Under the pieces are notes generated by a model. That model had not been told where the DNA came from and did not search any database. It saw only the letters and a program-made list of their open reading frames with translations. This document shows, piece by piece, positions 1 through 64,000 of a DNA stretch of 64,000 bases. Both the position numbers and the translations under genes were made by a program. Within the stretch, counting starts at the first letter, position 1. Each line of letters begins with the position of its first letter. Source of the stretch: Syntrophotalea acetylenica (GTDB lineage Bacteria > Desulfobacterota > Desulfuromonadia > Desulfuromonadales > Syntrophotaleaceae); NCBI RefSeq assembly GCF_001888165.1, contig NZ_CP015455.1:1296001-1360000 (forward strand), written 5' to 3'.

Positions 1-161
<161 letters not shown>

Positions 162-201
162 GGCCTGCCGCGCCTAATTTTTTTCTAAAAGGATCGCCGT
201 T

Positions 202-2616
202 ATGATCGTTACCTATAATTGGCTGAAAGAATATGTCGACTTCGCGTTGGAGCCCGAGGAGCTGGCGCACCGGCTTACCATGGCCGGTCTTGAAGTGGAT
301 AGCATGGAACGCATCGGCTACGGGATGGATAGTGTCGTAACCGCTCGCCTGCTGACCGTCGACAGGCATCCCGACGCGGACAAGCTGACCGTTTGTCAGG
401 TGGATTATGGCCGTGAAACGGTGCAGGTCGTGTGCGGTGCGCGCAACCATAAGGCTGGCGATCTGGTTGCCCTGGCCACGGTCGGTACCGTATTGCCCGG
501 GAATTTCAAAATCAAAAAATCCAAAATTCGTGGCATCGAATCCTGCGGCATGCTCTGCTCGGAAAAAGAGCTGGGTCTTGCCGAAGCATCGGATGGGATC
601 ATGATCCTTTCCGATAGCTGTGCTCTCGGTCAACCTGTTTTCGATGCTCTCGGGCTTAAAGACGTCCGCTACGAGTTGGGACTGACGCCCAACCGTCCGG
701 ATTGTCTCAGCGTATTGGGGGTGGCTCGGGAGGTTGCCGCCATGACAGGGCGCCCGTTGAATATTGCCCAGCCCGCTTTGGCGGAAGGCGGAGATGAGGC
801 AGCGGCCTGCACTTCGGTCACGATTGAGGACCCCGATGCCTGCCCTCGCTATGCGGCCCGCTTGATTCGCGGAGTCAAAATCGGGCCTTCGCCCAGCTGG
901 CTGGTCCGTAAACTGGAATCGGTGGGACAGCGTTCCATCAACAATGTTGTCGATGTTACCAATCTTGTCCTCATGGAGTTGGGACATCCGCTGCACGCCT
1001 TCGATTTTCAACGACTTCGCGAAGGGCGGATCGTGGTCAAAAAGGCTGCCGAGGGGGAATCGTTCCGCACGCTCGATGGTGCTGCCCGGCAGTTGTCTGG
1101 CAACGATCTGGTCATAGGCGACGGGCAGGGTCCCGTAGCCCTCGCCGGGGTGATGGGCGGCGAGAATTCCGAAGTTGTTCCGGAGACCGCCGATATCCTG
1201 CTTGAAAGCGCTTATTTCAATCCCGTGACGATTCGTCGCACCAGCAAGCGGCTTGGATTGCGCACCGAGGCCTCGCACCGTTTCGAGCGCGGCTGCGATA
1301 TCGCCATGGTCCCGGTGGCTCTGAACCGGGCGGCGGCCCTTATTGCTCAGGTTGCCGGCGGCCAGGTTAGCCGTGGCATGATCGATATGTATCCGCGTCC
1401 CCTGACCCAGCGCAAGATCGTCGTTTCGGTGCGTCGCGCCGATGAAATTCTCGGGCTCGATCTGAAACTCGAAGACATTCACGGGCATCTGTGTTCCATC
1501 GGGCTGGAAGCGCATCCGGCCGAAGAGCGGCACAGCGAGTCCCTGGTAGTGACCATACCTTTTTTCCGGCCGGATCTCGAAAGGGAAATCGACCTTATCG
1601 AGGAAGTGGCAAGGCTCAACGGTTATGACCGCATTCCCGTAACCATGCCGGCTGGCCGTATGGTCTGTCATATGCCGGCTGGCCACCACAAGGGAGTGTC
1701 GCGTCTGCGCGATGCAATGGTTGCCGCCGGATTCAGGGAACTTGTCAATTATTCCTTTGTTTCCCCCGAGTCGTGGGACCGCATCGGTCTGGCTGCCGGG
1801 GATCCGCGCCGTGAGGCGGTCCGCATCCTCAACCCTCTGACCGAAGAACAGTCCGTGCTGCGCACCAGCCTGGTTCCGAGTTTGCTGGAAACGGTTGCCC
1901 GCAATCTCTCCTATCAGAATCAGGACCTGAGCTTGTTTGAATTGCGGCCGGTTTTCCTGCCGGCAGCCAATGAAACGCTTCCGGCCGAGAAATGGCGCCT
2001 TTGCGCTGTTGTTTGCGGTCGTCGGGAACCGGAAGGCTGGGCGCAAAACAATCAGAAAGTGGACTTCTACGATCTTAAGGGGGTGGCGGAACAAATTCTC
2101 GAGATGTTCAATGTCGGCCCGGTAAGCTGGGACGCGGAGACTGTCGAGAGCTACCTGCACCCCGGAAAAGCCTGCTGCTTGCGGAAAAACGGTGACGTAT
2201 TCGGTTCTGTTGGCGAAGTCCATCCAAAGGTTCTGGCTGCCTTTGAAATCGATCAGCCGGTGTTCCTGCTCGATCTTGATTTCGAACAAATGCTTGCCGC
2301 GAAGAGCCGTGGAAGTGTCTTCAGTGCATTGTCACGTTTTCCGCAGGTTGCCAGGGACAGTGCCTTTCTGGTTGATGAAAATCTGCTGTTCCGGGATGTC
2401 CAGGAAGTGCTGGACAAGGCCTGTGGGCCTCTGGTGGAGGAGTGTGTGCTGTTCGACCTCTATCGCGGCAAGGGCGTGCCGGACGGCAAGAAGAGTCTCG
2501 CTGTCAGGGTCCGATATCGCAGTATCGATCGCACCTTGACGGATGAGGACATTCAGAAAGCCCATGACAGGATTGTCAGGGCGCTTGTGGATCGGCTGGG
2601 TGCCGAACTCCGCTAG
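202..2616 (+). CDS. pheT: Phenylalanyl-tRNA synthetase beta subunit
   Basis: The 804-aa product is the length expected for bacterial PheT. It has an N-terminal tRNA-binding OB domain (about residues 40-150, with DKLTVCQVD and NRPDCLS), the B3/B4 editing region, the B5 domain (about 405-475) and a C-terminal FDX-ACB domain that contacts the tRNA anticodon region (about 710-803). The ATG has an AAAGGA ribosome site 8-9 bases upstream. PheT is structural, edits mischarged Tyr-tRNA-Phe and works with PheS in the cytoplasm. The TAG stop lies exactly at the left boundary of a 181-bp tandem array, so the usual pheT-ihfA spacing is greatly enlarged here. Confidence 0.97.
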   Translation: MIVTYNWLKEYVDFALEPEELAHRLTMAGLEVDSMERIGYGMDSVVTARLLTVDRHPDADKLTVCQVDYGRETVQVVCGARNHKAGDLVALATVGTVLPGNFKIKKSKIRGIESCGMLCSEKELGLAEASDGIMILSDSCALGQPVFDALGLKDVRYELGLTPNRPDCLSVLGVAREVAAMTGRPLNIAQPALAEGGDEAAACTSVTIEDPDACPRYAARLIRGVKIGPSPSWLVRKLESVGQRSINNVVDVTNLVLMELGHPLHAFDFQRLREGRIVVKKAAEGESFRTLDGAARQLSGNDLVIGDGQGPVALAGVMGGENSEVVPETADILLESAYFNPVTIRRTSKRLGLRTEASHRFERGCDIAMVPVALNRAAALIAQVAGGQVSRGMIDMYPRPLTQRKIVVSVRRADEILGLDLKLEDIHGHLCSIGLEAHPAEERHSESLVVTIPFFRPDLEREIDLIEEVARLNGYDRIPVTMPAGRMVCHMPAGHHKGVSRLRDAMVAAGFRELVNYSFVSPESWDRIGLAAGDPRREAVRILNPLTEEQSVLRTSLVPSLLETVARNLSYQNQDLSLFELRPVFLPAANETLPAEKWRLCAVVCGRREPEGWAQNNQKVDFYDLKGVAEQILEMFNVGPVSWDAETVESYLHPGKACCLRKNGDVFGSVGEVHPKVLAAFEIDQPVFLLDLDFEQMLAAKSRGSVFSALSRFPQVARDSAFLVDENLLFRDVQEVLDKACGPLVEECVLFDLYRGKGVPDGKKSLAVRVRYRSIDRTLTDEDIQKAHDRIVRALVDRLGAELR

Positions 2617-3240
2617 TTTCCATCCGGAGGCGGCCCTTTTCCGCTGTGGCGGCGTCAATCCGCAGGCTTGCTTGTGCGGCGTACCGATGTACGCCTCCGC
2701 GCAAACCTTTGATTTCCTTGCCACAACGAAAAATTGCTCGCTTCCCATATGGAAACGGCGCTGTGTTCATTTGCGCTTCCGGATAAACACCCGCTGGTTT
2801 CCATCCGGAGGCGGCCCTTTTCTGCTGTGGCGGCGTCAACCCGCAGGCTTGCTTGTGCGGCGTACCGATGTACGCCTCCGCGCAAACCTTTGATTTCCTT
2901 GCCACAACGAAAAATTGCTCGCTTCCCATATGGAAACGGCGCTGTGTTCATTTGCGCTTCCGGATAAACACCCGCTGGTTTCCATCCGGAGGCGGCCCTT
3001 TTCTGCTGTGGCGGCGTCAACCCGCAGGCTTGCTTGTGCGGCGTACCGATGTACGCCTCCGCGCAAACCTTTGATTTCCTTGCCACAACGAAAAATTGCT
3101 CGCTTCCCATATGGAAACGGCGCTGTGTTCATTTGCGCTTCCGGATGAACACCCGCTAGTTTCCATCCGGAAGCGGCCCTTTTCCGCTGTGGCGGCGTCA
3201 ATCCGCAGGCTTGCTTGTGCGGCGCATAGCCGTCCGCCCG
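2616..3240. repeat. Tandem array of a 181-bp unit, about 3.4 copies
   Basis: The word GTTTCCATCCGGA recurs at 2616, 2797, 2978 and 3159, exactly 181 bp apart, with near-identical sequence between. The fourth copy is cut off near 3225. Each unit contains a perfect dyad GGCGTAC-CGAT-GTACGCC, a second palindrome around CATATG, and matching unit ends (TTTCCATCCGGA against TTCCGGATG) that could pair. Open frames across the array in several phases are by-products of the repetition and show no protein family. The array starts at the pheT stop codon and ends about 65 bp before the ihfA promoter. Confidence 0.97.
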
Positions 3241-3306
3241 CCAGCGGGCTCACGCTTCGTTTCGCGGGTATTGTCGGTACGGGGCTTTGTCGCTGATAAA
3301 AAACCG

Positions 3307-3335
3307 GTTGCCTGGGGTAAATCCCTGTGATATAA
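3307..3335 (+). promoter_or_regulatory. Sigma-70-type promoter for ihfA
   Basis: TTGCCT at 3307-3312 and TATAAA at 3330-3335 are separated by 17 bp, just downstream of the 181-bp array and about 50 bp before the ihfA start. It would allow ihfA and the following merR gene to be transcribed independently of pheST. Confidence 0.55.
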
Positions 3336-3383
3336 AAAAACGCGTGAATTCAAGTATCTGTGGTTCAAAAGGGGGATGTCGTT

Positions 3384-3665
3384 ATGACCAAGGCGGATCT
3401 GGTGGAGAAAGTATATCTGAAGACCGGTTTTTCCAAGAAGGAGTCTTCGGATATTGTGGAAATGGTCTTCGATTTGATGAAAAACACCCTTGAAAAGGGT
3501 GAAAAAATCAAACTGGCCGGATTCGGCAACTTTGTCGTCAAGCAAAAGGCCACGCGGCGCGGTCGCAATCCCCAAACCGGCGAGGAGATCGAAATCAGTT
3601 CGCGCAACATTCTGACCTTCAAGCCGAGCCAGGTACTCAAGTCGGCTATTAACGGGCAAGATTGA
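3384..3665 (+). CDS. ihfA: Integration host factor alpha subunit
   Basis: The start is the ATG preceding TKADLVEKVYLKTGFS, with an AAAAGGGGG ribosome site; an in-frame earlier GTG would add eight residues without family support. The 93-aa product has the HU/IHF fold, including GEKIKLAGFGNFVVK and the DNA-intercalating beta arm GRNPQTGEEIEI with its conserved proline. IhfA pairs with IhfB (encoded at 30414-30692 on the other strand) to bend DNA in transcription and recombination. Placement behind pheT is conserved across proteobacteria. The merR gene follows closely, probably in the same transcript. Confidence 0.95.
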   Translation: MTKADLVEKVYLKTGFSKKESSDIVEMVFDLMKNTLEKGEKIKLAGFGNFVVKQKATRRGRNPQTGEEIEISSRNILTFKPSQVLKSAINGQD

Positions 3666-3688
3666 CACGGCCCGGCATCGGGCGCGTT

Positions 3689-4039
3689 ATGCAGGTGACG
3701 ATTCCTGACAAGTTGTATTTTAAAATCGGAGAAGTGGCGCGCCTGACAGGGGTCAAGCCACATGTGCTGCGTTACTGGGAGTCGGAATTCCAGAATATCC
3801 GACCGGTCAAGAGCCAGGGAAAACAGCGGCTTTATCGCAGGGAAGACATCGAATTCATATTGCAGCTCAAGGATATGCTGCACCAGCAAGGGTACACCAT
3901 CGCCGGTGCCAGAAAAATTCTTGCGCAGAAATGTCGTTCTTTGCAGCCGCCGGTTGATCAGCCGCTGGACGCGATGCGTATGTTGCGGGATATCCGGGAG
4001 GATCTGCTGCGGTTGCGAACTCTACTTGACCGGACTTGA
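3689..4039 (+). CDS. MerR-family transcriptional regulator
   Basis: The 116-aa product begins with a MerR winged helix-turn-helix: YFKIGEVARLTGVKPHVLRY followed by WESEF, and LYRREDIEFILQLKDML. It ends in a short helical segment and lacks a metal- or drug-binding C-terminal domain. A TTG at 3662, overlapping the ihfA stop, could extend it by nine residues; the ATG is preferred because family members start just before the DNA-binding domain. A short MerR gene right after ihfA and before surE is typical of Geobacter-like genomes. Its targets are unknown; the effector domain is too short to suggest a ligand. Confidence 0.85.
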   Translation: MQVTIPDKLYFKIGEVARLTGVKPHVLRYWESEFQNIRPVKSQGKQRLYRREDIEFILQLKDMLHQQGYTIAGARKILAQKCRSLQPPVDQPLDAMRMLRDIREDLLRLRTLLDRT

Positions 4040-4096
4040 AATACATCGATTTCTCTTTTCCCTTCCACCCGTTCACCCTCAGTTCGAGGCGTTTTT

Positions 4097-4849
4097 TTGC
4101 TGATTCTGGTGACCAACGACGACGGCGTTCACGCGCCGGGCCTTGCCGCACTGGCTGAAACCCTTCAGGAGCTTGGCCATGTTGTGGTGGTGGCTCCCGA
4201 CCGCGACCGCAGCGCCATCGGTCATGCCCTCACTCTTCATGCTCCATTGCGCGCGGATTTACTGCGTCCCGGCGTATATGCCGTGGACGGTACGCCCACG
4301 GACTGTGTCAACCTGGGTATTCACGGGTTGCTGACCTCCCGCCCCGACCTGGTTGTGGCGGGCATCAACCGTGGCGCCAATGTAGGGGATGACATTACCT
4401 ATTCCGGAACCGTCTCGGCCGCCATGGAAGCGACCCTGATGGGTGTCCCTGCAATCGCCGTTTCGCTTGACGGTCGTACTTTCTCCGATGCCGAATTCCG
4501 GCATGCCGCACGCGCTGCCCTGCTGATCAGCAGAAAAGTGCTGCGGGAAGGCCTGCCTCCGGACACTTATCTCAACATCAATGTTCCGGCGCAACCCATC
4601 CGGGGCATGCGTCTTACGCGGCAGGGACGCAGGCGCTATGGCGATATGGTTGTGGAAAAAATCGATCCCCGGGGACGCAAGTACTATTGGCTGGGTGGTG
4701 GCGCGTGCGATTTCGAGCAGGCTGACGGCACCGACTGCCATGCCCTTGGGGAAGGATACATCTCCGTGACGCCATTGCATCTTGACATGACCAATTTTCA
4801 GTCTTTTACGTTTCTGGCACAATGGAATGCCGATGTTGTCGATGTATAG
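4097..4849 (+). CDS. surE: 5'-nucleotidase SurE
   Basis: The TTG start puts the protein directly into the canonical SurE N-terminus (ILVTNDDGVHAPGL, metal ligands Asp8 and Asp9), with GAGG about 9 bases upstream. Further signature blocks are DRDRSAIGHALT (catalytic serine), DGTPTDCVNLGIHG and GINRGANVGDDITYSGT. At 250 aa it is full length. SurE removes phosphate from 5'- or 3'-nucleoside monophosphates, and its cluster with pcm, nlpD and rpoS is the classic stationary-phase survival locus. A 270-bp repeat-containing gap separates it from pcm. Confidence 0.95.
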   Translation: MLILVTNDDGVHAPGLAALAETLQELGHVVVVAPDRDRSAIGHALTLHAPLRADLLRPGVYAVDGTPTDCVNLGIHGLLTSRPDLVVAGINRGANVGDDITYSGTVSAAMEATLMGVPAIAVSLDGRTFSDAEFRHAARAALLISRKVLREGLPPDTYLNINVPAQPIRGMRLTRQGRRRYGDMVVEKIDPRGRKYYWLGGGACDFEQADGTDCHALGEGYISVTPLHLDMTNFQSFTFLAQWNADVVDV

Positions 4850-4854
4850 TATTT

Positions 4855-5040
4855 ATCAGGAAGCAGTCCCTTTTCGCGGCGGCGGCAATCCGCGGGCTTG
4901 GTTGAGCGGTGTCCCAGCGCACGCCGGCGCGCAGGCTTTTTGTTTTCTTTGTTAAACGAAAAATTATTTGTTTTCGTAATGAAAACCAGCCAGTGCTTAT
5001 CCATGAATCGCGGATGGACACCCGGCGGGTTCGTAATATT
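4855..5040 (+). repeat. Single diverged copy of the 181-bp repeat unit
   Basis: The surE-pcm gap aligns along its length with the unit repeated behind pheT: GCAGTCCCTTTTCGCGGCGG corresponds to the unit's CGGCCCTTTTCCGCTGTGG, and later blocks AATCCGCGGGCTTG, AACGAAAAATT and GGATGGACACCCG appear in the same order and spacing. Identity is clearly lower than among the pheT-linked copies, so this is an older insertion or a distinct subfamily. Confidence 0.75.
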
Positions 5041-5119
5041 TCTGGAGGCGCTCCGGACGTAAAAAACCTTTCCGGGGTGGCGATCTACATTATGGCGCCG
5101 ATGCGTCGAGGGAAATGAC

Positions 5120-5773
5120 ATGGATTATTCGATAGCCCGTCGGCTGATGGTCGAGCAGCAGGTGGTAAGGCGAGGCGTGCGGGATCCGCTGGTGCTGGAA
5201 GCTATGCTGAGGGTTCCCCGCCATTTGTTCGTAGAGGAGGCCTTGTGGTCCCAGGCCTACGGCGATTTTCCCCTTCCCATTGGAGAAAAACAGACGATTT
5301 CCCAGCCTTTCATGGTGGCTTTCATGACCGAGGCAATGTGTTTGCGCGGCGGTGAAAAGATCCTGGAAATAGGTACCGGGTCAGGATACCAGGCGGCTAT
5401 TCTCAGTCAGATCGTTTCCCGGGTCTTTACCGTGGAGAGGGTACCTTCACTGGCGCGCCGCGCTCGCCGTATTCTCGACAGTGTCGGCTGCCGTAACGTC
5501 AACATCAAACTCACCGACGGAACCTGCGGCTGGGAGGAAGAAGCCCCGTTCGATGCCATTATCGTTACCGCGGGAAGTCCCGATATCCCGCACTACTACC
5601 TCAAGCAGCTGGCGCTTGACGGACGGTTGATCATACCTGTCGGTAGCCGCGGAAGTCAGGTTCTGAAACGGGTGGTGCGAATCGGTGAGGATAAATTCAG
5701 CGAAGAGAATCTGCTCGATTGCCGATTTGTTCCCCTGATAGGGAAATATGGGTGGAAGGAAGAGGAGATCTGA
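5120..5773 (+). CDS. pcm: Protein-L-isoaspartate O-methyltransferase
   Basis: The 217-aa protein contains the PCMT signature: a leading helix with RVPRHLFV, the substrate segment [17 protein letters not shown], and the SAM-binding motif [14 protein letters not shown]. Pcm methylates L-isoaspartyl residues in aged proteins so they can revert to aspartate. It lies between surE and the nlpD-rpoS pair, as in many proteobacteria. The ATG opens right after GAGGGAAATGAC, which supplies a purine-rich ribosome site. The following gene's TTG start is two bases after its TGA, implying translational coupling. Confidence 0.95.
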
Positions 5774-5775
5774 TC

Positions 5776-6369
5776 TTGAAATTTCTGCGGCGTCTCTATG
5801 ATTGGGTGTTGCGTTGGGCGGATACGCCTTATGGCCTGCCGGCACTCTTTCTTCTGGCATTTGCCGAGTCTTCCTTTTTTCCCATCCCTCCCGATGTTCT
5901 GCTGCTGGCACTGACGCTCGGCAAGCCTTCCGGTGCTTTCCGTTTCGCAACCATAGCTTCCGCGGGGTCGGTTCTGGGGGGGGCGGTGGGCTATGCAATC
6001 GGCTGGGGCTTCTGGGATGTTCTGGGCGCATTTTTTTATCAATACGTACCCATGTTTTCCGCCGAAGGTTTTGTCCGGGTTCAGGAATTGTTCAGTCAAT
6101 ACAATTTCTGGGTTGTTTTTACCGCCGGGTTTACCCCGATTCCCTACAAAATCATCACGATTGGCGCCGGAGTGTTCCAGATCAATTTCGGCATGTTCAT
6201 GCTAGCATCCCTGCTCAGTCGCAGTTTGCGGTTTTTTCTGCTGGCGCTGCTGGTCTTTTTGTGGGGGCAGCCTGTCCGGCGGTTTGTTGAAACCTATTTC
6301 AATTATCTGACGTTTGCCCTTATGATTCTCTGTATCGGAGGGTTTTTGCTGGTGTCGCATTTTACCTGA
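5776..6369 (+). CDS. YqaA/DedA-like membrane protein (SNARE-associated, VTT-type)
   Basis: The TTG at 5776, with AGGAG eight bases upstream inside pcm, is preferred over an overlapping upstream start. The product of about 197 aa has several hydrophobic segments. A conserved early block, ESSFFPIPPDVLLLALTLG, and a central FTAGFTPIPYKIITIGAG are hallmarks of YqaA-type relatives of DedA, where prolines and glycines form a re-entrant region. Such proteins sit in the inner membrane and are linked to lipid or ion balance; the transported molecule is not established. The position between pcm and nlpD is conserved in Geobacter-like genomes. Confidence 0.85.
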   Translation: MKFLRRLYDWVLRWADTPYGLPALFLLAFAESSFFPIPPDVLLLALTLGKPSGAFRFATIASAGSVLGGAVGYAIGWGFWDVLGAFFYQYVPMFSAEGFVRVQELFSQYNFWVVFTAGFTPIPYKIITIGAGVFQINFGMFMLASLLSRSLRFFLLALLVFLWGQPVRRFVETYFNYLTFALMILCIGGFLLVSHFT

Positions 6370-6385
6370 CCTTCTTGTCGAGGCG

Positions 6386-7240
6386 GTGGAATTTCGATTG
6401 AAGATGACTTTTTGGTGCCATGAACAGGTTTGCAGGGCGCATGTTGTTGTTCGCCTGGGCCACGCCGCGAAGATTGGGTTCGGGCTGGTTCTGCTGCTGG
6501 CGCTGCTGCTGGCCGGCTGTGGACCACCCCGGGGCGTATACCATACGGTGCAGCCCGGGCAGACCATTTACCGCATCGGGCAGACCTATGGAGTGGATGC
6601 CGATGACGTGGCACGTTTGAACGGCATCGCGGATCCCACTCAGCTCAAGGTTGGACAGCGGCTTTTCATACCCGGCGCGCGCAGCCGAAGATTTGTACCG
6701 GCCACCGTGGCTGCCGGGGGCCATCGGCAGCGGGTGACCACCGTCAGGAAGCGTCAGCCATCCAGCGCTGCCTCATCGACTCCGTCCAGCTCCTCCCGCA
6801 GAACCCCCGCCGCGCCGTCAGCCAGCAATAAGACCTCTGTCAGGAAAAACGAGGGAACAAAAATTCCCAAAGGCAGGTTTATCTGGCCGGTTCGTGGTAA
6901 ACTGGTGAAGCCCTTTGGACAACAGGGGTATGGCGGCCGTAAGGGAATCGAAATCGAAGTCAGGCACGGGCAGACGGTGGTCGCTGCCGCGGCAGGGCAT
7001 GTCACCTACAGTGGGGACGGCATCAAGGGCTACGGTAACCTGATCATACTCAAGCATGCCGACGACTACTTCACGGTTTACGGGTTCAACCAGGCCAATC
7101 TGGTGCGGGCCGGAAGCTATGTCGGCAAGGGTGACCACATAGCTGTTTCCGGGTCGCCGCCGGGATACCGCGGCTCCCGTCTGCATTTTGAGATCCGGCA
7201 CGGCAAGGAAGCACTGAACCCGGTTTCTTTTTTACCCTGA
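6386..7240 (+). CDS. nlpD: NlpD-like lipoprotein with LysM and degenerate M23 (LytM) domain
   Basis: A signal peptide ends in the lipobox LLAGC, followed by a LysM domain (VYHTVQPGQTIYRIGQTYG through QLKVGQRLFIPG), a Ser/Pro/Arg-rich linker and a C-terminal M23 domain of about 115 residues. The GTG at 6386 is the longest start; the ATG at 6404 is as plausible. The M23 zinc ligands are partly lost: HxxxD is replaced by RKGIEIE and the HxH pair keeps only LHFEIR. This matches NlpD/EnvC-type activators that switch on cell-wall amidases rather than cutting peptidoglycan. It directly precedes rpoS, as in E. coli. Confidence 0.88.
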   Translation: MEFRLKMTFWCHEQVCRAHVVVRLGHAAKIGFGLVLLLALLLAGCGPPRGVYHTVQPGQTIYRIGQTYGVDADDVARLNGIADPTQLKVGQRLFIPGARSRRFVPATVAAGGHRQRVTTVRKRQPSSAASSTPSSSSRRTPAAPSASNKTSVRKNEGTKIPKGRFIWPVRGKLVKPFGQQGYGGRKGIEIEVRHGQTVVAAAAGHVTYSGDGIKGYGNLIILKHADDYFTVYGFNQANLVRAGSYVGKGDHIAVSGSPPGYRGSRLHFEIRHGKEALNPVSFLP

Positions 7241-7412
7241 TCATGGCATCATGACCTTCGCCTGGCGGTTGCTGCGGAGCGGCATGCGCTGCTGATGACA
7301 GGGCTGCGCTGGAGCATGACGCAATCCAGAACCGTCCCGGCGTCGGAGACGGATCTGCAAATCTGGCTTGCTGCAGGATAATCAGGCATGGAACAAGGAG
7401 GTCTGAGATCAT

Positions 7413-8468
7413 ATGGGCAAAACGCGTAAACGCTACCCGTCGGATGTTCAGGACGTTGTCGTGGAGGAGGAAGTCGAAGCCGTGGAAGAGAAGGGAGCAG
7501 GTTTTGATGCCATGCAGGTCCTTGACGAAATGGAAGAGGCAGACGAAGAGGAGTGCGATGATAACGACGATTCCGATGAAGAGGAATCCGGGGAAGACAA
7601 AAAGGACGATGGTCCCTCGGATGATGCCATCAAGCTTTACCTGAGGGAAATCCAGAAGACAAAACTGCTGACGGCCGAGGATGAGCGCATGCTTGCCCGC
7701 CGTATTTCGCAGGGAGACGCGGCTGCCCGGGATCGCATGATCGAGTCGAATCTGCGGCTGGTGGTCAAGATAGCCAAGCGCTATATGAACCGGGGTCTGC
7801 CTTTCCTCGATCTTATCGAGGAGGGCAACATGGGGCTCATCAAGGCTGTGGAGCGATTCAAGCTGAGCAAGGAGTGCCGTTTTTCCACCTATGCCACCTG
7901 GTGGATCCGGCAATCCATCGAACGTGCCCTGGTGAACCAGAGCCGCACGATCCGGCTGCCGGTGCATGTCTCCGATGACATCAACAAGTTCATCAAGATC
8001 AGTCGGGAATTGGTTCACCAGTACAACCGCGAGCCCAAGGTCGAGGAGATCGCCGAATACATGGGAGTGGACCCTGCCTATATCCGCAGGCTCATGGTGC
8101 TGGTAAAAAAGACCTATTCCATCGAGCACCCCATGGGTGAAAACCGCGACTATAGTCTCATCGATACGATCGAGGATGCCAACGCCGACAACCCCAGCGT
8201 GTTTGTCGACGACATAGACAAATATGCCCATGTCTGCAAGTGGTTTCAGACCCTGAGTGAAAATGAACAGGAGATCCTGATACTGCGCTTTGGTCTCAAT
8301 GACCAGGAACCGCAGACTCTGGACACCATCGGGCGGCGGTTTGGCGTAACCCGGGAGCGGATTCGCCAGATCGAGGCCAAGAGCTTGCAGAAATTACGCG
8401 GTATCATGGAAGAACAGGAAACCGCCAGCCTGGCTTTTATGGAAAGCGAGATGGCAAAGCGTTCCTGA
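7413..8468 (+). CDS. rpoS: RNA polymerase sigma factor RpoS (sigma-38 type)
   Basis: The 351-aa sigma-70 family protein has region 1.2 ([20 protein letters not shown]), region 2 with [17 protein letters not shown], region 3 and a complete region 4.2 helix-turn-helix ([20 protein letters not shown]). Its place after surE-pcm-nlpD identifies it as the stationary-phase sigma factor. The ATG follows AAGGAGGTCTGAGATCAT, a strong ribosome site. The first 65 residues are strikingly acidic, with runs of E and D, and are longer than the N-terminus of enterobacterial RpoS. The nlpD-rpoS gap of about 170 bp may hold a promoter, but I see no clear -35/-10 pair. Confidence 0.93.
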
Positions 8469-8503
8469 ACACCTTAACTCTCAATGTACGCGGAAGATGT
8501 TTT

Positions 8504-9040
8504 ATGACTGAAAGGAACCTGGACGTGGAGGACCTGCGCAATGCCATTCGGGATATCCCCGATTTCCCCAAAAAGGGGATTGTTTTCAAGGATATTACCA
8601 CTTTGTTGTCCGATGCGAAAAGTTATCATCGCATGGTGGATCTCATAGCGCATCGTTATATCGGGCAAAAAATCGACCAGATCGTCGGTATCGAAGCCCG
8701 CGGCTTCATTCTCGGTGCAGCCCTGGCCTATAAACTCGGTACCGGCATTACCCTGGTGCGCAAGCCAGGCAAACTGCCTTACAAAACGATACAGAAAACC
8801 TATCAGCTTGAATATGGCACCGACAGTCTTGAAATCCACTCCGATGCGTTCAAGGGCGGTGATCGTGTCATTGTCGCGGATGACCTCCTGGCTACCGGCG
8901 GCACCGTGGCGGCGGTTATCGAAATGGTCGAAGACTGCGGCGCACAGATTGTTGAATGCGCTTTCCTGGCGGAACTGGAATTTTTGAAAGGCCGGGAAAA
9001 ACTTCAATCGCACAAGGTTTTCAGTCTGCTCAAATTCTGA
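8504..9040 (+). CDS. apt: Adenine phosphoribosyltransferase
   Basis: The 178-aa protein contains [17 protein letters not shown] near the N-terminus, [15 protein letters not shown], and the PRPP-binding loop [16 protein letters not shown]. These identify Apt, which salvages adenine to AMP with PRPP in the cytoplasm. Length and start ([20 protein letters not shown]) match the family. It follows rpoS by 35 bp and may share its transcript. Confidence 0.95.
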
Positions 9041-9064
9041 TGGCAAGGCGAGGAAAGAAAAAAC

Positions 9065-9094
9065 TTGCCAGAAAAATCAAACCTGTAGTATAAA
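9065..9094 (+). promoter_or_regulatory. Promoter of tRNA-Arg
   Basis: TTGCCA (9065-9070), an 18-bp spacer and TATAAA (9089-9094) lie 14 bp before the first base of the tRNA, the usual distance for a stable RNA promoter. Confidence 0.55.
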
Positions 9095-9108
9095 TCTAGC
9101 CCCTTGCT

Positions 9109-9185
9109 GGCCCCGTAGCTCAGCTGGATAGAGCAATCGCCTCCTAAGCGATAGGCCGTGCGTTCGAATCGCGCCGGGGCCGCCA
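9109..9185 (+). tRNA. tRNA-Arg (anticodon CCU)
   Basis: The 77-nt cloverleaf has acceptor arms GGCCCCG and CGGGGCC, a D arm with TAGCTCAGCTGGATAGAGC, an anticodon stem ATCGC/GCGAT around the loop CTCCTAA (anticodon CCU, reading AGG), a TTCGAAT T-loop, discriminator G and an encoded CCA end. All stems pair. A perfect hairpin follows eight bases downstream. Confidence 0.97.
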
Positions 9186-9192
9186 AATCTCG

Positions 9193-9224
9193 ACGCCCCT
9201 CTTCGTACATACGAAGAGGGGCGT
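9193..9224 (+). terminator. Perfect 15-bp hairpin behind tRNA-Arg
   Basis: ACGCCCCTCTTCGTA (9193-9207) and its exact complement TACGAAGAGGGGCGT (9210-9224) flank a two-base loop. It is well placed to end or process the tRNA transcript, although it has no long T run. Confidence 0.6.
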
Positions 9225-9635
9225 ATCCATTTATCGATTCGCAAAGCCCGCCCCGCATCGGATGCCGCGCCAGCCTCGCCAAGGTTTGCACGGCTTTTGA
9301 AATGCCGGTTTTTCAGTCCCGGCGGCCTCTGTATCACCAATGGTTTAGCAGTTTCCAAGAAAATATGGCAGGGCAGGGAATCAGGGTTGGTCGCTCTTTC
9401 CGCAGTGTCGTTGTATATGGGTGTAATAATGTAAACTATTGATTTGATTGCCATATGTATCTGTGGTTATAAAATAGGCAGATTGTTGGAGGCCCAGAGG
9501 GATAGGGCCCGGCAAGCCGTTTCCACAGGGTTGTCCACTGCCTGTCAACATAATTTGTGGAAAAGGTGGCAAGGGGCTTGAAGATGCGGGATTTTTAGGA
9601 TCGCGGCGCGATTCTGGCATCGTCTGAAGATTGTG
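9225..9635. other. Gene-free stretch between tRNA-Arg and mazG
   Basis: No supported gene is seen on either strand. The middle (about 9380-9470) is AT-rich compared with its surroundings. An inverted repeat TTTCCACA (9520-9527) / TGTGGAAA (9556-9563) lies near the end of convergent mazG. The stretch behind a tRNA is a common integration site, but I found no integrase gene or second copy of the tRNA 3' end. Confidence 0.5.
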
Positions 9636-10448
9636 CTATGTTTCAGAAATGCCGCGTTCCCGTTGCTTGGCGTCTTCCCACAAGCTCTGCAGTTCCTTCA
9701 ATGAAGCGCTTGTCAGGGGGCGCCGGTTTTTTCTCAGGCAATGTTCGACGTGATGAAACCTTCGGGTGAAGCGTTTGATGGTATTTCCCAGGGCGTTTTC
9801 GGCGTCGATGTCCAGAAACCGGCCAAGGTTTGCCGCGGCAAACAACAGATCACCCAGTTCCTCTTCCATTTTTTGCCCATCGCCGCCTCGAAAGGCTTCC
9901 TCGCATTCGGCCAGCTCCTCGTGGACCTTGGCCATGACGCCCTCCATATCCGGCCAGTCGAAGCCGGCACGACTGGCTCTTTCCGTAAGTTTCCTGGCTT
10001 TCATCAGGGCGGGAAGATGTGGCGGAAATGTGCCCAGGGCCGATGCTGGTTCTCCCCGGTCCCTTTTTTCCAGGCGCTTGATTTCGTCCCATTGGCGCTG
10101 AGTGGAAGCGATATCGTGGGCCTGGCAGTCGCCGAAGACGTGCGGATGTCGTCTTTCCAGTTTGTCCGTGATGCCACGGGCCACGTCTTCAAGGCTGAAA
10201 AGGTGTCTTTCTTCAAAAATGCGCGCCAACAGTACCACCTGCAACAGCAGGTCGCCCAGTTCCTCGCAAATCGCAAGATGATCGCCTTGATCGATGGCCT
10301 CTATGAGTTCGTATGCCTCCTCGATGATACAGGGACGCAGGCTTTCCGGGGTCTGTGCCGCGTCCCAGGGGCAGCCCTGTGGAGCCCGCAATTGTGCGAC
10401 AATATGCGCCAGGCGGCCCAGCGATGGCGTATTTTTGGTCTGATCCAT
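9636..10448 (-). CDS. mazG: Nucleoside triphosphate pyrophosphohydrolase MazG
   Basis: The start is the ATG of MDQTKNTPSLGRL, with AAGGA at normal spacing; a TTG eight codons earlier lacks a site. The 270-aa product carries two MazG domains. The first has PQGCPWDAAQT, EEAYELIEAID and EELGDLL; the second, past a linker, has EELAECEEAF and EEELGDLLFAAANL. Both keep the EExxE-type magnesium ligands. MazG hydrolyses NTPs to NMP and pyrophosphate for house-cleaning and ppGpp balance. It is the only minus-strand gene in the first 26 kb. Confidence 0.93.
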   Translation of the reverse strand: MDQTKNTPSLGRLAHIVAQLRAPQGCPWDAAQTPESLRPCIIEEAYELIEAIDQGDHLAICEELGDLLLQVVLLARIFEERHLFSLEDVARGITDKLERRHPHVFGDCQAHDIASTQRQWDEIKRLEKRDRGEPASALGTFPPHLPALMKARKLTERASRAGFDWPDMEGVMAKVHEELAECEEAFRGGDGQKMEEELGDLLFAAANLGRFLDIDAENALGNTIKRFTRRFHHVEHCLRKNRRPLTSASLKELQSLWEDAKQRERGISET

Positions 10449-10763
10449 GTGGCAAATCCTTTCGGCTTGCAAGGGGGACTGTTTCTGGCGGCGCTGGATT
10501 TCTTTGCGGGTCGGTCACGATCCGGTGGCAAATTCGTGCCGGAAACCCGCATCGACAGTAACCCAATGACCGGATTCGTGCAATGGCGCAGCGGCAGCAG
10601 GACCCGCAAGGCTGGCCGTTCAACCCGGGAACAGACGGGGCGAATGCTACCGCAGGGCTTCGCTCCGGTCCTGCCGGGGTAAATAATTGCTTGCATTGAA
10701 TGCGTGAATAGGCTAGTAAATGGCTGGCCACGGCCGGGTTGGCGCCGGTGGAGACCTTTTCCC

Positions 10764-10791
10764 TTGACAAACCTTGGCCAGACCTTATACT
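10764..10791 (+). promoter_or_regulatory. Strong promoter of the yceD-rpmF-plsX-fab operon
   Basis: Consensus TTGACA (10764-10769) and TATACT (10786-10791), spaced by 16 bp, precede the chosen yceD start by about 45 bp. It is the best sigma-70 match near the lipid synthesis cluster. Confidence 0.75.
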
Positions 10792-10834
10792 ACCCGCTTA
10801 CCTGCGGGCTTTCAATTTATCCGGAGATCCTGCA

Positions 10835-11386
10835 TTGATCATTGCTTTGGATGAAATCAGGGATCGGACCCTGGCATTACACAGGTCCGAACCGTTCGAG
10901 CACTTTCCCGTGCTTGCCGAGCTTCACGAAAATGGTGAGGCTGTTTTTGTCCGACCTCTCGACATCGAGGCAACGGTCCGCCGTCTGGATGAGATGGTCA
11001 TGGTGGAAGGCAGTGTGAATACGGTTGTGCGGCTGCAGTGCTGCCGATGTCTGCAGGATTTTGAATGCCCGCTGTCGGTTGACTTTGCCTTGACTTACGC
11101 TCGTCAGATGCCGGTGGTGGAAGATCCGGATGCAGAGGAAATCGAGTTGACGGCCGATGATCTTGGCCTGATTTCCTTTGAGGGGGATGAAATCGACCTT
11201 GTCGACGGGATCCAGGAACAGGTGATCATGGCGCTACCCTTCAAGCCGCTCTGCAGGGAAGGTTGCCGGGGGCTGTGTCCCCAGTGCGGCGCGGATCTGA
11301 ATCTCGGGGACTGCGCATGCAGCGCGCCGGTCCTTGAGGGGAAATTTTCGATGCTGAAAAACTTCAAGGTGGAAAAAAAGAAATAA
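10835..11386 (+). CDS. yceD: YceD/DUF177 family protein
   Basis: The TTG at 10835 gives MIIALDEIRDRTLALH, the normal DUF177 beginning, with GGAG nine bases upstream; a longer frame would run through the promoter. The product of about 183 aa contains the family's central CxxC (LQCCRCLQDFECPLSVDF), the acidic IDLVDGIQEQVIMALPFKP block, and a C-terminal CREGCRGLCPQCGADLN cysteine cluster that looks metal-binding. YceD-type proteins are nearly always encoded before rpmF and are linked to 23S rRNA maturation or ribosome assembly. The exact reaction is not established. Confidence 0.88.
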   Translation: MIIALDEIRDRTLALHRSEPFEHFPVLAELHENGEAVFVRPLDIEATVRRLDEMVMVEGSVNTVVRLQCCRCLQDFECPLSVDFALTYARQMPVVEDPDAEEIELTADDLGLISFEGDEIDLVDGIQEQVIMALPFKPLCREGCRGLCPQCGADLNLGDCACSAPVLEGKFSMLKNFKVEKKK

Positions 11387-11398
11387 ATAGGCAATGGG

Positions 11399-11416
11399 CC
11401 GCCGCAGAGGCGGCGG
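11399..11416 (+). other. GC hairpin between yceD and rpmF
   Basis: CCGCCGC (11399-11405) pairs perfectly with GCGGCGG (11410-11416) around a four-base loop in the short gap before rpmF. It could be a partial terminator or an mRNA processing or stability element that sets L32 output. No T run follows. Confidence 0.4.
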
Positions 11417-11472
11417 TTCTGGCAAGACAAAATGACCCGGTCTTCAAGACCGCTTGGAAGGAGTTTTAAAAG

Positions 11473-11649
11473 ATGGCTGTACCCAAGAAGAAAACCTCCA
11501 AATCGAAACGCGATATGCGCCGGGCCCATGATTTTCTGACCGCTCCGGGAATTTCCATCTGCCCGCAGTGCAAGGAACCGAAGCAGCCCCATCGTGTCTG
11601 TGAAAGCTGCGGAAGCTACAAGGGCAAAGACGTCGTTGAAACCGAATAA
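11473..11649 (+). CDS. rpmF: 50S ribosomal protein L32
   Basis: The 58-aa protein reads [20 protein letters not shown], then [20 protein letters not shown] with four cysteines for a zinc ribbon, and ends [12 protein letters not shown]. This is canonical bacterial L32 of the cysteine-containing (C+) type. AAGGAG lies about 11 bases before the ATG. The yceD-rpmF-plsX order is conserved widely and couples ribosome and membrane lipid synthesis. Confidence 0.97.
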
Positions 11650-11673
11650 ACCTGAATCGCGAAGGACGTCTGC

Positions 11674-12716
11674 TTGAACGAAAAAATCGTAGTTGCCGTC
11701 GACGCCATGGGGGCGACAATGCCCCCGAGGTCGAGGTGGAAGGAGCGGTTGCCGCGGCGCGGCGTTGGGATGTCCCTATTGTTCTGGTCGGTGACCAGGG
11801 CCGTCTCGAGGCGATCCTCGCTCGATACGACACGGCGGGTCTCGATGTGACTGTCCGGCATGCCAGCGAAGTGGTGGGGATGCATGATTCCCCTTCCGAC
11901 GCGGTACGCAAAAAGAAGGGCTCGTCGATTCGGGTGGCCTTCGAAATGCTGCAGCGCGGCGAGGTTCAGGCGGTTGTCAGCGCGGGGAATTCAGGGGCGA
12001 CCATGGCGGTCGGCATGTTTGTTCTGAAACGGATTCCCGGTATCGATCGTCCGGCGATCGCAACGATCCTGCCCAACAAAAAGAGCCAGACGGTGGTTCT
12101 TGACAGTGGCGCCAATGTCGATTGCAAGCCCTTTCATCTGGCGCAGTTCGCCACCATGGGGGCTGTGTATGCCAAATTCATGTTCGGCAAGGAACGGCCC
12201 CGGGTAGGGGTGTTGTCCAACGGCGAGGAAGAGTGCAAGGGCAATGAGTTGTCGCGCGGTGCGCACGGTTTGCTGAAGCAGTCGCGGCTCAATTATATCG
12301 GGTTCGTCGAAGGACGCGATATTTTCAGCGGCGACGTTGACGTCGTGGTGTGCGACGGATTTGTCGGCAACGTGGTGCTCAAGGTTTCCGAAGGCCTGTC
12401 CGAGGCTGTCAGCGACATGCTCCGCCAGGAGATCGGGCGGCGGTTTTTCGCCAAACTCGGCTACCTTCTTGCGCGCCCTGCTTTTCGGGCTTTCCGGAAG
12501 AAAGTCGATTACGCAGAGTATGGCGGAGCTCCGCTGCTGGGGATTCAGGGCACCGGGATGATCTGCCATGGTGGCTCCAACGCGCGCGCCATAATGAATG
12601 CCATTCATATGGCCAGGGAGTCGGTTTCGCAGCGCATCAATGAGCGTCTTGTGGCTCAGTTGGGGACCGAAGTATGCGACGGAGACGCGGGGGCTGCCGG
12701 AAAGGGCTCCTGCTAG
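11674..12716 (+). pseudogene. plsX: Phosphate acyltransferase PlsX, with an apparent one-base frameshift
   Basis: A TTG at 11674 with AAGGA upstream encodes [13 protein letters not shown], the PlsX N-terminus. The frame then breaks: five Gs follow the AT of the last methionine codon, whereas six would give [15 protein letters not shown] and join the rest of PlsX. From about 11716 to the stop the reading frame is intact, including [51 protein letters not shown] and [10 protein letters not shown]. PlsX makes acyl-phosphate from acyl-ACP for phospholipid synthesis. Because the gene is normally essential and the rest is clean, a base-calling error is more likely than true loss; an internal GTG at 11736 would make an N-truncated protein. 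Confidence 0.85.
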
Positions 12717-12760
12717 ACGTATTTTCCGTCCTTGAAGGATTGCGCCTGGAGTTGTACGGA

Positions 12761-13744
12761 ATGATCAGAAGGACACGCATTGCCGGCACCGGATCGTATC
12801 TGCCGGAAAAAATCCTGACCAACGCCGATCTGGAGCGGATGGTTGAAACTTCTGACGAGTGGATTACCGCGCGGACCGGGATCCGTGAGCGTCATATTGC
12901 CGCTCCCGGTGAATTTACTTCGGACCTGGCTACCGAGGCGGGCAGGCGGGCCCTGGCCATGGCCGGCGTGGCCGCCGACGAGATCGATCTGATCATCGTT
13001 GCCACCGTAACCGGAGATTTCAGCTGGCCGGCCACCGCTTGCGTCGTTCAGCACAATCTGCAGGCCGGTCGCGCGTTCGCCTTCGATATTTCGGCAGCCT
13101 GCAGCGGATTTCTGTATGGCATGTCCATCGCCGACAGTTATATCAAGGCCGGAAGCGCCAAAAAGGTTTTGCTGATCGGCGCTGAAGTGTTCAGCCGCAT
13201 TGTCGACTGGCAGGATCGCGGTACCTGCATCCTGTTTGGAGACGGCGCAGGGGCCGCGGTGCTTGTGGCGGGAGAGGGCGATCACGGGTTGCTGAGCTGT
13301 CATCTGCATGCCGACGGCAGCTTCTGGCCTTTACTGTATCAGATGGGGCAGGGCTCTCGCAATCCGGCGGCACCGGCCTCGGCGGAACAGGGCAATCCCT
13401 TTGTGCAGATGCAGGGCAACGAGGTGTTCAAGGTGGCCGTGCGATCCCTCTGCGAAGCTGGCGAGGAGGCACTGGATGCCAATGGGCTGCATGCGGACGA
13501 CGTGGATATGCTTATTCCTCATCAGGCCAATCGGCGCATCCTCGAAGCCACGGCCAAGCGTCTCGGCATTCCCCTGGAGCGGGTGATGGTCAATGTGGAC
13601 AGGGTGGGAAACACCTCGGCGGCATCCATCCCCATCGCACTGGACGAAGCGCATCGGAGCGGTCGGATTAAGCAGGGCGACACCTTGTTGCTCAATGCCT
13701 TCGGTGGCGGTTTCACCTGGGGTGCAGCTTTGATCCGCTGGTGA
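12761..13744 (+). CDS. fabH: Beta-ketoacyl-ACP synthase III
   Basis: The start is the ATG of [16 protein letters not shown], 44 bp after plsX, giving 327 aa, the family length. Catalytic residues are visible: Cys114 in [10 protein letters not shown], His in IPHQANRRI and Asn in [11 protein letters not shown]. FabH condenses acetyl-CoA (or a branched starter) with malonyl-ACP to begin fatty acid synthesis. It lies between plsX and fabD in an ordinary lipid operon. Confidence 0.96.
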
Positions 13745-13772
13745 CTACCGGCGCAAAGGAGATCGAACGAGC

Positions 13773-14687
13773 ATGAAAGCTTTTGTGTTTCCCGGGCAGG
13801 GATCGCAGTTTGCCGGTATGGGCAAGGACCTGGCAGAGACTTTCTCCCAGGCCCGTCTGACCTTCGAAGAGGCCAATGAAGCTCTGGGCATGAATCTTGC
13901 CAAGTTATGTTTCGAAGGACCGGAAGCGGATCTGAAACTGACTGCCAATACCCAGCCTGCCATTGTAACCACCAGCATTGCCGCACTGCGCGTATTGCGC
14001 GAAGAAACGGGGCTCTCTCCTGACTACGTGGCCGGGCATTCCCTTGGCGAGTACGCCGCGCTGGTCTGTGCCGGAGCTTTGAGCTTCGCCGATGCCGTGC
14101 GCACGGTACGGCTGCGGGGTGCCTTCATGCAGGATGCGGTGCCGGTCGGAGTCGGTGCCATGGCGGCCATTATCGGTCTGGATGCCGCGGATGTCGACGG
14201 GATCTGTCGTGAGGTGGCTGGCCAGGAGGTTGTGGCTCCGGCCAACTACAATAGCCCCGGGCAGATTGTTATCGCCGGTCATGTTGCTGCCGTGGAACGT
14301 GCCATGGCTCATGCCAAGGAGCGTGGCGCCAAGCGCGCCCTGCCGTTGCCGGTCAGCGCACCGTTCCATTGCATGCTTATGGAGCCGGCCTCGCGAAAGC
14401 TCGCCGAGGTGCTGGCCGACGTGCCGGTCTCATCTCTTTGCTGCCCGCTTGTCAGCAATGTCGAGGCTGTCCCCAGCACCGATGCCGGCGCGGTTCGCGA
14501 TCTGCTTGTAAGACAGGTCTACAGCCCCGTGCGCTGGGAAGAATCCGTCTTGAATCTGGTTGCCTCCGGCGTGGAGCAATTCGTGGAAATCGGCCCGGGC
14601 AAGGTTCTTGCGGGCCTTATCAAACGCATAGCCAAGGGGGCCGACATTCAGAATCTCGGTTCCGTCGATGATCTGAAAACCTTCTGA
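13773..14687 (+). CDS. fabD: Malonyl-CoA:ACP transacylase
   Basis: The 304-aa protein begins MKAFVFPGQGSQFAGMG and contains the acyltransferase nucleophile Ser90 in AGHSLGEYAAL, with the catalytic His in PVSAPFHCMLM. It loads malonyl groups onto ACP for FabH and FabF. AAGGAG lies about 11 bases upstream of the ATG. It is 28 bp after fabH and 36 bp before fabG, in one transcript. Confidence 0.96.
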   Translation: MKAFVFPGQGSQFAGMGKDLAETFSQARLTFEEANEALGMNLAKLCFEGPEADLKLTANTQPAIVTTSIAALRVLREETGLSPDYVAGHSLGEYAALVCAGALSFADAVRTVRLRGAFMQDAVPVGVGAMAAIIGLDAADVDGICREVAGQEVVAPANYNSPGQIVIAGHVAAVERAMAHAKERGAKRALPLPVSAPFHCMLMEPASRKLAEVLADVPVSSLCCPLVSNVEAVPSTDAGAVRDLLVRQVYSPVRWEESVLNLVASGVEQFVEIGPGKVLAGLIKRIAKGADIQNLGSVDDLKTF

Positions 14688-14723
14688 TTCGGGTCGTGCC
14701 GACCGGAAATGGGGAGTGCTGTC

Positions 14724-15460
14724 ATGTCCAAGGATAAAGTCGCCATCGTTACCGGGGCATCGCGAGGTATCGGGCGTGCCATTGCCGTGGCAATGGCCGC
14801 CAGCGGGGTCAAGGTGGTCGTCACCGCGCGCAGTGCCGATGCCCTGCAGAGCCTTGTGCTGGAAATTCAGGCCGCGGGGGGCAGGCGCTCAGTGTTCCCT
14901 CCGACATCGCCAGCTCAGCCGATGTGGAGCGCTTGTTCGAAACCGCACTGGAGAATTTCGGCCGGGTGGATATCCTGGTCAACAACGCCGGGATCACCCG
15001 CGACACGCTGCTGGTGCGCATGAAGGATGAGGACTGGGATGCGGTGCTCGATACCAATCTCAAAGGCCCATTTCTGTGTACCCGCGCCGCTGCCAGAATC
15101 ATGGGCAAGCAGCGCTCCGGTCGCATCGTCAACATCTCGTCGGTTGTTGGCGAGATGGGGAACGCCGGACAGGCCAACTATTGTGCCAGCAAGGCCGGAC
15201 TCATCGGGCTGACCAAATCCGTCGCCCGTGAACTGGCCAAACGCAATGTCACGGTGAATGCCGTGACACCCGGCTTCATCGTCACCGACATGACCGAGGT
15301 GCTGTCCGATAAAATCAAGGAAAATCTGCTTGGCCAGATTCCCGTGGGGCGCTTCGGGGAAGCCGAGGATATCGTGGCTGCCGTTATGTTCCTGGCATCG
15401 GACCAGGCCGGTTATATTACCGGTCAGGTTCTCGGGGTCAACGGTGGCATGTACATGTAA
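14724..15460 (+). pseudogene. fabG: 3-oxoacyl-ACP reductase FabG, with an apparent one-base frameshift
   Basis: The ATG at 14724 (GGGGAG upstream) opens MSKDKVAIVTGASRGIGRAI, the NADP-binding SDR start. After EIQAAGG the frame fails at a run of six Gs (14876-14881); seven would read AAGGQALSVPSDIASSADVE and continue in the downstream frame. That frame is complete and keeps LVNNAGITRD, NISSVVG, the catalytic YCASKAG and the C-terminal GQVLGVNGGMYM. FabG reduces 3-oxoacyl-ACP and is essential elsewhere. A missed G in the run is the simplest reading; a GTG at 14924 would only give a protein lacking the Rossmann N-terminus. Confidence 0.85.
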
Positions 15461-15537
15461 GCGTATCAACTATTGTTCCCGCATAGTCTTCAGTCCGATC
15501 AACAATCGGTCCGAACAACAACAAGGAGGTGAAGCAG

Positions 15538-15771
15538 ATGGCTTCTATCGAGGAGAAAGTACAACAGATTATTGCCGAGCAGTTGGGTGTTGACGAAGCG
15601 CAGGTGACCAGCGACGCTTCTTTCATGGACGATCTTGGCGCCGATTCCCTTGACACCGTTGAATTGGTTATGGCGCTCGAAGAGGAATTCGATATCGAAA
15701 TTTCCGACGAAGATGCTGAAAAAATTCAGACCGTTCAGGACGCCGTCGATTATATCGTAGCCAATTCCTGA
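15538..15771 (+). CDS. acpP: Acyl carrier protein
   Basis: The 77-aa acidic protein carries the phosphopantetheine site [20 protein letters not shown] with Ser37. An ideal AAGGAGGTGAAGCAG site precedes the ATG; an in-frame ATG three codons earlier overlaps it and is unlikely. AcpP carries growing acyl chains for the Fab enzymes. A hairpin with a T run follows 19 bp behind the stop, so much of the transcript may end here, giving the high ACP level cells need. Confidence 0.97.
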
Positions 15772-15789
15772 TTCAAGTTCTGGTATCGA

Positions 15790-15829
15790 GGGGAGGAGGC
15801 GGCAAGCGCGGCGCTTCCTCCCCCATTTT
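15790..15829 (+). terminator. Terminator-like hairpin behind acpP
   Basis: GGGGAGGA (15790-15797) pairs with TCCTCCCC (15816-15823), with further inner pairing, followed by CATTTT. It separates acpP from fabF and probably allows only part of the transcription through. Confidence 0.65.
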
Positions 15830-15909
15830 GGTTGAACGAAAGTGATCGGCTGTTGGCAGGGTTATCCGCAGGCGGCACAGACAAGCCCAATACGGAGGCA
15901 TAGTTCATC

Positions 15910-17142
15910 ATGCGAAGAGTTGTGGTAACCGGTATCGGTACTGTATCGGCGCTCGGGATCGGCGCGGAAAAAAACTGGCAGAGCCTGCTGGCCGGCAAAT
16001 CGGGTATTGATCGGATTACGCGATTCGACTGCTCAGGCCTTCCCAGCCAGATCGCCGGCGAGGTCAAGGATTTCGATGCCGAGGCCTTCATAGAAAAGAA
16101 AGAGATTCGCAAAATGGATCTCTTCATTCAGTATGCCCTGGCCGCTGCCGAGGAAGCTGTCAAAGACTCCCGGCTTGTCATCGACGACGAGAACGCGGAA
16201 CGTGTCGGGGTACTGGTCGGAGCCGGTCTCGGCGGGCTGCCGACCATCGAGAAATACCACTCCGCGTATCTTGAGGGTGGTTACAAGAAAATTTCACCCT
16301 TCTTCATTCCGATGTTGATCACCAATCTGGCTCCCGGTCAGATTTCCATGCGGTTTGGAGCCAAGGGTCCCAATGTTTCATCGGTTTCCGCTTGTGCAAC
16401 CGGAACCCATTCCATCGGCGACGCCTATCATATCGTGCGACGCGGTGATGCCGATGTCATGATCGCCGGCGGGGCGGAATCGACCATCACGCCCCTTGCG
16501 GTCGGAGGGTTTTGTGTGATGCGTGCTCTTTCGACCCGCAACGACGACCCCCAGGCCGCCAGTCGTCCTTTCGAAAAAGGGCGTGACGGCTTTATCATGG
16601 CTGAAGGTGCCGGCATTGTGATTCTTGAGGAATACGAATCCGCCCGCGCCCGCGGTGCTCGCATCTATGCCGAGCTGGTCGGTTACGGTCTGACGGCCGA
16701 TGCCCATCACCTGACCGCGCCGGCCCCGGGTGGCGAAGGCGCCGCGCGCTGCATGGCCATGGCGCTGAAAAATGCCGGCATGCAACCGGAAGAAGTTACC
16801 TATATCAATGCGCACGGTACCTCGACCCCCTTCAACGACTTGTATGAAACCATGGCCATCAAGACCGTGTTCAAGGAACACGCGAAGAAGCTGATGGTCA
16901 GTTCCACCAAGAGCATGACCGGTCACGCACTTGGCGCGGCAGGCGGCCTGGAAGCGGTTTACTCGGTTCTGGCCATTGATCGCGGGGAGATTCCCCCCAC
17001 CATCAACTACCATGAGCCGGATCCTGAATGTGAGCTCGACTATGTGCCCAACGAGGCCCGGCAGGCCAGGGTAAACAGTGTGCTGTCCAATTCCTTCGGG
17101 TTCGGCGGCACCAATGCCAGCCTGCTGTTCAGAAAGGTTTGA
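15910..17142 (+). CDS. fabF: Beta-ketoacyl-ACP synthase II
   Basis: The 410-aa thiolase-fold enzyme starts [16 protein letters not shown] and has catalytic Cys162 in [13 protein letters not shown], the first active His in [11 protein letters not shown] and the second in [13 protein letters not shown]. FabF elongates acyl-ACP with malonyl-ACP. It follows acpP across a 138-bp gap that includes a terminator-like hairpin. Confidence 0.97.
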
Positions 17143-17151
17143 GGTAGGCAG

Positions 17152-17607
17152 ATGTTTCTTATCGCCAGCGATCATGGCGGTCTTGAACTCAAGGAGTGCA
17201 TCAAGACCTATCTTAAAGAGCGCGGCATCGACGTAAGGGATCTCGGTACCGATAATGGCGATTCCGTGGACTACCCCGATTTCGGCGAGCGCGTCGGCAG
17301 GGCGGTCTCCGCCGGCGAAGCCGAGAAGGGCATTCTGATCTGCGGAACCGGCATCGGCATGTCCATGGTGGCCAACAAGTTCCCTGGCGTCCGCGCTGCC
17401 CTGATCTGGGACGAGTTTACCGCGCGCATGTCCAAGGAACACAACAACGCCAATATCCTGGTGCTGGGAGGACGCATGCTGTCCGGCGACAAAGCCCGAA
17501 CCATGGTCGGGATTTGGCTGGACGCGGTGTTCGAAGGCGGACGTCATCAGAAACGGCTCGACAAGATCGCACAAATAGAGGATGATATCAGGGCCGGCCG
17601 GCTGTGA
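17152..17607 (+). CDS. rpiB: Ribose-5-phosphate isomerase B
   Basis: The 151-aa RpiB/LacAB fold protein begins MFLIASDHGGLELK, followed by VDYPDFGERVGRAV, the active-site cysteine in GILICGTGIGMSM and HNNANILVLGGRML. It interconverts ribulose-5-phosphate and ribose-5-phosphate. The ATG is nine bases after the fabF stop with GAGGTAGGC as ribosome site. rpiB-glyA-deaminase-nrdR is a conserved run in Desulfuromonadia. Confidence 0.94.
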   Translation: MFLIASDHGGLELKECIKTYLKERGIDVRDLGTDNGDSVDYPDFGERVGRAVSAGEAEKGILICGTGIGMSMVANKFPGVRAALIWDEFTARMSKEHNNANILVLGGRMLSGDKARTMVGIWLDAVFEGGRHQKRLDKIAQIEDDIRAGRL

Positions 17608-17715
17608 GCGGTCCCGATACCGATGGGCAAGCCGGCGGCTTGCCCATTGTCATTTCACCTTCACCTTATTCAACGCTTACAGAGCAGAAGAATGCATTGC
17701 AGGAGGCTCGCTAAA

Positions 17716-18966
17716 ATGTCTCATTCCCTCGCCCAGCACGATCCCCAAATCGCCGAGGCCATTCGGCTTGAAACCGAGCGACAGGAATACAATCTTGAAT
17801 TCATCGCCTCGGAAAACTTTGTATCCGAACAGGTCATGCAGGCCCAGGGGTCGGTAATGACCAACAAATACGCCGAAGGCTATCCCGCCAAACGTTACTA
17901 CGGCGGTTGCGAGATGGTCGATATCGCTGAAAGGCTTGCCATCGAGCGCGCCAAGGAACTTTTTGGCGCCGAGCATGCGAATGTGCAGCCTCATAGCGGT
18001 TCCCAGGCCAACATGGCGGTCTACTTCGCGGCCTGCAAGCCCGGTGATACGGTGCTTGGCATGAATCTGGCGCATGGCGGCCATCTTACGCACGGATCGC
18101 CGGTCAATTTTTCCGGCAAGCTGTTCAATATCGTTTCCTACGGCGTGCGCAGGGACACCGGACACATCGATTATGAAGAAGTGGAACGTTTGGCCCTGGA
18201 ACACCGGCCGACGCTGCTGGTGGTTGGCGCGAGTGCTTATCCCCGCACCATCGATTTCCCCGCCTTCCGCAAAATTGCGGACAAGGTTGGCGCCAAAATC
18301 ATGGTCGACATGGCCCATATCGCCGGTCTGGTAGCTACCGGCGAGCACCCCAGCCCGGTGCCCCATGCTGAATTCGTCACCACCACCACCCATAAAACCC
18401 TGCGGGGTCCCCGGGGTGGCATGATTCTGTGCCGCGAGGAATATGCCAAGGTCATTGACAGCAATATCTTCCCCGGCATTCAGGGCGGGCCGCTGATGCA
18501 TGTCATTGCCGCCAAGGCCGTAGCCTTCAAGGAAGCCCTTGCGCCCGAATTCAAGGTCTACTCCCAACAGGTGGTGCGCAACGCCAGGGTGCTGGCCGAG
18601 GCTCTGGTCAAGCGGGGGTTGAACCTGGTGTCCGGCGGCACGGACAATCATCTGATTCTGGTCGATTTCACCGGTACCGAAACCACCGGTAAAATGGCGG
18701 AAAAAGCTCTGGAAAAAGCTGGGATCACCGTCAACAAGAATTCCGTGCCCTTTGAAACCCGTTCGCCCTTCGTTACCAGCGGTATTCGGTTGGGTACGCC
18801 CGCCACTACCACCCGCGGACTCAAAGAGGCGCAAATGGAACAGGTTGCCGATTGGGTAGTCCGTGCCCTGGCCAATATGGAAAACGAGGCTGAACTGGCT
18901 GTCATAAAAGGTGAAGTGCGCGAAATGTGCAAGCAATTCCCGCTGTACGCGCATCTGCTGAAATAA
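17716..18966 (+). CDS. glyA: Serine hydroxymethyltransferase
   Basis: The ATG at 17716 follows AGGAGGCTCGCTAAA, a much better start than an upstream in-frame ATG. The 416-aa PLP enzyme contains the family blocks [28 protein letters not shown]-like [15 protein letters not shown] and the PLP lysine Lys227 in [14 protein letters not shown]. It makes glycine and methylene-tetrahydrofolate from serine. Its TAA overlaps the ATG of the next gene. Confidence 0.97.
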
Positions 18967-19442
18967 TGCAACGACCCTCCTGGGAAGAATATTTCATGGA
19001 AATCGCCCGCCTGGTGGCGCGACGCTCGACGTGTCTGCGCCGCCAGGTCGGGGCGGTTCTGGTCAAGGACAAGAACATCCTTGCCACCGGTTACAATGGC
19101 ACGCCTTCCGGGTTGCGACATTGCAGCGAGGTGGGGTGCCTGCGCCAGTTGCACAATGTCCCCTCGGGGCAGCGCCATGAACTGTGCCGGGGACTGCATG
19201 CCGAGCAGAACGCCATCATTCAGGCAGCCAAGCATGGCACCAACATCAGCGGATCCATGCTGTTCTGTACCAATACGCCCTGCGTTATCTGTTCGAAAAT
19301 GATAATCAATGCCGGCATTCTGCAGGTGGTGTTTCTGGAAGGCTATCCGGATCGCCTGTCCCTCGAAATGCTTGCCGAGGCCGGTATCCGTGCGTGCAGT
19401 CTGGCGAAGCTGATCGAAGACAGGGAGATTGCGTCGCCATGA
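18966..19442 (+). CDS. dCMP deaminase (ComEB type)
   Basis: The ATG shares a base with the glyA stop (TAATG). The 158-aa zinc deaminase has the HAEQNAI and PCVICSKMI motifs that hold the catalytic zinc, plus the N-terminal [20 protein letters not shown] and an extra cysteine/histidine-rich insert ([10 protein letters not shown]...HELCRG) typical of dCMP deaminases. It converts dCMP to dUMP for thymidylate synthesis. Its stop overlaps the nrdR start (ATGA). Confidence 0.92.
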
Positions 19443-19912
19443 AGTGCCCTTTTTGCGGTTATGCCGATACGCGGGTCATCGATTCCCGCCTGGGCAAGGA
19501 AGGCAACAGCATCCGGCGGCGCCGCGAATGTACCCAGTGTGAAAGACGTTTTACGACGTTTGAACGGGTCGAGGATATGCTCCCGCTGATTGTGAAGAAG
19601 GACGGCCGGCGCCAGCCCTTCGACCGGAAGAAGATTATCGCCGGCATTCAGCGGGCCTGCGAAAAACGGCCGGTTTCCATCGCCACCATTGAAAAAATCG
19701 TCGATAATCTCGAGCGCCAGCTGCAGGAAACCGGCGACCGGGAAATCGAATCCAGCGTTATTGGCCAGGCCGTCATGGATGCATTGCATGACCTCGATCA
19801 GGTGGCCTATGTGCGGTTCGCTTCGGTGTACCGTCAGTTCAAGGATATCAACGAGTTCATGGCCGAGCTGAAGGATATTCTGGCCGAGGGCGGCAATTCC
19901 AGAGAGCCGTGA
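19439..19912 (+). CDS. nrdR: Transcriptional repressor NrdR
   Basis: The 157-aa protein starts [17 protein letters not shown] and continues to [17 protein letters not shown], the four-cysteine zinc ribbon of NrdR. An ATP-cone domain ([17 protein letters not shown] to about residue 136) senses nucleotide state. NrdR represses ribonucleotide reductase genes. ATGA overlap with the dCMP deaminase joins two nucleotide-pool functions in one transcript. Confidence 0.96.
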
Positions 19913-19953
19913 AAATGTTTTTGCAGCCCCTTGCCGGGAAGCGGATCTGAAAC

Positions 19954-21069
19954 GTGCAAGACGTGTCGGAAAAATTTATGGGCCAGGCCCTGGACCTGGC
20001 CAGGCAGGGGGAAGGGCGCACCCGCCCCAATCCGGCGGTCGGCGCCGTCATTGTCCGGGAAGGTGTGGTGGTCGGCCGCGGCTTTCATCCCCGTGCCGGG
20101 GAGCCGCACGCCGAAATTTTCGCCTTGCGGCAGGCCGGTCCCCTGGCCCGCGGCTCCGACCTCTATGTGACTCTCGAACCCTGCAGCCACTACGGCCGCA
20201 CCGGCCCCTGTGCCGATGCCATCATCGAGGCCGGCGTGGCGCGCGTGTTCATTGGCACCCAGGACCCCAATCCCCGGGTGGCCGGGAATGGCATCCGCAA
20301 GCTGCAGGCCGCCGGCGTTACGGTGCAGGTCGGGGTTCTCGAAAAAACGTGCCGCCGGATCATCGCTCCCTTCGCTAAACACGTTGTGACCGGATTGCCC
20401 TTTGTTATCCTTAAAAGCGCCATGACCCTCGACGGCAAAACCGCTACCTGCACCGGGCATTCCCGGTGGGTCAGCAATGCCGCCAGCCGGCAGGAGGTAC
20501 ATCGTCTGCGTGACCGCATTGACGGCATCATGGTCGGTATCGGCACGGTGCACAAGGACGATCCCCGTCTCACCACAAGGCTTTCCGATGGCGGCCGGGA
20601 CCCGGACCGCATCGTGGTCGACTCCCGCCTGCGCATTGCCGAAGATGCCGCCATCCTGCACCTCGCCTCGCCGGCCCGAACCCTGATCGCTACCACCGTT
20701 CATGCTGCCGCTGGCAAGGCGTCCCGTTTGCGTGCCCTGGGCGCCGAGGTTCTGATTCTGCCGTCCATCGATGGGCGTGTCGATCTTCGTGCTCTGCTGA
20801 AGATGCTTGGCGAACAGGGGATGCAAAGTATCCTGCTGGAGGGAGGTGCGGAACTTAATGGCGCTTTCTGGCGTGCCGGGCTGGTGGACAGGGTCATGAT
20901 GTTTATTGCTCCCAGGATTGTCGGAGGCGATGATGGCAAAAGCGTTTTCGGCGGCCCTGGCGTCGAGTTGATGAGCGATGCCCCGGTGCTGGAGGATGTC
21001 AGGATCAGCCGCTTCGGGGATGATGTTCTGATTGAGGGAGAGGTGAAAAGCTCATGTTCACCGGTTTGA
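19954..21069 (+). CDS. ribD: Bifunctional riboflavin biosynthesis deaminase/reductase RibD
   Basis: The 371-aa protein has an N-terminal cytidine-deaminase-like domain (NPAVGAVIV, HAEIFAL, PCSHYGRTGPC zinc motif, to about residue 145) and a C-terminal reductase domain (KSAMTLDGKTAT, GIGTVHKDDPRLTTR, LLEGGAELNGAF). It carries out steps 2 and 3 of riboflavin synthesis. The GTG at 19954 is used; an ATG eight codons on is an alternative. It overlaps ribE by 16 bp. Confidence 0.95.
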   Translation: MQDVSEKFMGQALDLARQGEGRTRPNPAVGAVIVREGVVVGRGFHPRAGEPHAEIFALRQAGPLARGSDLYVTLEPCSHYGRTGPCADAIIEAGVARVFIGTQDPNPRVAGNGIRKLQAAGVTVQVGVLEKTCRRIIAPFAKHVVTGLPFVILKSAMTLDGKTATCTGHSRWVSNAASRQEVHRLRDRIDGIMVGIGTVHKDDPRLTTRLSDGGRDPDRIVVDSRLRIAEDAAILHLASPARTLIATTVHAAAGKASRLRALGAEVLILPSIDGRVDLRALLKMLGEQGMQSILLEGGAELNGAFWRAGLVDRVMMFIAPRIVGGDDGKSVFGGPGVELMSDAPVLEDVRISRFGDDVLIEGEVKSSCSPV

Positions 21070-21704
21070 TCGAAGATCTCGGAACCTTGCGACGTTTTGC
21101 CCGGAGCGGCGACAGCGGTCGCATCACGGTAGCCACCGCCATCCCCATGGAACAGATCGTCATGGGTGAGAGTATCGCCGTCAACGGCGTTTGCCTGACG
21201 GTGGTCGCGTTTGGCGACGGGTCTTTTACCGCCGATGTTTCCCCTGAAAGCCTGGGGCGCACCAATCTCGGACAATTGAACACCGGCGCCCGCGTCAATC
21301 TCGAACGCGCCCTGCGTCTTTCAGACCGGCTTGGCGGTCACCTTGTCAGCGGCCATGTCGATGCCCTCGGTGTCATTGCCGAGCGCCGTCAGGACCAGAA
21401 CGCGGTACGCTTCACCATAGAAATGCCCCCATCTCAAATGCGTTACCTGGTCGAAAAGGGGTCGGTTGCCGTGGACGGCATCAGTCTTACCGTCAACGCT
21501 GTAACGGACAGCAGTTTCGCCGTTGCCGTCATCCCCCATTCGCTGGCCCGCACCACTCTGCAATGGTGCGAAGCGGGCAGTCGCGTGAACATCGAAACCG
21601 ATATTCTGGGAAAGTATGTCGAGCGGTTGCTGCGTCCTGCCGGCGCGCTGCCGGGCAAGCCGGACCTGACCCTCGACTTTCTTGCGAAAAACGGGTTTTT
21701 ATAG
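21054..21704 (+). CDS. ribE: Riboflavin synthase alpha chain
   Basis: The 216-aa protein begins MFTGLIEDLG and holds two lumazine-binding repeats, each with a GESIAVNGVCLTV- or KGSVAVDGISLTV-type block and GHVD. It converts two molecules of 6,7-dimethyl-8-ribityllumazine to riboflavin. The start overlaps the ribD end, and GGGAGAGG precedes it. Confidence 0.95.
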   Translation: MFTGLIEDLGTLRRFARSGDSGRITVATAIPMEQIVMGESIAVNGVCLTVVAFGDGSFTADVSPESLGRTNLGQLNTGARVNLERALRLSDRLGGHLVSGHVDALGVIAERRQDQNAVRFTIEMPPSQMRYLVEKGSVAVDGISLTVNAVTDSSFAVAVIPHSLARTTLQWCEAGSRVNIETDILGKYVERLLRPAGALPGKPDLTLDFLAKNGFL

Positions 21705-21999
21705 TTCGTGTCCAGCACCGCCTGGGGCTGATGCGCCGCGGGAGTCCCTTGCGCTGTCGGCCCCCTGCAAATGCCCGCAAACCATAGGTAAATTCTTTCT
21801 TTTCTTGCGAAAAGACCTGCATTGGTGTTATTGTCCGCGATTATCGGAAGCAGAGGGTTCGCAAGAGGCGTCGGGGACGGCTGGGCCACGGGGTACAGAA
21901 ATCGCGGGACGCTGCCGGTTTTTCGTCGGATCGCGCTGATATTTCGCGCCACGCAGCCCCCGCCTTTTACGCCGTACCGGACCAAAAAGGAGATGCACA
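21705..21999. other. Gap between ribE and ribBA
   Basis: This 295-bp gap carries no supported gene. I looked for the FMN riboswitch landmarks and did not find them. There is a short AT-rich segment around 21780-21840 but no convincing promoter pair. Confidence 0.5.
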
Positions 22000-23205
22000 A
22001 TGAGCATGGCCAATATCGAAGCCGCTTTGGAGGATATGCGCCAGGGTCGCATGGTGGTTCTTGTCGACGACGAGGATCGGGAAAACGAAGGCGATCTGAC
22101 CATGGCCGCCGAGATGGTCACTCCGGAAGCCATCAATTTCATGGCCCGGGAAGGGCGCGGCCTGATCTGCCTTTCCCTGACCGAGGAACGCGCCGATTAT
22201 CTGCAGCTGCCCCTCATGGTCAGCCAGAATACTTCCTCTTTCGGAACCGCATTCACCGTTTCCATCGAGGCTCGCAAAGGCGTAACCACCGGGATTTCCG
22301 CCAAGGATCGGGCAACCACCATCCAGGTGGCCATTGCCGACGAGAGCAAGGCGCAGGACCTGGCGCGTCCCGGGCATGTGTTTCCGCTTCGCGCCAAAAA
22401 GGGCGGGGTCATGGTGCGCGCCGGCCAGACCGAAGGGTCGGTGGATCTGGCCCGTCTCGCCGGACTCAAACCGGCCGGTGTCATCTGCGAGATCATGAAC
22501 GACGATGGTACCATGGCGCGCATGCCGCAACTGGAAGAATTCGCCAAGCGGCACGGGTTGCGCATTGTCACCGTGGCGGATCTGGTGCGCTACCGCATGA
22601 ACAAGGAAATGCTGGTGCGGCGGGAGGCCGAAACGGTGATTCCCACGCCTTACGGTGGCGATTTTACCGCCATCGGTTACGAAAACGATGTCGACAAGGC
22701 GCAGCATCTGGCGCTTGTGAAGGGGACCATCGACCCCGAGAAACCGGTATTGGTGCGGGTTCACTCCGAATGCCTTACCGGGGACGTGTTTGGTTCCCTG
22801 CGATGCGACTGCGGCGATCAGCTGCACGCCGCCATGTGCCAGATCGCCAAGGAAGGGGTCGGCGTTATTGTCTATATGCGCCAGGAAGGCCGGGGTATCG
22901 GCCTCAATAATAAACTGAAGGCCTATGCCCTGCAGGATCAGGGGCATGACACGGTGGAGGCCAATGAAGCTCTGGGATTCCAGGCCGACCTGCGCGATTA
23001 CGGCATCGGAGCCCAGATTCTGCATGACCTGGGCGTCCGCAAAATCCGCCTGATGACCAACAACCCCAAGAAAATCGTGGGCCTGGAAGGCTACGGGCTG
23101 GAAGTTGTGGAGCGGGTAAGCATTGAAATGCCGGCAACCTGCACCAATCTGCGCTATCTCACTACCAAACGCGAGAAGCTGGGGCACCTGCTGGAAAATC
23201 TTTAA
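22000..23205 (+). CDS. ribBA: Bifunctional DHBP synthase / GTP cyclohydrolase II
   Basis: The 401-aa fusion has RibB in the first half ([41 protein letters not shown]) and RibA in the second, with the zinc-binding [20 protein letters not shown] and the catalytic RQEGRGIGL. It supplies both precursors of lumazine, from ribulose-5-phosphate and GTP. AAGGAG lies before the ATG. Confidence 0.96.
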
Positions 23206-23271
23206 CCGTACAGTCCGCGCGGAGTGCCTGTGACCCTGGGCGCGGGCATGCACGCATCTCAGGAGATTTTT

Positions 23272-23736
23272 ATGGCCAACATCATCGAGGGAAAACTCAA
23301 CGCCTCGGGTTTCAAATTCGGCATTGTCGTCAGCCGCTTCAACAGTTTTATCTGCGACCGTCTGGTCGAAGGCGCCCTGGACACCCTGGTGCGCCACGGC
23401 GCGAGTGATGACGACATCGATATCGTGCGGGTTCCCGGCGCCTTTGAAATACCGGTGGCCGCCAAAAAAGCCGCAGCCACGGGCCGCTATGACGCGCTGG
23501 TCTGTCTGGGTGCCGTGATCCGGGGTTCCACGCCGCATTTCGATTATGTCTGCGCTGAAGTCTCCAAGGGCGTGGCCAGTGTCTCCCTGGAGACCGGCCT
23601 GCCTGTCGCCTTCGGAGTCATTACCACCGACAGCATTGAGCAGGCGATCGAACGGGCCGGCAGCAAAGCCGGCAACAAAGGTGGCGATGCCGCAATGACG
23701 GCTATCGAAATGGTCAACCTGTTCAGGACGATTTGA
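23272..23736 (+). CDS. ribH: 6,7-dimethyl-8-ribityllumazine synthase
   Basis: The ATG at 23272 has CAGGAG in front; an upstream in-frame start would add 16 unsupported residues. The 154-aa protein contains [46 protein letters not shown] and [15 protein letters not shown], the standard lumazine synthase blocks. It forms the penultimate riboflavin intermediate and assembles as an oligomeric shell in many bacteria. Confidence 0.96.
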
Positions 23737-23742
23737 GGCGAT

Positions 23743-24213
23743 ATGGCAAGCGGCGTGCGTCGTTCGGGGCGCGAACTGGCAATTAAGATGATCTACAGTT
23801 TCGAGGGCGTACCCGAGGTTGAAAGGTTGCTGGCCTCGTTCTGGGGACACTTTCGGTTTCGGGATGATGTGCTGGGCGACCCGCTGGAGGATGAGACTCC
23901 GGATGTCGCTCCACCAACGCGGGAATTTGCCGAAGAGCTGGTCAGGGGGGTGTGCCGGCATCTGCAAACCATCGACGGGTTGATCGGCGAATATGCCACC
24001 AACTGGTCGCTGGACCGCATGGCACGGGTGGATCTCGCCATTTTGCGTATGGCGACCTATGAGCTGCTGCACCATCTGGACGTGCCTGTCAGTGTCGTGA
24101 TCAACGAAGCGGTGGAAATCGGGAAGCGCTACGGCACCAAGGAAACGCCGGCATTTGTCAACGGCATACTGGATCGGATTTCGCGAAGCTGCAGGGCGCC
24201 CGCCGCGACATGA
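23743..24213 (+). CDS. nusB: Transcription antitermination factor NusB
   Basis: The 156-aa all-helical protein starts MASGVRRSGRELAIKMIYSF and ends with the NusB signature RVDLAILRMATYELLHH, SVVINEAVEIGKRYGTKETP and FVNGILDRI. NusB binds boxA RNA with NusE for rRNA transcription. Its place six bases after ribH is a widespread pairing. Confidence 0.94.
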   Translation: MASGVRRSGRELAIKMIYSFEGVPEVERLLASFWGHFRFRDDVLGDPLEDETPDVAPPTREFAEELVRGVCRHLQTIDGLIGEYATNWSLDRMARVDLAILRMATYELLHHLDVPVSVVINEAVEIGKRYGTKETPAFVNGILDRISRSCRAPAAT

Positions 24214-24316
24214 TCCGGTTGCAGGTGCTCGATCGGCCTGTTGATGAGTTTCCGGAGGATGTCGCGGTCTCCATGTCTGTTCGCGATGCCGTGCATGCCG
24301 TGGGGGACAGGGTTGG

Positions 24317-24332
24317 GCAAAACCGGTTTTGC
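24317..24332. other. Perfect palindrome between nusB and hom
   Basis: GCAAAACCGGTTTTGC is fully self-complementary over 16 bases. It sits in the 210-bp gap and may be a hairpin at the end of the rib-nusB transcript or a dimeric regulator site. No T run follows it. Confidence 0.4.
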
Positions 24333-24423
24333 GGTGCGCGGATTGTGCTGGCCTGTGACGGAATGGCTGGATGTTTTTTCGTTGCAGGATGTTTTATGAC
24401 GGAAGATTTTATATGGAGAAGCT

Positions 24424-25734
24424 ATGAAGGAATTCAACGTTGGTCTTCTGGGTTTCGGTACCATCGGTGCCGGGGTAATCAGGGTGTTTCAGAACAATGC
24501 GGAAGTGATGGAACAGAGGCTTGGCGCGCGCCTGACGCTTAAGCGTGTTGCCGACCTCGATATCACCACCGACCGCGGCGTGAAGGTCGATGCCGGCGTT
24601 CTCACCACCGATGCCATGCAGGTGCTGACCGATCCTGAAATCGACGTTGTCATCGAGCTTATCGGAGGTTATGAGCCCGCCCGCAGCTTTGTTCTCAAGG
24701 CCATCGAACAGGGCAAGCATGTCGTGACCGCGAATAAGGCCCTGCTGGCCAAACACGGCGAAGAGATCCTGTCCGCCGCCGCGGCCAAAGGTGTCGATGT
24801 CATGTTTGAGGCCTCCGTGGGTGGCGGCATCCCGGTTCTTTCGGCCATCAAGGAAAATCTCTGCGCCAATAATTTCCGCTGCATCTTCGGTATCCTCAAC
24901 GGCACCTGCAATTACATCCTGACCCGCATGACCAACGAGGGAGCCGATTTTGCCAGTGTGCTCAAGGATGCCCAGGCCAAGGGCTATGCCGAAGCCGACC
25001 CGACCTTTGATGTCGAGGGTGTCGACACCGCGCACAAGCTTGCCATTCTCGTTTCGCTGTGTTTCGGTACCCGCATCGACCTGGAAAATATATCCATCGA
25101 AGGGATCAGTAAAATCACGCCGCTGGATATCCAGTTTGCCAAGGAATTCGGTTATAAAATCAAGCTGCTGGCCATTGGCAAGCGTGAAAACGGCCAGGTC
25201 GAGGCCCGTGTTCATCCGACCATGATCCCTGTCAATTATCCCCTCGCCGATGTCGACGGCGTGTTCAATGCCGTGCGCCTGGTCGGGGATTTTGTCGGGC
25301 CGGTGATGCTTTACGGGCAGGGTGCCGGTATGGATGCGACGGCCAGTGCGGTCATGGGCGACGTGATGGCCATTTCCCGCAATCAACTTGCCGGCGGCGG
25401 GCGCCGTACGCCCGCCATGGGCTATCTGCCGGAGGCTATGGTCAAACTTCCGGTCAAACCCATGCGGGATATCGTCAGCCAGTATTACCTGCGTTTTACC
25501 GCCCTCGACAAACCCGGCGTAGTGGCGAAAATTTCCGGGATCCTGGGCCGCTATGGCATCGGCATCGCCTCCATGATTCAGCCCGAGCGCAAGCAACGGG
25601 AGGCCGTGCCCATTGTCATCATGACGCACGAGGCGACCGAGGCGGTGATCAACGACGCCCTGGCCGAAATCGATCAGCTCGATGTGGTTCGCGAGCCGAG
25701 CCATTTCATTCGTATCGAAAGCGAGATGGAATAG
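24424..25734 (+). CDS. hom: Homoserine dehydrogenase
   Basis: The 436-aa protein has the NAD-binding GLLGFGTIGAGVI, TANKALLAKHG, the catalytic FEASVGGGIPVLSAIKE and LNGTCNYILTRM, and a C-terminal ACT domain from about residue 350 (FTALDKPGVVAKISGILG). It reduces aspartate semialdehyde to homoserine for methionine and threonine, with ACT-mediated feedback. GGAG precedes the ATG. A strong terminator follows. Confidence 0.96.
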   Translation: MKEFNVGLLGFGTIGAGVIRVFQNNAEVMEQRLGARLTLKRVADLDITTDRGVKVDAGVLTTDAMQVLTDPEIDVVIELIGGYEPARSFVLKAIEQGKHVVTANKALLAKHGEEILSAAAAKGVDVMFEASVGGGIPVLSAIKENLCANNFRCIFGILNGTCNYILTRMTNEGADFASVLKDAQAKGYAEADPTFDVEGVDTAHKLAILVSLCFGTRIDLENISIEGISKITPLDIQFAKEFGYKIKLLAIGKRENGQVEARVHPTMIPVNYPLADVDGVFNAVRLVGDFVGPVMLYGQGAGMDATASAVMGDVMAISRNQLAGGGRRTPAMGYLPEAMVKLPVKPMRDIVSQYYLRFTALDKPGVVAKISGILGRYGIGIASMIQPERKQREAVPIVIMTHEATEAVINDALAEIDQLDVVREPSHFIRIESEME

Positions 25735-25770
25735 GGGAATCGGGAAATATTCGGTTTCAAGACAAAAAAA

Positions 25771-25793
25771 GCGCCTGTACAGGCGCTTTTTTT
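25771..25793. terminator. Bidirectional intrinsic terminator behind hom
   Basis: The perfect palindrome GCGCCTGTACAGGCGC is flanked by seven As on the left and seven Ts on the right, a textbook two-way terminator. It marks the end of the clean housekeeping region; repeats begin immediately after. Confidence 0.92.
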
Positions 25794-25812
25794 GTCGGTG
25801 TTTTTCTTAACC

Positions 25813-26500
25813 TCGAACTTCAACAGCGCGCCGGCGTCACAAGGGGCAAAAGACGGCAAACCAGGTTTGCCGTCAAACCAACCTAGCAGCGTCGGTTTCT
25901 GCAACAGCCCCACTGAAAAACTGGCGATGCGCCAAAGCTACGTAAAAGCCCTACGCAGATGAAACGTTCTGGATTCGCAGCGACAGTGCCATCAGGCAGT
26001 TCTCTAAGAGCCAGAGCCTATCATAATGGCGATAGCCGACCCGACGTCCTTTCTTTCCATACTTTCTTTAGACGAGTAAAGAAAGTATGCCGGCTGCCGG
26101 CCGGGACCGGCGAAGTTGAAGTAAAAGGTTTTGACCTGAGCTCGCAGCTTACAGCTCGCAGCTTACAGTTCTAAACCTTTAACTTCAATACCGCGGGGTG
26201 GCGCCCCCGCCCGGCGCTTTACTCTTTTTGCTTGCCCAAAAAGAGTAAACAGAAAAAGGGCACCCCAGCTCCTGGCCCGCCTGCGGCGGGTTCCCTCCGT
26301 GCAGCACCCGCCGGGCGGGCGGAAATGATTCGCTTACGCTCAGATTTCCGCCTGTTTCGCCCGTCGGCCACTGCACTCCGGCGGCGTCACAAGGGGGAAT
26401 AAAACGGCTACGCCGTTTTAAATCAATCTCGCAGTGTCTATTTCCCCCGTCTGGCGACTCCGCTCCAGCGGCGTCACAAAGGTGTAACCTGCAAGGTTTT
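25813..26500 (-). repeat. Dispersed structured repeat, copy R1 (inverted orientation, rearranged)
   Basis: This is the only minus-oriented copy of the roughly 510-bp element described at R4. Two blocks are present: 25813-26135 holds the left half (hairpin around GACGAG with CATACTTTCTTTA arms), and 26165-26500 holds the right half (GCGGAAAT stem, TACTCTTTTTG stem). A heptamer tract TGCGAGC/CAGCTTA lies between. It fills the hom-trmL gap. Confidence 0.88.
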
Positions 26501-26536
26501 CGCGTCCCGCGTCCCGCGTCCCGCGAACCGTGACCC

Positions 26537-27013
26537 TCACCCCCTAACCAACCTCCCGGTCTGCCGCAATGCTTCGTACAACACAATGCCGGCGGCGGTG
26601 GACAGATTGAGGCTGCGCACTCGGGAGGAGAAGATAGGAATGCGGATGCATCGCTCTGGATTCCGCGCCAGAAGTTCTTCGGGCAAGCCTGCCGTTTCCT
26701 TGCCAAAAACGATCAAGTCCCCCGCTTTGAAATCGGCCTCCACATGGCAGCGGCCGGCTTTTTTCGAGGTATACCACCACCGGCCCTCCGGAAAAGCTTC
26801 TTCCAGTTCTTCAAGCGTTTCCCAGGTGCGAATGTCGATAACCTCCCAGTAGTCGAGTCCCGCCCGCTTCAGATATCTGTCATCAAGGGAAAATCCGAGT
26901 TTTCCCACTAGGTGCAGTACCGTTTCCGTAGCGCCGCACAGACGCGCTATATTGCCCGTATTCGGCGGAATTTCCGGTTCCACAAGAACAATATGAAAAG
27001 AAGAATCCGTCAT
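26537..27013 (-). CDS. trmL: tRNA (cytidine/uridine-2'-O-)-methyltransferase TrmL
   Basis: The ATG of MTDSSFHIVLVEPEIPPNTG is chosen; upstream in-frame sequence only translates heptamer repeats. The 158-aa SpoU-class protein carries NTGNIARLCGAT, VFGKETAGLPEELL and IFSSRVRSLNLSTAAGIVLY, the three knot motifs. TrmL methylates the wobble ribose of tRNA-Leu. It stands alone between a dispersed repeat and a heptamer tract. Confidence 0.93.
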   Translation of the reverse strand: MTDSSFHIVLVEPEIPPNTGNIARLCGATETVLHLVGKLGFSLDDRYLKRAGLDYWEVIDIRTWETLEELEEAFPEGRWWYTSKKAGRCHVEADFKAGDLIVFGKETAGLPEELLARNPERCIRIPIFSSRVRSLNLSTAAGIVLYEALRQTGRLVRG

Positions 27014-27050
27014 ATGCCACGTATCATTTGTCCCAGGATTGTGATTGTTC

Positions 27051-27215
27051 AGCCTCCAGCCTCGTGCCTCGTGCCTCGGGCCTCGAACCTTTGGCCTTTG
27101 GCCTTTGGCCTTTGGCCTCGAACCTTTGGCCTTGAACCTTTGCCCTCGAACCTCGAACCTCGAACCTCGAACCTCGGGCCTCGGGCCTCGGGCCTCGAAC
27201 CTTTCCCCTCGAACC

Positions 27216-27217
<2 letters not shown>
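27051..27217. repeat. Heptamer tract between metY and trmL
   Basis: On the minus strand this is about 24 tandem 7-mers of the types GAGGTTC, GAGGCCC and CAAAGGC, sorted into blocks of identical units. The tract begins on the TGA of metY and ends about 40 bp before trmL. Confidence 0.92.
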
Positions 27218-28658
<1,441 letters not shown>

Positions 28659-28738
28659 TCACCAATCACCGGATTTGAGAGATCCCAGCATATCAGAGAG
28701 GCAGGATGCCAGCAAGCAAAGGATGCGGTTCCTCAGGC

Positions 28739-30406
28739 ATGGATGTTTTGTTCATCGAGGCGGTTATCGCCGAGATAGCGCCGCTGATTGTCGGAGCGTC
28801 GGTCAAAAGGGTTCATCAACCCGATGCCGATACCATCATTCTGCGGCTCTGGAACGGCCGCCGGGAGCTGCGGCTGCGGCTGAGCGTAGCGCCCGGCGCA
28901 AGTGGTCTTTATCTGACCGAAAACCCCTGGATCAATCCCCCGGCGCCGTTGCGTTTCTGTCAGTTGCTGCGCTCCCGCCTCAGCACATTGCGCTCCATCC
29001 GGCAGGTTCCCGGCGACCGCATCGCGCTGCTGTTCTTTGAAGGGCTGGACGGTTCGCCTCTTCGCCTGGTCGTGGAGCTTTACGGACGCTGCCCGAACAT
29101 GATCTTGTGCGACGGGCAAGACCGCATCATCGATGTGCTGCACCGCAGGAATGGGGATGAGCAACATACACCGCGGCGCAAGGGCGCCATCTGGACCGCG
29201 CCGCCGCCAGGCCCGGGCCGCTATGCGCTTTGGGACGGGGGCGTTATCGATGATGCCGGCGGCTTGCATGAAAATGCGGCAGGCTGGTTGATGCGGCATG
29301 TGCATCCCATGCCGGCGCTGCTGGCCATGGAGCTTGCCGGGCGTATGGCCGCCGGCGAGGATCCGACGGAGGCGCTTGAGAAATTCGTCCGCTCCTGGCG
29401 GTGCGGGGAGCGGAGTTTCTGGACCGGGGAAGTGGACGGCGTGCCGCGGCTGGGGGCTTTCCGGCCCGTCTGCCTGAAACGGGAGCAGGTTCAGGAGTTT
29501 GCCTCCGCCTCGCAGGCTGCGGACAGCTTTTATGCCCGGGATGCCAGCAACCGGTGCAGCGGCACACAGGGACAGTTGCTGCGCATCGTGCGTCGCGCCT
29601 TGTCCCGGCTGCAGAGACGGCTGGACAAACTGCACCAGGAACGGGTTGCTGCGGCCGACGCCGAAACATGGCAACGGGCCGGCCAGTTGCTGACCGCCAA
29701 CCTGTTCCGGGTCCGCAAGGGGATGACTGAAATCGATGTGGAAAATTTTTATGACCCGGGGACAACCCTGCGCATCGTCCTTGATCCGGCCCTTGCGCCG
29801 GCGGCGAACGCGGAGCGGCTTTTCGCAAAATACAAAAAACTGCGGCGGGGCATCGATCATATCGAACGACGCATCACGGAAACCCTTGCCGAGAAACCGT
29901 GGCTGGAAGCTCTGGAACTGGCTCTTGAAGAGGTTGGAAGCGGCGAGGAACTGGCGGTGCTGGAGGAGGAAATGCAACAGGCGCGGCTGCTTCCGCGGCA
30001 ACCGCAAAAACCGAAGCGCCGCCCGGTTTCGGGCCACCCCGGCCTGCGCCGGGGCCTCTCCCCGGGCGGTCTGGACCTGTACTGGGGGATGAACAGCCGC
30101 GCCAACGACTACCTGGTCCGGCATGTGTGCCGTCCGGGCGATCGATGGTTTCATGTCAAGGACCGCCCCGGCTGCCACCTGGTGCTCAAGAACCCGCGCC
30201 AGGATCAGCCCGTGCCGGAAGCGGATATTCTGTATGCCGCCAGTCTGGCCGCAGGCTTTTCCCGGGCCTGCGAGGAAGGTGCTGCAGAGGTCATGGTGGC
30301 CGAGGGCCGCGCGGTTCACAAGCCCAAAGGGGCGCTGCCCGGACAGGTGCACATTACCGGATATCACAGCGTGCGCGTCGCGCCCCGTCGCGAGTCCGGC
30401 CTGTGA
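28739..30406 (+). CDS. NFACT-family protein (RqcH/FbpA-like)
   Basis: The ATG of MDVLFIEAVIAEIAPLIVGA is 231 bp from the divergent metY start. The 555-aa protein has an NFACT-N region with RVHQPDADTIILRLW and WINPPAPLRFCQLLRSRL, a long central helical segment, and a C-terminal NFACT-R/DUF814 domain with GGLDLYWGMNSRANDYLVRH and FHVKDRPGCHLVLKN. Relatives bind 60S/50S subunits carrying stalled tRNA and add C-terminal Ala tails (RqcH) or were first described as fibronectin-binding. The ribosome-rescue role is likely but not shown here. Confidence 0.85.
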   Translation: MDVLFIEAVIAEIAPLIVGASVKRVHQPDADTIILRLWNGRRELRLRLSVAPGASGLYLTENPWINPPAPLRFCQLLRSRLSTLRSIRQVPGDRIALLFFEGLDGSPLRLVVELYGRCPNMILCDGQDRIIDVLHRRNGDEQHTPRRKGAIWTAPPPGPGRYALWDGGVIDDAGGLHENAAGWLMRHVHPMPALLAMELAGRMAAGEDPTEALEKFVRSWRCGERSFWTGEVDGVPRLGAFRPVCLKREQVQEFASASQAADSFYARDASNRCSGTQGQLLRIVRRALSRLQRRLDKLHQERVAAADAETWQRAGQLLTANLFRVRKGMTEIDVENFYDPGTTLRIVLDPALAPAANAERLFAKYKKLRRGIDHIERRITETLAEKPWLEALELALEEVGSGEELAVLEEEMQQARLLPRQPQKPKRRPVSGHPGLRRGLSPGGLDLYWGMNSRANDYLVRHVCRPGDRWFHVKDRPGCHLVLKNPRQDQPVPEADILYAASLAAGFSRACEEGAAEVMVAEGRAVHKPKGALPGQVHITGYHSVRVAPRRESGL

Positions 30407-30413
30407 CCGACAC

Positions 30414-30692
30414 TCAGCCCTTGTTGATGCGCTCGCGAAGTTCTTTGCCCACCTTGAAAAACGGCAGCTTTTTGGGCTTGACCTCGATTTCCTCGCCGGT
30501 TTTGGGGTTGCGCCCGGTATAGGCCTTGTAATCCTTGACCATCAGGCTGCCGAAGCCGCGAATTTCAATGCGCCCGCCGCTGACAAGGGTATCGGACATG
30601 GTGTCCAGGACAATGTTGACGATCTCTTCGGACCGCTTGTAGGTCAGGCCTTTTTTTTCCGCCAGGGCTTCAATCAGTTCCGATTTGTTCAT
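30414..30692 (-). CDS. ihfB: Integration host factor beta subunit (HU family)
   Basis: The 92-aa protein reads MNKSELIEALAEKKGLTYKR, then SGGRIEIRGFGSLMVKDYKA, the DNA-intercalating arm YTGRNPKTGEEIEVKPKK, and FFKVGKELRERINKG. The GRIEIRGFGS block and PFFKVGKELRE end resemble IhfB more than HU. It would pair with IhfA at 3384-3665. Its promoter is visible upstream. Confidence 0.9.
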   Translation of the reverse strand: MNKSELIEALAEKKGLTYKRSEEIVNIVLDTMSDTLVSGGRIEIRGFGSLMVKDYKAYTGRNPKTGEEIEVKPKKLPFFKVGKELRERINKG

Positions 30693-30799
30693 CGCGTATT
30701 ACCTCCGATGATCGAGGACATAGGATATTTTCCTCAAGCGGACGCGTGCGCCGGTACCGCAGGGGGCATGCCACGTCGTTCTGGCAAACGGTTACTCAA

Positions 30800-30828
30800 A
30801 CCTTATCCGGACATCCGCAGGCTGTCAA
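30800..30828 (-). promoter_or_regulatory. Promoter of ihfB
   Basis: Read on the minus strand, TTGACA (30828-30823), a 17-bp spacer and TAAGGT (30805-30800) precede the ihfB start by about 110 bp. Confidence 0.6.
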
Positions 30829-30958
30829 TAACTGCCGGAAATTTTTAGTTATTTTATGGAATTTTATGAGACCTGGCTATTCGTGCAGCCGCGCCTGCAA
30901 AAGCTGGCAATGCGAAGGATCATGAGGGCGGCGCGTCGCTCGATGGGTCGAGTGACGA

Positions 30959-31525
30959 TCAGATGGTGGTGAAGGGGGACAGGATCCACATGACATGGGT
31001 TTCCCCGTCCGCCAGGTTGACCCAACGGTGGGGGAGGTGGGATTTGAAGGAGAGGCTTTCGCCTTCCCCGAGCTGGAACGTTTCTCCCGCGATGGTCATC
31101 TGCAGGCGCCCCTTGAAAATATAGAGCAATTCGTCTCCGGGGTGAAACATGTCGGCGTCGCCGCTGCTGCCCTTGGGTTCGATCACGCAGAGAAAACCGG
31201 TGAAGCGGGGGTCTCGCAGGCCGGCGGTGAAGGATTCGGTTTTCAGATTCTGATCGTCGTCGAATACCGTGCAGGATCGCTGCCCGGGTTTGGAATAGAC
31301 GATTTCGTGAGTGTTCTCCACTTCCTCCACAAAATAGTTGATGCTTTTCTCGAACACCGATCCCAGGCGCAGCAATATTTCCACCGAGGGCGTGGTCAGG
31401 CCCCGTTCGATGCGGGAAATCATGTTGGCGGATACCTTTGCCCGTTCCGCAAGGACCTGGATCGTAAGGTTGTTTTTCAGCCGAATGGCTTTAAGCTTTT
31501 TCCCGATAAGGTTTTTCAGCTGCAC
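30959..31525 (-). CDS. XRE-family regulator with C-terminal cupin domain (first of a tandem pair)
   Basis: The GTG at 31525 follows GGGAG at seven bases and gives 188 aa; the longer frame upstream has no family support. An N-terminal helix-turn-helix (KLKAIRLKNNLTIQVLAERA then KVSANMISRIERG) is followed by a cupin with MFHPGDELLYIFKGRLQMTI and LGEGESLSFKSHLPHRWVN. Such proteins bind DNA and sense a small ligand in the cupin pocket. It is 37 bp behind its paralogue, implying one transcript. Confidence 0.88.
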   Translation of the reverse strand: MQLKNLIGKKLKAIRLKNNLTIQVLAERAKVSANMISRIERGLTTPSVEILLRLGSVFEKSINYFVEEVENTHEIVYSKPGQRSCTVFDDDQNLKTESFTAGLRDPRFTGFLCVIEPKGSSGDADMFHPGDELLYIFKGRLQMTIAGETFQLGEGESLSFKSHLPHRWVNLADGETHVMWILSPFTTI

Positions 31526-31562
31526 GGCGTGCTCCCTGGAAAGGCTCTGGTTCGGCGTCGGT

Positions 31563-32156
31563 TCACTGGGAAATATTGGGTGCGGGGGACACGACCCAGA
31601 GAACTTCCGTCGGGCCGTTTTCAAGATTGCACCAATGATGCGGCAAGGACGCTTTGAAGGACAGGGAATCGCCGCTTTCAAGGATATAGCGGTCATTCTG
31701 GATGGTGAATTCCAGCCGTCCGTCGAGCACCATGACGAATTCCTCGCCGGTATGCACCATGTGGCCGCCACCGCTGTTGCATCCCGCCTCCAGGACATCG
31801 TGCAGCACGGTAAAGCTTGGATCGCGCAGCCCCTGTGTCAGGCTGCTGATCTGGTGTTTGTCCTTGTAGAAGAAGATCGGTTCGCCCTGGCCCTTTTTGG
31901 TAAAAATCGCGGTGGAGCTTTTTTCGGCTTCCTCGACAAAGTAGCCAATGCTCATGCCAAGGGCCGAGGCGAGTTTCATCAGAATTTTGACGGATGGAAC
32001 CGTCAGGCCGCGCTCGATGCGTGATATCATGTTGGCGGACACACCGGAAAGATTCGTCAATTCCTGGATGGTGAATCCCTTGCCGAGGCGTGTCGCCTTG
32101 AGTTTTTTGCCGATAAGCGTTTTGATCACCGGTACCTGCCTTGCCTGGAGAATCAT
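31563..32156 (-). CDS. XRE-family regulator with C-terminal cupin domain (second of the pair)
   Basis: The 197-aa product has the same layout as its neighbour: helix-turn-helix KLKATRLGKGFTIQELTNLS then GVSANMISRIERG, and cupin blocks MVHTGEEFVMVLDGRLEFTI and LESGDSLSFKASLPHHWCN. A TTG one codon earlier is also possible. The two are clearly tandem paralogues that have diverged. The gene points away from bioB, with the bioB control region between them; there is no direct evidence that it controls biotin. Confidence 0.87.
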   Translation of the reverse strand: MILQARQVPVIKTLIGKKLKATRLGKGFTIQELTNLSGVSANMISRIERGLTVPSVKILMKLASALGMSIGYFVEEAEKSSTAIFTKKGQGEPIFFYKDKHQISSLTQGLRDPSFTVLHDVLEAGCNSGGGHMVHTGEEFVMVLDGRLEFTIQNDRYILESGDSLSFKASLPHHWCNLENGPTEVLWVVSPAPNISQ

Positions 32157-32229
32157 CAAGTTTTAACACCGGGTTATCCCGCCTGTCAATAAAATGCGCC
32201 TGAACCGTTTTGCCGGAGACCGCGCCGAT

Positions 32230-32261
32230 TTGTTAACCATGCTTTGGCTCGATGTTGACAA
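32230..32261 (+). promoter_or_regulatory. BirA-type biotin operator
   Basis: TTGTTAACC (32230-32238) and TGTTGACAA (32253-32261) are separated by 14 bases; the second matches the complement of the first at seven of nine positions. Spacing and sequence fit the bipartite BirA operator. It overlaps the -35 hexamer of the bioB promoter. Confidence 0.8.
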
Positions 32262-32283
32262 TTGGGGTGCCGTTTCCGATAAT
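32255..32283 (+). promoter_or_regulatory. Promoter of bioBD
   Basis: TTGACA (32255-32260), a 17-bp spacer and GATAAT (32278-32283) make a near-consensus promoter whose -35 lies within the right half of the BirA operator, so biotin-loaded BirA would block it. Confidence 0.8.
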
Positions 32284-32307
32284 GCCGGGTTGGAGGCCGA
32301 AGGGCTG

Positions 32308-32391
32308 AAGTGAAAGGTGAAAGGTGAAAGGTGAGAGGTGAGAGGTGAGAGGTGAGAGGTGAGAGGTGAGAGGTGAGAGGTGAGAGGGAGT
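32308..32391 (+). repeat. Heptamer tract upstream of bioB
   Basis: GTGAAAG repeats change to GTGAGAG repeats, about 12 units in all, inside the 5' leader of bioBD. The last units run into GAGGGAG, the ribosome site of bioB. Confidence 0.92.
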
Positions 32392-32398
32392 GTGTTTT

Positions 32399-33382
32399 AT
32401 GCCTGAGAATATTGTTGCCATGGTGCGTCGCATTGCGGACGGCGGCCGGTTGACGGCGGAGGAGGGGCGTCGCATCCTGCGTGCGGGCGGTGCCGAGTTG
32501 GGATGGATTCTGGCCGGCGCACAGCAGCTGCGGGAAACCTTTTGCGGTGAGGGGGTCGGGTTGTGCATGATCCTCAACGCCAAGTCCGGGCAATGTTCGG
32601 AAGATTGCCGATTTTGCGCCCAATCGGCCCATTACCGGACCGATGCTCCCGTGTTTCCCCTGCAAAGCGCTGGGCGGATCGTGGCCGAGGCGCAGCGGGC
32701 CGACAGGGAAGGGGCCCGCTGTTTCGGCATCGTGACCAGCGGCGCCCGCATCTTGCCTGGTGCCGAACTCGAGAGCATTCTTGAAGCCTTGCGCGAGATC
32801 CGTGCCACCACCAGCCTTGCGCCTTCCGCATCCCTGGGGATCCTCGATGCCGCGACCGCTTGCGCGCTGGCCGATGCCGGTTGCGTCACCTATCATCACA
32901 ATCTGGAAACGGCGCGGTCCTTTTTTCCACGGATCTGCACCACCCATGATTATGAAGAAGATCTGCAAACCGTTCGCACCGCCAAACAGGCGGGCATGAA
33001 GGTCTGTTGCGGAGGCCTTTTCGGCCTGGGAGAAAGCCCGGAACAGCGACTTGAACTCGGGTTGACGCTGCGCGATCTGGATGTCGATTCGGTGCCGGTC
33101 AATTTTCTGCATCCTGTCTCCGGCACCCCTCTTGCGGATACCCGGCCACTGCCGCCGATGGAAGCCTTGAAGATCATTGCCCTGTTCCGTTATCTGATGC
33201 CGGATCGGCATCTGACGGTTTGCGGCGGCCGTGGCCGTACCCTTGGTGATTACCAGTCGTGGATTTTTCTGGCCGGCGCCAGCGGCATGATGGTTGGCGA
33301 TTACCTGACCACTTCCGGTCGGCGGCTGTCCGACGATCTGCGCATGGTAACCGATGCGGAGCTGACTTATGAGCGTTGCTGA
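32399..33382 (+). CDS. bioB: Biotin synthase
   Basis: The ATG at 32399 gives 327 aa. The radical SAM cluster is C66SEDC70RFC73 (CxxxCxxC), followed by the BioB-typical YHHNLETARSFFPRICTTHD and FFLHP-like VNFLHPVSGTPLAD. BioB inserts sulfur into dethiobiotin. The ribosome site GAGGGAG is derived from the end of a heptamer tract. The stop overlaps bioD by 14 bp. Confidence 0.96.
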   Translation: MPENIVAMVRRIADGGRLTAEEGRRILRAGGAELGWILAGAQQLRETFCGEGVGLCMILNAKSGQCSEDCRFCAQSAHYRTDAPVFPLQSAGRIVAEAQRADREGARCFGIVTSGARILPGAELESILEALREIRATTSLAPSASLGILDAATACALADAGCVTYHHNLETARSFFPRICTTHDYEEDLQTVRTAKQAGMKVCCGGLFGLGESPEQRLELGLTLRDLDVDSVPVNFLHPVSGTPLADTRPLPPMEALKIIALFRYLMPDRHLTVCGGRGRTLGDYQSWIFLAGASGMMVGDYLTTSGRRLSDDLRMVTDAELTYERC

Positions 33383-34094
33383 GATACCGGCGCCACCCGG
33401 CTTGTTTGTAACCGGTACGGATACCGGCGTTGGCAAAACCCTTGTCGGTGCCGCCCTGGCTTATCTGCTGCGCCAGAAAGGCTGCCATGTCGGCGTATTC
33501 AAGCCGCTGGAAAGCGGTGTTCCCGATCCGTCCGGTCTGGGAGACGATGGGCGTCTGCTGGCCTGGGCGGCCGCTGTAGGCGAGGAACCCGACCTGATCG
33601 GTGCGTACCGGCTTCGTGAACCGCTGGCGCCGTCCCTGGCTCTGCGCCGCGAAGGGATACGGGTCGATTGGCGCGATCTGCTGCGCGCCATTCGCCAGAA
33701 CCGGATGAAATACGATTTCCATCTGGTGGAGGGTGCCGGGGGGTTGCTGGTGCCGCTGGTCGAGAGGCGGCTGGTCGCGGATCTGGCGGCGGATCTGGGT
33801 CTGCCGCTGTTGATCGTGGCACGGCCCGGGCTGGGGACCGTCAACCACACGCTTTTGACCCTTGAAGTCGCCAAGGCAAGAGGGCTGCGGGTTGCCGGTT
33901 GGATTATCAGCGGTCTGACGGCTGGGGCCGGCGTTGCCGAGCGCCATGCCGCCGAGGAAATCGCACGGCTCACCGATGCCCCGTGCTGGGGCGTACTGCC
34001 CCGGGTTGATGGTACCCCGCAGGAAAAGGTTGTGGAACTTGCCGCTCATCTTGACCGCATGGAAATTTTGGGGAAGATCGGGTGCGGGGGGTAG
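33369..34094 (+). CDS. bioD: Dethiobiotin synthetase
   Basis: The 241-aa P-loop protein has LFVTGTDTGVGKTLVGAALA, FKPLESG, HLVEGAGGLLVPL and a C-terminal PRVDGTPQEKVVEL. BioD closes the ureido ring of dethiobiotin with ATP and CO2. It overlaps bioB (translational coupling). A heptamer tract begins seven bases after its TAG. Confidence 0.95.
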   Translation: MSVAEIPAPPGLFVTGTDTGVGKTLVGAALAYLLRQKGCHVGVFKPLESGVPDPSGLGDDGRLLAWAAAVGEEPDLIGAYRLREPLAPSLALRREGIRVDWRDLLRAIRQNRMKYDFHLVEGAGGLLVPLVERRLVADLAADLGLPLLIVARPGLGTVNHTLLTLEVAKARGLRVAGWIISGLTAGAGVAERHAAEEIARLTDAPCWGVLPRVDGTPQEKVVELAAHLDRMEILGKIGCGG

Positions 34095-34131
34095 GGGGCA
34101 AGGTTCAAGGTTTAAGGTTTAGGGCTGAGAT
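34095..34131 (+). repeat. Short heptamer tract after bioD
   Basis: Degenerate 7-mers AAGGTTC, AAGGTTT, AAGGTTT and AGGGCTG lead from the bioD stop into repeat R2. Confidence 0.75.
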
Positions 34132-34305
34132 CAAAAGCCTTTACTTCCACTTCGCCGGTCCCGGCCGGCAGCCGGCATACTTTCTTTACCGTCTGTTCCC
34201 CCTTGTGACGCCGCCGGAGTGCAGTGGCCGACGGGCGAATTAGGCGGAAATCTGAGCGTAGCGAATCATTTCCGCCCGCTCGGCGGTATTGAAGTTAAAG
34301 GTTGA
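34132..34305 (+). repeat. Dispersed structured repeat, copy R2 (short form)
   Basis: It has both ends of the element but lacks the middle: the left arm CTTTCTTTAC of hairpin A is joined directly to CGTCTGTTCCCCCTTG, and the right third beyond the GCGGAAAT stem is missing too. The left break is the same as in R8. Confidence 0.9.
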
Positions 34306-34323
34306 GAACTGAAAGCTGAGATC

Positions 34324-34840
34324 AAAAGCTTTTAGTTCAACTTCGCCGGTCCCGGCCGGCAGCCGGCATACTTTCTTTACTCGTCTAAAGAAAGTATGGA
34401 AAGAAAGGACGCAGGGTCGGCTATCGCCATTATGATAGGCTCCGGCTCCAAGGGCGCTGGCTTTTGGCACCGTCGCTGCGAATCCATACCGGTTGCGCTG
34501 CGTAGGGCTTTTGCGTGACCGTATTGCGTCGCCGGTTTTGCTGGCAGGCTGTTGCGGAAACCGGCGCTGCGGGATTGGTTTACGGCAAACCCGGTTTGCC
34601 GTTATGCCGTTTCTTCCCCCTTGTGACGCCGCCGGAGTGCGGTGGCCGACGGGCGAAACAGGCGGAAATCTGAGCGTAAGCGAATCATTTCCGCCCGCCC
34701 GGCGGGTGCTGCGCGGAGGGAACCCGCCGCAGGCGGGCCAGGAGCCGGGGTGCCCTTTTTCTGTTTACTCTTTTTGGGCAAGCAAAAAGAGTAAAGCGCC
34801 GGGCGGGGGCGCCACCCCGCGACTTTGAAGTTAAAGGTTG
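34324..34840 (+). repeat. Dispersed structured repeat, copy R3 (full length)
   Basis: Full element between bioD and bioA, nearly identical to R4. It runs from AAAAGCTTTTAGTTCAAC to TTGAAGTTAAAGGTTG. A single base change (GCGCGGAGG for GCACGGAGG) distinguishes its right half. Confidence 0.95.
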
Positions 34841-34880
34841 AGAACTGAAAGCTGATAGCTGCAAACTGCAAGCTGAGATC

Positions 34881-35390
34881 AAAAGCTTTTACTTCAACTT
34901 CGCCGGTCCCGGCCGGCAGCCGGCATACTTTCTTTACTCGTCTAAAGAAAGTATGGAAAGAAAGGACGCAGGGTCGGCTATCGCCATTATGATAGGCTCC
35001 GGCTCCAAGGGCGCTGGCTTTTGTCAGCGTCGCTGCGAATCCATACCGGTTGCGCTGCGTAGGGCTTTTGCGTGACCGTATTGCGTCGCCGGTTTTGGTG
35101 GCAGGCTGTTGCGGAAACCGGCGCTGCTAGATTGGTTTGACGGCAAAGCCGGTTTGCCGTCTGTTCCCCCTTGTGACGCCGCCGGAGTGCGGTGGCCGAC
35201 GGGCGAAACAGGCGGAAATCTGAGCGTAAGCGAATCATTTCCGCCCGCTCGGCGGGTGCTGCACGGAGGGAACCCGCCGCAGGCGGGCCAGGAGCCGGGG
35301 TGCCCTTTTTCTGTTTACTCTTTTTGGGCAAGCAAAAAGAGTAAAGCGCCGGGCGGGGGCGCCACCCCGCGACTTTGAAGTTAAAGGTTG
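34881..35390 (+). repeat. Dispersed structured repeat, copy R4 (reference full-length copy)
   Basis: The element starts CTTTTACTTCAACTTCG and ends TTGAAGTTAAAGG, so its ends form an imperfect inverted repeat. In order it holds a GGTCCCGGCCGGCAGCCGG palindrome, hairpin A (CATACTTTCTTTA / TAAAGAAAGTATG), a variable hairpin B (GACGGCAAA / TTTGCCGTC), hairpin C (GCGGAAAT / ATTTCCGC), a CCCGCC-rich dyad and hairpin D (TACTCTTTTTG / CAAAAAGAGTA). Open frames of 89-100 codons across it are shared by copies but lack a start context and family. Confidence 0.96.
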
Positions 35391-35437
35391 AGAACTGAGA
35401 ACTGAAAGCTGATAGCTGCAAACTGCAAGCTGAGATC

Positions 35438-35770
35438 AAAAGCTTTTAGTTCAACTTCGCCGGTCCCGGCCGGCAGCCGGCATACTTTCTTTACTCGTCT
35501 AAAGAAAGTATGGAAAGAAAGGACGCAGGGTCGGCTATCGCCATTATGATAGGCTCCGGCTCCAAGGGCGCTGGCTTTTGGCACCGTCGCTGCGAATCCA
35601 TACCGGTTGCACTGCGTAGGGCTTTTGCGTGACCGTATTGCGTCGCCGGTTTTTCAGTTGGGCTGTTGCGGAAACCGGCGCTGCGAGATTGGTTTAAAAC
35701 GGCGCAGCCGGCGGAAATCTGAGCGTAAGCGAATCATTTCCGCCCGCCTGGCGTTATTGAAGTTAGGGTT
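35438..35770 (+). repeat. Dispersed structured repeat, copy R5 (lacks the hairpin D part)
   Basis: The left two thirds are intact, but hairpin B is short (AAACGGCGCAGCC) and has fused with the following GGCGGAAAT stem. After CGCCCGCCTGGCG it jumps to the right end TTATTGAAGTTAGGG, so the segment with hairpin D is missing. Confidence 0.9.
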
Positions 35771-35796
35771 TAAGGTTTGAGGACTGATGGCTTATA

Positions 35797-36030
35797 ATCT
35801 TACAGCTTGCAACTTACAACTTACAACTTACAACTTACAGCTTACAACTTACAGCTTACAACTTACAGCTTACAACTTACAACTTAACTTACAACTTACA
35901 ACTTACAACTTACAACTTACAACTTACAACTTACAACTTACAACTTACAACTTACAACTTACAGCTTACAGCTTACAGCTTACAGCTTACAGCTTACAGC
36001 TTACAGCTTACAGCTTACAGCTTACAGCTG
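35797..36030 (+). repeat. Long CTTACAA/CTTACAG heptamer tract ahead of bioA
   Basis: About 33 tandem 7-mers, mostly CTTACAA then switching to CTTACAG, with one odd short unit near 35883. It is the longest heptamer tract in the window. Its last units run into GAGGTAAAATATT, the ribosome site of bioA. Its reading frame would encode a seven-residue repeat (TTYNLQL type), which I do not regard as a gene. Confidence 0.95.
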
Positions 36031-36042
36031 AGGTAAAATATT

Positions 36043-37401
36043 ATGACCAAAGGTGAATTGTTGCGACTGGATCGCCGGCATGTATGGCATCCCTGCACCC
36101 AGGAAAAAGATCACGAACTGCTGCCGCCGATTCCCATCGAGCGCGGGGACGGGGTGTATCTCATCGACCTGGATGGGAGGCGCTATATCGATGGCGTGTC
36201 CTCCTGGTGGGTCAACCTGTTTGGCCACAATCATCCGCGCCTCAATCGTGCCCTGCAGGAGCAGGCCGGCAAGATCGCTCATCATATTTTTGCCGGATTT
36301 ACCCACCAGCCCGCCGTGGAACTGGCCAGCCGGTTGTGTGCCTTGGCCCCGGAGGGACTCAACAGGGTCTTTTTCGCCGATAATGGTTCGGCGGCGGTCG
36401 AGGTGGCGCTGAAAATGAGTTTTCAGTTCTGGCAGCAGAGCGGTCGCGCCGAAAAGGTCCGTTTCGTTTCGATCCACGAGGCGTATCACGGGGAAACCGT
36501 AGGCGCGCTGTCCGTCGGAGGCTGCGATCTGTATCGGGAAATCTACCGGCCGATCCTGCTTGATACCTTCCAGGCGCAGGGTCCGGACTGTTTCCGCTGT
36601 CCCTACGGCAAGCATCGCGATCATTGCGAAGCCGAATGCTTCGAGCATCTTGAACGTCTGGTGACCGAACGGCGGCATGAGATCGCCGCCGTTATCATCG
36701 AGCCGCTCATTCAGGGGGCCGCCGGCATGCGGATCTATCCGCCAATATATCTGCGCAAACTGCGTGCTCTCTGCGATGCTTGCCAGGTGCATTACATCGC
36801 CGACGAAATCGCCGTCGGCTTCGGCCGTACCGGGCGTATGTTCGCCAATCAACATGCCGGTGTGGCACCGGATTTTCTGTGCCTTTCCAAAGGCATCACC
36901 GGCGGTTATATGCCGCTTTCCGTCGTGTTGACCCGGGACGATATCTACGCGGCGTTTTACGATGACTACGCGACCCTCAAGGCGTTTCTGCATTCCCATT
37001 CATACACCGGCAACGCCCTCGCCTGTGCCCTGGCCGTGGAGGTTCTGAACATCTTCGAGCAGGAAAATATTCTGGAGTTCCTGAAGCCGAAGATGGCGCT
37101 GCTCGATGCCTTTGCCTCGAAGTTCGAAGGCTTGCCGGAGGTCGGGGAGTTCCGGCGGTGCGGCATGGTTGCCGCCGTGGAGCTGGTGAGGGACAAGCGT
37201 TCCAGGGAACCGTTTCCATGGCAACAGCGCCGGGGCTACCGGGTTTACCGGAAAGCCCTGCAAGACGGCGCCCTGTTGCGGCCTTTGGGCAATGTGGTGT
37301 ATTTTATGCCGCCCCTGACGATCGACGAGGCAGTGCTTGAGGAATTGCTGGAGATTGCTTATCGTGCCATTGAGGGGAGTAGGGGGAGGGCTGAAGGCTG
37401 A
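36043..37401 (+). CDS. bioA: Adenosylmethionine-8-amino-7-oxononanoate aminotransferase
   Basis: The 452-aa class III aminotransferase contains RHVWHPCTQEKDHE, VSSWWVNLFGHNHPRLN, the glycine-rich ADNGSAAVEVALKMS and the PLP lysine Lys283 in LCLSKGITGGYMPLS. BioA makes 7,8-diaminononanoate for BioD. It is separated from bioD by about 1.9 kb of repeats, so it may depend on its own promoter or on long read-through. The last codons (GRAEG) are read from the beginning of the next heptamer tract. Confidence 0.95.
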   Translation: MTKGELLRLDRRHVWHPCTQEKDHELLPPIPIERGDGVYLIDLDGRRYIDGVSSWWVNLFGHNHPRLNRALQEQAGKIAHHIFAGFTHQPAVELASRLCALAPEGLNRVFFADNGSAAVEVALKMSFQFWQQSGRAEKVRFVSIHEAYHGETVGALSVGGCDLYREIYRPILLDTFQAQGPDCFRCPYGKHRDHCEAECFEHLERLVTERRHEIAAVIIEPLIQGAAGMRIYPPIYLRKLRALCDACQVHYIADEIAVGFGRTGRMFANQHAGVAPDFLCLSKGITGGYMPLSVVLTRDDIYAAFYDDYATLKAFLHSHSYTGNALACALAVEVLNIFEQENILEFLKPKMALLDAFASKFEGLPEVGEFRRCGMVAAVELVRDKRSREPFPWQQRRGYRVYRKALQDGALLRPLGNVVYFMPPLTIDEAVLEELLEIAYRAIEGSRGRAEG

Positions 37402-37440
37402 AAGCTGAAAGCTGTAAGCTGTAAGCTGTAAGCTGAGGTC
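37396..37440 (+). repeat. Heptamer tract overlapping the 3' end of bioA
   Basis: AGGCTGAAAGCTGAAAGCTG then TAAGCTG units begin within the last codons of bioA and lead into R6. Confidence 0.85.
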
Positions 37441-37960
37441 AAAAGCTTTTACTTCAACTTCGCCGGTCCCGGCCGGCAGCCGGCATACTTTCTTTACTCG
37501 TCTAAAGAAAGTATGGAAAGAAAGGACGTAGGGTCGGCTATCGCCATTATGATAGGCTCCGGCGCCAAGGGCGCTGCCTTGTGTCGGCGGCGCTGCGAAT
37601 CCACAACGGTTGCGCTGCGTAGGGCTTTTGCGTGACCGTGTTGCGTCGCCAGTTTTGCTGGCAGGCTGTTGCGGAAACCGGCGCTGCTATATTGGTTTGA
37701 CGGCAAACCCGGTTTGCCGTTATGCCGTTTTATTCCCCCTTGTGACGCCGCCGGAGTGCGGTGGCCGACGGGCGAAACAGGCGGAAATCTGAGCGTAAGC
37801 GAATCATTTCCGCCCGCCCGGCGGGTGCTGCACGGAGGGAACCCGCCGCAGGCGGGCCAGGAGCCGGGGTGCCCTTTTTCTGTTTACTCTTTTTGGGCAA
37901 GCAAAAAGAGTAAAGCGCCGGGCGGGGGCGCCACCCCGCGGTATTGAAGTTAAGGGTTGA
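37441..37960 (+). repeat. Dispersed structured repeat, copy R6 (full length)
   Basis: Full element with the GGCGCCAAGGG variant in the middle and hairpin B of the long type (GACGGCAAACC / GGTTTGCCGT) followed by ATGCCGTTTTATTCCCCC. Ends in TTGAAGTTAAGGG. Confidence 0.95.
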
Positions 37961-38012
37961 GGGCTGCGGACTGGTAGCTGGTAGCTGTAAGCTGCGAGCT
38001 GTAAGCTGAGGT

Positions 38013-38525
38013 CAAAATCTTTTACTTCAACTTCGCCGGTCCCGGCCGGCAGCCGGCATACTTTCTTTACTCGTCTAAAGAAAGTATGGAAAGAAAGGAC
38101 GCAGGGTCGGCTATCGCCATTATTGATAGGCTCCGGCGCCAAGGGCGCTGCCTTTTGGCACCGTCGCTGCGAATCCATACCGGTTGCGCTGCGTGGGGCT
38201 TTTGCGTGACCGTGTTGCGTCGCCGGTTTTGGTGGCAGGCTGTTGCGGAAACCGGCGCTGCGAGATTGGTTTATCGGCAAACCCGGTTTGCCGACCATTT
38301 CCCCTTGTGACGCCGCCGGAGTGCAGGGGCCGACGGGCGACAAAGGCGGAAATCTGAGCGTAAGTGAATCATTTCCGCCCGCCCGGCGGGTGCTGCACGG
38401 AGGGAACCCGCCGCAGGCGGGCCAGGAGCCGGGGTGCCCTTTTTCTGTTTACTCTTTTTGGGCAAGCAAAAAGAGTAAAGCGCCGGGCGGGGGCGCCACC
38501 CCGCGGTATTGAAGTTAAGGGTTGA
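38013..38525 (+). repeat. Dispersed structured repeat, copy R7 (full length)
   Basis: Full element. Hairpin B reads TCGGCAAACC / GGTTTGCCGA, in which the closing T-A pair replaces the A-T pair of other copies. It lies between bioA and the nicotinamidase gene. Confidence 0.95.
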
Positions 38526-38601
38526 GGGCTGAGGACTACAAGCTGATAGCTGATAGCTGACTTCAAAACCTGATGCTCTTTCCAGGGAAGACGGTGTATC
38601 C

Positions 38602-39177
38602 ATGCAGAAAGCCGAGGAAAACCTTGTTGGTGGTGACGGTCTGCTGGTGATCGATATTCAGCGGGATTTTTGTCCCGGCGGGGCGTTGCCGATTGCCGGG
38701 GGCGACCTGGTTGTGCCGGTGATCAACGGCTGGATCGCGGCCGCTGTGCGTAACAAGGTGCCGATCTACTATTCGCGGGACTGGCATCCGCGCGGCCATC
38801 CCAGTTTCAAAAAAAACGGCGGCGACTGGCCCGAACATTGCGTGCAGGATACGCCGGGCGCCGCGTTTCATCCCGCGCTCGATCTGGTGCCGGATCCGGT
38901 GGTCATTTCCAAAGGGTCGCGTTTTGACCAGAACCAGCTTTCGGTTTTCAACCGCACCGGGTTTGCCGACAAGTTGCGCCTGGACGGCGTCAAACGGCTC
39001 TGGCTGGCCGGGCTCGCCCTCGATGTGTGCGTCCTGGAGACCGCCCTGGATGGCGTGCGCGCCGGTTTCAAGGTTGCCGTGGTGGTGGAGGGCTGTCGTC
39101 CGGTGACCGGGGAAGGCGGCAGGCAGGCGCTCGACGCCATGCGTCGCGCCGGCGTGTATCTGACAACGGACAACTGA
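38602..39177 (+). CDS. pncA: Nicotinamidase (isochorismatase-like hydrolase)
   Basis: The 191-aa protein contains LLVIDIQRDFCPGGAL (catalytic Asp18), YSRDWHPRGHPSF with the metal ligands, ISKGSRFDQNQ with the catalytic lysine and GLALDVCVLETALDG with the nucleophilic cysteine. The set of DWHP...H ligands marks nicotinamidase rather than generic isochorismatase. It recycles nicotinamide to nicotinate for NAD. It stands 76 bp behind repeat R7. Confidence 0.88.
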   Translation: MQKAEENLVGGDGLLVIDIQRDFCPGGALPIAGGDLVVPVINGWIAAAVRNKVPIYYSRDWHPRGHPSFKKNGGDWPEHCVQDTPGAAFHPALDLVPDPVVISKGSRFDQNQLSVFNRTGFADKLRLDGVKRLWLAGLALDVCVLETALDGVRAGFKVAVVVEGCRPVTGEGGRQALDAMRRAGVYLTTDN

Positions 39178-39194
39178 TCAACCTGGAGTTTCTT

Positions 39195-40400
39195 TTGACC
39201 GTTATGGCATGGGGTGGCGTTGCGGCGCTGCTGATATGGATTGGTTTGTGGCGGTGGCATGCCGGTTTCTGGCGCATCGCGCCGGTGCTGCCCGAGGCGC
39301 ATCGGGCCGATGTTTGGCCGGCGGTGGATGTCATCATTCCCGCACGCAACGAAGCGGATATCCTGCCTTCCTCCCTGCCGACGATTCTGCGGCAGGAGTA
39401 TGCCGGTGTGCTGCGGGTGTTTCTGGTGGACGACCACAGCGACGACGGTACCGCCGATGTGGCCGCAAGGCTGGCTGCCAAGTGCGAGCATGGCGATCGG
39501 CTGACCGTGGTGTGCGCCGCCGACCGGCCGCAAGGCTGGACCGGCAAGCTCTGGGCCTTGTGGCAGGGGATGCAGGCCTGCGGCCACAGCCCGGCGCCGC
39601 TGCTGCTGTTTACCGATGCCGATATCGCCCATGCGCCATCGAGCCTGTCCAGGCTGGTGGCCCAATCCACCCGGGGCGATTACGATCTGGTGTCGCTGAT
39701 GGCCCGGCTGCAGGCCAGCGGTTTCTGGAGCCGCCTGCTGGTGCCGGCGTTCGTGTATTTCTTCGCCATGCTTTACCCTTTTCGACGGGTATGCGATCCG
39801 CGCAGCAAAGTTGCCGGCGCCGCGGGTGGGTGCGTGCTGCTGCGCCGCCAGGTTCTGGAGGAAGCCGGCGGTCTGCCCGCCATCGCCGGCGCCCTGATCG
39901 ACGATTGTTCCCTCGGGCGGCTCATCAAGCAGCGCGGGCGCCCTGGTGGCGGCCGCATCTGGCTCGGTTTTACCCGGGAGGTGGTCAGCACCCGTCCCTG
40001 CGGGGATCTTGGTACGGTCTGGCGCATGGTTGTGCGCACCGCCTTCGTGCAGTTGCGCCATTCCTGGCTGCTGCTGGGAGGCACCGTCGGTGCAATGCTG
40101 CTGGTATTTCTCTGGGGGCCGCTGTGCCTGCTGCTGGCTGGCCCAAAGCTGCTTCTGTATCGCGCTACGCCGGCCGGTTTGACGGCCGGAGCCTGCGGGT
40201 TGGCAAGCTGGCTGCTGATGGCGCGCACGTTTCGTCCCATGACCCGCTGGTACGATCAGCCATGGGGCATCGCCTTGCTGCTGCCGCTGGCTGCCGCCGT
40301 CTACACGCTGATGACCATCCATTCCGCCTTGTGCTATCTGCGCGGCGCCGGTGGGGCATGGAAAGGCCGCACCTATGGGGCTCCCGCCCACCATCGTTGA
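39195..40400 (+). CDS. HpnB-like glycosyltransferase family 2 membrane protein
   Basis: The TTG at 39195 has GGAG seven bases upstream; an ATG three codons on is possible. The 401-aa protein has an N-terminal membrane segment, a GT-A domain (VDVIIPARNEADILPSSLPT, FLVDDHSDDGTADVA, LLFTDADIAHAP, GGCVLLRR, DDCSLG) and several C-terminal hydrophobic segments. The GWTGKLWALWQG block is typical of hopene-associated HpnB. No squalene-hopene cyclase or other hpn gene is visible here, so the substrate is inferred only from similarity. Confidence 0.75.
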   Translation: MTVMAWGGVAALLIWIGLWRWHAGFWRIAPVLPEAHRADVWPAVDVIIPARNEADILPSSLPTILRQEYAGVLRVFLVDDHSDDGTADVAARLAAKCEHGDRLTVVCAADRPQGWTGKLWALWQGMQACGHSPAPLLLFTDADIAHAPSSLSRLVAQSTRGDYDLVSLMARLQASGFWSRLLVPAFVYFFAMLYPFRRVCDPRSKVAGAAGGCVLLRRQVLEEAGGLPAIAGALIDDCSLGRLIKQRGRPGGGRIWLGFTREVVSTRPCGDLGTVWRMVVRTAFVQLRHSWLLLGGTVGAMLLVFLWGPLCLLLAGPKLLLYRATPAGLTAGACGLASWLLMARTFRPMTRWYDQPWGIALLLPLAAAVYTLMTIHSALCYLRGAGGAWKGRTYGAPAHHR

Positions 40401-40524
40401 GTCATTTTTTTGGCCAGACAGGATTTTTTGACCGCTCGCAAAGGCCGGGCCGGCCGAGGGTCGGCGTCTGTGCCGCGTCTGCGCCGATATCCGAATCTGG
40501 CCCGCTATTTGCAAACAACCGATT

Positions 40525-40640
40525 TTTCAGAGCAAACCTTGCGGCGCCTGTTAATGGCTGCCGAGCGTGGTTTCCCATAGGCAAACCACGCTGTAGTCAT
40601 CTGCCGTTTCCGGATGGACACGACCCTGAAAAGTTGCATT
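40525..40640 (+). repeat. Degenerate fragment related to the 181-bp repeat
   Basis: GGTTTCCCATAGGCAAACC, GCTGTAGTCATCTGCCGTTT and CCGGATGGACAC follow the order of CTTCCCATATGGAAACGG, GCTGTGTTCATTTGCGCTT and CCGGATAAACAC in the pheT array. Only the right part of the unit is recognisable. Confidence 0.5.
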
Positions 40641-40693
40641 GTGGAAAATGACAGGCAAGTGGCGTTGAACCTTTGCCCAAAAAGGTTTACCGG

Positions 40694-40721
40694 TTGCCTT
40701 TTGTGTTGCCCATGGTATAGA
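40694..40721 (+). promoter_or_regulatory. Possible promoter of the exopolysaccharide locus
   Basis: TTGCCT (40694-40699), a 16-bp spacer and TATAGA (40716-40721) lie about 125 bp before the wza-like gene. The 445-bp gap 40401-40845 holds no gene. Confidence 0.35.
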
Positions 40722-40845
40722 GTGGCGTTTGAGCTTGGCCTAATATAAGAATTCATTAATTGCCCGTGGCGGTTATTTCTGTCACCAGGCCGCAACGCCC
40801 TGTTCGACATTTCATTCTCTATCTTATTTTATTCGAAGGGGAACC

Positions 40846-41910
40846 ATGAACCGAAACGCCTGTTGGAAATCCTGCATCGGTTTGCTGTCAAGCCTGTTGG
40901 CGCTGGCCGGTTGTACATCGCTGACCGATCTCGACCCCGGAACCGTCAAGCAGATCTACGGCGAGCGTTATTCCGCCGTCGTCGAACGGGAGGCCGTCGA
41001 GGTCGGCCTGGGGCAGGATGCGGTTCAGCCCGAAAAGGAATACCTGGTCGGCGCTAACGATATCCTGTACGTGAATGTCAAGGGGCATCCGGAGCTGAGC
41101 AGCCCCGGCATCATGGTCGGGGGCACCAACAAGGTTTCCGGCAGCCGCGTCGACGGGCTGGGCCGGGTGCACCTGCCCATCGCCGGCAGTGTCGCCGTGG
41201 CGGGCATGACCATCGAACAGGTCACCACGCACATCCAGAACGTGTTCCGCACCTATCTCCAGGATCCCTGGGTGGTGGTGGAGATTTCCGAATACCGCAG
41301 CAAGCCCCTTTACCTGCTGGGGCAGTTCAACGCTCCGGGCACCTACTACATGGACCGTGCCTACTCCCTGATGGAGGGGCTGGCCCTCGGCAACGGGCTC
41401 AAGGATATCGCCAATCTGCGTGCCGCGCGCATCATCCGCAACGGCAAAACCATCCCCGTCGATATTTACCGGCTGCTGCAGGAAGGCGATCAGTCGCAGA
41501 ATACCTGGCTGACCGCCAACGATGTCATCTTCGTGCCCGACGACAAGAATCAGAACGTTTTCGTATTCGGCGCCGTCAAAAAGGCCGGGCCCGTTGTCAT
41601 GCCCAACGGCCGGCTGACCCTGGCCCAGGCCCTTGCCAGCGCCGACCTGAACGAAGGCAGCGCCCGTCCCACCCACGTGCGCATCATTCGTTCCCTGTCG
41701 CCGACCCGGGGCGAACTGCTGGTGCTCGATCTCGCGCAGATTCTGCGCGGCGAGGCACTGCCGTTTCCTCTGAGCGAAGGGGATGTTGTCTATGTGCCGC
41801 GCAATGGCGTGGGCTCCTGGAACCTGGCCATCCAGGAGATCCTGCCGTCGCTGCAGGCGATCAGTTCGCTGCTGCAGCCCTTCGTGCAGATCAAGGTTCT
41901 CACCGACTGA
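40846..41910 (+). CDS. Wza/GumB-like polysaccharide export lipoprotein
   Basis: The 354-aa protein has a lipoprotein signal peptide ending in LALAGC, a Poly_export domain (EYLVGANDILYVNVKGHPEL through VEISEYRSKPLYLLGQFNAP) and SLBB-type beta-grasp repeats (YLLGQFNAPGTYYMDR and VFVFGAVKKAGPVVMPNG). It should form the outer-membrane channel for exopolysaccharide. AAGGGGAACC precedes the ATG. It is followed by its kinase/co-polymerase partner, 137 bp on. Confidence 0.9.
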   Translation: MNRNACWKSCIGLLSSLLALAGCTSLTDLDPGTVKQIYGERYSAVVEREAVEVGLGQDAVQPEKEYLVGANDILYVNVKGHPELSSPGIMVGGTNKVSGSRVDGLGRVHLPIAGSVAVAGMTIEQVTTHIQNVFRTYLQDPWVVVEISEYRSKPLYLLGQFNAPGTYYMDRAYSLMEGLALGNGLKDIANLRAARIIRNGKTIPVDIYRLLQEGDQSQNTWLTANDVIFVPDDKNQNVFVFGAVKKAGPVVMPNGRLTLAQALASADLNEGSARPTHVRIIRSLSPTRGELLVLDLAQILRGEALPFPLSEGDVVYVPRNGVGSWNLAIQEILPSLQAISSLLQPFVQIKVLTD

Positions 41911-42047
41911 TGGCGGGTCGGCAGCTTTTCAACGGCAGGGTTCAGTGGGACGAGGCTTGCCGGATATACTGAATGTTTCTGTCGCCGGGGCACGGCAAGC
42001 GTGCCGTGTCCGGGGACAGCGAACGGATTCATAACCAGGATGTGACG

Positions 42048-44462
42048 ATGGAAAACCCGAACCCGTACAATGGCTATACCTATATCGATGAAGAAGAAGT
42101 TCATCTGCAGGACTACATCAACGTTCTGTTCCGGCGGCGCAAATCGGTTGTTTTCGCCTTCTGCGCGATTTTCCTTTCGGTGGCGCTCTACACCTTTCTC
42201 GTCAGTCCCCTGTTCGAGGCCAAAGCCACCCTGCATGTGCGTGACGAAAAGGTCAACGGCAACGGATTGCTCGACGATCTGGGGCTGAGCCGCGAAAACC
42301 CCATCGAGACCGAGGTCGAGATTCTGCGCTCGCGCACCAACATCGAAGAAGTGGTCAAACGCCTGCATCTCGACTGGCAGATCGACAAACAGTCCGACGA
42401 GATGGATTTTGCGGTGCGCGAATTCGCCTCCACGGCGGAAAACCCCCATTACGTGGTGCGCCTGCTGGACGCCGGCCGCTATCGGGTGGCCGACGCCGAT
42501 GGCAATGCGGTCGGGATTGGACAGGCCGGGCATCTGTTTTCGGCGGGCGGCTTGCGTCTGCTGATCGACAACCTGCGCGGTCACGAGGGGCAGGAATTCG
42601 AATTGAGCCTGCGGCCCTTCAACCAGGTGGTGCTGGGGTTGCGGGAGGCTATCAAGGCCTCCGAGGTTGGCAAGGGGACCAATATCATCCAGGTGAGCTA
42701 CCGGCACACGGATCCCGAACTGGCCAGCGAGGTGGTGAATGCCCTGTCCAGCGTCTACCTTGAGCGCAATATCCTGCTCAAATCCGAGGAAGCCAACAAA
42801 TCGGTCGAGTTCATCGACAAACAGCTGCAATCGGTACGGGAAAACCTGGACACCGCCGAGGAGCAGCTGGCCGCGTACAAAAGCACCTCCGGCGTGGTGG
42901 AGATGGGCACCGAGGCCACCAGCCTGATCGGCCTGCTCACCGGCCAGGAAAAAGAGCTGGCCAGCGTCGAGCTGCTGCGCCGTCAGGCCCAGTTTGCGGT
43001 GGCTTCCCTGAAAACCGCCATGGCGCAGAAAAAGAGCTATGTCCCCGCCGTGCTGATGGACGACCCGGTGGTTTCGTCCATGGCGGAAAAACTGGCGACC
43101 CTCGAAGTGGAGAAGCGCCGCCTGCTGGTCGATCTGACCGAGATGCATCCCGATGTCCGAGCCGTGCAGGGACAGATCATGCAGATCCAGGACAAGCTGC
43201 TGTCCACCTACCAGCAGCTGCTGTCCGGCCTGAGCAAGCAGTCCGATACGGTGCGCGGCGATCTGCAGCGCTACGAAGCCCGCGTGCGGCAGCTGCCCGC
43301 CGCCGAACGGGACCTGGCGCGCTTGACGCGCCGCTCCACCGTCAATGCCGAGATCTACACCTTCTTGCTGCAGAAGCACGAAGAGGCGCGCCTGGCGCGG
43401 GCCGCGACCATCGGCAACGTCAATATCATCGATCCGGCCATCGTCCCCGACAGGCCGGTCAAACCGCAGAAAGCCAAAAATCTGCTGCTGGGGCTGATCG
43501 TCGGCTGCATGGCCGGTATCGGACTGGCTTTCCTGCTCGAATACCTGGACGACTCCATCAAGGACGGCGAACTCGCCAAGCGCGAAGTCGGCGTGCCGCT
43601 GCTGTCCGTCATCCCCTATATTGGTCTCGACCGCAAGGGCAAGGACCGCCAGGCCCTGGTTGATGGTAACAGCAGCCGGCGCGTGCTGATTGCCCAGTTC
43701 AAGCCGAAATCCGCCGCCGCCGAAGCTTTCCGCAGCCTGCGTACCTCCCTGCATTTTTCCTCCTTGGGACGCGATAAAAAGGTGCTGCTGGTGACCAGCG
43801 CCTTCCCCTCGGAAGGCAAGACCACCATCTCCGGCAATCTCGCCGTGACCCTCGCCCAGACCGGCAACCGGGTGTTGCTGGTAGGGTGCGATCTGCGCAA
43901 GCCGACGTTGCAGGAGATGTTCGGCGATCATCACGCCGTCGGCCTGACCGAGGTGCTGGTCGGCGACGCCAAAGTCGAAGAAGCGATCAAACCGACCGGC
44001 CTGTTCCAGCTGGATTTCCTGCCGTCCGGGGCGGTGCCTCCCAACCCGGCGGAGTTGCTGGAATCGCAGCGCATGAAAAATCTGGTCCGCGAGCTTCGCG
44101 ATCAATACGATGTCATTCTGCTGGACGCTCCTCCGGTGCTGGCCGTCACCGACGCCACCATCCTCACCTCCCTGGCGGAGCAGGTGGTGTGGGTGCTGCA
44201 GGTCGGCGGCGTCTCCATCAAGGCCGCCCGCCGGGTCAAGGAAATCATGGACAACATCAAGGCGCCGCTGATCGGGTTTGTCCTCAACGACAAGAACCAG
44301 GAAGGGCAGGGCTATTACGGCGGCTACAGCCGCTATGGCAGCTATGGCCGCTACGGTTATGGGTACGGGTATGGCTATGGCTATTACCAGCAGGACAAGA
44401 TGACCGCCAAGCCCGGTGTCGTGGGGAGGTTGCTGGGGCGCTGGACGGGTAAGGAGGGGTGA
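42048..44462 (+). CDS. Wzc-like polysaccharide co-polymerase / BY-kinase
   Basis: The ATG at 42048 (MENPNPYNGYTYIDEEEVHL) gives 804 aa. A Wzz domain with two membrane segments (about 25-55 and 475-500) flanks a long periplasmic coiled coil. The C-terminal kinase has Walker A SAFPSEGKTTISGN, Walker A' LLVGCDLRKPTL and Walker B DVILLDAPPVLAVTDA. The tail carries 12 tyrosines within 25 residues (SRYGSYGRYGYGYGYG region), the autophosphorylation cluster. It controls chain length with the CpsB phosphatase encoded next. A heptamer tract starts right at its stop. Confidence 0.93.
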   Translation: MENPNPYNGYTYIDEEEVHLQDYINVLFRRRKSVVFAFCAIFLSVALYTFLVSPLFEAKATLHVRDEKVNGNGLLDDLGLSRENPIETEVEILRSRTNIEEVVKRLHLDWQIDKQSDEMDFAVREFASTAENPHYVVRLLDAGRYRVADADGNAVGIGQAGHLFSAGGLRLLIDNLRGHEGQEFELSLRPFNQVVLGLREAIKASEVGKGTNIIQVSYRHTDPELASEVVNALSSVYLERNILLKSEEANKSVEFIDKQLQSVRENLDTAEEQLAAYKSTSGVVEMGTEATSLIGLLTGQEKELASVELLRRQAQFAVASLKTAMAQKKSYVPAVLMDDPVVSSMAEKLATLEVEKRRLLVDLTEMHPDVRAVQGQIMQIQDKLLSTYQQLLSGLSKQSDTVRGDLQRYEARVRQLPAAERDLARLTRRSTVNAEIYTFLLQKHEEARLARAATIGNVNIIDPAIVPDRPVKPQKAKNLLLGLIVGCMAGIGLAFLLEYLDDSIKDGELAKREVGVPLLSVIPYIGLDRKGKDRQALVDGNSSRRVLIAQFKPKSAAAEAFRSLRTSLHFSSLGRDKKVLLVTSAFPSEGKTTISGNLAVTLAQTGNRVLLVGCDLRKPTLQEMFGDHHAVGLTEVLVGDAKVEEAIKPTGLFQLDFLPSGAVPPNPAELLESQRMKNLVRELRDQYDVILLDAPPVLAVTDATILTSLAEQVVWVLQVGGVSIKAARRVKEIMDNIKAPLIGFVLNDKNQEGQGYYGGYSRYGSYGRYGYGYGYGYGYYQQDKMTAKPGVVGRLLGRWTGKEG

Positions 44463-44463
44463 G

Positions 44464-44558
44464 GGGTTGAGAGCTGTAAGCTGTAAGCTGCGAGCTGAGT
44501 GCTGAGTGCTGAGTGCTGAGTGCTGAGTGCTGAGTGCTGTAAGCTGCGAGCTGAGGTC
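44464..44558 (+). repeat. Heptamer tract after the BY-kinase gene
   Basis: TAAGCTG units, then a pure run of GTGCTGA units, then CGAGCTG, leading into R8. Confidence 0.92.
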
Positions 44559-44850
44559 AAAAGCTTTTACTTCCACTTCGCCGGTCCCGGCCGGCAGCCG
44601 GCATACTTTCTTTACCGTTTTATTCCCCCTTGTGACGCCGCCGGAGTGCGGTGTCCGACGGGCGAAACAGGCGGAAATCTGAGCGTAAGCGAATCATTTC
44701 CGCCCGCCCGGCGGGTGCTGCACGGAGGGAACCCGCCGCAGGCGGGCCAGGAGCGGGGTGCCCTTTTTCTGTTTACTCTTTTTGGGCAAGCAAAAAGAGT
44801 AAAGCGCCGGGCGGGGGCGCCACCCCGCGGTATTGAAGTTAAGGGTTGAG
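44559..44850 (+). repeat. Dispersed structured repeat, copy R8 (internal deletion)
   Basis: The left arm of hairpin A (CTTTCTTTAC) is joined to CGTTTTATTCCCCCTTG; everything from hairpin A's loop to hairpin B's right arm is gone. The right half, with hairpins C and D, is intact. Confidence 0.92.
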
Positions 44851-44967
44851 AACTGAGGACTGAAAGCTGATAGCTGAAAACTGCCGGCTGTAAGCTGACG
44901 CTGCGAGATTGATTTAAAACTGCAATCCGGCTAAGTTGTCTTTAAAAGAACACAAAAAAGATTCCTG

Positions 44968-44997
44968 CAGGAGGGGCAAATTCCCCTCCTGTTTCTT
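44968..44997 (+). terminator. Terminator-like hairpin just before cpsB
   Basis: CAGGAGGGG (44968-44976) and CCCCTCCTG (44983-44991) pair perfectly over nine bases around CAAATT and are followed by TTTCTT. It ends about 18 bp before the cpsB start codon, so it may act as a leader attenuator or end upstream transcription. Confidence 0.65.
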
Positions 44998-45014
44998 CCC
45001 AGGGAAGGGAAACC

Positions 45015-45782
45015 ATGATTGACTGGCATTGCCATCTGCTGCCAGGCCTGGACGACGGCTCCAGAAATCTTGACGAGTCGCTTGCCATGGGGCGGTTGCT
45101 GGCCGAAGCGGGATTCACCGATATCTACTGCACACCCCATTGCCTGCACGGTGCCTACGATAATACGCCGCGCGGCGTGCGGCACGCCACCAGCGGTCTG
45201 CAGCAGGCTTTTCTGGAGCATGGCATCCCTCTGACCCTCCATCCCGGCATGGAGTATTATCTCGATGAAATCATGCTGGCCAATCTGGACGCCCTGCAGC
45301 CTCTCGGCGACACCCGGCTGGTACTGGTCGAAGCCGCCCAGCAGGCCTCCCCGGAATTCGTCAAGCAGGCTCTTTTCCAGCTTTTGAGACGCAAATGGGT
45401 GCCGGTCATGGCCCACCCCGAAAGATTTCCCCTGTTTGAAAGATCCCCCGCCCGTGAAACCCCCTGCGGCTGGCTGCGACGGCTCTGGCCCTTGCGCAAG
45501 ATGTCTTCACTACCGGTTGTGCCGCAAACCGAACCCCTCACGCAGACCCTGGCAAACATGGGGTGCCTGTTTCAGGGCAATATCTCCAGCTTTGCCGGTT
45601 GGTACGGTCCCGATGTCACGGAGCAGGCCCGTCTGCACCTTGCCGGCGGCTTGTACGATTATTTCGGCACCGATGCCCACAACCCCAAGGGGCTGAAAAA
45701 AACCCTTGCCGCCGGACTGGATGCCATCGCCGCCCTGCAGGCTGAAAATTGCCGGGGCGATGGTATTCTGGCAAAAGGCTAG
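45015..45782 (+). CDS. CpsB/YwqE-like protein-tyrosine phosphatase (PHP domain)
   Basis: The 255-aa PHP-fold protein has MIDWHCHLLPGLDDGSRN, IYCTPHCLHGAY, MAHPERFPLFE and YFGTDAHNPKGL, the metal ligands of manganese-dependent tyrosine phosphatases paired with BY-kinases. It should remove phosphate from the Tyr-rich tail of the preceding Wzc-like kinase. An AAGGGAAACC site precedes the ATG. Confidence 0.9.
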   Translation: MIDWHCHLLPGLDDGSRNLDESLAMGRLLAEAGFTDIYCTPHCLHGAYDNTPRGVRHATSGLQQAFLEHGIPLTLHPGMEYYLDEIMLANLDALQPLGDTRLVLVEAAQQASPEFVKQALFQLLRRKWVPVMAHPERFPLFERSPARETPCGWLRRLWPLRKMSSLPVVPQTEPLTQTLANMGCLFQGNISSFAGWYGPDVTEQARLHLAGGLYDYFGTDAHNPKGLKKTLAAGLDAIAALQAENCRGDGILAKG

Positions 45783-45837
45783 CGGGCGCCGGCAACTTAT
45801 CGCCATCTGACAACTTACCCCAGATAAGGACTCGATC

Positions 45838-47175
45838 ATGAACCTGACCGTCATCGGAACCGGCTATGTCGGACTTGTTACCGGCACCTGCTTTGCGGAA
45901 ATGGGCAACACCGTCACCTGCGTCGACACCGACCCCGCCAAGGTCGCCCAGCTCGGGCAGGGCCAGATTCCGATATTCGAGCCGGGCCTGGACGCGATGG
46001 TGAAAAACAACAGCAAGGACGGCCGCCTGCGTTTTACCACCTCGCTGGCCGAAGCCATGGCCGACTCGCAGATCTATTTCATCGCGGTGGGCACGCCCTC
46101 CAATGGCGATGGCAGCGCCGATCTTCGGCAGGTGCTCGCCGTGGCGCGGGAAATCGGCCGCCATCTGAACGCCTATGGCGTGGTGGTGGACAAGTCGACG
46201 GTGCCGGTGGGCACAGCAGAGAAGGTGCGCGAGGCCATTCAGGGTGAATTGCAAAGCCGCGGCGTGAACATCGATTTCGATGTGGTCAGCAACCCCGAAT
46301 TTCTCAAGGAGGGCGCCGCCATCGACGACTTCATGCGGCCCGATCGCATTATCGTCGGCAGCGACAGCGACCGTGCCCGGGAGATCATGCGGCAGCTCTA
46401 CGCGCCCTTCAACATGAATCGCGACCGTACCCTGTACATGGGGGTGCGCGATGCGGAGATGACCAAGTATGCCGCCAATGCCATGCTCGCCACCAAGATC
46501 TCCTTCATCAACGAGATTGCCGGGTTGTGCGATCGGCTCGACGTCGATGTGGAGAATGTGCGCCTCGGCATCGGCTCCGACGCGCGTATCGGTTACTCCT
46601 TTATCTATCCCGGCTGCGGCTACGGCGGCTCCTGCTTTCCCAAGGACGTCAAGGCCATCATCCACCTGGCTGAAAGCTGCCGCTTCGAGCCCAGGCTGCT
46701 GCGCTCCGTCGAGGAGCGCAACCAGGCGCAGCGCCGGGTTCTGTGCCAGAAAGTCCGCGAACGCTTCGGCGACGATCTCAGCGGCTTGACCTTCGGTGTC
46801 TGGGGACTGGCCTTCAAGCCCGGCACCGACGACCTGCGCGAAGCGCCGGCGGTGGTGCTGCTGCACGAACTGATCGGCGCCGGCGCCAAAGTTCGCGCCT
46901 ACGATCCGGTCGCCATGGACGCCGCCCGCCGCCAGCTGCCGGCGGCCTGGTTCGACAACGGCGATCTGGTACTCTGCGAGCACCAGTACCATGCCTTGCA
47001 GGACGTCGATGCCATGATCCTGGTCACCGAGTGGAAACCCTTCCGCACCCCCGATTTCCACGCCATGCGCAAGTTGATGAAACAGCCGGTCATCTTCGAC
47101 GGTCGCAACCAGTATGAACCGCAAACTGTCAAACAAGCCGGATTCGAGTATCAAGGCATTGGGCGTAAAAGCTGA
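45838..47175 (+). CDS. ugd: UDP-glucose 6-dehydrogenase
   Basis: The 445-aa protein begins MNLTVIGTGYVGLVTGTCFA (NAD-binding), and has FLKEGAAIDDFMRPDRIIVG and the catalytic Cys266 in GYGGSCFPKDVKAI. It oxidises UDP-glucose to UDP-glucuronate, the substrate of the epimerase 570 bp downstream. The TGA stop lies inside an AAAGCTGAA heptamer-like word. Confidence 0.95.
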   Translation: MNLTVIGTGYVGLVTGTCFAEMGNTVTCVDTDPAKVAQLGQGQIPIFEPGLDAMVKNNSKDGRLRFTTSLAEAMADSQIYFIAVGTPSNGDGSADLRQVLAVAREIGRHLNAYGVVVDKSTVPVGTAEKVREAIQGELQSRGVNIDFDVVSNPEFLKEGAAIDDFMRPDRIIVGSDSDRAREIMRQLYAPFNMNRDRTLYMGVRDAEMTKYAANAMLATKISFINEIAGLCDRLDVDVENVRLGIGSDARIGYSFIYPGCGYGGSCFPKDVKAIIHLAESCRFEPRLLRSVEERNQAQRRVLCQKVRERFGDDLSGLTFGVWGLAFKPGTDDLREAPAVVLLHELIGAGAKVRAYDPVAMDAARRQLPAAWFDNGDLVLCEHQYHALQDVDAMILVTEWKPFRTPDFHAMRKLMKQPVIFDGRNQYEPQTVKQAGFEYQGIGRKS

Positions 47176-47217
47176 ACCTTCAACTGCAAGCTGTAAGTTT
47201 GAGTCAAAATCCTATGC

Positions 47218-47717
47218 AACTGGGATAAAGGGGATGGAGGGGATTTTTTAGATCAAAATTCAGGCTCATTCAAAGGAACTCAATTTTGCAATACGATGAC
47301 ATAACCAAACTGATATTGCAGGCTTGTTTTGAAGTTAGTAACGAGTTGGGTAGTGGCTTTCTTGAGTCTGTTTATGAAAAATCACTTCTTGTAGCATTAG
47401 AGGATCTTGGCTTGAATGCCCGAGCACAGGTCCCAATTAAAGTAAATTTTCGAAATAGGGTAGTTGGCGATTATTTTGCTGATATCATGGTGAATAATCA
47501 GGTGCTTATTGAATTAAAAGCAGTGAAAAAATTGGCACCTGAACATGTCGCACAGGTTTTGAATTATCTCAAGGCATCCAAAATCGAAGCCGGACTCTTG
47601 GTAAATTTCGGTAATCCTCGATTGGAATATAGGCGTTTTAATAATTACTCAAGTCCGATATAGATTTGAATTTTCTTTAATTGAGCTTTTATCTTATCCA
47701 TCCCCTTTATCTCAGTT
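47218..47717. mobile_element. 500-bp unit with inverted repeat ends carrying a GxxExxY gene
   Basis: The left end AACTGGGATAAAGGGGATGG (47218) and the right end CCATCCCCTTTATCTCAGTT (ending 47717) are complementary over 21 positions with one mismatch. The only gene inside is the 125-aa GxxExxY protein, and the DNA inside is far more AT-rich than the flanking genes. No target duplication is evident. The ends match those of 72-bp units at 58264, 58594, 60147 and 61845. Confidence 0.7.
47286..47663 (+). CDS. GxxExxY family protein
   Basis: A TTG start gives 125 aa. The family signature is GFLESVY within [19 protein letters not shown], followed by [20 protein letters not shown], which resembles a PD-(D/E)XK nuclease core, and [20 protein letters not shown]. 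The family is widespread but of unknown function and often associated with repeats. The gene is AT-rich and sits between ugd and the epimerase, breaking a polysaccharide operon. It is enclosed by inverted repeat ends. Confidence 0.88.
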
Positions 47718-47748
47718 AACATGGGGTTTCTTTTTTAGGAGTTTGCCA

Positions 47749-48756
47749 GTGCAAAAGATTCTCGTTACGGGAACGGCCGGTTTTATTGGTTTTCACCTGG
47801 CCAAGGTACTGCTCGACCGTGGCGACGAGGTCGTCGGGCTTGACAACCTCAACGACTACTACGACGTCAGTCTCAAACAGGCCCGTCTGGCGCAGCTCGA
47901 TGGGCGTCCCAACTTCCGCTTCGTCAAGCTCGACCTGGCCGATCGCGACGGCATGGCGGCGCTGTTCAAGACGGAAAAATTCGACCGGGTGGTCAACCTG
48001 GCCGCCCAAGCGGGTGTGCGTTACTCCCTGAAAAATCCCCATGCCTACATCGACAGCAACCTGGTCGGCTTTGTCAATATCCTGGAAGGCTGCCGCCACA
48101 ACGAGGTGCAGCATCTGGTCTATGCCTCGTCCTCGTCGGTGTACGGCGCCAACACCCGCATGCCGTTTTCCATCCACCACAATGTCGATCATCCGGTGTC
48201 CCTGTACGCGGCCTCCAAAAAAGCCAACGAGCTGATGGCGCACACCTATGCCCACCTGTACCGCCTGCCGGTCACCGGCCTGCGGTTTTTTACCGTTTAC
48301 GGACCCTGGGGCCGCCCCGACATGGCCCTGTTTCTGTTCACCAAAGCGATTCTGGAGGGCAGGCCCATCGATGTGTTCAACTATGGCAAAATGCGCCGCG
48401 ATTTTACTTACATCGACGATATCGTCGAAGGCGTGATGCGCACCCTGGACAACACCGCCCGCCCCAATCCCCAGTGGAACGGCGATCAGCCCGATCCCGG
48501 CACCAGCAACGCACCTTACCGCCTGTACAATATCGGCAACAACAATCCTGTCGAGCTTATGCACCTGATCGAAACCCTGGAAAAAGCCCTTGGCCGGACT
48601 GCGGAGAAAAACCTCCTGCCAATCCAGCCCGGCGATGTGCCCGCCACCTACGCCGATGTCGACGACCTGACCCGCGATGTTGGTTTTAAACCTTCCACCA
48701 GTATCGAGGAGGGGGTTGGCAGGTTCGTGGCGTGGTATCGGGGGTATTTTCGGTAG
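47749..48756 (+). CDS. UDP-glucuronate 4-epimerase (NAD-dependent epimerase)
   Basis: The GTG at 47749 has AGGAG at good spacing; a TTG two codons earlier is too close to it. The 335-aa SDR protein has [56 protein letters not shown] and the catalytic [11 protein letters not shown]. The NDYYDVSLK and [15 protein letters not shown] blocks are typical of UDP-glucuronate 4-epimerases, which would make UDP-galacturonate from the Ugd product. Confidence 0.88.
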
Positions 48757-48796
48757 GGGGGGAAGGCGGGACGCGATTTGCGGGTTGCGGGACGCG

Positions 48797-48918
48797 GAAC
48801 CCGCCGCAGGCGGGCCAGGAGCCGGGGTGCCCTTTTTCTGTTTACTCTTTTTGGGCAAGCAAAAAGAGTGAAGCGCCGGGCGGGGGCGCTACCCCGCGGT
48901 ATTGAAGTTAAGGGTTGA
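48797..48918 (+). repeat. Dispersed structured repeat, copy R9 (right end only)
   Basis: Only hairpin D and the right end are present, fused at CGGGACGCGG to a different repeat (CGCGTCCCGC type) 40 bp after the epimerase stop. Confidence 0.9.
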
Positions 48919-49023
48919 GAGCTGAGGACTGCGCACTGAGAGCTGAGTGCTGAGTGCTGAGAGCTGAGAGCTGAGTGCTGAGTGCTGAGTGCTGAGTGCT
49001 GAGTGCTGAGTGCTGAGTGCTGA
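48919..49023 (+). repeat. Heptamer tract (GTGCTGA type)
   Basis: AGAGCTG and GTGCTGA units, about 14 copies, lie between R9 and R10. Confidence 0.9.
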
Positions 49024-49530
49024 ACCTTTTACTTCAACTTCGCCGGTCCCGGCCGGCAGCCGGCATACTTTCTTTACTCGTCTAAAGAAAGTATGGAAAG
49101 AAAGGACGCAGGGTCGGCTATCGCCATTATGATAGGCTCCGGCTCCAAGGGTGCTGCCTTTTGGCACCGGCGCTGCGAATTTATACCGGTTGCACTGCGT
49201 AGGGCTTTTGCGTGACCTTAGTGCGTCGCCAGTTTTCAGCTGGGCTGTTACAGAAACCGGCGCTGCTAGATTGGTTTGACGGCAAACCCGGTTTGCCGTC
49301 CATTTCCCCTTGTGACGCCGCCGGAGTGCGGTGGCCGATGGGCGAAACAGGCGGAAATCTGAGCGTAAGCGAATCATTTCCGCCCGCCCGGCGGGTGCTG
49401 CACGGAGGGAACCCGCCGCAGGCGGGCCAGGAGCCGGGGTGCCCTTTTTCTGTTTACTCTTTTTGGGCAAGCAAAAAGAGTGAAGCGCCGGGCGGGGGCG
49501 CTACCCCGCGGTATTGAAGTTAAAAGTTGA
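49024..49530 (+). repeat. Dispersed structured repeat, copy R10 (full length)
   Basis: Full element. Hairpin A is of the CATACTTTCTTTA type and hairpin B of the GACGGCAAACC type. Several single-base changes (ACCTTAGTGCG, GGGCTGTTACAG) show it has been in place for some time. Confidence 0.95.
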
Positions 49531-49569
49531 GAACTGCGGACTGGTAGCTGTAAGCTGCGAGCTGAGGTC

Positions 49570-50087
49570 AAAAGCTTTTAGTTCCACTTCGCCGGTCCCG
49601 GCCGGCAGCCGGGTGGCTTTCTTTGCTCGTCCAAAGAAAGTCACCAAAGAAAGGACGCAGGGTCGGCTATCGCCATTATGATAGGCTCCGGCTCTATGGG
49701 CGCTGCCTTGTGTCAGCGGCGCTGCCCGTTTGGTGGGGTTGCGCTGCGTAGGGCTTTTGCGTATCGGTATTGCGTCGCCAGTTTTGCTGGTAGGCTGTTG
49801 CGGAAACCGGCGCTGCTAGATTGGTTTACGGCAAACCCGGTTTGCCGTTATGCCGTTTCTTCCCCCTTGTGACGCCGCCGGAGTGCGGTGGCCGACGGGC
49901 GAAACAGGCGGAAATCTGAGCGTAAGCGAATCATTTCCGCCCGCCCGGCGGGTGCTGCACGGAGGGAACCCGCCGCAGGCGGGCCAGGAGCCGGGGTGCC
50001 CTTTTTCTGTTTACTCTTTTTGGGCAAGCAAAAAGAGTAAAGCGCCGGGCGGGGGCGCCACCCCGCGGTATTGAAGTTAAAGGTTGA
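49570..50087 (+). repeat. Dispersed structured repeat, copy R11 (full length, hairpin A variant)
   Basis: Hairpin A reads GTGGCTTTCTTTG / CAAAGAAAGTCAC instead of CATACTTTCTTTA / TAAAGAAAGTATG, with matching changes in both arms. The middle has CTCTATGGGCGC and CCCGTTTGGTGGGG, also a distinct subtype. Confidence 0.95.
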
Positions 50088-50140
50088 GGGCTGATAGCTG
50101 TAAGCTGCGAGCTGAGTGCTGTAAGCTGCGAGCTCAGTTC

Positions 50141-50496
50141 AAAAGCTTTTACTTCAACTTCGCCGGTCCCGGCCGGCAGCCGGGTGGCTTTCTTTGCTCG
50201 TCCAAAGAAAGTCACCAAAGAAAGGACGCAGGGTCGGCTATCGCCATTATGATAGGCTCCGGCTCTATGGGCGCTGCCTTGTGTCAGCGGCGCTGCCCGT
50301 TTGGTGCGATTGCGCTGCGTAGGGCTTTTGCGTATCGGTATTGCGTCGCCAGTTTTGCTGGTAGGCTGTTGCGGAAACCGGCGCTGCGAGATTGATTTAA
50401 AACGGCGGAGCCGTTTTATTCCCCCTTGTGACGCCGCCGGAGTGCGGTGGCCGACGGGCGAAACAGGCGGAAATCTGAGCGTAAGCGAATCATTTC
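50141..50496 (+). repeat. Dispersed structured repeat, copy R12 (right end missing)
   Basis: It carries the GTGGCTTTCTTTG hairpin A variant like R11 and a short hairpin B (AAAACGGC-GGA-GCCGTTTT). It stops within hairpin C at GAATCATTTC, where a heptamer tract takes over. Confidence 0.93.
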
Positions 50497-50595
50497 TTAT
50501 AGCTTATAGCTGAGTTCTGATGTCTTACAGCTTACAGCTTACAGCTTACAGCTGCTATCTGGTTGTTACAATTGTGATCTGAAAGCTGAAGATTT
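50497..50595 (+). repeat. Heptamer tract upstream of the transporter gene
   Basis: CTTATAG, CTTACAG and related units, ending in AAAGCTGAAG, which also serves as the purine-rich ribosome site of the next gene. Confidence 0.85.
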
Positions 50596-52374
50596 ATGTC
50601 TGCTGCTGCCATATTTACCCTGTTGATCGTCGTGCTGATGCTGGCGGCGCTGGCTTTTGAAGTTTTGGCGCCGGATATCATTGTCTTCTCTGCGCTGGGG
50701 GTGTTGCTGGTAGCGGGGGTGCTGACGCCGGCGGAGGCTTTTGCCGGTTTCGCCAATCCCGGCATGCTGACCGTGGGGCTGTTGTTCATCGTCGCCTATG
50801 CCGCCCAGTCTTCCGGGTTGCTGGCGTTTTTTGCCGACCACGTCATGGGGCGCAGCGGCGGGGGGCGCCGTTCCCTGGCGCGGATGATGGGGCCGGTGGC
50901 GGGCATGTCGGCGTTTCTCAACAATACGCCGATCGTCGCCATGTTCACGCCGGCGATTCGCGACTGGGCGCTCAAGCATCGTCTCAGTCCGAGCAAATTT
51001 CTGCTGCCGCTCTCCTACGCCTCCATTTTCGGCGGTATCTGCACCCTGATCGGCACCTCCACCAACCTGGTGGTGAATGGCATACTGCTGCAGCAGGGCC
51101 ACAGGTCGCTGGGCATGTTCGAGCTTGCCTGGGTCGGTCTGCCCTGCGCCGTGGCCGGCATCGCCTTTCTGCTGCTGGTCGGGTTGCGCCTGCTGCCCGA
51201 GCGCTGTGACCTGGCCCAGCAGATGGAAACCGGCGGCGGCCGCGAATACTTCATCGAGATGCTCGTCCCCGAAAGCAGCGCTCTGGCGGGTAAAAGCGTC
51301 GAACAGGCTGCGCTGCGCAATCTCGGTCAGCTGTTTCTGGTGCAGATCCAGCGCGGCGACGAACGTCTGGCGCCGATTCGGCCGTCCGATGTGCTGCATG
51401 GCGGGGATCATCTGTTGTTCACCGGCAATCTCGACGCGATTCTGCGCCTGCAGGGCCTGGCCGGGCTGATGCCGGTGCATGAGGACGAATTCTGCCGGAC
51501 GCTGCGTGAAAGCGGCAACGGCCGCATCCTGGAAGCCGTCGTATCCCGCTCCTCGCCCATGCTGGGCAAGACCATCAAGCAAGGCAACTTCCGTGCCCGC
51601 TACGATGCCGCCATTCTGGCCGTGCATCGCCACGGCGAGCGGTTGCGCTCCAATCTGGGGGAGGTGGTGCTGCGCCCCGGCGATACCCTGCTGTTGCTGG
51701 CCGGCGACGATTTCAGCAAACGCTGGAATCATTCGCGGGAGTTTTATATGATGACCCGGGTGGTGGATATCCCCAGGGTCGATCGCCGCAAAGGGCTGAT
51801 GACCGTCGGGGTGACCGCCGCCATGGTGGCGCTGGCGGCTTTCGGCATCCTCGATATTCTCAAGGCGGCGATTCTGGCGGTGATCCTGCTGATCTGGACG
51901 CGCTGCATCACCGTGGTCGAAGCCCGGCGGTCCATCGAGCTTAACGTGCTGATCATCATCGCCGCCGCTCTGGGCCTTAGCCGGGCCCTGGAAAAAACCG
52001 GCGCCGCCGGTCTGCTGGCCGATCATCTCATCGACAGCCTGCGCGGCCTGGGACCGATGGGGCTTCTGGCCGCTATCTACCTGGCCACCTCGCTGATCAC
52101 CGAGATGATCACCAACAACGCCGCCGCGGCCCTGATGTTCCCCATCGCCATGGCCGTCGCCGGCCGGCAGGGCCTTGACCCCATGCCGTTTGCCGTGGCC
52201 ATCGCCGTGGCCGCCTCCGCCAGCTTCGCCACCCCGATAGGCTACCAGACCAACCTCATGGTCTACGGCCCCGGCGGCTACCGGTTCAGCGACTTTCTCA
52301 AACTCGGCATCCCGCTGAATCTGCTTTACATGGCCGTGGCCCTGGTGGTGATACCGGCGGTTTGGGGGTTTTGA
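50596..52374 (+). CDS. SLC13/DASS-family transporter with two RCK_C (TrkA-C) domains
   Basis: The 592-aa membrane protein has N- and C-terminal hydrophobic blocks (including FLNNTPIVAMFTPAIRDW and SLITEMITNNAAAALMFPIA, the SNT-like motifs of the family) with two TrkA-C domains between, at about residues 205-285 and 300-375 (MLVPESSALAGKSVEQ, DVLHGGDHLLFTG; PGDTLLLLAG). This layout is common in prokaryotic sodium-coupled anion transporters. Because it precedes cysD and cysNC, sulfate is the likely substrate, but this is inferred from context only. Confidence 0.85.
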   Translation: MSAAAIFTLLIVVLMLAALAFEVLAPDIIVFSALGVLLVAGVLTPAEAFAGFANPGMLTVGLLFIVAYAAQSSGLLAFFADHVMGRSGGGRRSLARMMGPVAGMSAFLNNTPIVAMFTPAIRDWALKHRLSPSKFLLPLSYASIFGGICTLIGTSTNLVVNGILLQQGHRSLGMFELAWVGLPCAVAGIAFLLLVGLRLLPERCDLAQQMETGGGREYFIEMLVPESSALAGKSVEQAALRNLGQLFLVQIQRGDERLAPIRPSDVLHGGDHLLFTGNLDAILRLQGLAGLMPVHEDEFCRTLRESGNGRILEAVVSRSSPMLGKTIKQGNFRARYDAAILAVHRHGERLRSNLGEVVLRPGDTLLLLAGDDFSKRWNHSREFYMMTRVVDIPRVDRRKGLMTVGVTAAMVALAAFGILDILKAAILAVILLIWTRCITVVEARRSIELNVLIIIAAALGLSRALEKTGAAGLLADHLIDSLRGLGPMGLLAAIYLATSLITEMITNNAAAALMFPIAMAVAGRQGLDPMPFAVAIAVAASASFATPIGYQTNLMVYGPGGYRFSDFLKLGIPLNLLYMAVALVVIPAVWGF

Positions 52375-52379
52375 AAAGG

Positions 52380-52556
52380 TACGAGGCTAAAGGCCAAAGG
52401 CCAAAGGTGAAAGGCCCGAGGCCAAAGGCCAAAGGTTAAAGCAAGGGGCAAGGCTGAATAAGTTAAAAACCCATTCAAGATGTTTATATTGCAGGACTTT
52501 TGTTTATTTTGAGATTCTACCTCGGGCCTCGGGCCTCGGGCCTCGGGCCTGCTTTT
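52380..52556. repeat. Inverted pair of heptamer tracts upstream of cysD
   Basis: AAAGGCC and CGAGGCC units (52385-52440) face GGCCTCG units (52522-52556) across about 80 bp of AT-rich sequence, so the transcript could form a long stem. The AT-rich part (AAAACCCATTNAAGAT, TTTATATTGCAGG) is repeated almost exactly at 55665-55742. Confidence 0.88.
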
Positions 52557-52570
52557 AAAAAGGACTCTCC

Positions 52571-53476
52571 ATGAAGTTAAACATGACCCATCTGCGGCAA
52601 CTGGAAGCCGAGAGCATTCATATCCTTCGCGAAGTGGCCGCCGAGTTCCAGAACCCGGTAATGCTTTATTCCATAGGTAAAGACTCTTCGGTGATGCTGC
52701 ATCTGGCGCGCAAGGCGTTTTATCCGGCGCGGCCGCCGTTTCCCCTGATGCATGTCGATACCACCTGGAAATTTCGCGAGATGATCGAGTTCCGCGATAA
52801 CCTTGCGGCGGAATACGGCTTTGACCTGCTCATTTACACCAATGAGGAAGGCGTGCGCCAGGGCATCTCCCCCTTCACCCACGGCTCGGCCCTGTACACC
52901 GACGTGATGAAGACCGAAGGGCTCAAGCAGGCCCTCGACAAGTACAAATTCGACGCGGCCTTCGGCGGTGCCCGCCGCGACGAGGAAAAATCCCGCGCCA
53001 AGGAGCGCATCTTCTCCTTCCGCACCGCCACCCACCGCTGGGATCCCAAAAACCAGCGCCCCGAACTCTGGAACCTCTACAACGCCAGGGTGAGCCCCGG
53101 CGAGAGCATTCGCGCCTTCCCCCTGTCCAACTGGACGGAACTCGACATCTGGCAGTACATCTACCTGGAGAGCATCCCCATCGTGCCCCTCTACTACTCC
53201 AAAAAACGCCCCGTCGTGCAGCGCGACGGCATGCTGATCATGCTCGACGACGACCGCATGCAGCTTAAGCCCGGCGAAAAAGTGGAGATGAAATCGGTGC
53301 GCTTCCGCACCCTCGGCTGCTACCCCCTCACCGGCGCCGTCGAGTCCACCGCCGCCACCCTGCCGGAGATCATCCAGGAAATGCTGCTGACCCGCACCTC
53401 CGAACGCCAGGGCCGCCTCATCGACCACGACCAGGCAGGATCGATGGAGAAGAAGAAACAGGAAGGATATTTTTAG
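52571..53476 (+). CDS. cysD: Sulfate adenylyltransferase subunit 2
   Basis: The 301-aa PP-loop protein has [40 protein letters not shown] and [20 protein letters not shown]. CysD activates sulfate to APS together with the GTPase CysN encoded next. AAAAAGGACTCTCC precedes the ATG. The TAG stop is followed at once by a heptamer tract. Confidence 0.96.
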
Positions 53477-53612
53477 GGGCGAGGCCCGAGGCCCGAGGCC
53501 AAAGGTGAAAAGCAAAATTCCAAAAAATCGTCGTTAAAAATAAGATTTCCGGGTTCGGATTTTGGCTTGGTTTTAGGTTTTACCTTTGGCCTCGGGCCTC
53601 GGGCCTTTGGCC
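53477..53612. repeat. Inverted pair of heptamer tracts between cysD and cysNC
   Basis: GAGGCCC units begin on the cysD stop (53477-53508) and face GGCCTCG/GGCCTTT units (53585-53612) across about 75 bp of unique sequence. Confidence 0.88.
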
Positions 53613-53641
53613 TATTTTTCTTGGCCTGAAAGGAAGATACT

Positions 53642-55528
53642 GTGAGTCATAAATCAAATCTAATCGCCGAAGACATTCATCAATATCTAAAAAAGCAGGA
53701 AGAAAAATCGATGCTGCGCTTCATCACCTGCGGCAGTGTCGACGATGGCAAGAGTACCCTGATCGGGCGGTTGCTGTGGGATTCGAAGTTGATCTTCGAG
53801 GATCAGCTGGCTGCGCTGGAGGCCGACAGCAAGCGGGTCGGCACCCAGGGCGAGGATGTCGATTACGCGCTGTTGCTCGACGGTCTGCAGGCCGAGCGGG
53901 AGCAGGGCATCACCATCGACGTGGCGTATCGGTTTTTCTCCACCGACAAGCGCAAATTCATCGTCGCCGATACGCCCGGGCACGAGCAGTACACCCGCAA
54001 CATGGTCACCGGCGCCTCCACCGCCGAGGTGGCCATCATCCTCATCGACGCCCGCAAGGGGGTGCTGACCCAGACCCGGCGCCACAGCTACCTGGTCTCT
54101 CTGGTGGGGATCCGCCACGTGGTGCTGGCCATCAACAAGATGGACCTGGTGGACTACGCCGCCAGCCGCTTCCACAGCATCCGCGAGGAATACGAAACCT
54201 TCGCCGCCGGGCTCGGTTTCGAGGATGTCACCGCCATCCCCATCTCCGCCCTCAAGGGGGACAACGTCATCGAGGCCAACGGCCACACCCCCTGGTACCA
54301 GGGGCCGCCCCTGCTGGAGTATCTGGAAACAGTGCAGGTCGTCGATGACGCCGCGTCCCGGCCGTTCCGCATGGCGGTGCAGTGGGTCAACCGTCCCAAC
54401 CTCGATTTCCGGGGCTTTTCCGGCACCATCGCCTCCGGCACCCTGCGCCCCGGCGATGAGGTTGTGGTGCCGTCCTCCGGGCAGAAAAGCACCGTGGCCC
54501 GCATCGTGACCATGGACGGCGATTTGTCGCAGGCCGTCGCCGGGCAGGCCGTGACCCTGACCTTGCAGGACGAGATCGACATCAGCCGCGGCGACCTGCT
54601 GTCCGCCCCCCTGGCGCGCCCCATCCATACCGATCAGCTGCGGGCGCATGTGGTGTGGATGCACGAGGAGCCCCTGCTGCCGGGACGCGGCTACCTGCTC
54701 AAGACCGGCTGCACCACCGTCCCGGCCCAGATCAGCGATCTGCGGCGCAAGGTCAACGTCAACACCCTGCAGCAGGAACCCGGCAAAACCCTGGGCCTCA
54801 ACGAGGTCGGGGTGTGCAACCTCAGCCTCGGCAAGGCGATCTCCTTTGACCCCTACAAGGAAAACCGCGCCACCGGCAACTTCATCCTCATCGACCGCTT
54901 CAGCAACGCCACCGTCGGCGCCGGCATGATCGACTTCGCCCTGCGCCGCGCCGACAACATTCACTGGCAGGCTCTCGATATCAACAAACAGGCCCGCGCC
55001 GAACAAAAAGGGCAAAAACCGCGCGTGCTGTGGTTCACCGGCCTGTCCGGTTCCGGCAAATCGACCATCGCCAACCTGGTGGAGAAAAAACTCCACTCCA
55101 TGGGCAAACACAGCTACATCCTCGACGGCGACAACGTGCGCCACGGCCTCAACCGCGATCTCGGCTTCACCGACGCCGACCGCGTCGAAAACATCCGCCG
55201 CGTCGCCGAAACCGCCAAACTGTTCGTCGATGCCGGCCTCATCGTGCTGGTGTCCTTCATCTCCCCCTTCAAAAGCGAACGCCAGCTGGCCCGCGACCTG
55301 CTGGAGCCGGGCGAGTTCATCGAGGTGTACGTCAACACCCCGCTGGCGGTCTGCGAACAGCGCGACCCCAAAGGCCTCTACAAAAAAGCCCGCGCCGGAC
55401 AACTCAAAAACTTCACCGGCATCGACTCCGCCTACGAAGCCCCGGAAAAGCCGGAGATCGTTGTTAACGGCGCGGAGAAGTCTGCGGAGGAACTGGCGGA
55501 GGAGATTGTGCGGGAGGTGTTTGGGTAG
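53642..55528 (+). CDS. cysNC: Bifunctional sulfate adenylyltransferase subunit 1 / adenylylsulfate kinase
   Basis: A GTG start (AAAGGAAGATACT ahead) gives 628 aa. The first 440 residues are the EF-Tu-like GTPase CysN (P-loop [39 protein letters not shown]). From about residue 460 lies the APS kinase CysC ([49 protein letters not shown]). The fusion makes PAPS from sulfate with CysD. GC content is higher than in the flanking repeats. No PAPS reductase is beside it. Confidence 0.96.
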
Positions 55529-55540
55529 CGGACCGCGGGA

Positions 55541-55797
55541 CGCGGCCAAAGGCCCGAGGTGAAAGGCCCGAGGCCAAAGGCCGAAGGTTAAAGGTGAAAG
55601 GTGAAAGGTGAAAGGTGAAAGGTGAAAGGCCCGAGGCCAAAGGCCCGAGGTTAAAGGTTAAAGCAAGGGGCAAGGCCGAAAAAGTTAAAAACCCATTTAA
55701 GATATTTATATTGCAGGCCTTTTGTTTGTTTTGAGATTCTATCTCGGGCCTCGGGCCTCGGGCCTCGGGCCTCGGGCCTCGGGCCTCGGGCCTGAAA
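55541..55797. repeat. Inverted heptamer tracts between cysNC and the S23-like gene
   Basis: Units CCCGAGG, CCAAAGG and GTGAAAG (55541-55665) face CGGGCCT units (55744-55796) across a segment nearly identical to 52440-52515. The tract ends at GAAAGGAG, the ribosome site of the following gene. Confidence 0.9.
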
Positions 55798-55805
55798 GGA
55801 GTGCC

Positions 55806-56183
55806 ATGCGTTTTGAGGATTTGGAGGTATGGAAGCGTGGGTCTCGGTTGAGTGCAGAAATTTACAAAGAACTTGGCCAACTAAGAGACTTTGGGTTCAG
55901 AGACCAAATCACCCGCGCAGGCCTTTCGATTCCCAGTAATATCGCGGAAGGGTTTGAGCGGGAATCCGATAGAGATTGCATTAAATTTCTCCTTTACGCA
56001 AAGGGCTCATGTGGTGAACTGCGCACACAAATATATATAGGGATGGAAATTGACTATATCTCGAAAAAATCCGGAACTGCCTGGGTAAAAGAAACGGTAG
56101 AGATTTCCTGTATGCTCGGTGGCCTGATCAACTCCAAACGCTCTTTTCTTCAGAAAAAAGAAAATTCAGGGAAAAATAAATGA
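55806..56183 (+). CDS. Four-helix bundle protein of the 23S rRNA intervening-sequence (S23) family
   Basis: The ATG after AAAGGAGTGCC gives 125 aa: MRFEDLEVWKRGSRLSAEIY, QITRAGLSIPSNIAEGFERE, KFLLYAKGSCGELRTQIYIG and VKETVEISCMLGGLINSKRS. These blocks (DLEVW, SIPSNIAEG, GSxxELxTQ) define the S23/IVP family, first found in rRNA intervening sequences but also common as orphan genes near repeats. Function is unknown. It is AT-rich, lies between cysNC and cysQ and overlaps cysQ by ATGA. Confidence 0.9.
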   Translation: MRFEDLEVWKRGSRLSAEIYKELGQLRDFGFRDQITRAGLSIPSNIAEGFERESDRDCIKFLLYAKGSCGELRTQIYIGMEIDYISKKSGTAWVKETVEISCMLGGLINSKRSFLQKKENSGKNK

Positions 56184-57043
56184 ATAAATCGAACACAAAC
56201 CAAACTTCAGATCCTTCTATAAATGGTTCGCAAAATAGCTCAGTGCCTTTTGATTTCAAACCTTTGGCCTCGGGCCTCGGGCCTCGGGCCTTAGAGCAAC
56301 TCTGCCAGATTGCGAAAAAGGCAGGGACAGCAATTTTGGAAGTTTACAACGGCGAAATCGCCGTCGAAACAAAATCCGACAACTCCCCCCTGACCGCTGC
56401 CGACAAAGCCTCCCACCAGGTCATCGCGGCCGGGCTGGAGGCGCTGACGCCGGAGATTCCGATCCTGTCGGAAGAGGGCAAGGACATCCCTTACCAGGAG
56501 CGCAAAAACTGGCGGCGCTTCTGGCTGGTCGATCCGCTGGACGGCACCAAGGAGTTTATCAAGCGCAACGGCGAGTTTACCGTGAATATCGCCCTGATCG
56601 AGGGCGGCGCGCCGGTTCTGGGCGTGGTGTATGTGCCGGTGCAGGACAAGCTGTATGTCGGGGTCGTGGGGCAGGGAGCCTACGTGCAGCAGGCTGACGC
56701 GCAACCCGAGCCGATTCAGGTGCGCACGCCCGATGCGCAAGCCGGCCTGACGGTGGTGATGAGCCGCTCCCATCCGTCGCCCGAATTGGCGGAGTATCTG
56801 AAGAATATCGAAGTGGCTGAAGCGCTGCCGGTGGGCAGCTCGCTGAAGCTGTGCGTGGTAGCGGAAGGCCGGGCGGATCTGTATCCACGCCTCGGCCCCA
56901 CCATGGAGTGGGATACCGGCGCGGGCCAGGCGGTGGTGGTGGCCGCCGGCGGCACGGTGCAGACCCCCGACGGCGCGCCGCTGGGGTACAACAAGCCCAG
57001 CCTGCTGAACCCGCATTTCATCGTGCGGGGCGCTCGGGCATAG
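56180..57043 (+). CDS. cysQ: 3'(2'),5'-bisphosphate nucleotidase with chimeric N-terminus
   Basis: The 287-aa product contains the inositol-phosphatase-fold motifs ETKSDNSPLTAADKASHQ, ILSEEG and the metal-binding LVDPLDGTKEFIKRNGEF, plus WDTGAGQAVVVAAGG. CysQ removes the 3'-phosphate of PAP, the by-product of sulfotransferases. Family members usually start near LEQLCQIAKKAG, here residue 38. The extra N-terminus is asparagine- and serine-rich, then reads PLASGLGPRAL from a CGGGCCT heptamer tract. I see no better start codon, so the added segment seems to be translated, coupled to the S23 stop. Confidence 0.9.
   Translation: MNKSNTNQTSDPSINGSQNSSVPFDFKPLASGLGPRALEQLCQIAKKAGTAILEVYNGEIAVETKSDNSPLTAADKASHQVIAAGLEALTPEIPILSEEGKDIPYQERKNWRRFWLVDPLDGTKEFIKRNGEFTVNIALIEGGAPVLGVVYVPVQDKLYVGVVGQGAYVQQADAQPEPIQVRTPDAQAGLTVVMSRSHPSPELAEYLKNIEVAEALPVGSSLKLCVVAEGRADLYPRLGPTMEWDTGAGQAVVVAAGGTVQTPDGAPLGYNKPSLLNPHFIVRGARA
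56262..56293. repeat. Heptamer tract inside the cysQ reading frame
   Basis: TTGGCCT, CGGGCCT, CGGGCCT, CGGGCCT lie in frame in the first part of cysQ and encode PLASGLGPRAL. They have the same orientation as the tract ahead of the S23 gene, so the S23 gene is bracketed by direct repeats. Confidence 0.9.
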
Positions 57044-57117
57044 GCGCCGGCAGGCACGCGGCAGCGGGTCGTAACAGGACACGGTTCAGGGAGGTTTGAG
57101 CGATCTGATTAAAGGTA

Positions 57118-57145
57118 TTGACAAATAATTTTATGAGATTAATAT
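57118..57145 (+). promoter_or_regulatory. Promoter ahead of the small zinc-ribbon gene
   Basis: TTGACA (57118-57123), a 16-bp spacer and TAATAT (57140-57145) lie 41 bp before the ATG. Just downstream, CATGTC (57154-57159) and GACATG (57168-57173) form an inverted repeat that could be an operator. Confidence 0.6.
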
Positions 57146-57186
57146 AACGCCAGCATGTCGGGTTTTTGACATGTCGTTGACACTCC

Positions 57187-57399
57187 ATGGTAAGCCACTC
57201 ATACTTCAGCCACTACAGGGAGGGAAGTCCGGTGTCGTCTCGTGCAATTGTTTGTCCTGCCTGCCACCAGAAAAAGTTCGAACGGATTCGCAGGGAATTA
57301 TGGATGCGCCTGCTGCCCCGCACGCGCCTGTATTTCTGCCTCCACTGCGACGCCAGATTTCTGATCTTCTTCCAGCGCTTCTCCCTCCGCATCCGGTAA
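57187..57399 (+). CDS. Small zinc-ribbon protein, unknown function
   Basis: The 70-aa product holds two CxxC knuckles, in SRAIVCPACHQKKFERIRRE and LYFCLHCDARFLIF, separated by an Arg/Trp/Leu-rich stretch (LWMRLLPRTR). Small basic proteins of this type are often found in exopolysaccharide regions of Geobacter-like bacteria (memory, not checked). It has its own promoter with a possible operator and is followed by a repeat array. An overlapping frame at 57171 is less convincing because it lacks a complete cysteine pattern. Confidence 0.65.
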   Translation: MVSHSYFSHYREGSPVSSRAIVCPACHQKKFERIRRELWMRLLPRTRLYFCLHCDARFLIFFQRFSLRIR

Positions 57400-57419
57400 G
57401 CCGCAAACCAAAGCCAGGA

Positions 57420-58258
57420 CCATAACGTCAAGGGCATGCACCGCAGAGGACGCAGAGAACGCGGAGAATAAATTTCCGGATAACATCTGATCAACGTCAA
57501 AGGCATGCACCACAGAGCCACAGAGGACACGGAGAACATCACAGAGACAACCTCTGCCGTTGCCTGCCCTCTGTGCTCTCTGTGTCTCTAGCGAGAGAAA
57601 CGAGCGGGTGGTGAAGGTTTTTGGGTTTATGATGAAAGCCAAGGCATGCACCACAGAGCCACAGAGGACACGGAGAAAAACCACAGAGCCAACCTCTGCC
57701 GTTGCCTTTCCTCTGTGCTCTCTGTGTCTCTAGCGAGAGAAACGAGCGGGTGGTGAAGGTTTTTGGGTTTATGATGAAAGCCAAGGGCGTGCACCACAGA
57801 GCCACAGAGGACACGGAGAACATCACAGAGCCAATCTCTGCCGTTGCCTCTCCTCTGTGCTCTCTGTGCCTCTAGCGAGAGAAACGAGCGGGTGGTGAAG
57901 GTATCCAGGGTGTAGATCCGCGTGAATCCGCGCGCATCAGATTGGATCCGCGTTCCATTCAGGGCCACGGTCATGCAAACCAAGGTTTCCGCGTCCCGCA
58001 ACCCGCAAACCGCGTCCCGGAATTTAAAACCAATAGAACACGGATTGCCAAAACTTTCACCACAGAGCCACAGAGGACACAGAGAAAAACCACAGAGCCA
58101 ACCTCTGCCGTTGCCTTTCCTCCGTGCTCTCTGTGTCTCTAGCGAGGGAAGCGAGCGGGTGGTGAAGGTTTTTGGGTTTATGACAAAAAGCCAAGGCAAT
58201 AGAACGCGGATGACGCGGAAACTTCTGGATAAAATCTGATTACAACAAAATAAAAAGC
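57420..58258. repeat. Mosaic repeat array I (CACAGAG units)
   Basis: Units of about 141 bp begin near 57503, 57644, 57787 and 58062, each CACAGAGCCACAGAGGACAC ... CTCTGTGTCTCTAGCGAGAG followed by GGTGGTGAAGGTTTTTGGG. The two halves are complementary. A CGCGGAT/CGCGTCCCGCAA block (57905-58030) interrupts them. No gene is seen. Confidence 0.9.
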
Positions 58259-58263
58259 GATTT

Positions 58264-58335
58264 AACTGGGATCAAGGGGATAAAAGGGATGAGAAGCCAA
58301 AGGATTTTATCTCGTTCATCTCCTCCATCTTAGTT
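58264..58335. repeat. 72-bp AACTGGGAT hairpin unit, copy 1
   Basis: AACTGGGATCAAGGGGAT on the left and ATCTCCTCCATCTTAGTT on the right pair imperfectly. Ends match those of the GxxExxY unit at 47218-47717. Confidence 0.85.
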
Positions 58336-58593
58336 GCAAAAAGTTTTTAAGGTTTAACCCGTGTGCATCATCATCTACTGAAGAAACCGGAGAAACGTCA
58401 CCAGTTGCAAAAAGTTTTTAAGGTTTAACCCGTGTGCATCCGCCGTTATCTGTGGTGAATAAAAGGTTTTGCTTTAAGAATTTAAAGGCATTATCGAACA
58501 CAGATAACAGCGGATAAGGTCAAAGGCAATAGAACGCGGATGACGCGGAAACTTCTGGATAAAATCTGATTACGACAAAATAAAAAGCGATTT
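58336..58593. repeat. ACAGATAAC hairpin and flanking repeated words
   Basis: GCAAAAAGTTTTTAAGGTTT occurs twice; CATCCGCCGTTATCTGTGGT faces AACACAGATAACAGCGGATA, forming a long imperfect hairpin. It is part of a cassette repeated at 58666, 60219 and 61917. Confidence 0.85.
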
Positions 58594-58665
58594 AACTGGG
58601 ATAAAGGGGATAAAAGGGATGTGAAGCCAAAGGATTTTATCTCGTTCATCTCCTCCATCTTAGTT
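58594..58665. repeat. 72-bp AACTGGGAT hairpin unit, copy 2
   Basis: Same as copy 1 with GATAAAGGGGAT and GATGTGAAGCC variants. Confidence 0.85.
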
Positions 58666-58960
58666 GCAAAAAGTTTTTAAGGTTTAACCCGTGTGCATCC
58701 GCCGTTATCTGTGGTGAGTAAAAGGCTTTGGGTGTAGATCCGCGTAAATCCGCGTGCATCAGATTGGATCCGCGTTCCATTCAGGGCCACGGTCATGCAA
58801 ACCAAGGTTTCCGCGTCCCGCAACCCGCAACCCGCGTCCCGGAATCTAAGGTTTTCGCGTCCCGCAAACCGCAAACCGCGTCCTGGAATTTCTCCGTGCA
58901 CATCGGACCTTATCCGTGTACTATTCACAGGATCAGCAGTTTTAACAAACAGGGGCGGGC
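58666..58960. repeat. Mosaic repeats ahead of the MntA-HepT genes
   Basis: Repeat of the GCAAAAAGTTTTTAAGG block, ATCCGCGTAAATCCGCG words, and CGCGTCCCGCAACCCGCAA words. No gene is seen. Confidence 0.8.
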
Positions 58961-58962
58961 AC

Positions 58963-59382
58963 ATGCCAGAAAACAGCGCACAGATCGATACTATCGCGGC
59001 ATTTCTCCGCCGGCAGGCGACGGTCCGATTTGCCTACCTGTTCGGATCCCGGGCCCGGGGCGATGCCGGGCGGCTGAGCGACATCGACATTGCGGTGTTT
59101 CTCGATCCGGGCCTTGACCTATTCACCTGCCGTCTGCAGCTCATGGAGCAACTGGCCGTCACCCTGCACAGCGATCGTTTCGACTTGGTGGTGCTCAACG
59201 ATGCCCCAACCACCCTGCGCTACGAAGTGATTCGCGATGGCCGGGTGCTCAAGGAAGACAAGCCCCTCCGGGTCGATTTTGAAACCGGCGTTCTGCGCGG
59301 CTATCTTGACACCGCCCCGTTGCGGAAGACGCAGCAGGCCTATCTCAGGCAGCAACTGGCGGGGGAGAGGAACCATGGTTAA
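58963..59382 (+). CDS. mntA: MntA-type nucleotidyltransferase (antitoxin)
   Basis: The ATG of MPENSAQIDTIAAFLRRQ gives 139 aa. The minimal nucleotidyltransferase motif GSRARGDAGRLSDIDIAV (G28-S29 ... D40-x-D42) is intact. MntA proteins inactivate partner HepT toxins by adding AMP to a tyrosine. Its last codons overlap the next gene by eight bases. Confidence 0.88.
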   Translation: MPENSAQIDTIAAFLRRQATVRFAYLFGSRARGDAGRLSDIDIAVFLDPGLDLFTCRLQLMEQLAVTLHSDRFDLVVLNDAPTTLRYEVIRDGRVLKEDKPLRVDFETGVLRGYLDTAPLRKTQQAYLRQQLAGERNHG

Positions 59383-59788
59383 CAAAAACGTGCTCGCAGC
59401 CCGACTGGACAGGCTGCGGGAATACCTCGATATGCTCAAGGCCATTCAAGCCTACACGTTGACGGATTTTATCAAGGATCCCTTCGTGTACTGCGCCGCC
59501 GAGCGGTATCTGCATCTGGCCATAGAATGCCTGCTGGATATCGGCAACCATGTCATATCCGACCGCGGCTATATCAAGCCAGACAGCTATGCCGACGTTT
59601 TCAGGATACTCGGCGACAACGAGGTCATACCGGCACCCCTCTGCCGGGAGCTGGAAGGCATGGCCTCCTTCCGCAATCTGCTGGTACACGATTATCTCAG
59701 ACTGGACCGCCAGAAGGTCTACCAGATCATCCAGGGTAAGGTTAAAAGCCTGGAGCAGCTTGCAGCAGTATTCGCCGAACTGTTCTGA
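59375..59788 (+). CDS. hepT: HepT-type HEPN toxin (ribonuclease)
   Basis: The 137-aa helical protein has the HEPN RNase motif RX4HXY as R100NLLVH105DY107, the tyrosine being the site modified by MntA. The overlap with mntA and matching partner make a type VII toxin-antitoxin pair. GGGGAGAGG precedes the ATG. The pair is enclosed on both sides by mosaic repeats. Confidence 0.88.
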   Translation: MVNKNVLAARLDRLREYLDMLKAIQAYTLTDFIKDPFVYCAAERYLHLAIECLLDIGNHVISDRGYIKPDSYADVFRILGDNEVIPAPLCRELEGMASFRNLLVHDYLRLDRQKVYQIIQGKVKSLEQLAAVFAELF

Positions 59789-59819
59789 TCTTCAAAACCA
59801 AGGGCATAACATCAGATAA

Positions 59820-60146
59820 CGTCAAAGGCATGCACCGCAGAGGACGCAGAGAACGCAGAGAAAATCATAGAGCCAAACTCTGCCTTTGCCTCTCCTCTGT
59901 GCTCTCTGTGCCTCTAGCGAGAGAAACGAGCGGGTGGTGAGAGCCTGTGATTATAATCGAATATGAAGTTATCCGTGTGCATCCGCCGTTATCTGTGGTG
60001 AATAAAAGGATTTGCTCTAAGAATTTAAAGTCATTATCGAACACAGATAAAATCGGATAACAGCGGATAAGGTCAGAGGCAATAGAACGCGGATGACGCG
60101 GAAACTTCTGGATAAAATCTGATGACGACAAAATAAAAAGCGATTT
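59820..60146. repeat. Mosaic repeat array II
   Basis: One CACAGAG unit (with CGCAGAGGACGCAGAG variants, 59828-59940) and one ACAGATAAC hairpin (about 59970-60075) lead into the next AACTGGGAT unit. No gene is seen. Confidence 0.85.
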
Positions 60147-60218
60147 AACTGGGATAAAGGGGATAAAAGGGATGTGAAGCCAAAGGATTTTATCTCGTTC
60201 ATCTCCTCCATCTTAGTT
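60147..60218. repeat. 72-bp AACTGGGAT hairpin unit, copy 3
   Basis: Identical in its key parts to copy 2 (GGGATAAAGGGGATAAAAGG on the left, CATCTCCTCCATCTTAGTT on the right). Confidence 0.85.
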
Positions 60219-60430
60219 GCAAAAAGTTTTTAAGGTTTAATCCGTGGGCATCCGCCGTTATCTGTGGTGAATAAAAGGTTTTGGGTGTAAATCCGCGTAA
60301 ATCCGCGTGCATCAGATTGGATCCGCGTTCCATTCAGGGCCACGGTCATGCAAACCAAGGTTTCCGCGTCCCGCAACCCGCAACCCGCGTCCCGGAAACC
60401 AAGGTTTCCGCATCCAACCCCCAAACAAGG
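60219..60430. repeat. Mosaic repeats ahead of galE
   Basis: Same order of GCAAAAAGTTTTTAAGG, CATCCGCCGTTATCTGTGG and CGCGTCCCGCAACCCGCAA words as at 58666-58850. It runs to within 10 bp of the galE start. Confidence 0.85.
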
Positions 60431-60436
60431 AACCTT

Positions 60437-61411
60437 ATGAATATTTTAGTCTGCGGCGGGGCCGGTTATATCGGCTCGCACATGGTCAAAATGCTGACCG
60501 AGGCCGGTCATCACACCACAACCTTTGACAACCTCTCCACCGGTCATCGCCTGGCGGTCCAGTGGGGCGAGCTGGTGATCGGCGATCTGCTTGACGAAGC
60601 AGCCCTGCGCGGGCTGTTCGCCGAGCGTCGCTTCGATGCGGTGATGCACTTTTCCGCCAAATCCCTGGTGGGCGAGTCGGTGGCCCAGCCGGCCGCCTAC
60701 TACCGCAACAACGTCATCGGCACCTTCAACCTCCTCGAAGCGATGCGCGCCGCCGGCGTGTCGTGCTTCGTGTTCTCCTCCTCCGCCGCCACCTTCGGCA
60801 ACCCCGTCGCCGGGCGCATCGACGAGCAGCACCCCCAAGCGCCCATCAACCCCTACGGCGAGACCAAGCTGATTGTGGAGCGCATGCTGCGCGACTACGC
60901 CGCCGCCTACGGCCTGCGCTCCGTCAGCCTGCGCTACTTCAACGCCGCCGGCGCCGATCCGGCCGGGCACATCGGCGAAGCCCACGATCCCGAGACCCAC
61001 CTGATCCCCAACGTGCTCAAGGCCGCCCTCGATCCCGCCAAGCAGCTGAAGGTCTTCGGCCAGGACTATGCCACCCCCGACGGCACCTGCGTGCGCGACT
61101 ACATCCACATCAACGACCTGTGCCAGGCGCACCTGTTGGCCCTCGGCCACATGGAGCACCATCAGGGCGCCCACGGCTTCAACCTCGGCAACGGCCAGGG
61201 CTTCTCCATCCTCGAGATCATCCGCGCCGCCGAGCAGGTCACCGGTCAAAAAATCCCCTACCAGGCCTGCGAACGCCGCCCCGGCGACCCGCCGACCCTG
61301 GTCGCCGACGCCACCCGCGCCAGACAACAACTCGGCTGGCAACCCCAATACACCGAAATCACGGAGATTCTCCGCACCGCCTGGCACTGGCACCGTAAAC
61401 AATTGTATTAG
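60437..61411 (+). CDS. galE: UDP-glucose 4-epimerase
   Basis: The 324-aa SDR protein starts MNILVCGGAGYIGSHMVKML and has TFDNLSTGHRLAVQWGE, VFSSSAATFGNPV, the catalytic YGETKLIVERMLRDYAAAYG and RYFNAAGADPAG. It interconverts UDP-glucose and UDP-galactose for the polysaccharide. CAAGGAACCTT precedes the ATG. Codon use is GC-rich, unlike the repeats around it. Confidence 0.94.
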   Translation: MNILVCGGAGYIGSHMVKMLTEAGHHTTTFDNLSTGHRLAVQWGELVIGDLLDEAALRGLFAERRFDAVMHFSAKSLVGESVAQPAAYYRNNVIGTFNLLEAMRAAGVSCFVFSSSAATFGNPVAGRIDEQHPQAPINPYGETKLIVERMLRDYAAAYGLRSVSLRYFNAAGADPAGHIGEAHDPETHLIPNVLKAALDPAKQLKVFGQDYATPDGTCVRDYIHINDLCQAHLLALGHMEHHQGAHGFNLGNGQGFSILEIIRAAEQVTGQKIPYQACERRPGDPPTLVADATRARQQLGWQPQYTEITEILRTAWHWHRKQLY

Positions 61412-61844
61412 AAGGTTAAATTGGTCAGAAAATTGCTTACGTAAAAGCAGTAAAGTCAAAGGCCAAGGCAAAAGGATAAGACAAAAAGCCAAGGCATGCA
61501 CCACAGAGCCACAGAGGACACAGAGAACATCACAGAGCCAACCTCTGCCGTTGCCTTTCCTCTGTGCTCTCTGTGTCTCTAGCGAGAGAATCGAGCGGGT
61601 GGTGAAGGTTTTTGGGTTTATGATGAAAGCCAAGGCATGCACCACAGAGCCACAGAGGACACGGAGAACATCACTGAGACAACCTCTGCCGTTGCCTTTC
61701 CTCTGTGCTCTCTGTGTCTCGAGCGAGAGCATCGAGCGGGTGGTGAAGGTTTTTGGGTTTATGACAAAAAGCAAAGGCAATAGAACGCGGATGACGCGGA
61801 AACTTCTGGATAAAATCTGATTACGACAAAATAAAAAGCGATTT
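61412..61844. repeat. Mosaic repeat array III, first part
   Basis: Two CACAGAG units in tandem (about 61494-61635 and 61636-61770) follow galE. No gene is seen. Confidence 0.88.
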
Positions 61845-61916
61845 AACTGGGATAAAGGGGATAAAAGGGATGTGAAGCCAAAGGATTTTATCTCGTTCAT
61901 CTCCTCCATCTTAGTT
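61845..61916. repeat. 72-bp AACTGGGAT hairpin unit, copy 4
   Basis: Same as copies 2 and 3. Confidence 0.85.
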
Positions 61917-62240
61917 GCAAAAAGTTTTTAAGGTTTAATCCGTGTGCATCCGCCGTTATCTGTGGTGAATAAAAGGCTTTGCTTTGCGAATTTAAAGTCA
62001 TTATCGAACACAGATAAAATCGGATAACAGCGGATAACGTCAAGGGCATGCACCACAGAGCCACAGAGGACACGGAGAACATCACAGAGCCAACCTCTGC
62101 CGTTGCCTTTCCTCTGTGCACTCTGTGCCTCTAGCGAGAGAAGCGAGCGGGTGGTGAAGATTTCCAGCGGTCTTGCAAAAAAGGTTTTTCGCGTCCCGCA
62201 AACCGCAAACCGCGTCCCGGAATCTAAGGTTTCCGAATGA
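61917..62240. repeat. Mosaic repeat array III, second part
   Basis: An ACAGATAAC hairpin (about 61945-62035), a CACAGAG unit (62047-62165) and CGCGTCCCGCAAACCGC words lead to the glmS fragment region. No gene is seen. Confidence 0.85.
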
Positions 62241-62303
62241 AGGCTGTGCTCCCAGGGTTTGGGTGGGGCCGTTAACGGTAGCGAGATTTAATAATTAAAA
62301 CAC

Positions 62304-62332
62304 TTGCATTGTAAAAACTTCAGTAATAAGGT
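62304..62332 (+). promoter_or_regulatory. Possible promoter ahead of the glmS fragment
   Basis: TTGCAT (62304-62309), 17 bp and TAAGGT (62327-62332) lie about 95 bp before the ATG of the truncated glmS. It may be the surviving glmS promoter. Confidence 0.35.
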
Positions 62333-62424
62333 GCTTGCCGTTGTGTGACGTAAGTTGCAGCGCTCCGTCTGGGGCCTGCCGGGCATCGTGGTCAGTATTC
62401 GGGACAGGAGCGGGAACCGCGAAC

Positions 62425-62526
62425 ATGTGTGGAATTGTCGGCTACATCGGAGTCCGTCAGTCTCCGCCCATTATCCTCGAAGGTCTGAAAAACCTTGAGT
62501 ACCGTGGATACGACTCCGCCTGGTGA
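62425..62526 (+). pseudogene. glmS: Truncated glmS (glucosamine-fructose-6-phosphate aminotransferase), 5' fragment
   Basis: [20 protein letters not shown] then [12 protein letters not shown] is the invariant start of GlmS, including the catalytic Cys at position 2, with AGGAGCGGGAACC as ribosome site. After 33 codons a TGG TGA ends it and the sequence turns into IS-related DNA. Complete GlmS has about 600 residues. A functional copy must lie elsewhere. Confidence 0.88.
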
Positions 62527-62575
62527 GAGAATATTGGGGAGATTAAAACTACCGACGAGGTTAATTAACAAATAA

Positions 62576-62944
62576 ACAACGTCCCCTCCTCGGCCCCTGA
62601 CCGAAGAATGCATCAAAGCCTTTGGGCCTATCCCTCGGGCGATGCGCCAAACTTTGACCCTGGACAATGGGTCGGAATTTGCGAATTTCAAAGAACTGGA
62701 AAAGAAGACCCAACTGAAGGTTTACTTCGCTGATCCCTATGCCGCATGGCAACGAGGTGCCAACGAAAACTCCAATGGCTTACTGCGGCAATATTTTCCC
62801 AAGGGAACCGACTTTCGCAAAATCGAGGAAGACGCAGTTGCTGATGCCGTCAAAAGGTTAAACAACAGGCCACGAAAATGTCTCGGATACCGGACACCCC
62901 ATGAAGTGTTCTGGCCTATGGCCCGTGGTGCACTTGCAAATTGA
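62576..62944 (+). pseudogene. IS30-family transposase, C-terminal fragment
   Basis: The open frame from 62576 reads LTEECIKAFGPIPRAMRQ, TLTLDNGSEFANFKELE and ANENSNGLLRQYFPKGTDF, then NNRPRKCLGYRTPHEVF. These are the second Asp and the Glu of the DDE triad and the conserved end of IS30 transposases. The helix-turn-helix and first Asp are missing. Its 5' edge lies about 50 bp after the broken glmS, so IS30 insertion and deletion probably destroyed both. Confidence 0.9.
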
Positions 62945-63075
62945 ATTCACCCCCCGGGGGAACGTAATATATCCCTTATTTCTGTTGAAAGGGTTTTGCT
63001 TTTACCCCGCGTAATTACCATTATATATCGCTGGTGATTAGAATAAAATTTATGTTGCTTGCGAAAGTTCTATAA

Positions 63076-64000
63076 ATGTCGACCAAACGAAAAACCATTG
63101 TTTTTGCTTTTCTTCAATATGCCCAACTCGCACTGACAATGGCTTATGGTGTTTTTCTTTTGCCTGTATATATTAAGTATCTAAATGCTGATATGTATGG
63201 CGCATGGTTGGCATCTGGCAATATTGTGAGCTGGTTGCAAATTATTGTTCCGGATTGCGGGCAAGTGCTGATGCAACGCTTGGGGGATGCATATGCACGC
63301 AAGGACATCCCTCGTTTTTCTGGAATGGCGACAACAGGTAATCTTGTGACTCTAACCCTCGGACTGGTCATTGTCTTGTTTGCTTGGCTTGTGGGAAACC
63401 ATCTGGATATTTTGCTGAAATTACCCAGTTCAGTTGACGCTCAGAAGCTTGGTACCGCATTTGTGTTAACGGCTATAGGTACGGGGATGATTGTTTATAC
63501 ACAAGCCTATAGTTCTGCCAATTTGGCTTTGCAGGCGACTGGATATTATGGCGTAATAAACCTTGCAGCCTCTTTTATTCGAATCCTCGTGATAATATAT
63601 GGTCTTTTTGTTGCAAAACAGGGTGTGCTTACTCTTGGGATGGGAAATCTTATCTATGGAGCATGTTTGTTGTTGGGGCATTCAGGGGTTTATTTGAAAG
63701 TCTGTTTTCGTAAGAAAATATCAATCGTAGCAAAACCTACATCGTTAAAAGAGCTCGCTTCCCTTTTTTCGTTTTCTACATTTGCCCGTATTGGTGAAAC
63801 ATTTGCTCGCAATGTTGATTACTTTCTGGTTGCACGATTTTTTGGCCCAGAAGTTACAACTTCGTTAAAACTTATCAAATCTGTACCGGAGGCAATTTTA
63901 CCATTTATTCGTACAACAACTCACTCAATTCTCCCACCTTTGATTCAACAGATTGCTAACGGTAGAATTAAACAGAATAAATCCATCTTAATGGAATTTA
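63076..64000 (+). CDS. Wzx-like polysaccharide flippase (partial, runs off the window)
   Basis: The frame from the ATG MSTKRKTIVFAFLQYAQLAL stays open to the window end (308 codons seen). It has many hydrophobic segments (YGVFLLPVYIKYL, LVTLTLGLVIVLFAWLVG, LIYGACLLLGHSGVYL) and the loose pattern of MOP-superfamily oligosaccharide flippases, including DYFLVARFFGPEVTT. It would move lipid-linked repeat units across the inner membrane. It is markedly AT-rich compared with the genes to the left, typical of O-antigen or capsule genes gained by transfer. Confidence 0.75.
   Translation, partial: MSTKRKTIVFAFLQYAQLALTMAYGVFLLPVYIKYLNADMYGAWLASGNIVSWLQIIVPDCGQVLMQRLGDAYARKDIPRFSGMATTGNLVTLTLGLVIVLFAWLVGNHLDILLKLPSSVDAQKLGTAFVLTAIGTGMIVYTQAYSSANLALQATGYYGVINLAASFIRILVIIYGLFVAKQGVLTLGMGNLIYGACLLLGHSGVYLKVCFRKKISIVAKPTSLKELASLFSFSTFARIGETFARNVDYFLVARFFGPEVTTSLKLIKSVPEAILPFIRTTTHSILPPLIQQIANGRIKQNKSILMEF

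Follow-up and report, generated by a model that had tools for sequence, protein, structure and literature searches.

The arrangement closest to the one described here is that of the REPtrons, which consist of TnpAREP/RAYT genes, REP palindromes and REPINs, and in which one nuclease gene lies between short inverted repeats while many gene-less palindromes occupy intergenic positions of the same genome. Co-evolution of gene and repeat is reported for these systems (PMC8266576, PMC3116915). A second group is formed by the MITEs, which are gene-less, carry terminal inverted repeats and reside in spacers, and which are derived from transposase-bearing insertion sequences. Among these, Chunjie of Geobacter uraniireducens is the nearest described repeat in the bacteria studied here; to judge from a title cited in PMC10969869, it is inserted in an operon the structure of which is undisturbed. 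The genus Geobacter also harbors multicopy intergenic sequences: in G. bemidjiensis, families of palindromes and direct repeats occupy 12% of the spacers, with several families in one spacer (passages of PMC2996986 and PMC2700814). In these passages no gene is tied to the repeats, and PMC2996986 makes no mention of a nuclease.

The locus that we compared with these systems lies in a window of 64,000 nucleotides, which is the whole stretch of DNA that was analysed. It contains a cassette of about 500 bp (47218–47717, plus strand), recognized by its inverted ends and by comparison with other genomes, which is placed between two co-directional sugar-nucleotide genes. According to profile matches, these encode a UDP-glucose/GDP-mannose dehydrogenase upstream (45838–47175, plus strand) and an NAD-dependent epimerase downstream (47743–48756, plus strand). 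The left arm is the word array CTGGGAT-AGGGGAT-AGGGGAT (47218–47244, plus strand), and the right arm is an inverted copy that reads AACTGAGATAAAGGGGATGGATAAGAT on the minus strand (47691–47717). The inverted repeat itself pairs 47218–47238 with 47697–47717 (21 nt, 95% complementary), and the 18-nt end AACTGGGATAAAGGGGAT is exact at the left end (47218) and present with one mismatch, inverted, at 47700–47717. The cassette thus has the terminal inverted repeats of an insertion sequence or MITE; its only content is a gene of the PD-(D/E)XK type, and a transposase of the DDE, HUH or serine/tyrosine type is absent from it. The genome carries three GxxExxY genes in total, all with inverted arms; the short word that is repeated in the arms differs from gene to gene. 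The region 3' of the epimerase gene (48676–50500) further holds a repeat of about 550 bp in three copies (repeat families D4, D6 and D12).

The gene inside the cassette (47286–47663, plus strand) encodes a protein of 125 amino acids that belongs to the GxxExxY/PDDEXK_3 family, with scores of 136.3 bits for TIGR04256 (cut-off 35) and 136.8 bits for PF13366 (cut-off 22). These are the only families that were matched, and the product is not an HUH-type enzyme of the IS200/IS605-like kind that defines REPtrons. The nuclease active site is well conserved in 113 proteins (E 0.99, D 0.99, E 0.97, K 1.0); among 89 proteins, D66 and K78 are invariant and E76 is found in at least 90%. A sequence search for a solved relative gave no hit at a meaningful E-value (best 0.52), but the structure model (mean pLDDT 94.3) matched best to 4ic1 (SSO0001), which we take to be a Cas4 (E 8.3e-6, Z 10.6, 99 residues). 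The next matches were restriction-type and RecB-type nucleases, with lambda exonuclease, MGME1 and AddAB among the followers. Cas4 proteins possess a four-cysteine cluster. The GxxExxY protein resembles Cas4 and RecB-type nucleases in modeled fold and in active site, whereas it is half the size of Cas4 and lacks such a cluster, with one cysteine in the window protein and none in the invariant or nearly invariant columns. The model thus predicts a small Cas4/RecB-like nuclease. Two other roles were considered and rejected. A function in anti-phage defence is not indicated by comparison of four proteins with PADLOC (best E 0.00015, 18.7 bits, partial), and PHROG matches were weak and partial. 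A phage origin is not indicated either, as no match was found in 50,697 phage records; a scan of viral contigs with one protein, which detects close relatives only, was also negative. A search for literature on mobility of GxxExxY, TIGR04256 or PF13366 found no paper, most subscription journals being outside its coverage.

To what extent the arms belong to the gene can be judged from a survey of 118 genomes of one order, of which 73 gave a GxxExxY match and 45 had none detectable. From about 150 places, 115 loci were read, fragments and some intact genes being left out at first. Inverted flanks with a match score of at least 13 bracket 101 of 110 GxxExxY genes (five of the 115 loci were omitted as partial or short-flanked, and the 3' flank was taken from the domain end), as compared to 5 of 1100 shuffled flanks and 252 of 2750 combinations of flanks from different loci, the latter figure being inflated by words that different loci have in common. 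In an earlier, stricter count with the 3' flank taken from the stop codon, 80% of 112 GxxExxY genes passed, against 2 of 71 control ORFs; this value is lower because some right arms sit inside the 3' end of the gene. The arms consist mostly of three copies of a 7-nt word that are spaced 8–10 bp and face inward from either end. Such arrays were found close to 92 of the 115 genes and to 1 of 115 after shuffling, and the spacing was 8–10 bp in 114 of 117 arrays when 7–12 bp was permitted, mostly with the same spacing twice. The words include CACAGAG, CACGAAG, CACCAAG, CGCAAAG, CGCAGAG, CGCGAAG, CACGAAT, CGCAGAT, CACGGAA and GGGAT types.

From this and from the evidence given below, we consider it probable, though by a modest degree of confidence, that a GxxExxY gene and its two arms form a discrete mobile element of about 0.5 kb which is run by a Cas4-like nuclease, and that gene-less units with the same kind of ends are related to it. 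Although its arrangement is closest to that of the REPtrons, including the presence of gene-less palindromes akin to the flanks of the gene, we do not file it there because the enzyme class differs: RAYT/TnpAREP is an HUH enzyme related to the IS200/IS605 transposases, whereas GxxExxY is a PD-(D/E)XK protein with a predicted Cas4-like fold. Other differences are the ends, which are word arrays with a spacing of 8–10 bp, and the co-directional position of the gene in operons. An autonomous gene with gene-less palindromes is a known kind of arrangement, but there is a fair chance that this one forms a class of its own. Chunjie, likened here by description only, might be one of the gene-less word units.

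The words follow the protein lineage. When 15 word classes were placed on a tree of 113 proteins, 27 changes were needed, the minimum over 200 shuffles being 65; the tree is a quick maximum-likelihood tree from a short alignment with many forks unresolved, and the words of 103 rows were labeled by hand ahead of the drawing of the tree, with 10 rows left without label. The deepest split in the protein tree has a support of 100 on either side. The last letter of the word is G in 34 of 35 rows of one deep clade and in 0 of 28 of the other, counting words read by script and required on both sides of the gene (63 of 113 rows); the lone exception, CGAAGAA, is taken for a register-shifted CACGAAG. 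This agreement shows that gene and word constitute a unit of inheritance across sites, and plain co-inheritance of gene and arms suffices for it: since they are physically linked, it can be explained without recognition of the word by the protein. The same linkage would fit a different scenario, in which other machinery spreads the units and the GxxExxY gene was trapped between two of them as a passenger, with word and protein agreeing due to co-travel. The occurrence of units in spacers around unrelated genes is in line with such a passenger role, but the recurrence of one gene family inside the arms (the 101 of 110 cases mentioned above) is not, and no other family was noticed among the loci that were read. 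We regard trapping as unlikely, also in view of the distribution of gene-less units treated below. A separate observation concerns the CGCGAAG cassettes L003, in the genome of the window, and L102, in a genome (G024) of another family of the order. On the downstream side the flanks of the two cassettes share 94% identity over 352 bases, which suggests recent transfer between the two families.

A typical gene-less unit consists of two arms separated by a loop some tens of bases long. Tandem multiplication of words is seen, and so is nesting of units: at L266 (G034) and L256 (G046), units lie within the loop of one that has a different word. The number of words shifts by whole steps of 9 bp, as in one array with a run of about 12 words and in orthologous units, of which one species has a version with three words and the other a version with two (L265 in G034; L267 and L271 in G040 and G109; L255 and L278 in G046 and G035). 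In the window, gene-less units of several words (CGCAGAG, CACAGAG and GGGAT types) form a cluster at 57422–62225, without assigned strand, which is defined by word arrays and repeat families D1, D3, D8–D10 and D14 and surrounds an epimerase gene and a type VII toxin–antitoxin pair, MntA/HepT (58795–59788).

The preliminary description drew attention to four 72-bp units in this cluster, all on the plus strand, that have their ends in common with the cassette. This similarity is real. The 18-nt end is present with one mismatch in the unit at 58264–58335, and AACTGGGATAAAGGGGAT is exact in those at 58594–58665, 60147–60218 and 61845–61916. At up to three mismatches it occurs nine times in the window, three of these matches being register-shifted and within three of the units, against an expected number of 0.02, and nine was reached in none of 100 shuffles. 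The right end of all four is ATCTTAGTT, the 9-nt right end being one letter off that of the cassette. Chance similarity of ends or arms was considered and rejected on the basis of shuffled controls for the window, the word arrays and the flanks. The four units do not represent separate insertions: they lie in one register inside four composite repeats of about 300 nt (starting at 58173, 58503, 60056 and 61754; repeat family D2 and flank comparison) that together span 58173–62053 on the plus strand, and the sequence adjoining them on either side is the same in all four. Since they were copied within a longer repeat, they are not a display of the protein at work. The best reading is that one gene-less unit was later multiplied together with its surroundings. 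A search of the whole genome (3.2 Mb, E up to 10) with the 72-mer found no further full copy; of the eight places obtained, four are the units, two are the ends of the cassette, and the other two are matches with lengths of 15 and 17 nt.

A more informative relation between genes and gene-less units is obtained when genomes are compared. If arm pairs are counted as pairs of neighboring words, with four words summed, the median number of gene-less arm pairs is 17 in the 73 gene-bearing genomes versus 2 in the 45 without gene (p 5e-8), and at least ten are present in 55 of 73 versus 11 of 45. None of the four counted words was found in 7 of the 73 gene-bearing genomes; many genes use other words. 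A control with reversed patterns was near zero in most genomes, with G053 (14 for CACAGAG) and G007 (37 for CACCAAG) as exceptions. The relation also holds word by word, the arms of the genes themselves being subtracted. Genomes with a gene of the matching word exceed other gene-bearing genomes for CGCAAAG (p 5e-5), CACGAAG (p 0.004) and CACCAAG (p 0.003), where matching refers to genes with arms read only, so that some non-matching genomes may carry unread matching genes. For CACAGAG alone, no excess was found in CACAGAG-gene genomes over other gene-bearing genomes (p 0.19); the genome of the window has 31 CACAGAG arm pairs, yet none of its three genes has that word. When 37 gene–word pairs were taken jointly, the mean log2 count was 3.45, as compared to permutation values of 1.33 order-wide, 2.33 within families and 2.89 within genera. 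The corresponding p values are 5e-5 order-wide and within families, which is the floor of 20,000 draws, and 0.0036 within genera.

The correlation across genomes that was proposed earlier as a check is therefore present, and it persists for matched words within genera. The proposed relation between an autonomous element and gene-less derivatives is supported in part: co-occurrence argues for it, word by word, but the expectation that unit-rich genomes lacking the gene would be absent was not borne out, as is clear from the 11 of 45 gene-free genomes with ten or more arm pairs. The most prominent of the genomes without detectable gene are G003 with 109 arm pairs, G106 with 37, G062 with 26 and G110 with 24. 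These genomes are in line with the trapping of a passenger gene; the tracking of genes by gene-less units of their own word, both within genera and in the sister pair discussed next, argues against that scenario. G003 belongs to the genus of the window and is 99% complete; it may have had a GxxExxY gene in the past.

The sister genomes G035 and G046 have flanks of 90–99% identity at five sites. The meaB-mce spacer is occupied by a CACCAAG cassette (L127) in G035 and by another cassette, with AACGGAGAG ends (L305; TIGR04256 130 bits), in G046. G035 contains 115 CACCAAG arm pairs versus 4 in G046. At two of the five shared spacers, a gene-less unit is of the CACGAAG type in G046 and of the CACCAAG type in G035, at one site a common unit is one 9-bp word shorter in G035, and at the remaining two sites the spacers are wholly unlike. 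Gene-less AACGGAGAG units are present in both genomes, at dozens of places at least in each, among the matches listed. A change of one word into another in place was considered for sites 2 and 3 and is unlikely, the loops being dissimilar by eye; site 3 of G035 shows an additional partial duplication. For this one pair, the pattern is as expected if a new gene brings a burst of units with its own word. The presence of different cassettes in the same spacers, and of units nested or replaced at one place, could also suggest that the arms are targets instead of ends, and that a free-standing homing nuclease invades gene-less units that are older and spread by themselves. The latter possibility seems very improbable to us, since a role as target only does not predict that new gene-less units arise together with a gene of their own word, as in G035 compared with G046.

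The proposal of a mobile element is also in agreement with the variety of cassettes at shared sites. The udg-epimerase spacer holds a GGGAT cassette in G000 and G001 (orthologous, with proteins 95% identical) and, in G005, a cassette of the other deep clade with CACGAAG words; in G004 it has no cassette, the sole GxxExxY match of this genome being 14 kb away. The spacer between meaB and mce (names from NCBIfam at L119) holds the cassettes of 14 of 113 tree rows; these rows fall into three distinct regions of the tree (three changes), and their words are CGCAAAG, CGCGGAG/CGCAGAG, CACCAAG and CGGAGAG. Among 11 genomes of one genus, the state of this spacer could be read in seven: it is filled in six (G040, G058, G077, G086, G099 and G048) and empty in G101, where stop and start codon are 37 bp apart. 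The spacer of G101 may be a bare site for cassette entry, provided that no unit has ever been there. Comparison of filled with empty or refilled spacers (G013 with G033 and G045, at about 70–92% identity in matching pieces; G040 and relatives; G035 and G046) gave no clean junction. Neither a target-site duplication nor an exact junction was readable in these comparisons, the spacers being too different to align, as even sister species have unlike sequence over the whole distance between stop and start codon.

The insertions have a preferred orientation. In 36 of the 115 loci, in which the strand of both neighbors could be called by ORF length, the gene runs along with both in 30, against both in 1 and mixed in 5; without the meaB loci these numbers are 29, 1 and 5. 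The five annotated plasmid records also have the GxxExxY gene co-directional with both neighbors. Such placement could result from selection for expression, from harm done by antisense copies or from the mode of insertion. The strong co-directionality in operon spacers would also suit action at the RNA level, with the arms, which are inverted repeats of a median length of 32 nt, pairing in the operon transcript and the gene located in the loop, and with the protein acting as an RNA-binding nuclease, toxin or regulator. Where the two arms differ, however, G-U pairs are not favored (in 101 arm pairs, 158 transitions preserve a G-U pair and 140 abolish pairing, p 0.32), which is a weak argument against a role of the RNA stem; the predicted fold and active site are of the DNA-nuclease type, and the words spread without the gene. 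We therefore think that an RNA-based role is distinctly unlikely.

Returning to the mobile element, the protein would bind the word arrays at both ends and would cut or trim DNA there or at target sites. The element might then be copied into spacers by recombination or replication of the host, often with replacement of an older unit. Gene-less units would be mobilised in trans. The gene probably does not need a promoter and would be expressed by read-through from the operon. The joining of DNA is beyond what a nuclease can do alone, which counts against this reading. More tentatively, and with slightly more doubt than belief, we suggest a class of transposase-free mobile elements whose only protein is a Cas4-like nuclease of some 125 residues. 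Its recognition sites would be inverted arrays of 7-nt words, each protein lineage having a word of its own with a final letter that depends on the deepest clade, and the nuclease would spread both its own cassette and gene-less units among operon spacers, where units with other words would be replaced.

GxxExxY is a named family to which no function is attached, and it is present in 73 of the 118 genomes of the order and on plasmid records from five phyla. Should these genes be the autonomous partners of the word repeats, a great many intergenic repeats that now lack an explanation would gain an owner. If the above is true, a recognition code that relates protein lineage to DNA word would be readable from sequence alone, an element that seemingly moves by means of a nuclease without transposase would become testable, and the repeats that fill the spacers of a genome would be determined by its resident genes. 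Sister genomes in which spacers are refilled with another word are natural experiments in this respect.

Outside the order, arms were read for seven genes only, which were the GxxExxY genes found in 7 of 72,556 plasmid records. In these genes, which come from other phyla, the bracketing arms scored above all 200 shuffles in three of seven cases and no better than shuffles in four; among the latter, a complete unit with two arms lies downstream of one gene, and another gene is flanked on either side by a direct repeat. When 84,980 species genomes were scanned for exact matches to the 18-nt end, 14 stretches were obtained, of which eight are from one Sumerlaeota genome and several of the others look to be within coding sequence. 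A GxxExxY gene was found in none of the 14 stretches, which were at most 8 kb, with a weak two-sequence profile. The exact 18-nt end is also part of gene-less two-armed units in a Sumerlaeota and a Desulfuromonadaceae genome (L017, L020), so that the same word occurs across phyla.

The window contains some further sequences of related interest. An integrase core domain fragment (rve_3, under the curated cut-off) at 62642–62944 is probably a remnant of an insertion sequence. Contiguous arrays of 7-nt words occur at 32310–32386, 35799–36020 and 48941–49017. A gene for a four-helix-bundle protein (23S rRNA intervening-sequence protein, 55722–56183) lies amid contiguous tandem 7-nt words such as CTCGGGC and GTGAAAG, with tandem-word regions at 52375–52550 and 55513–56297, and with its unspaced words this gene looks like a parallel of the rule seen for GxxExxY.
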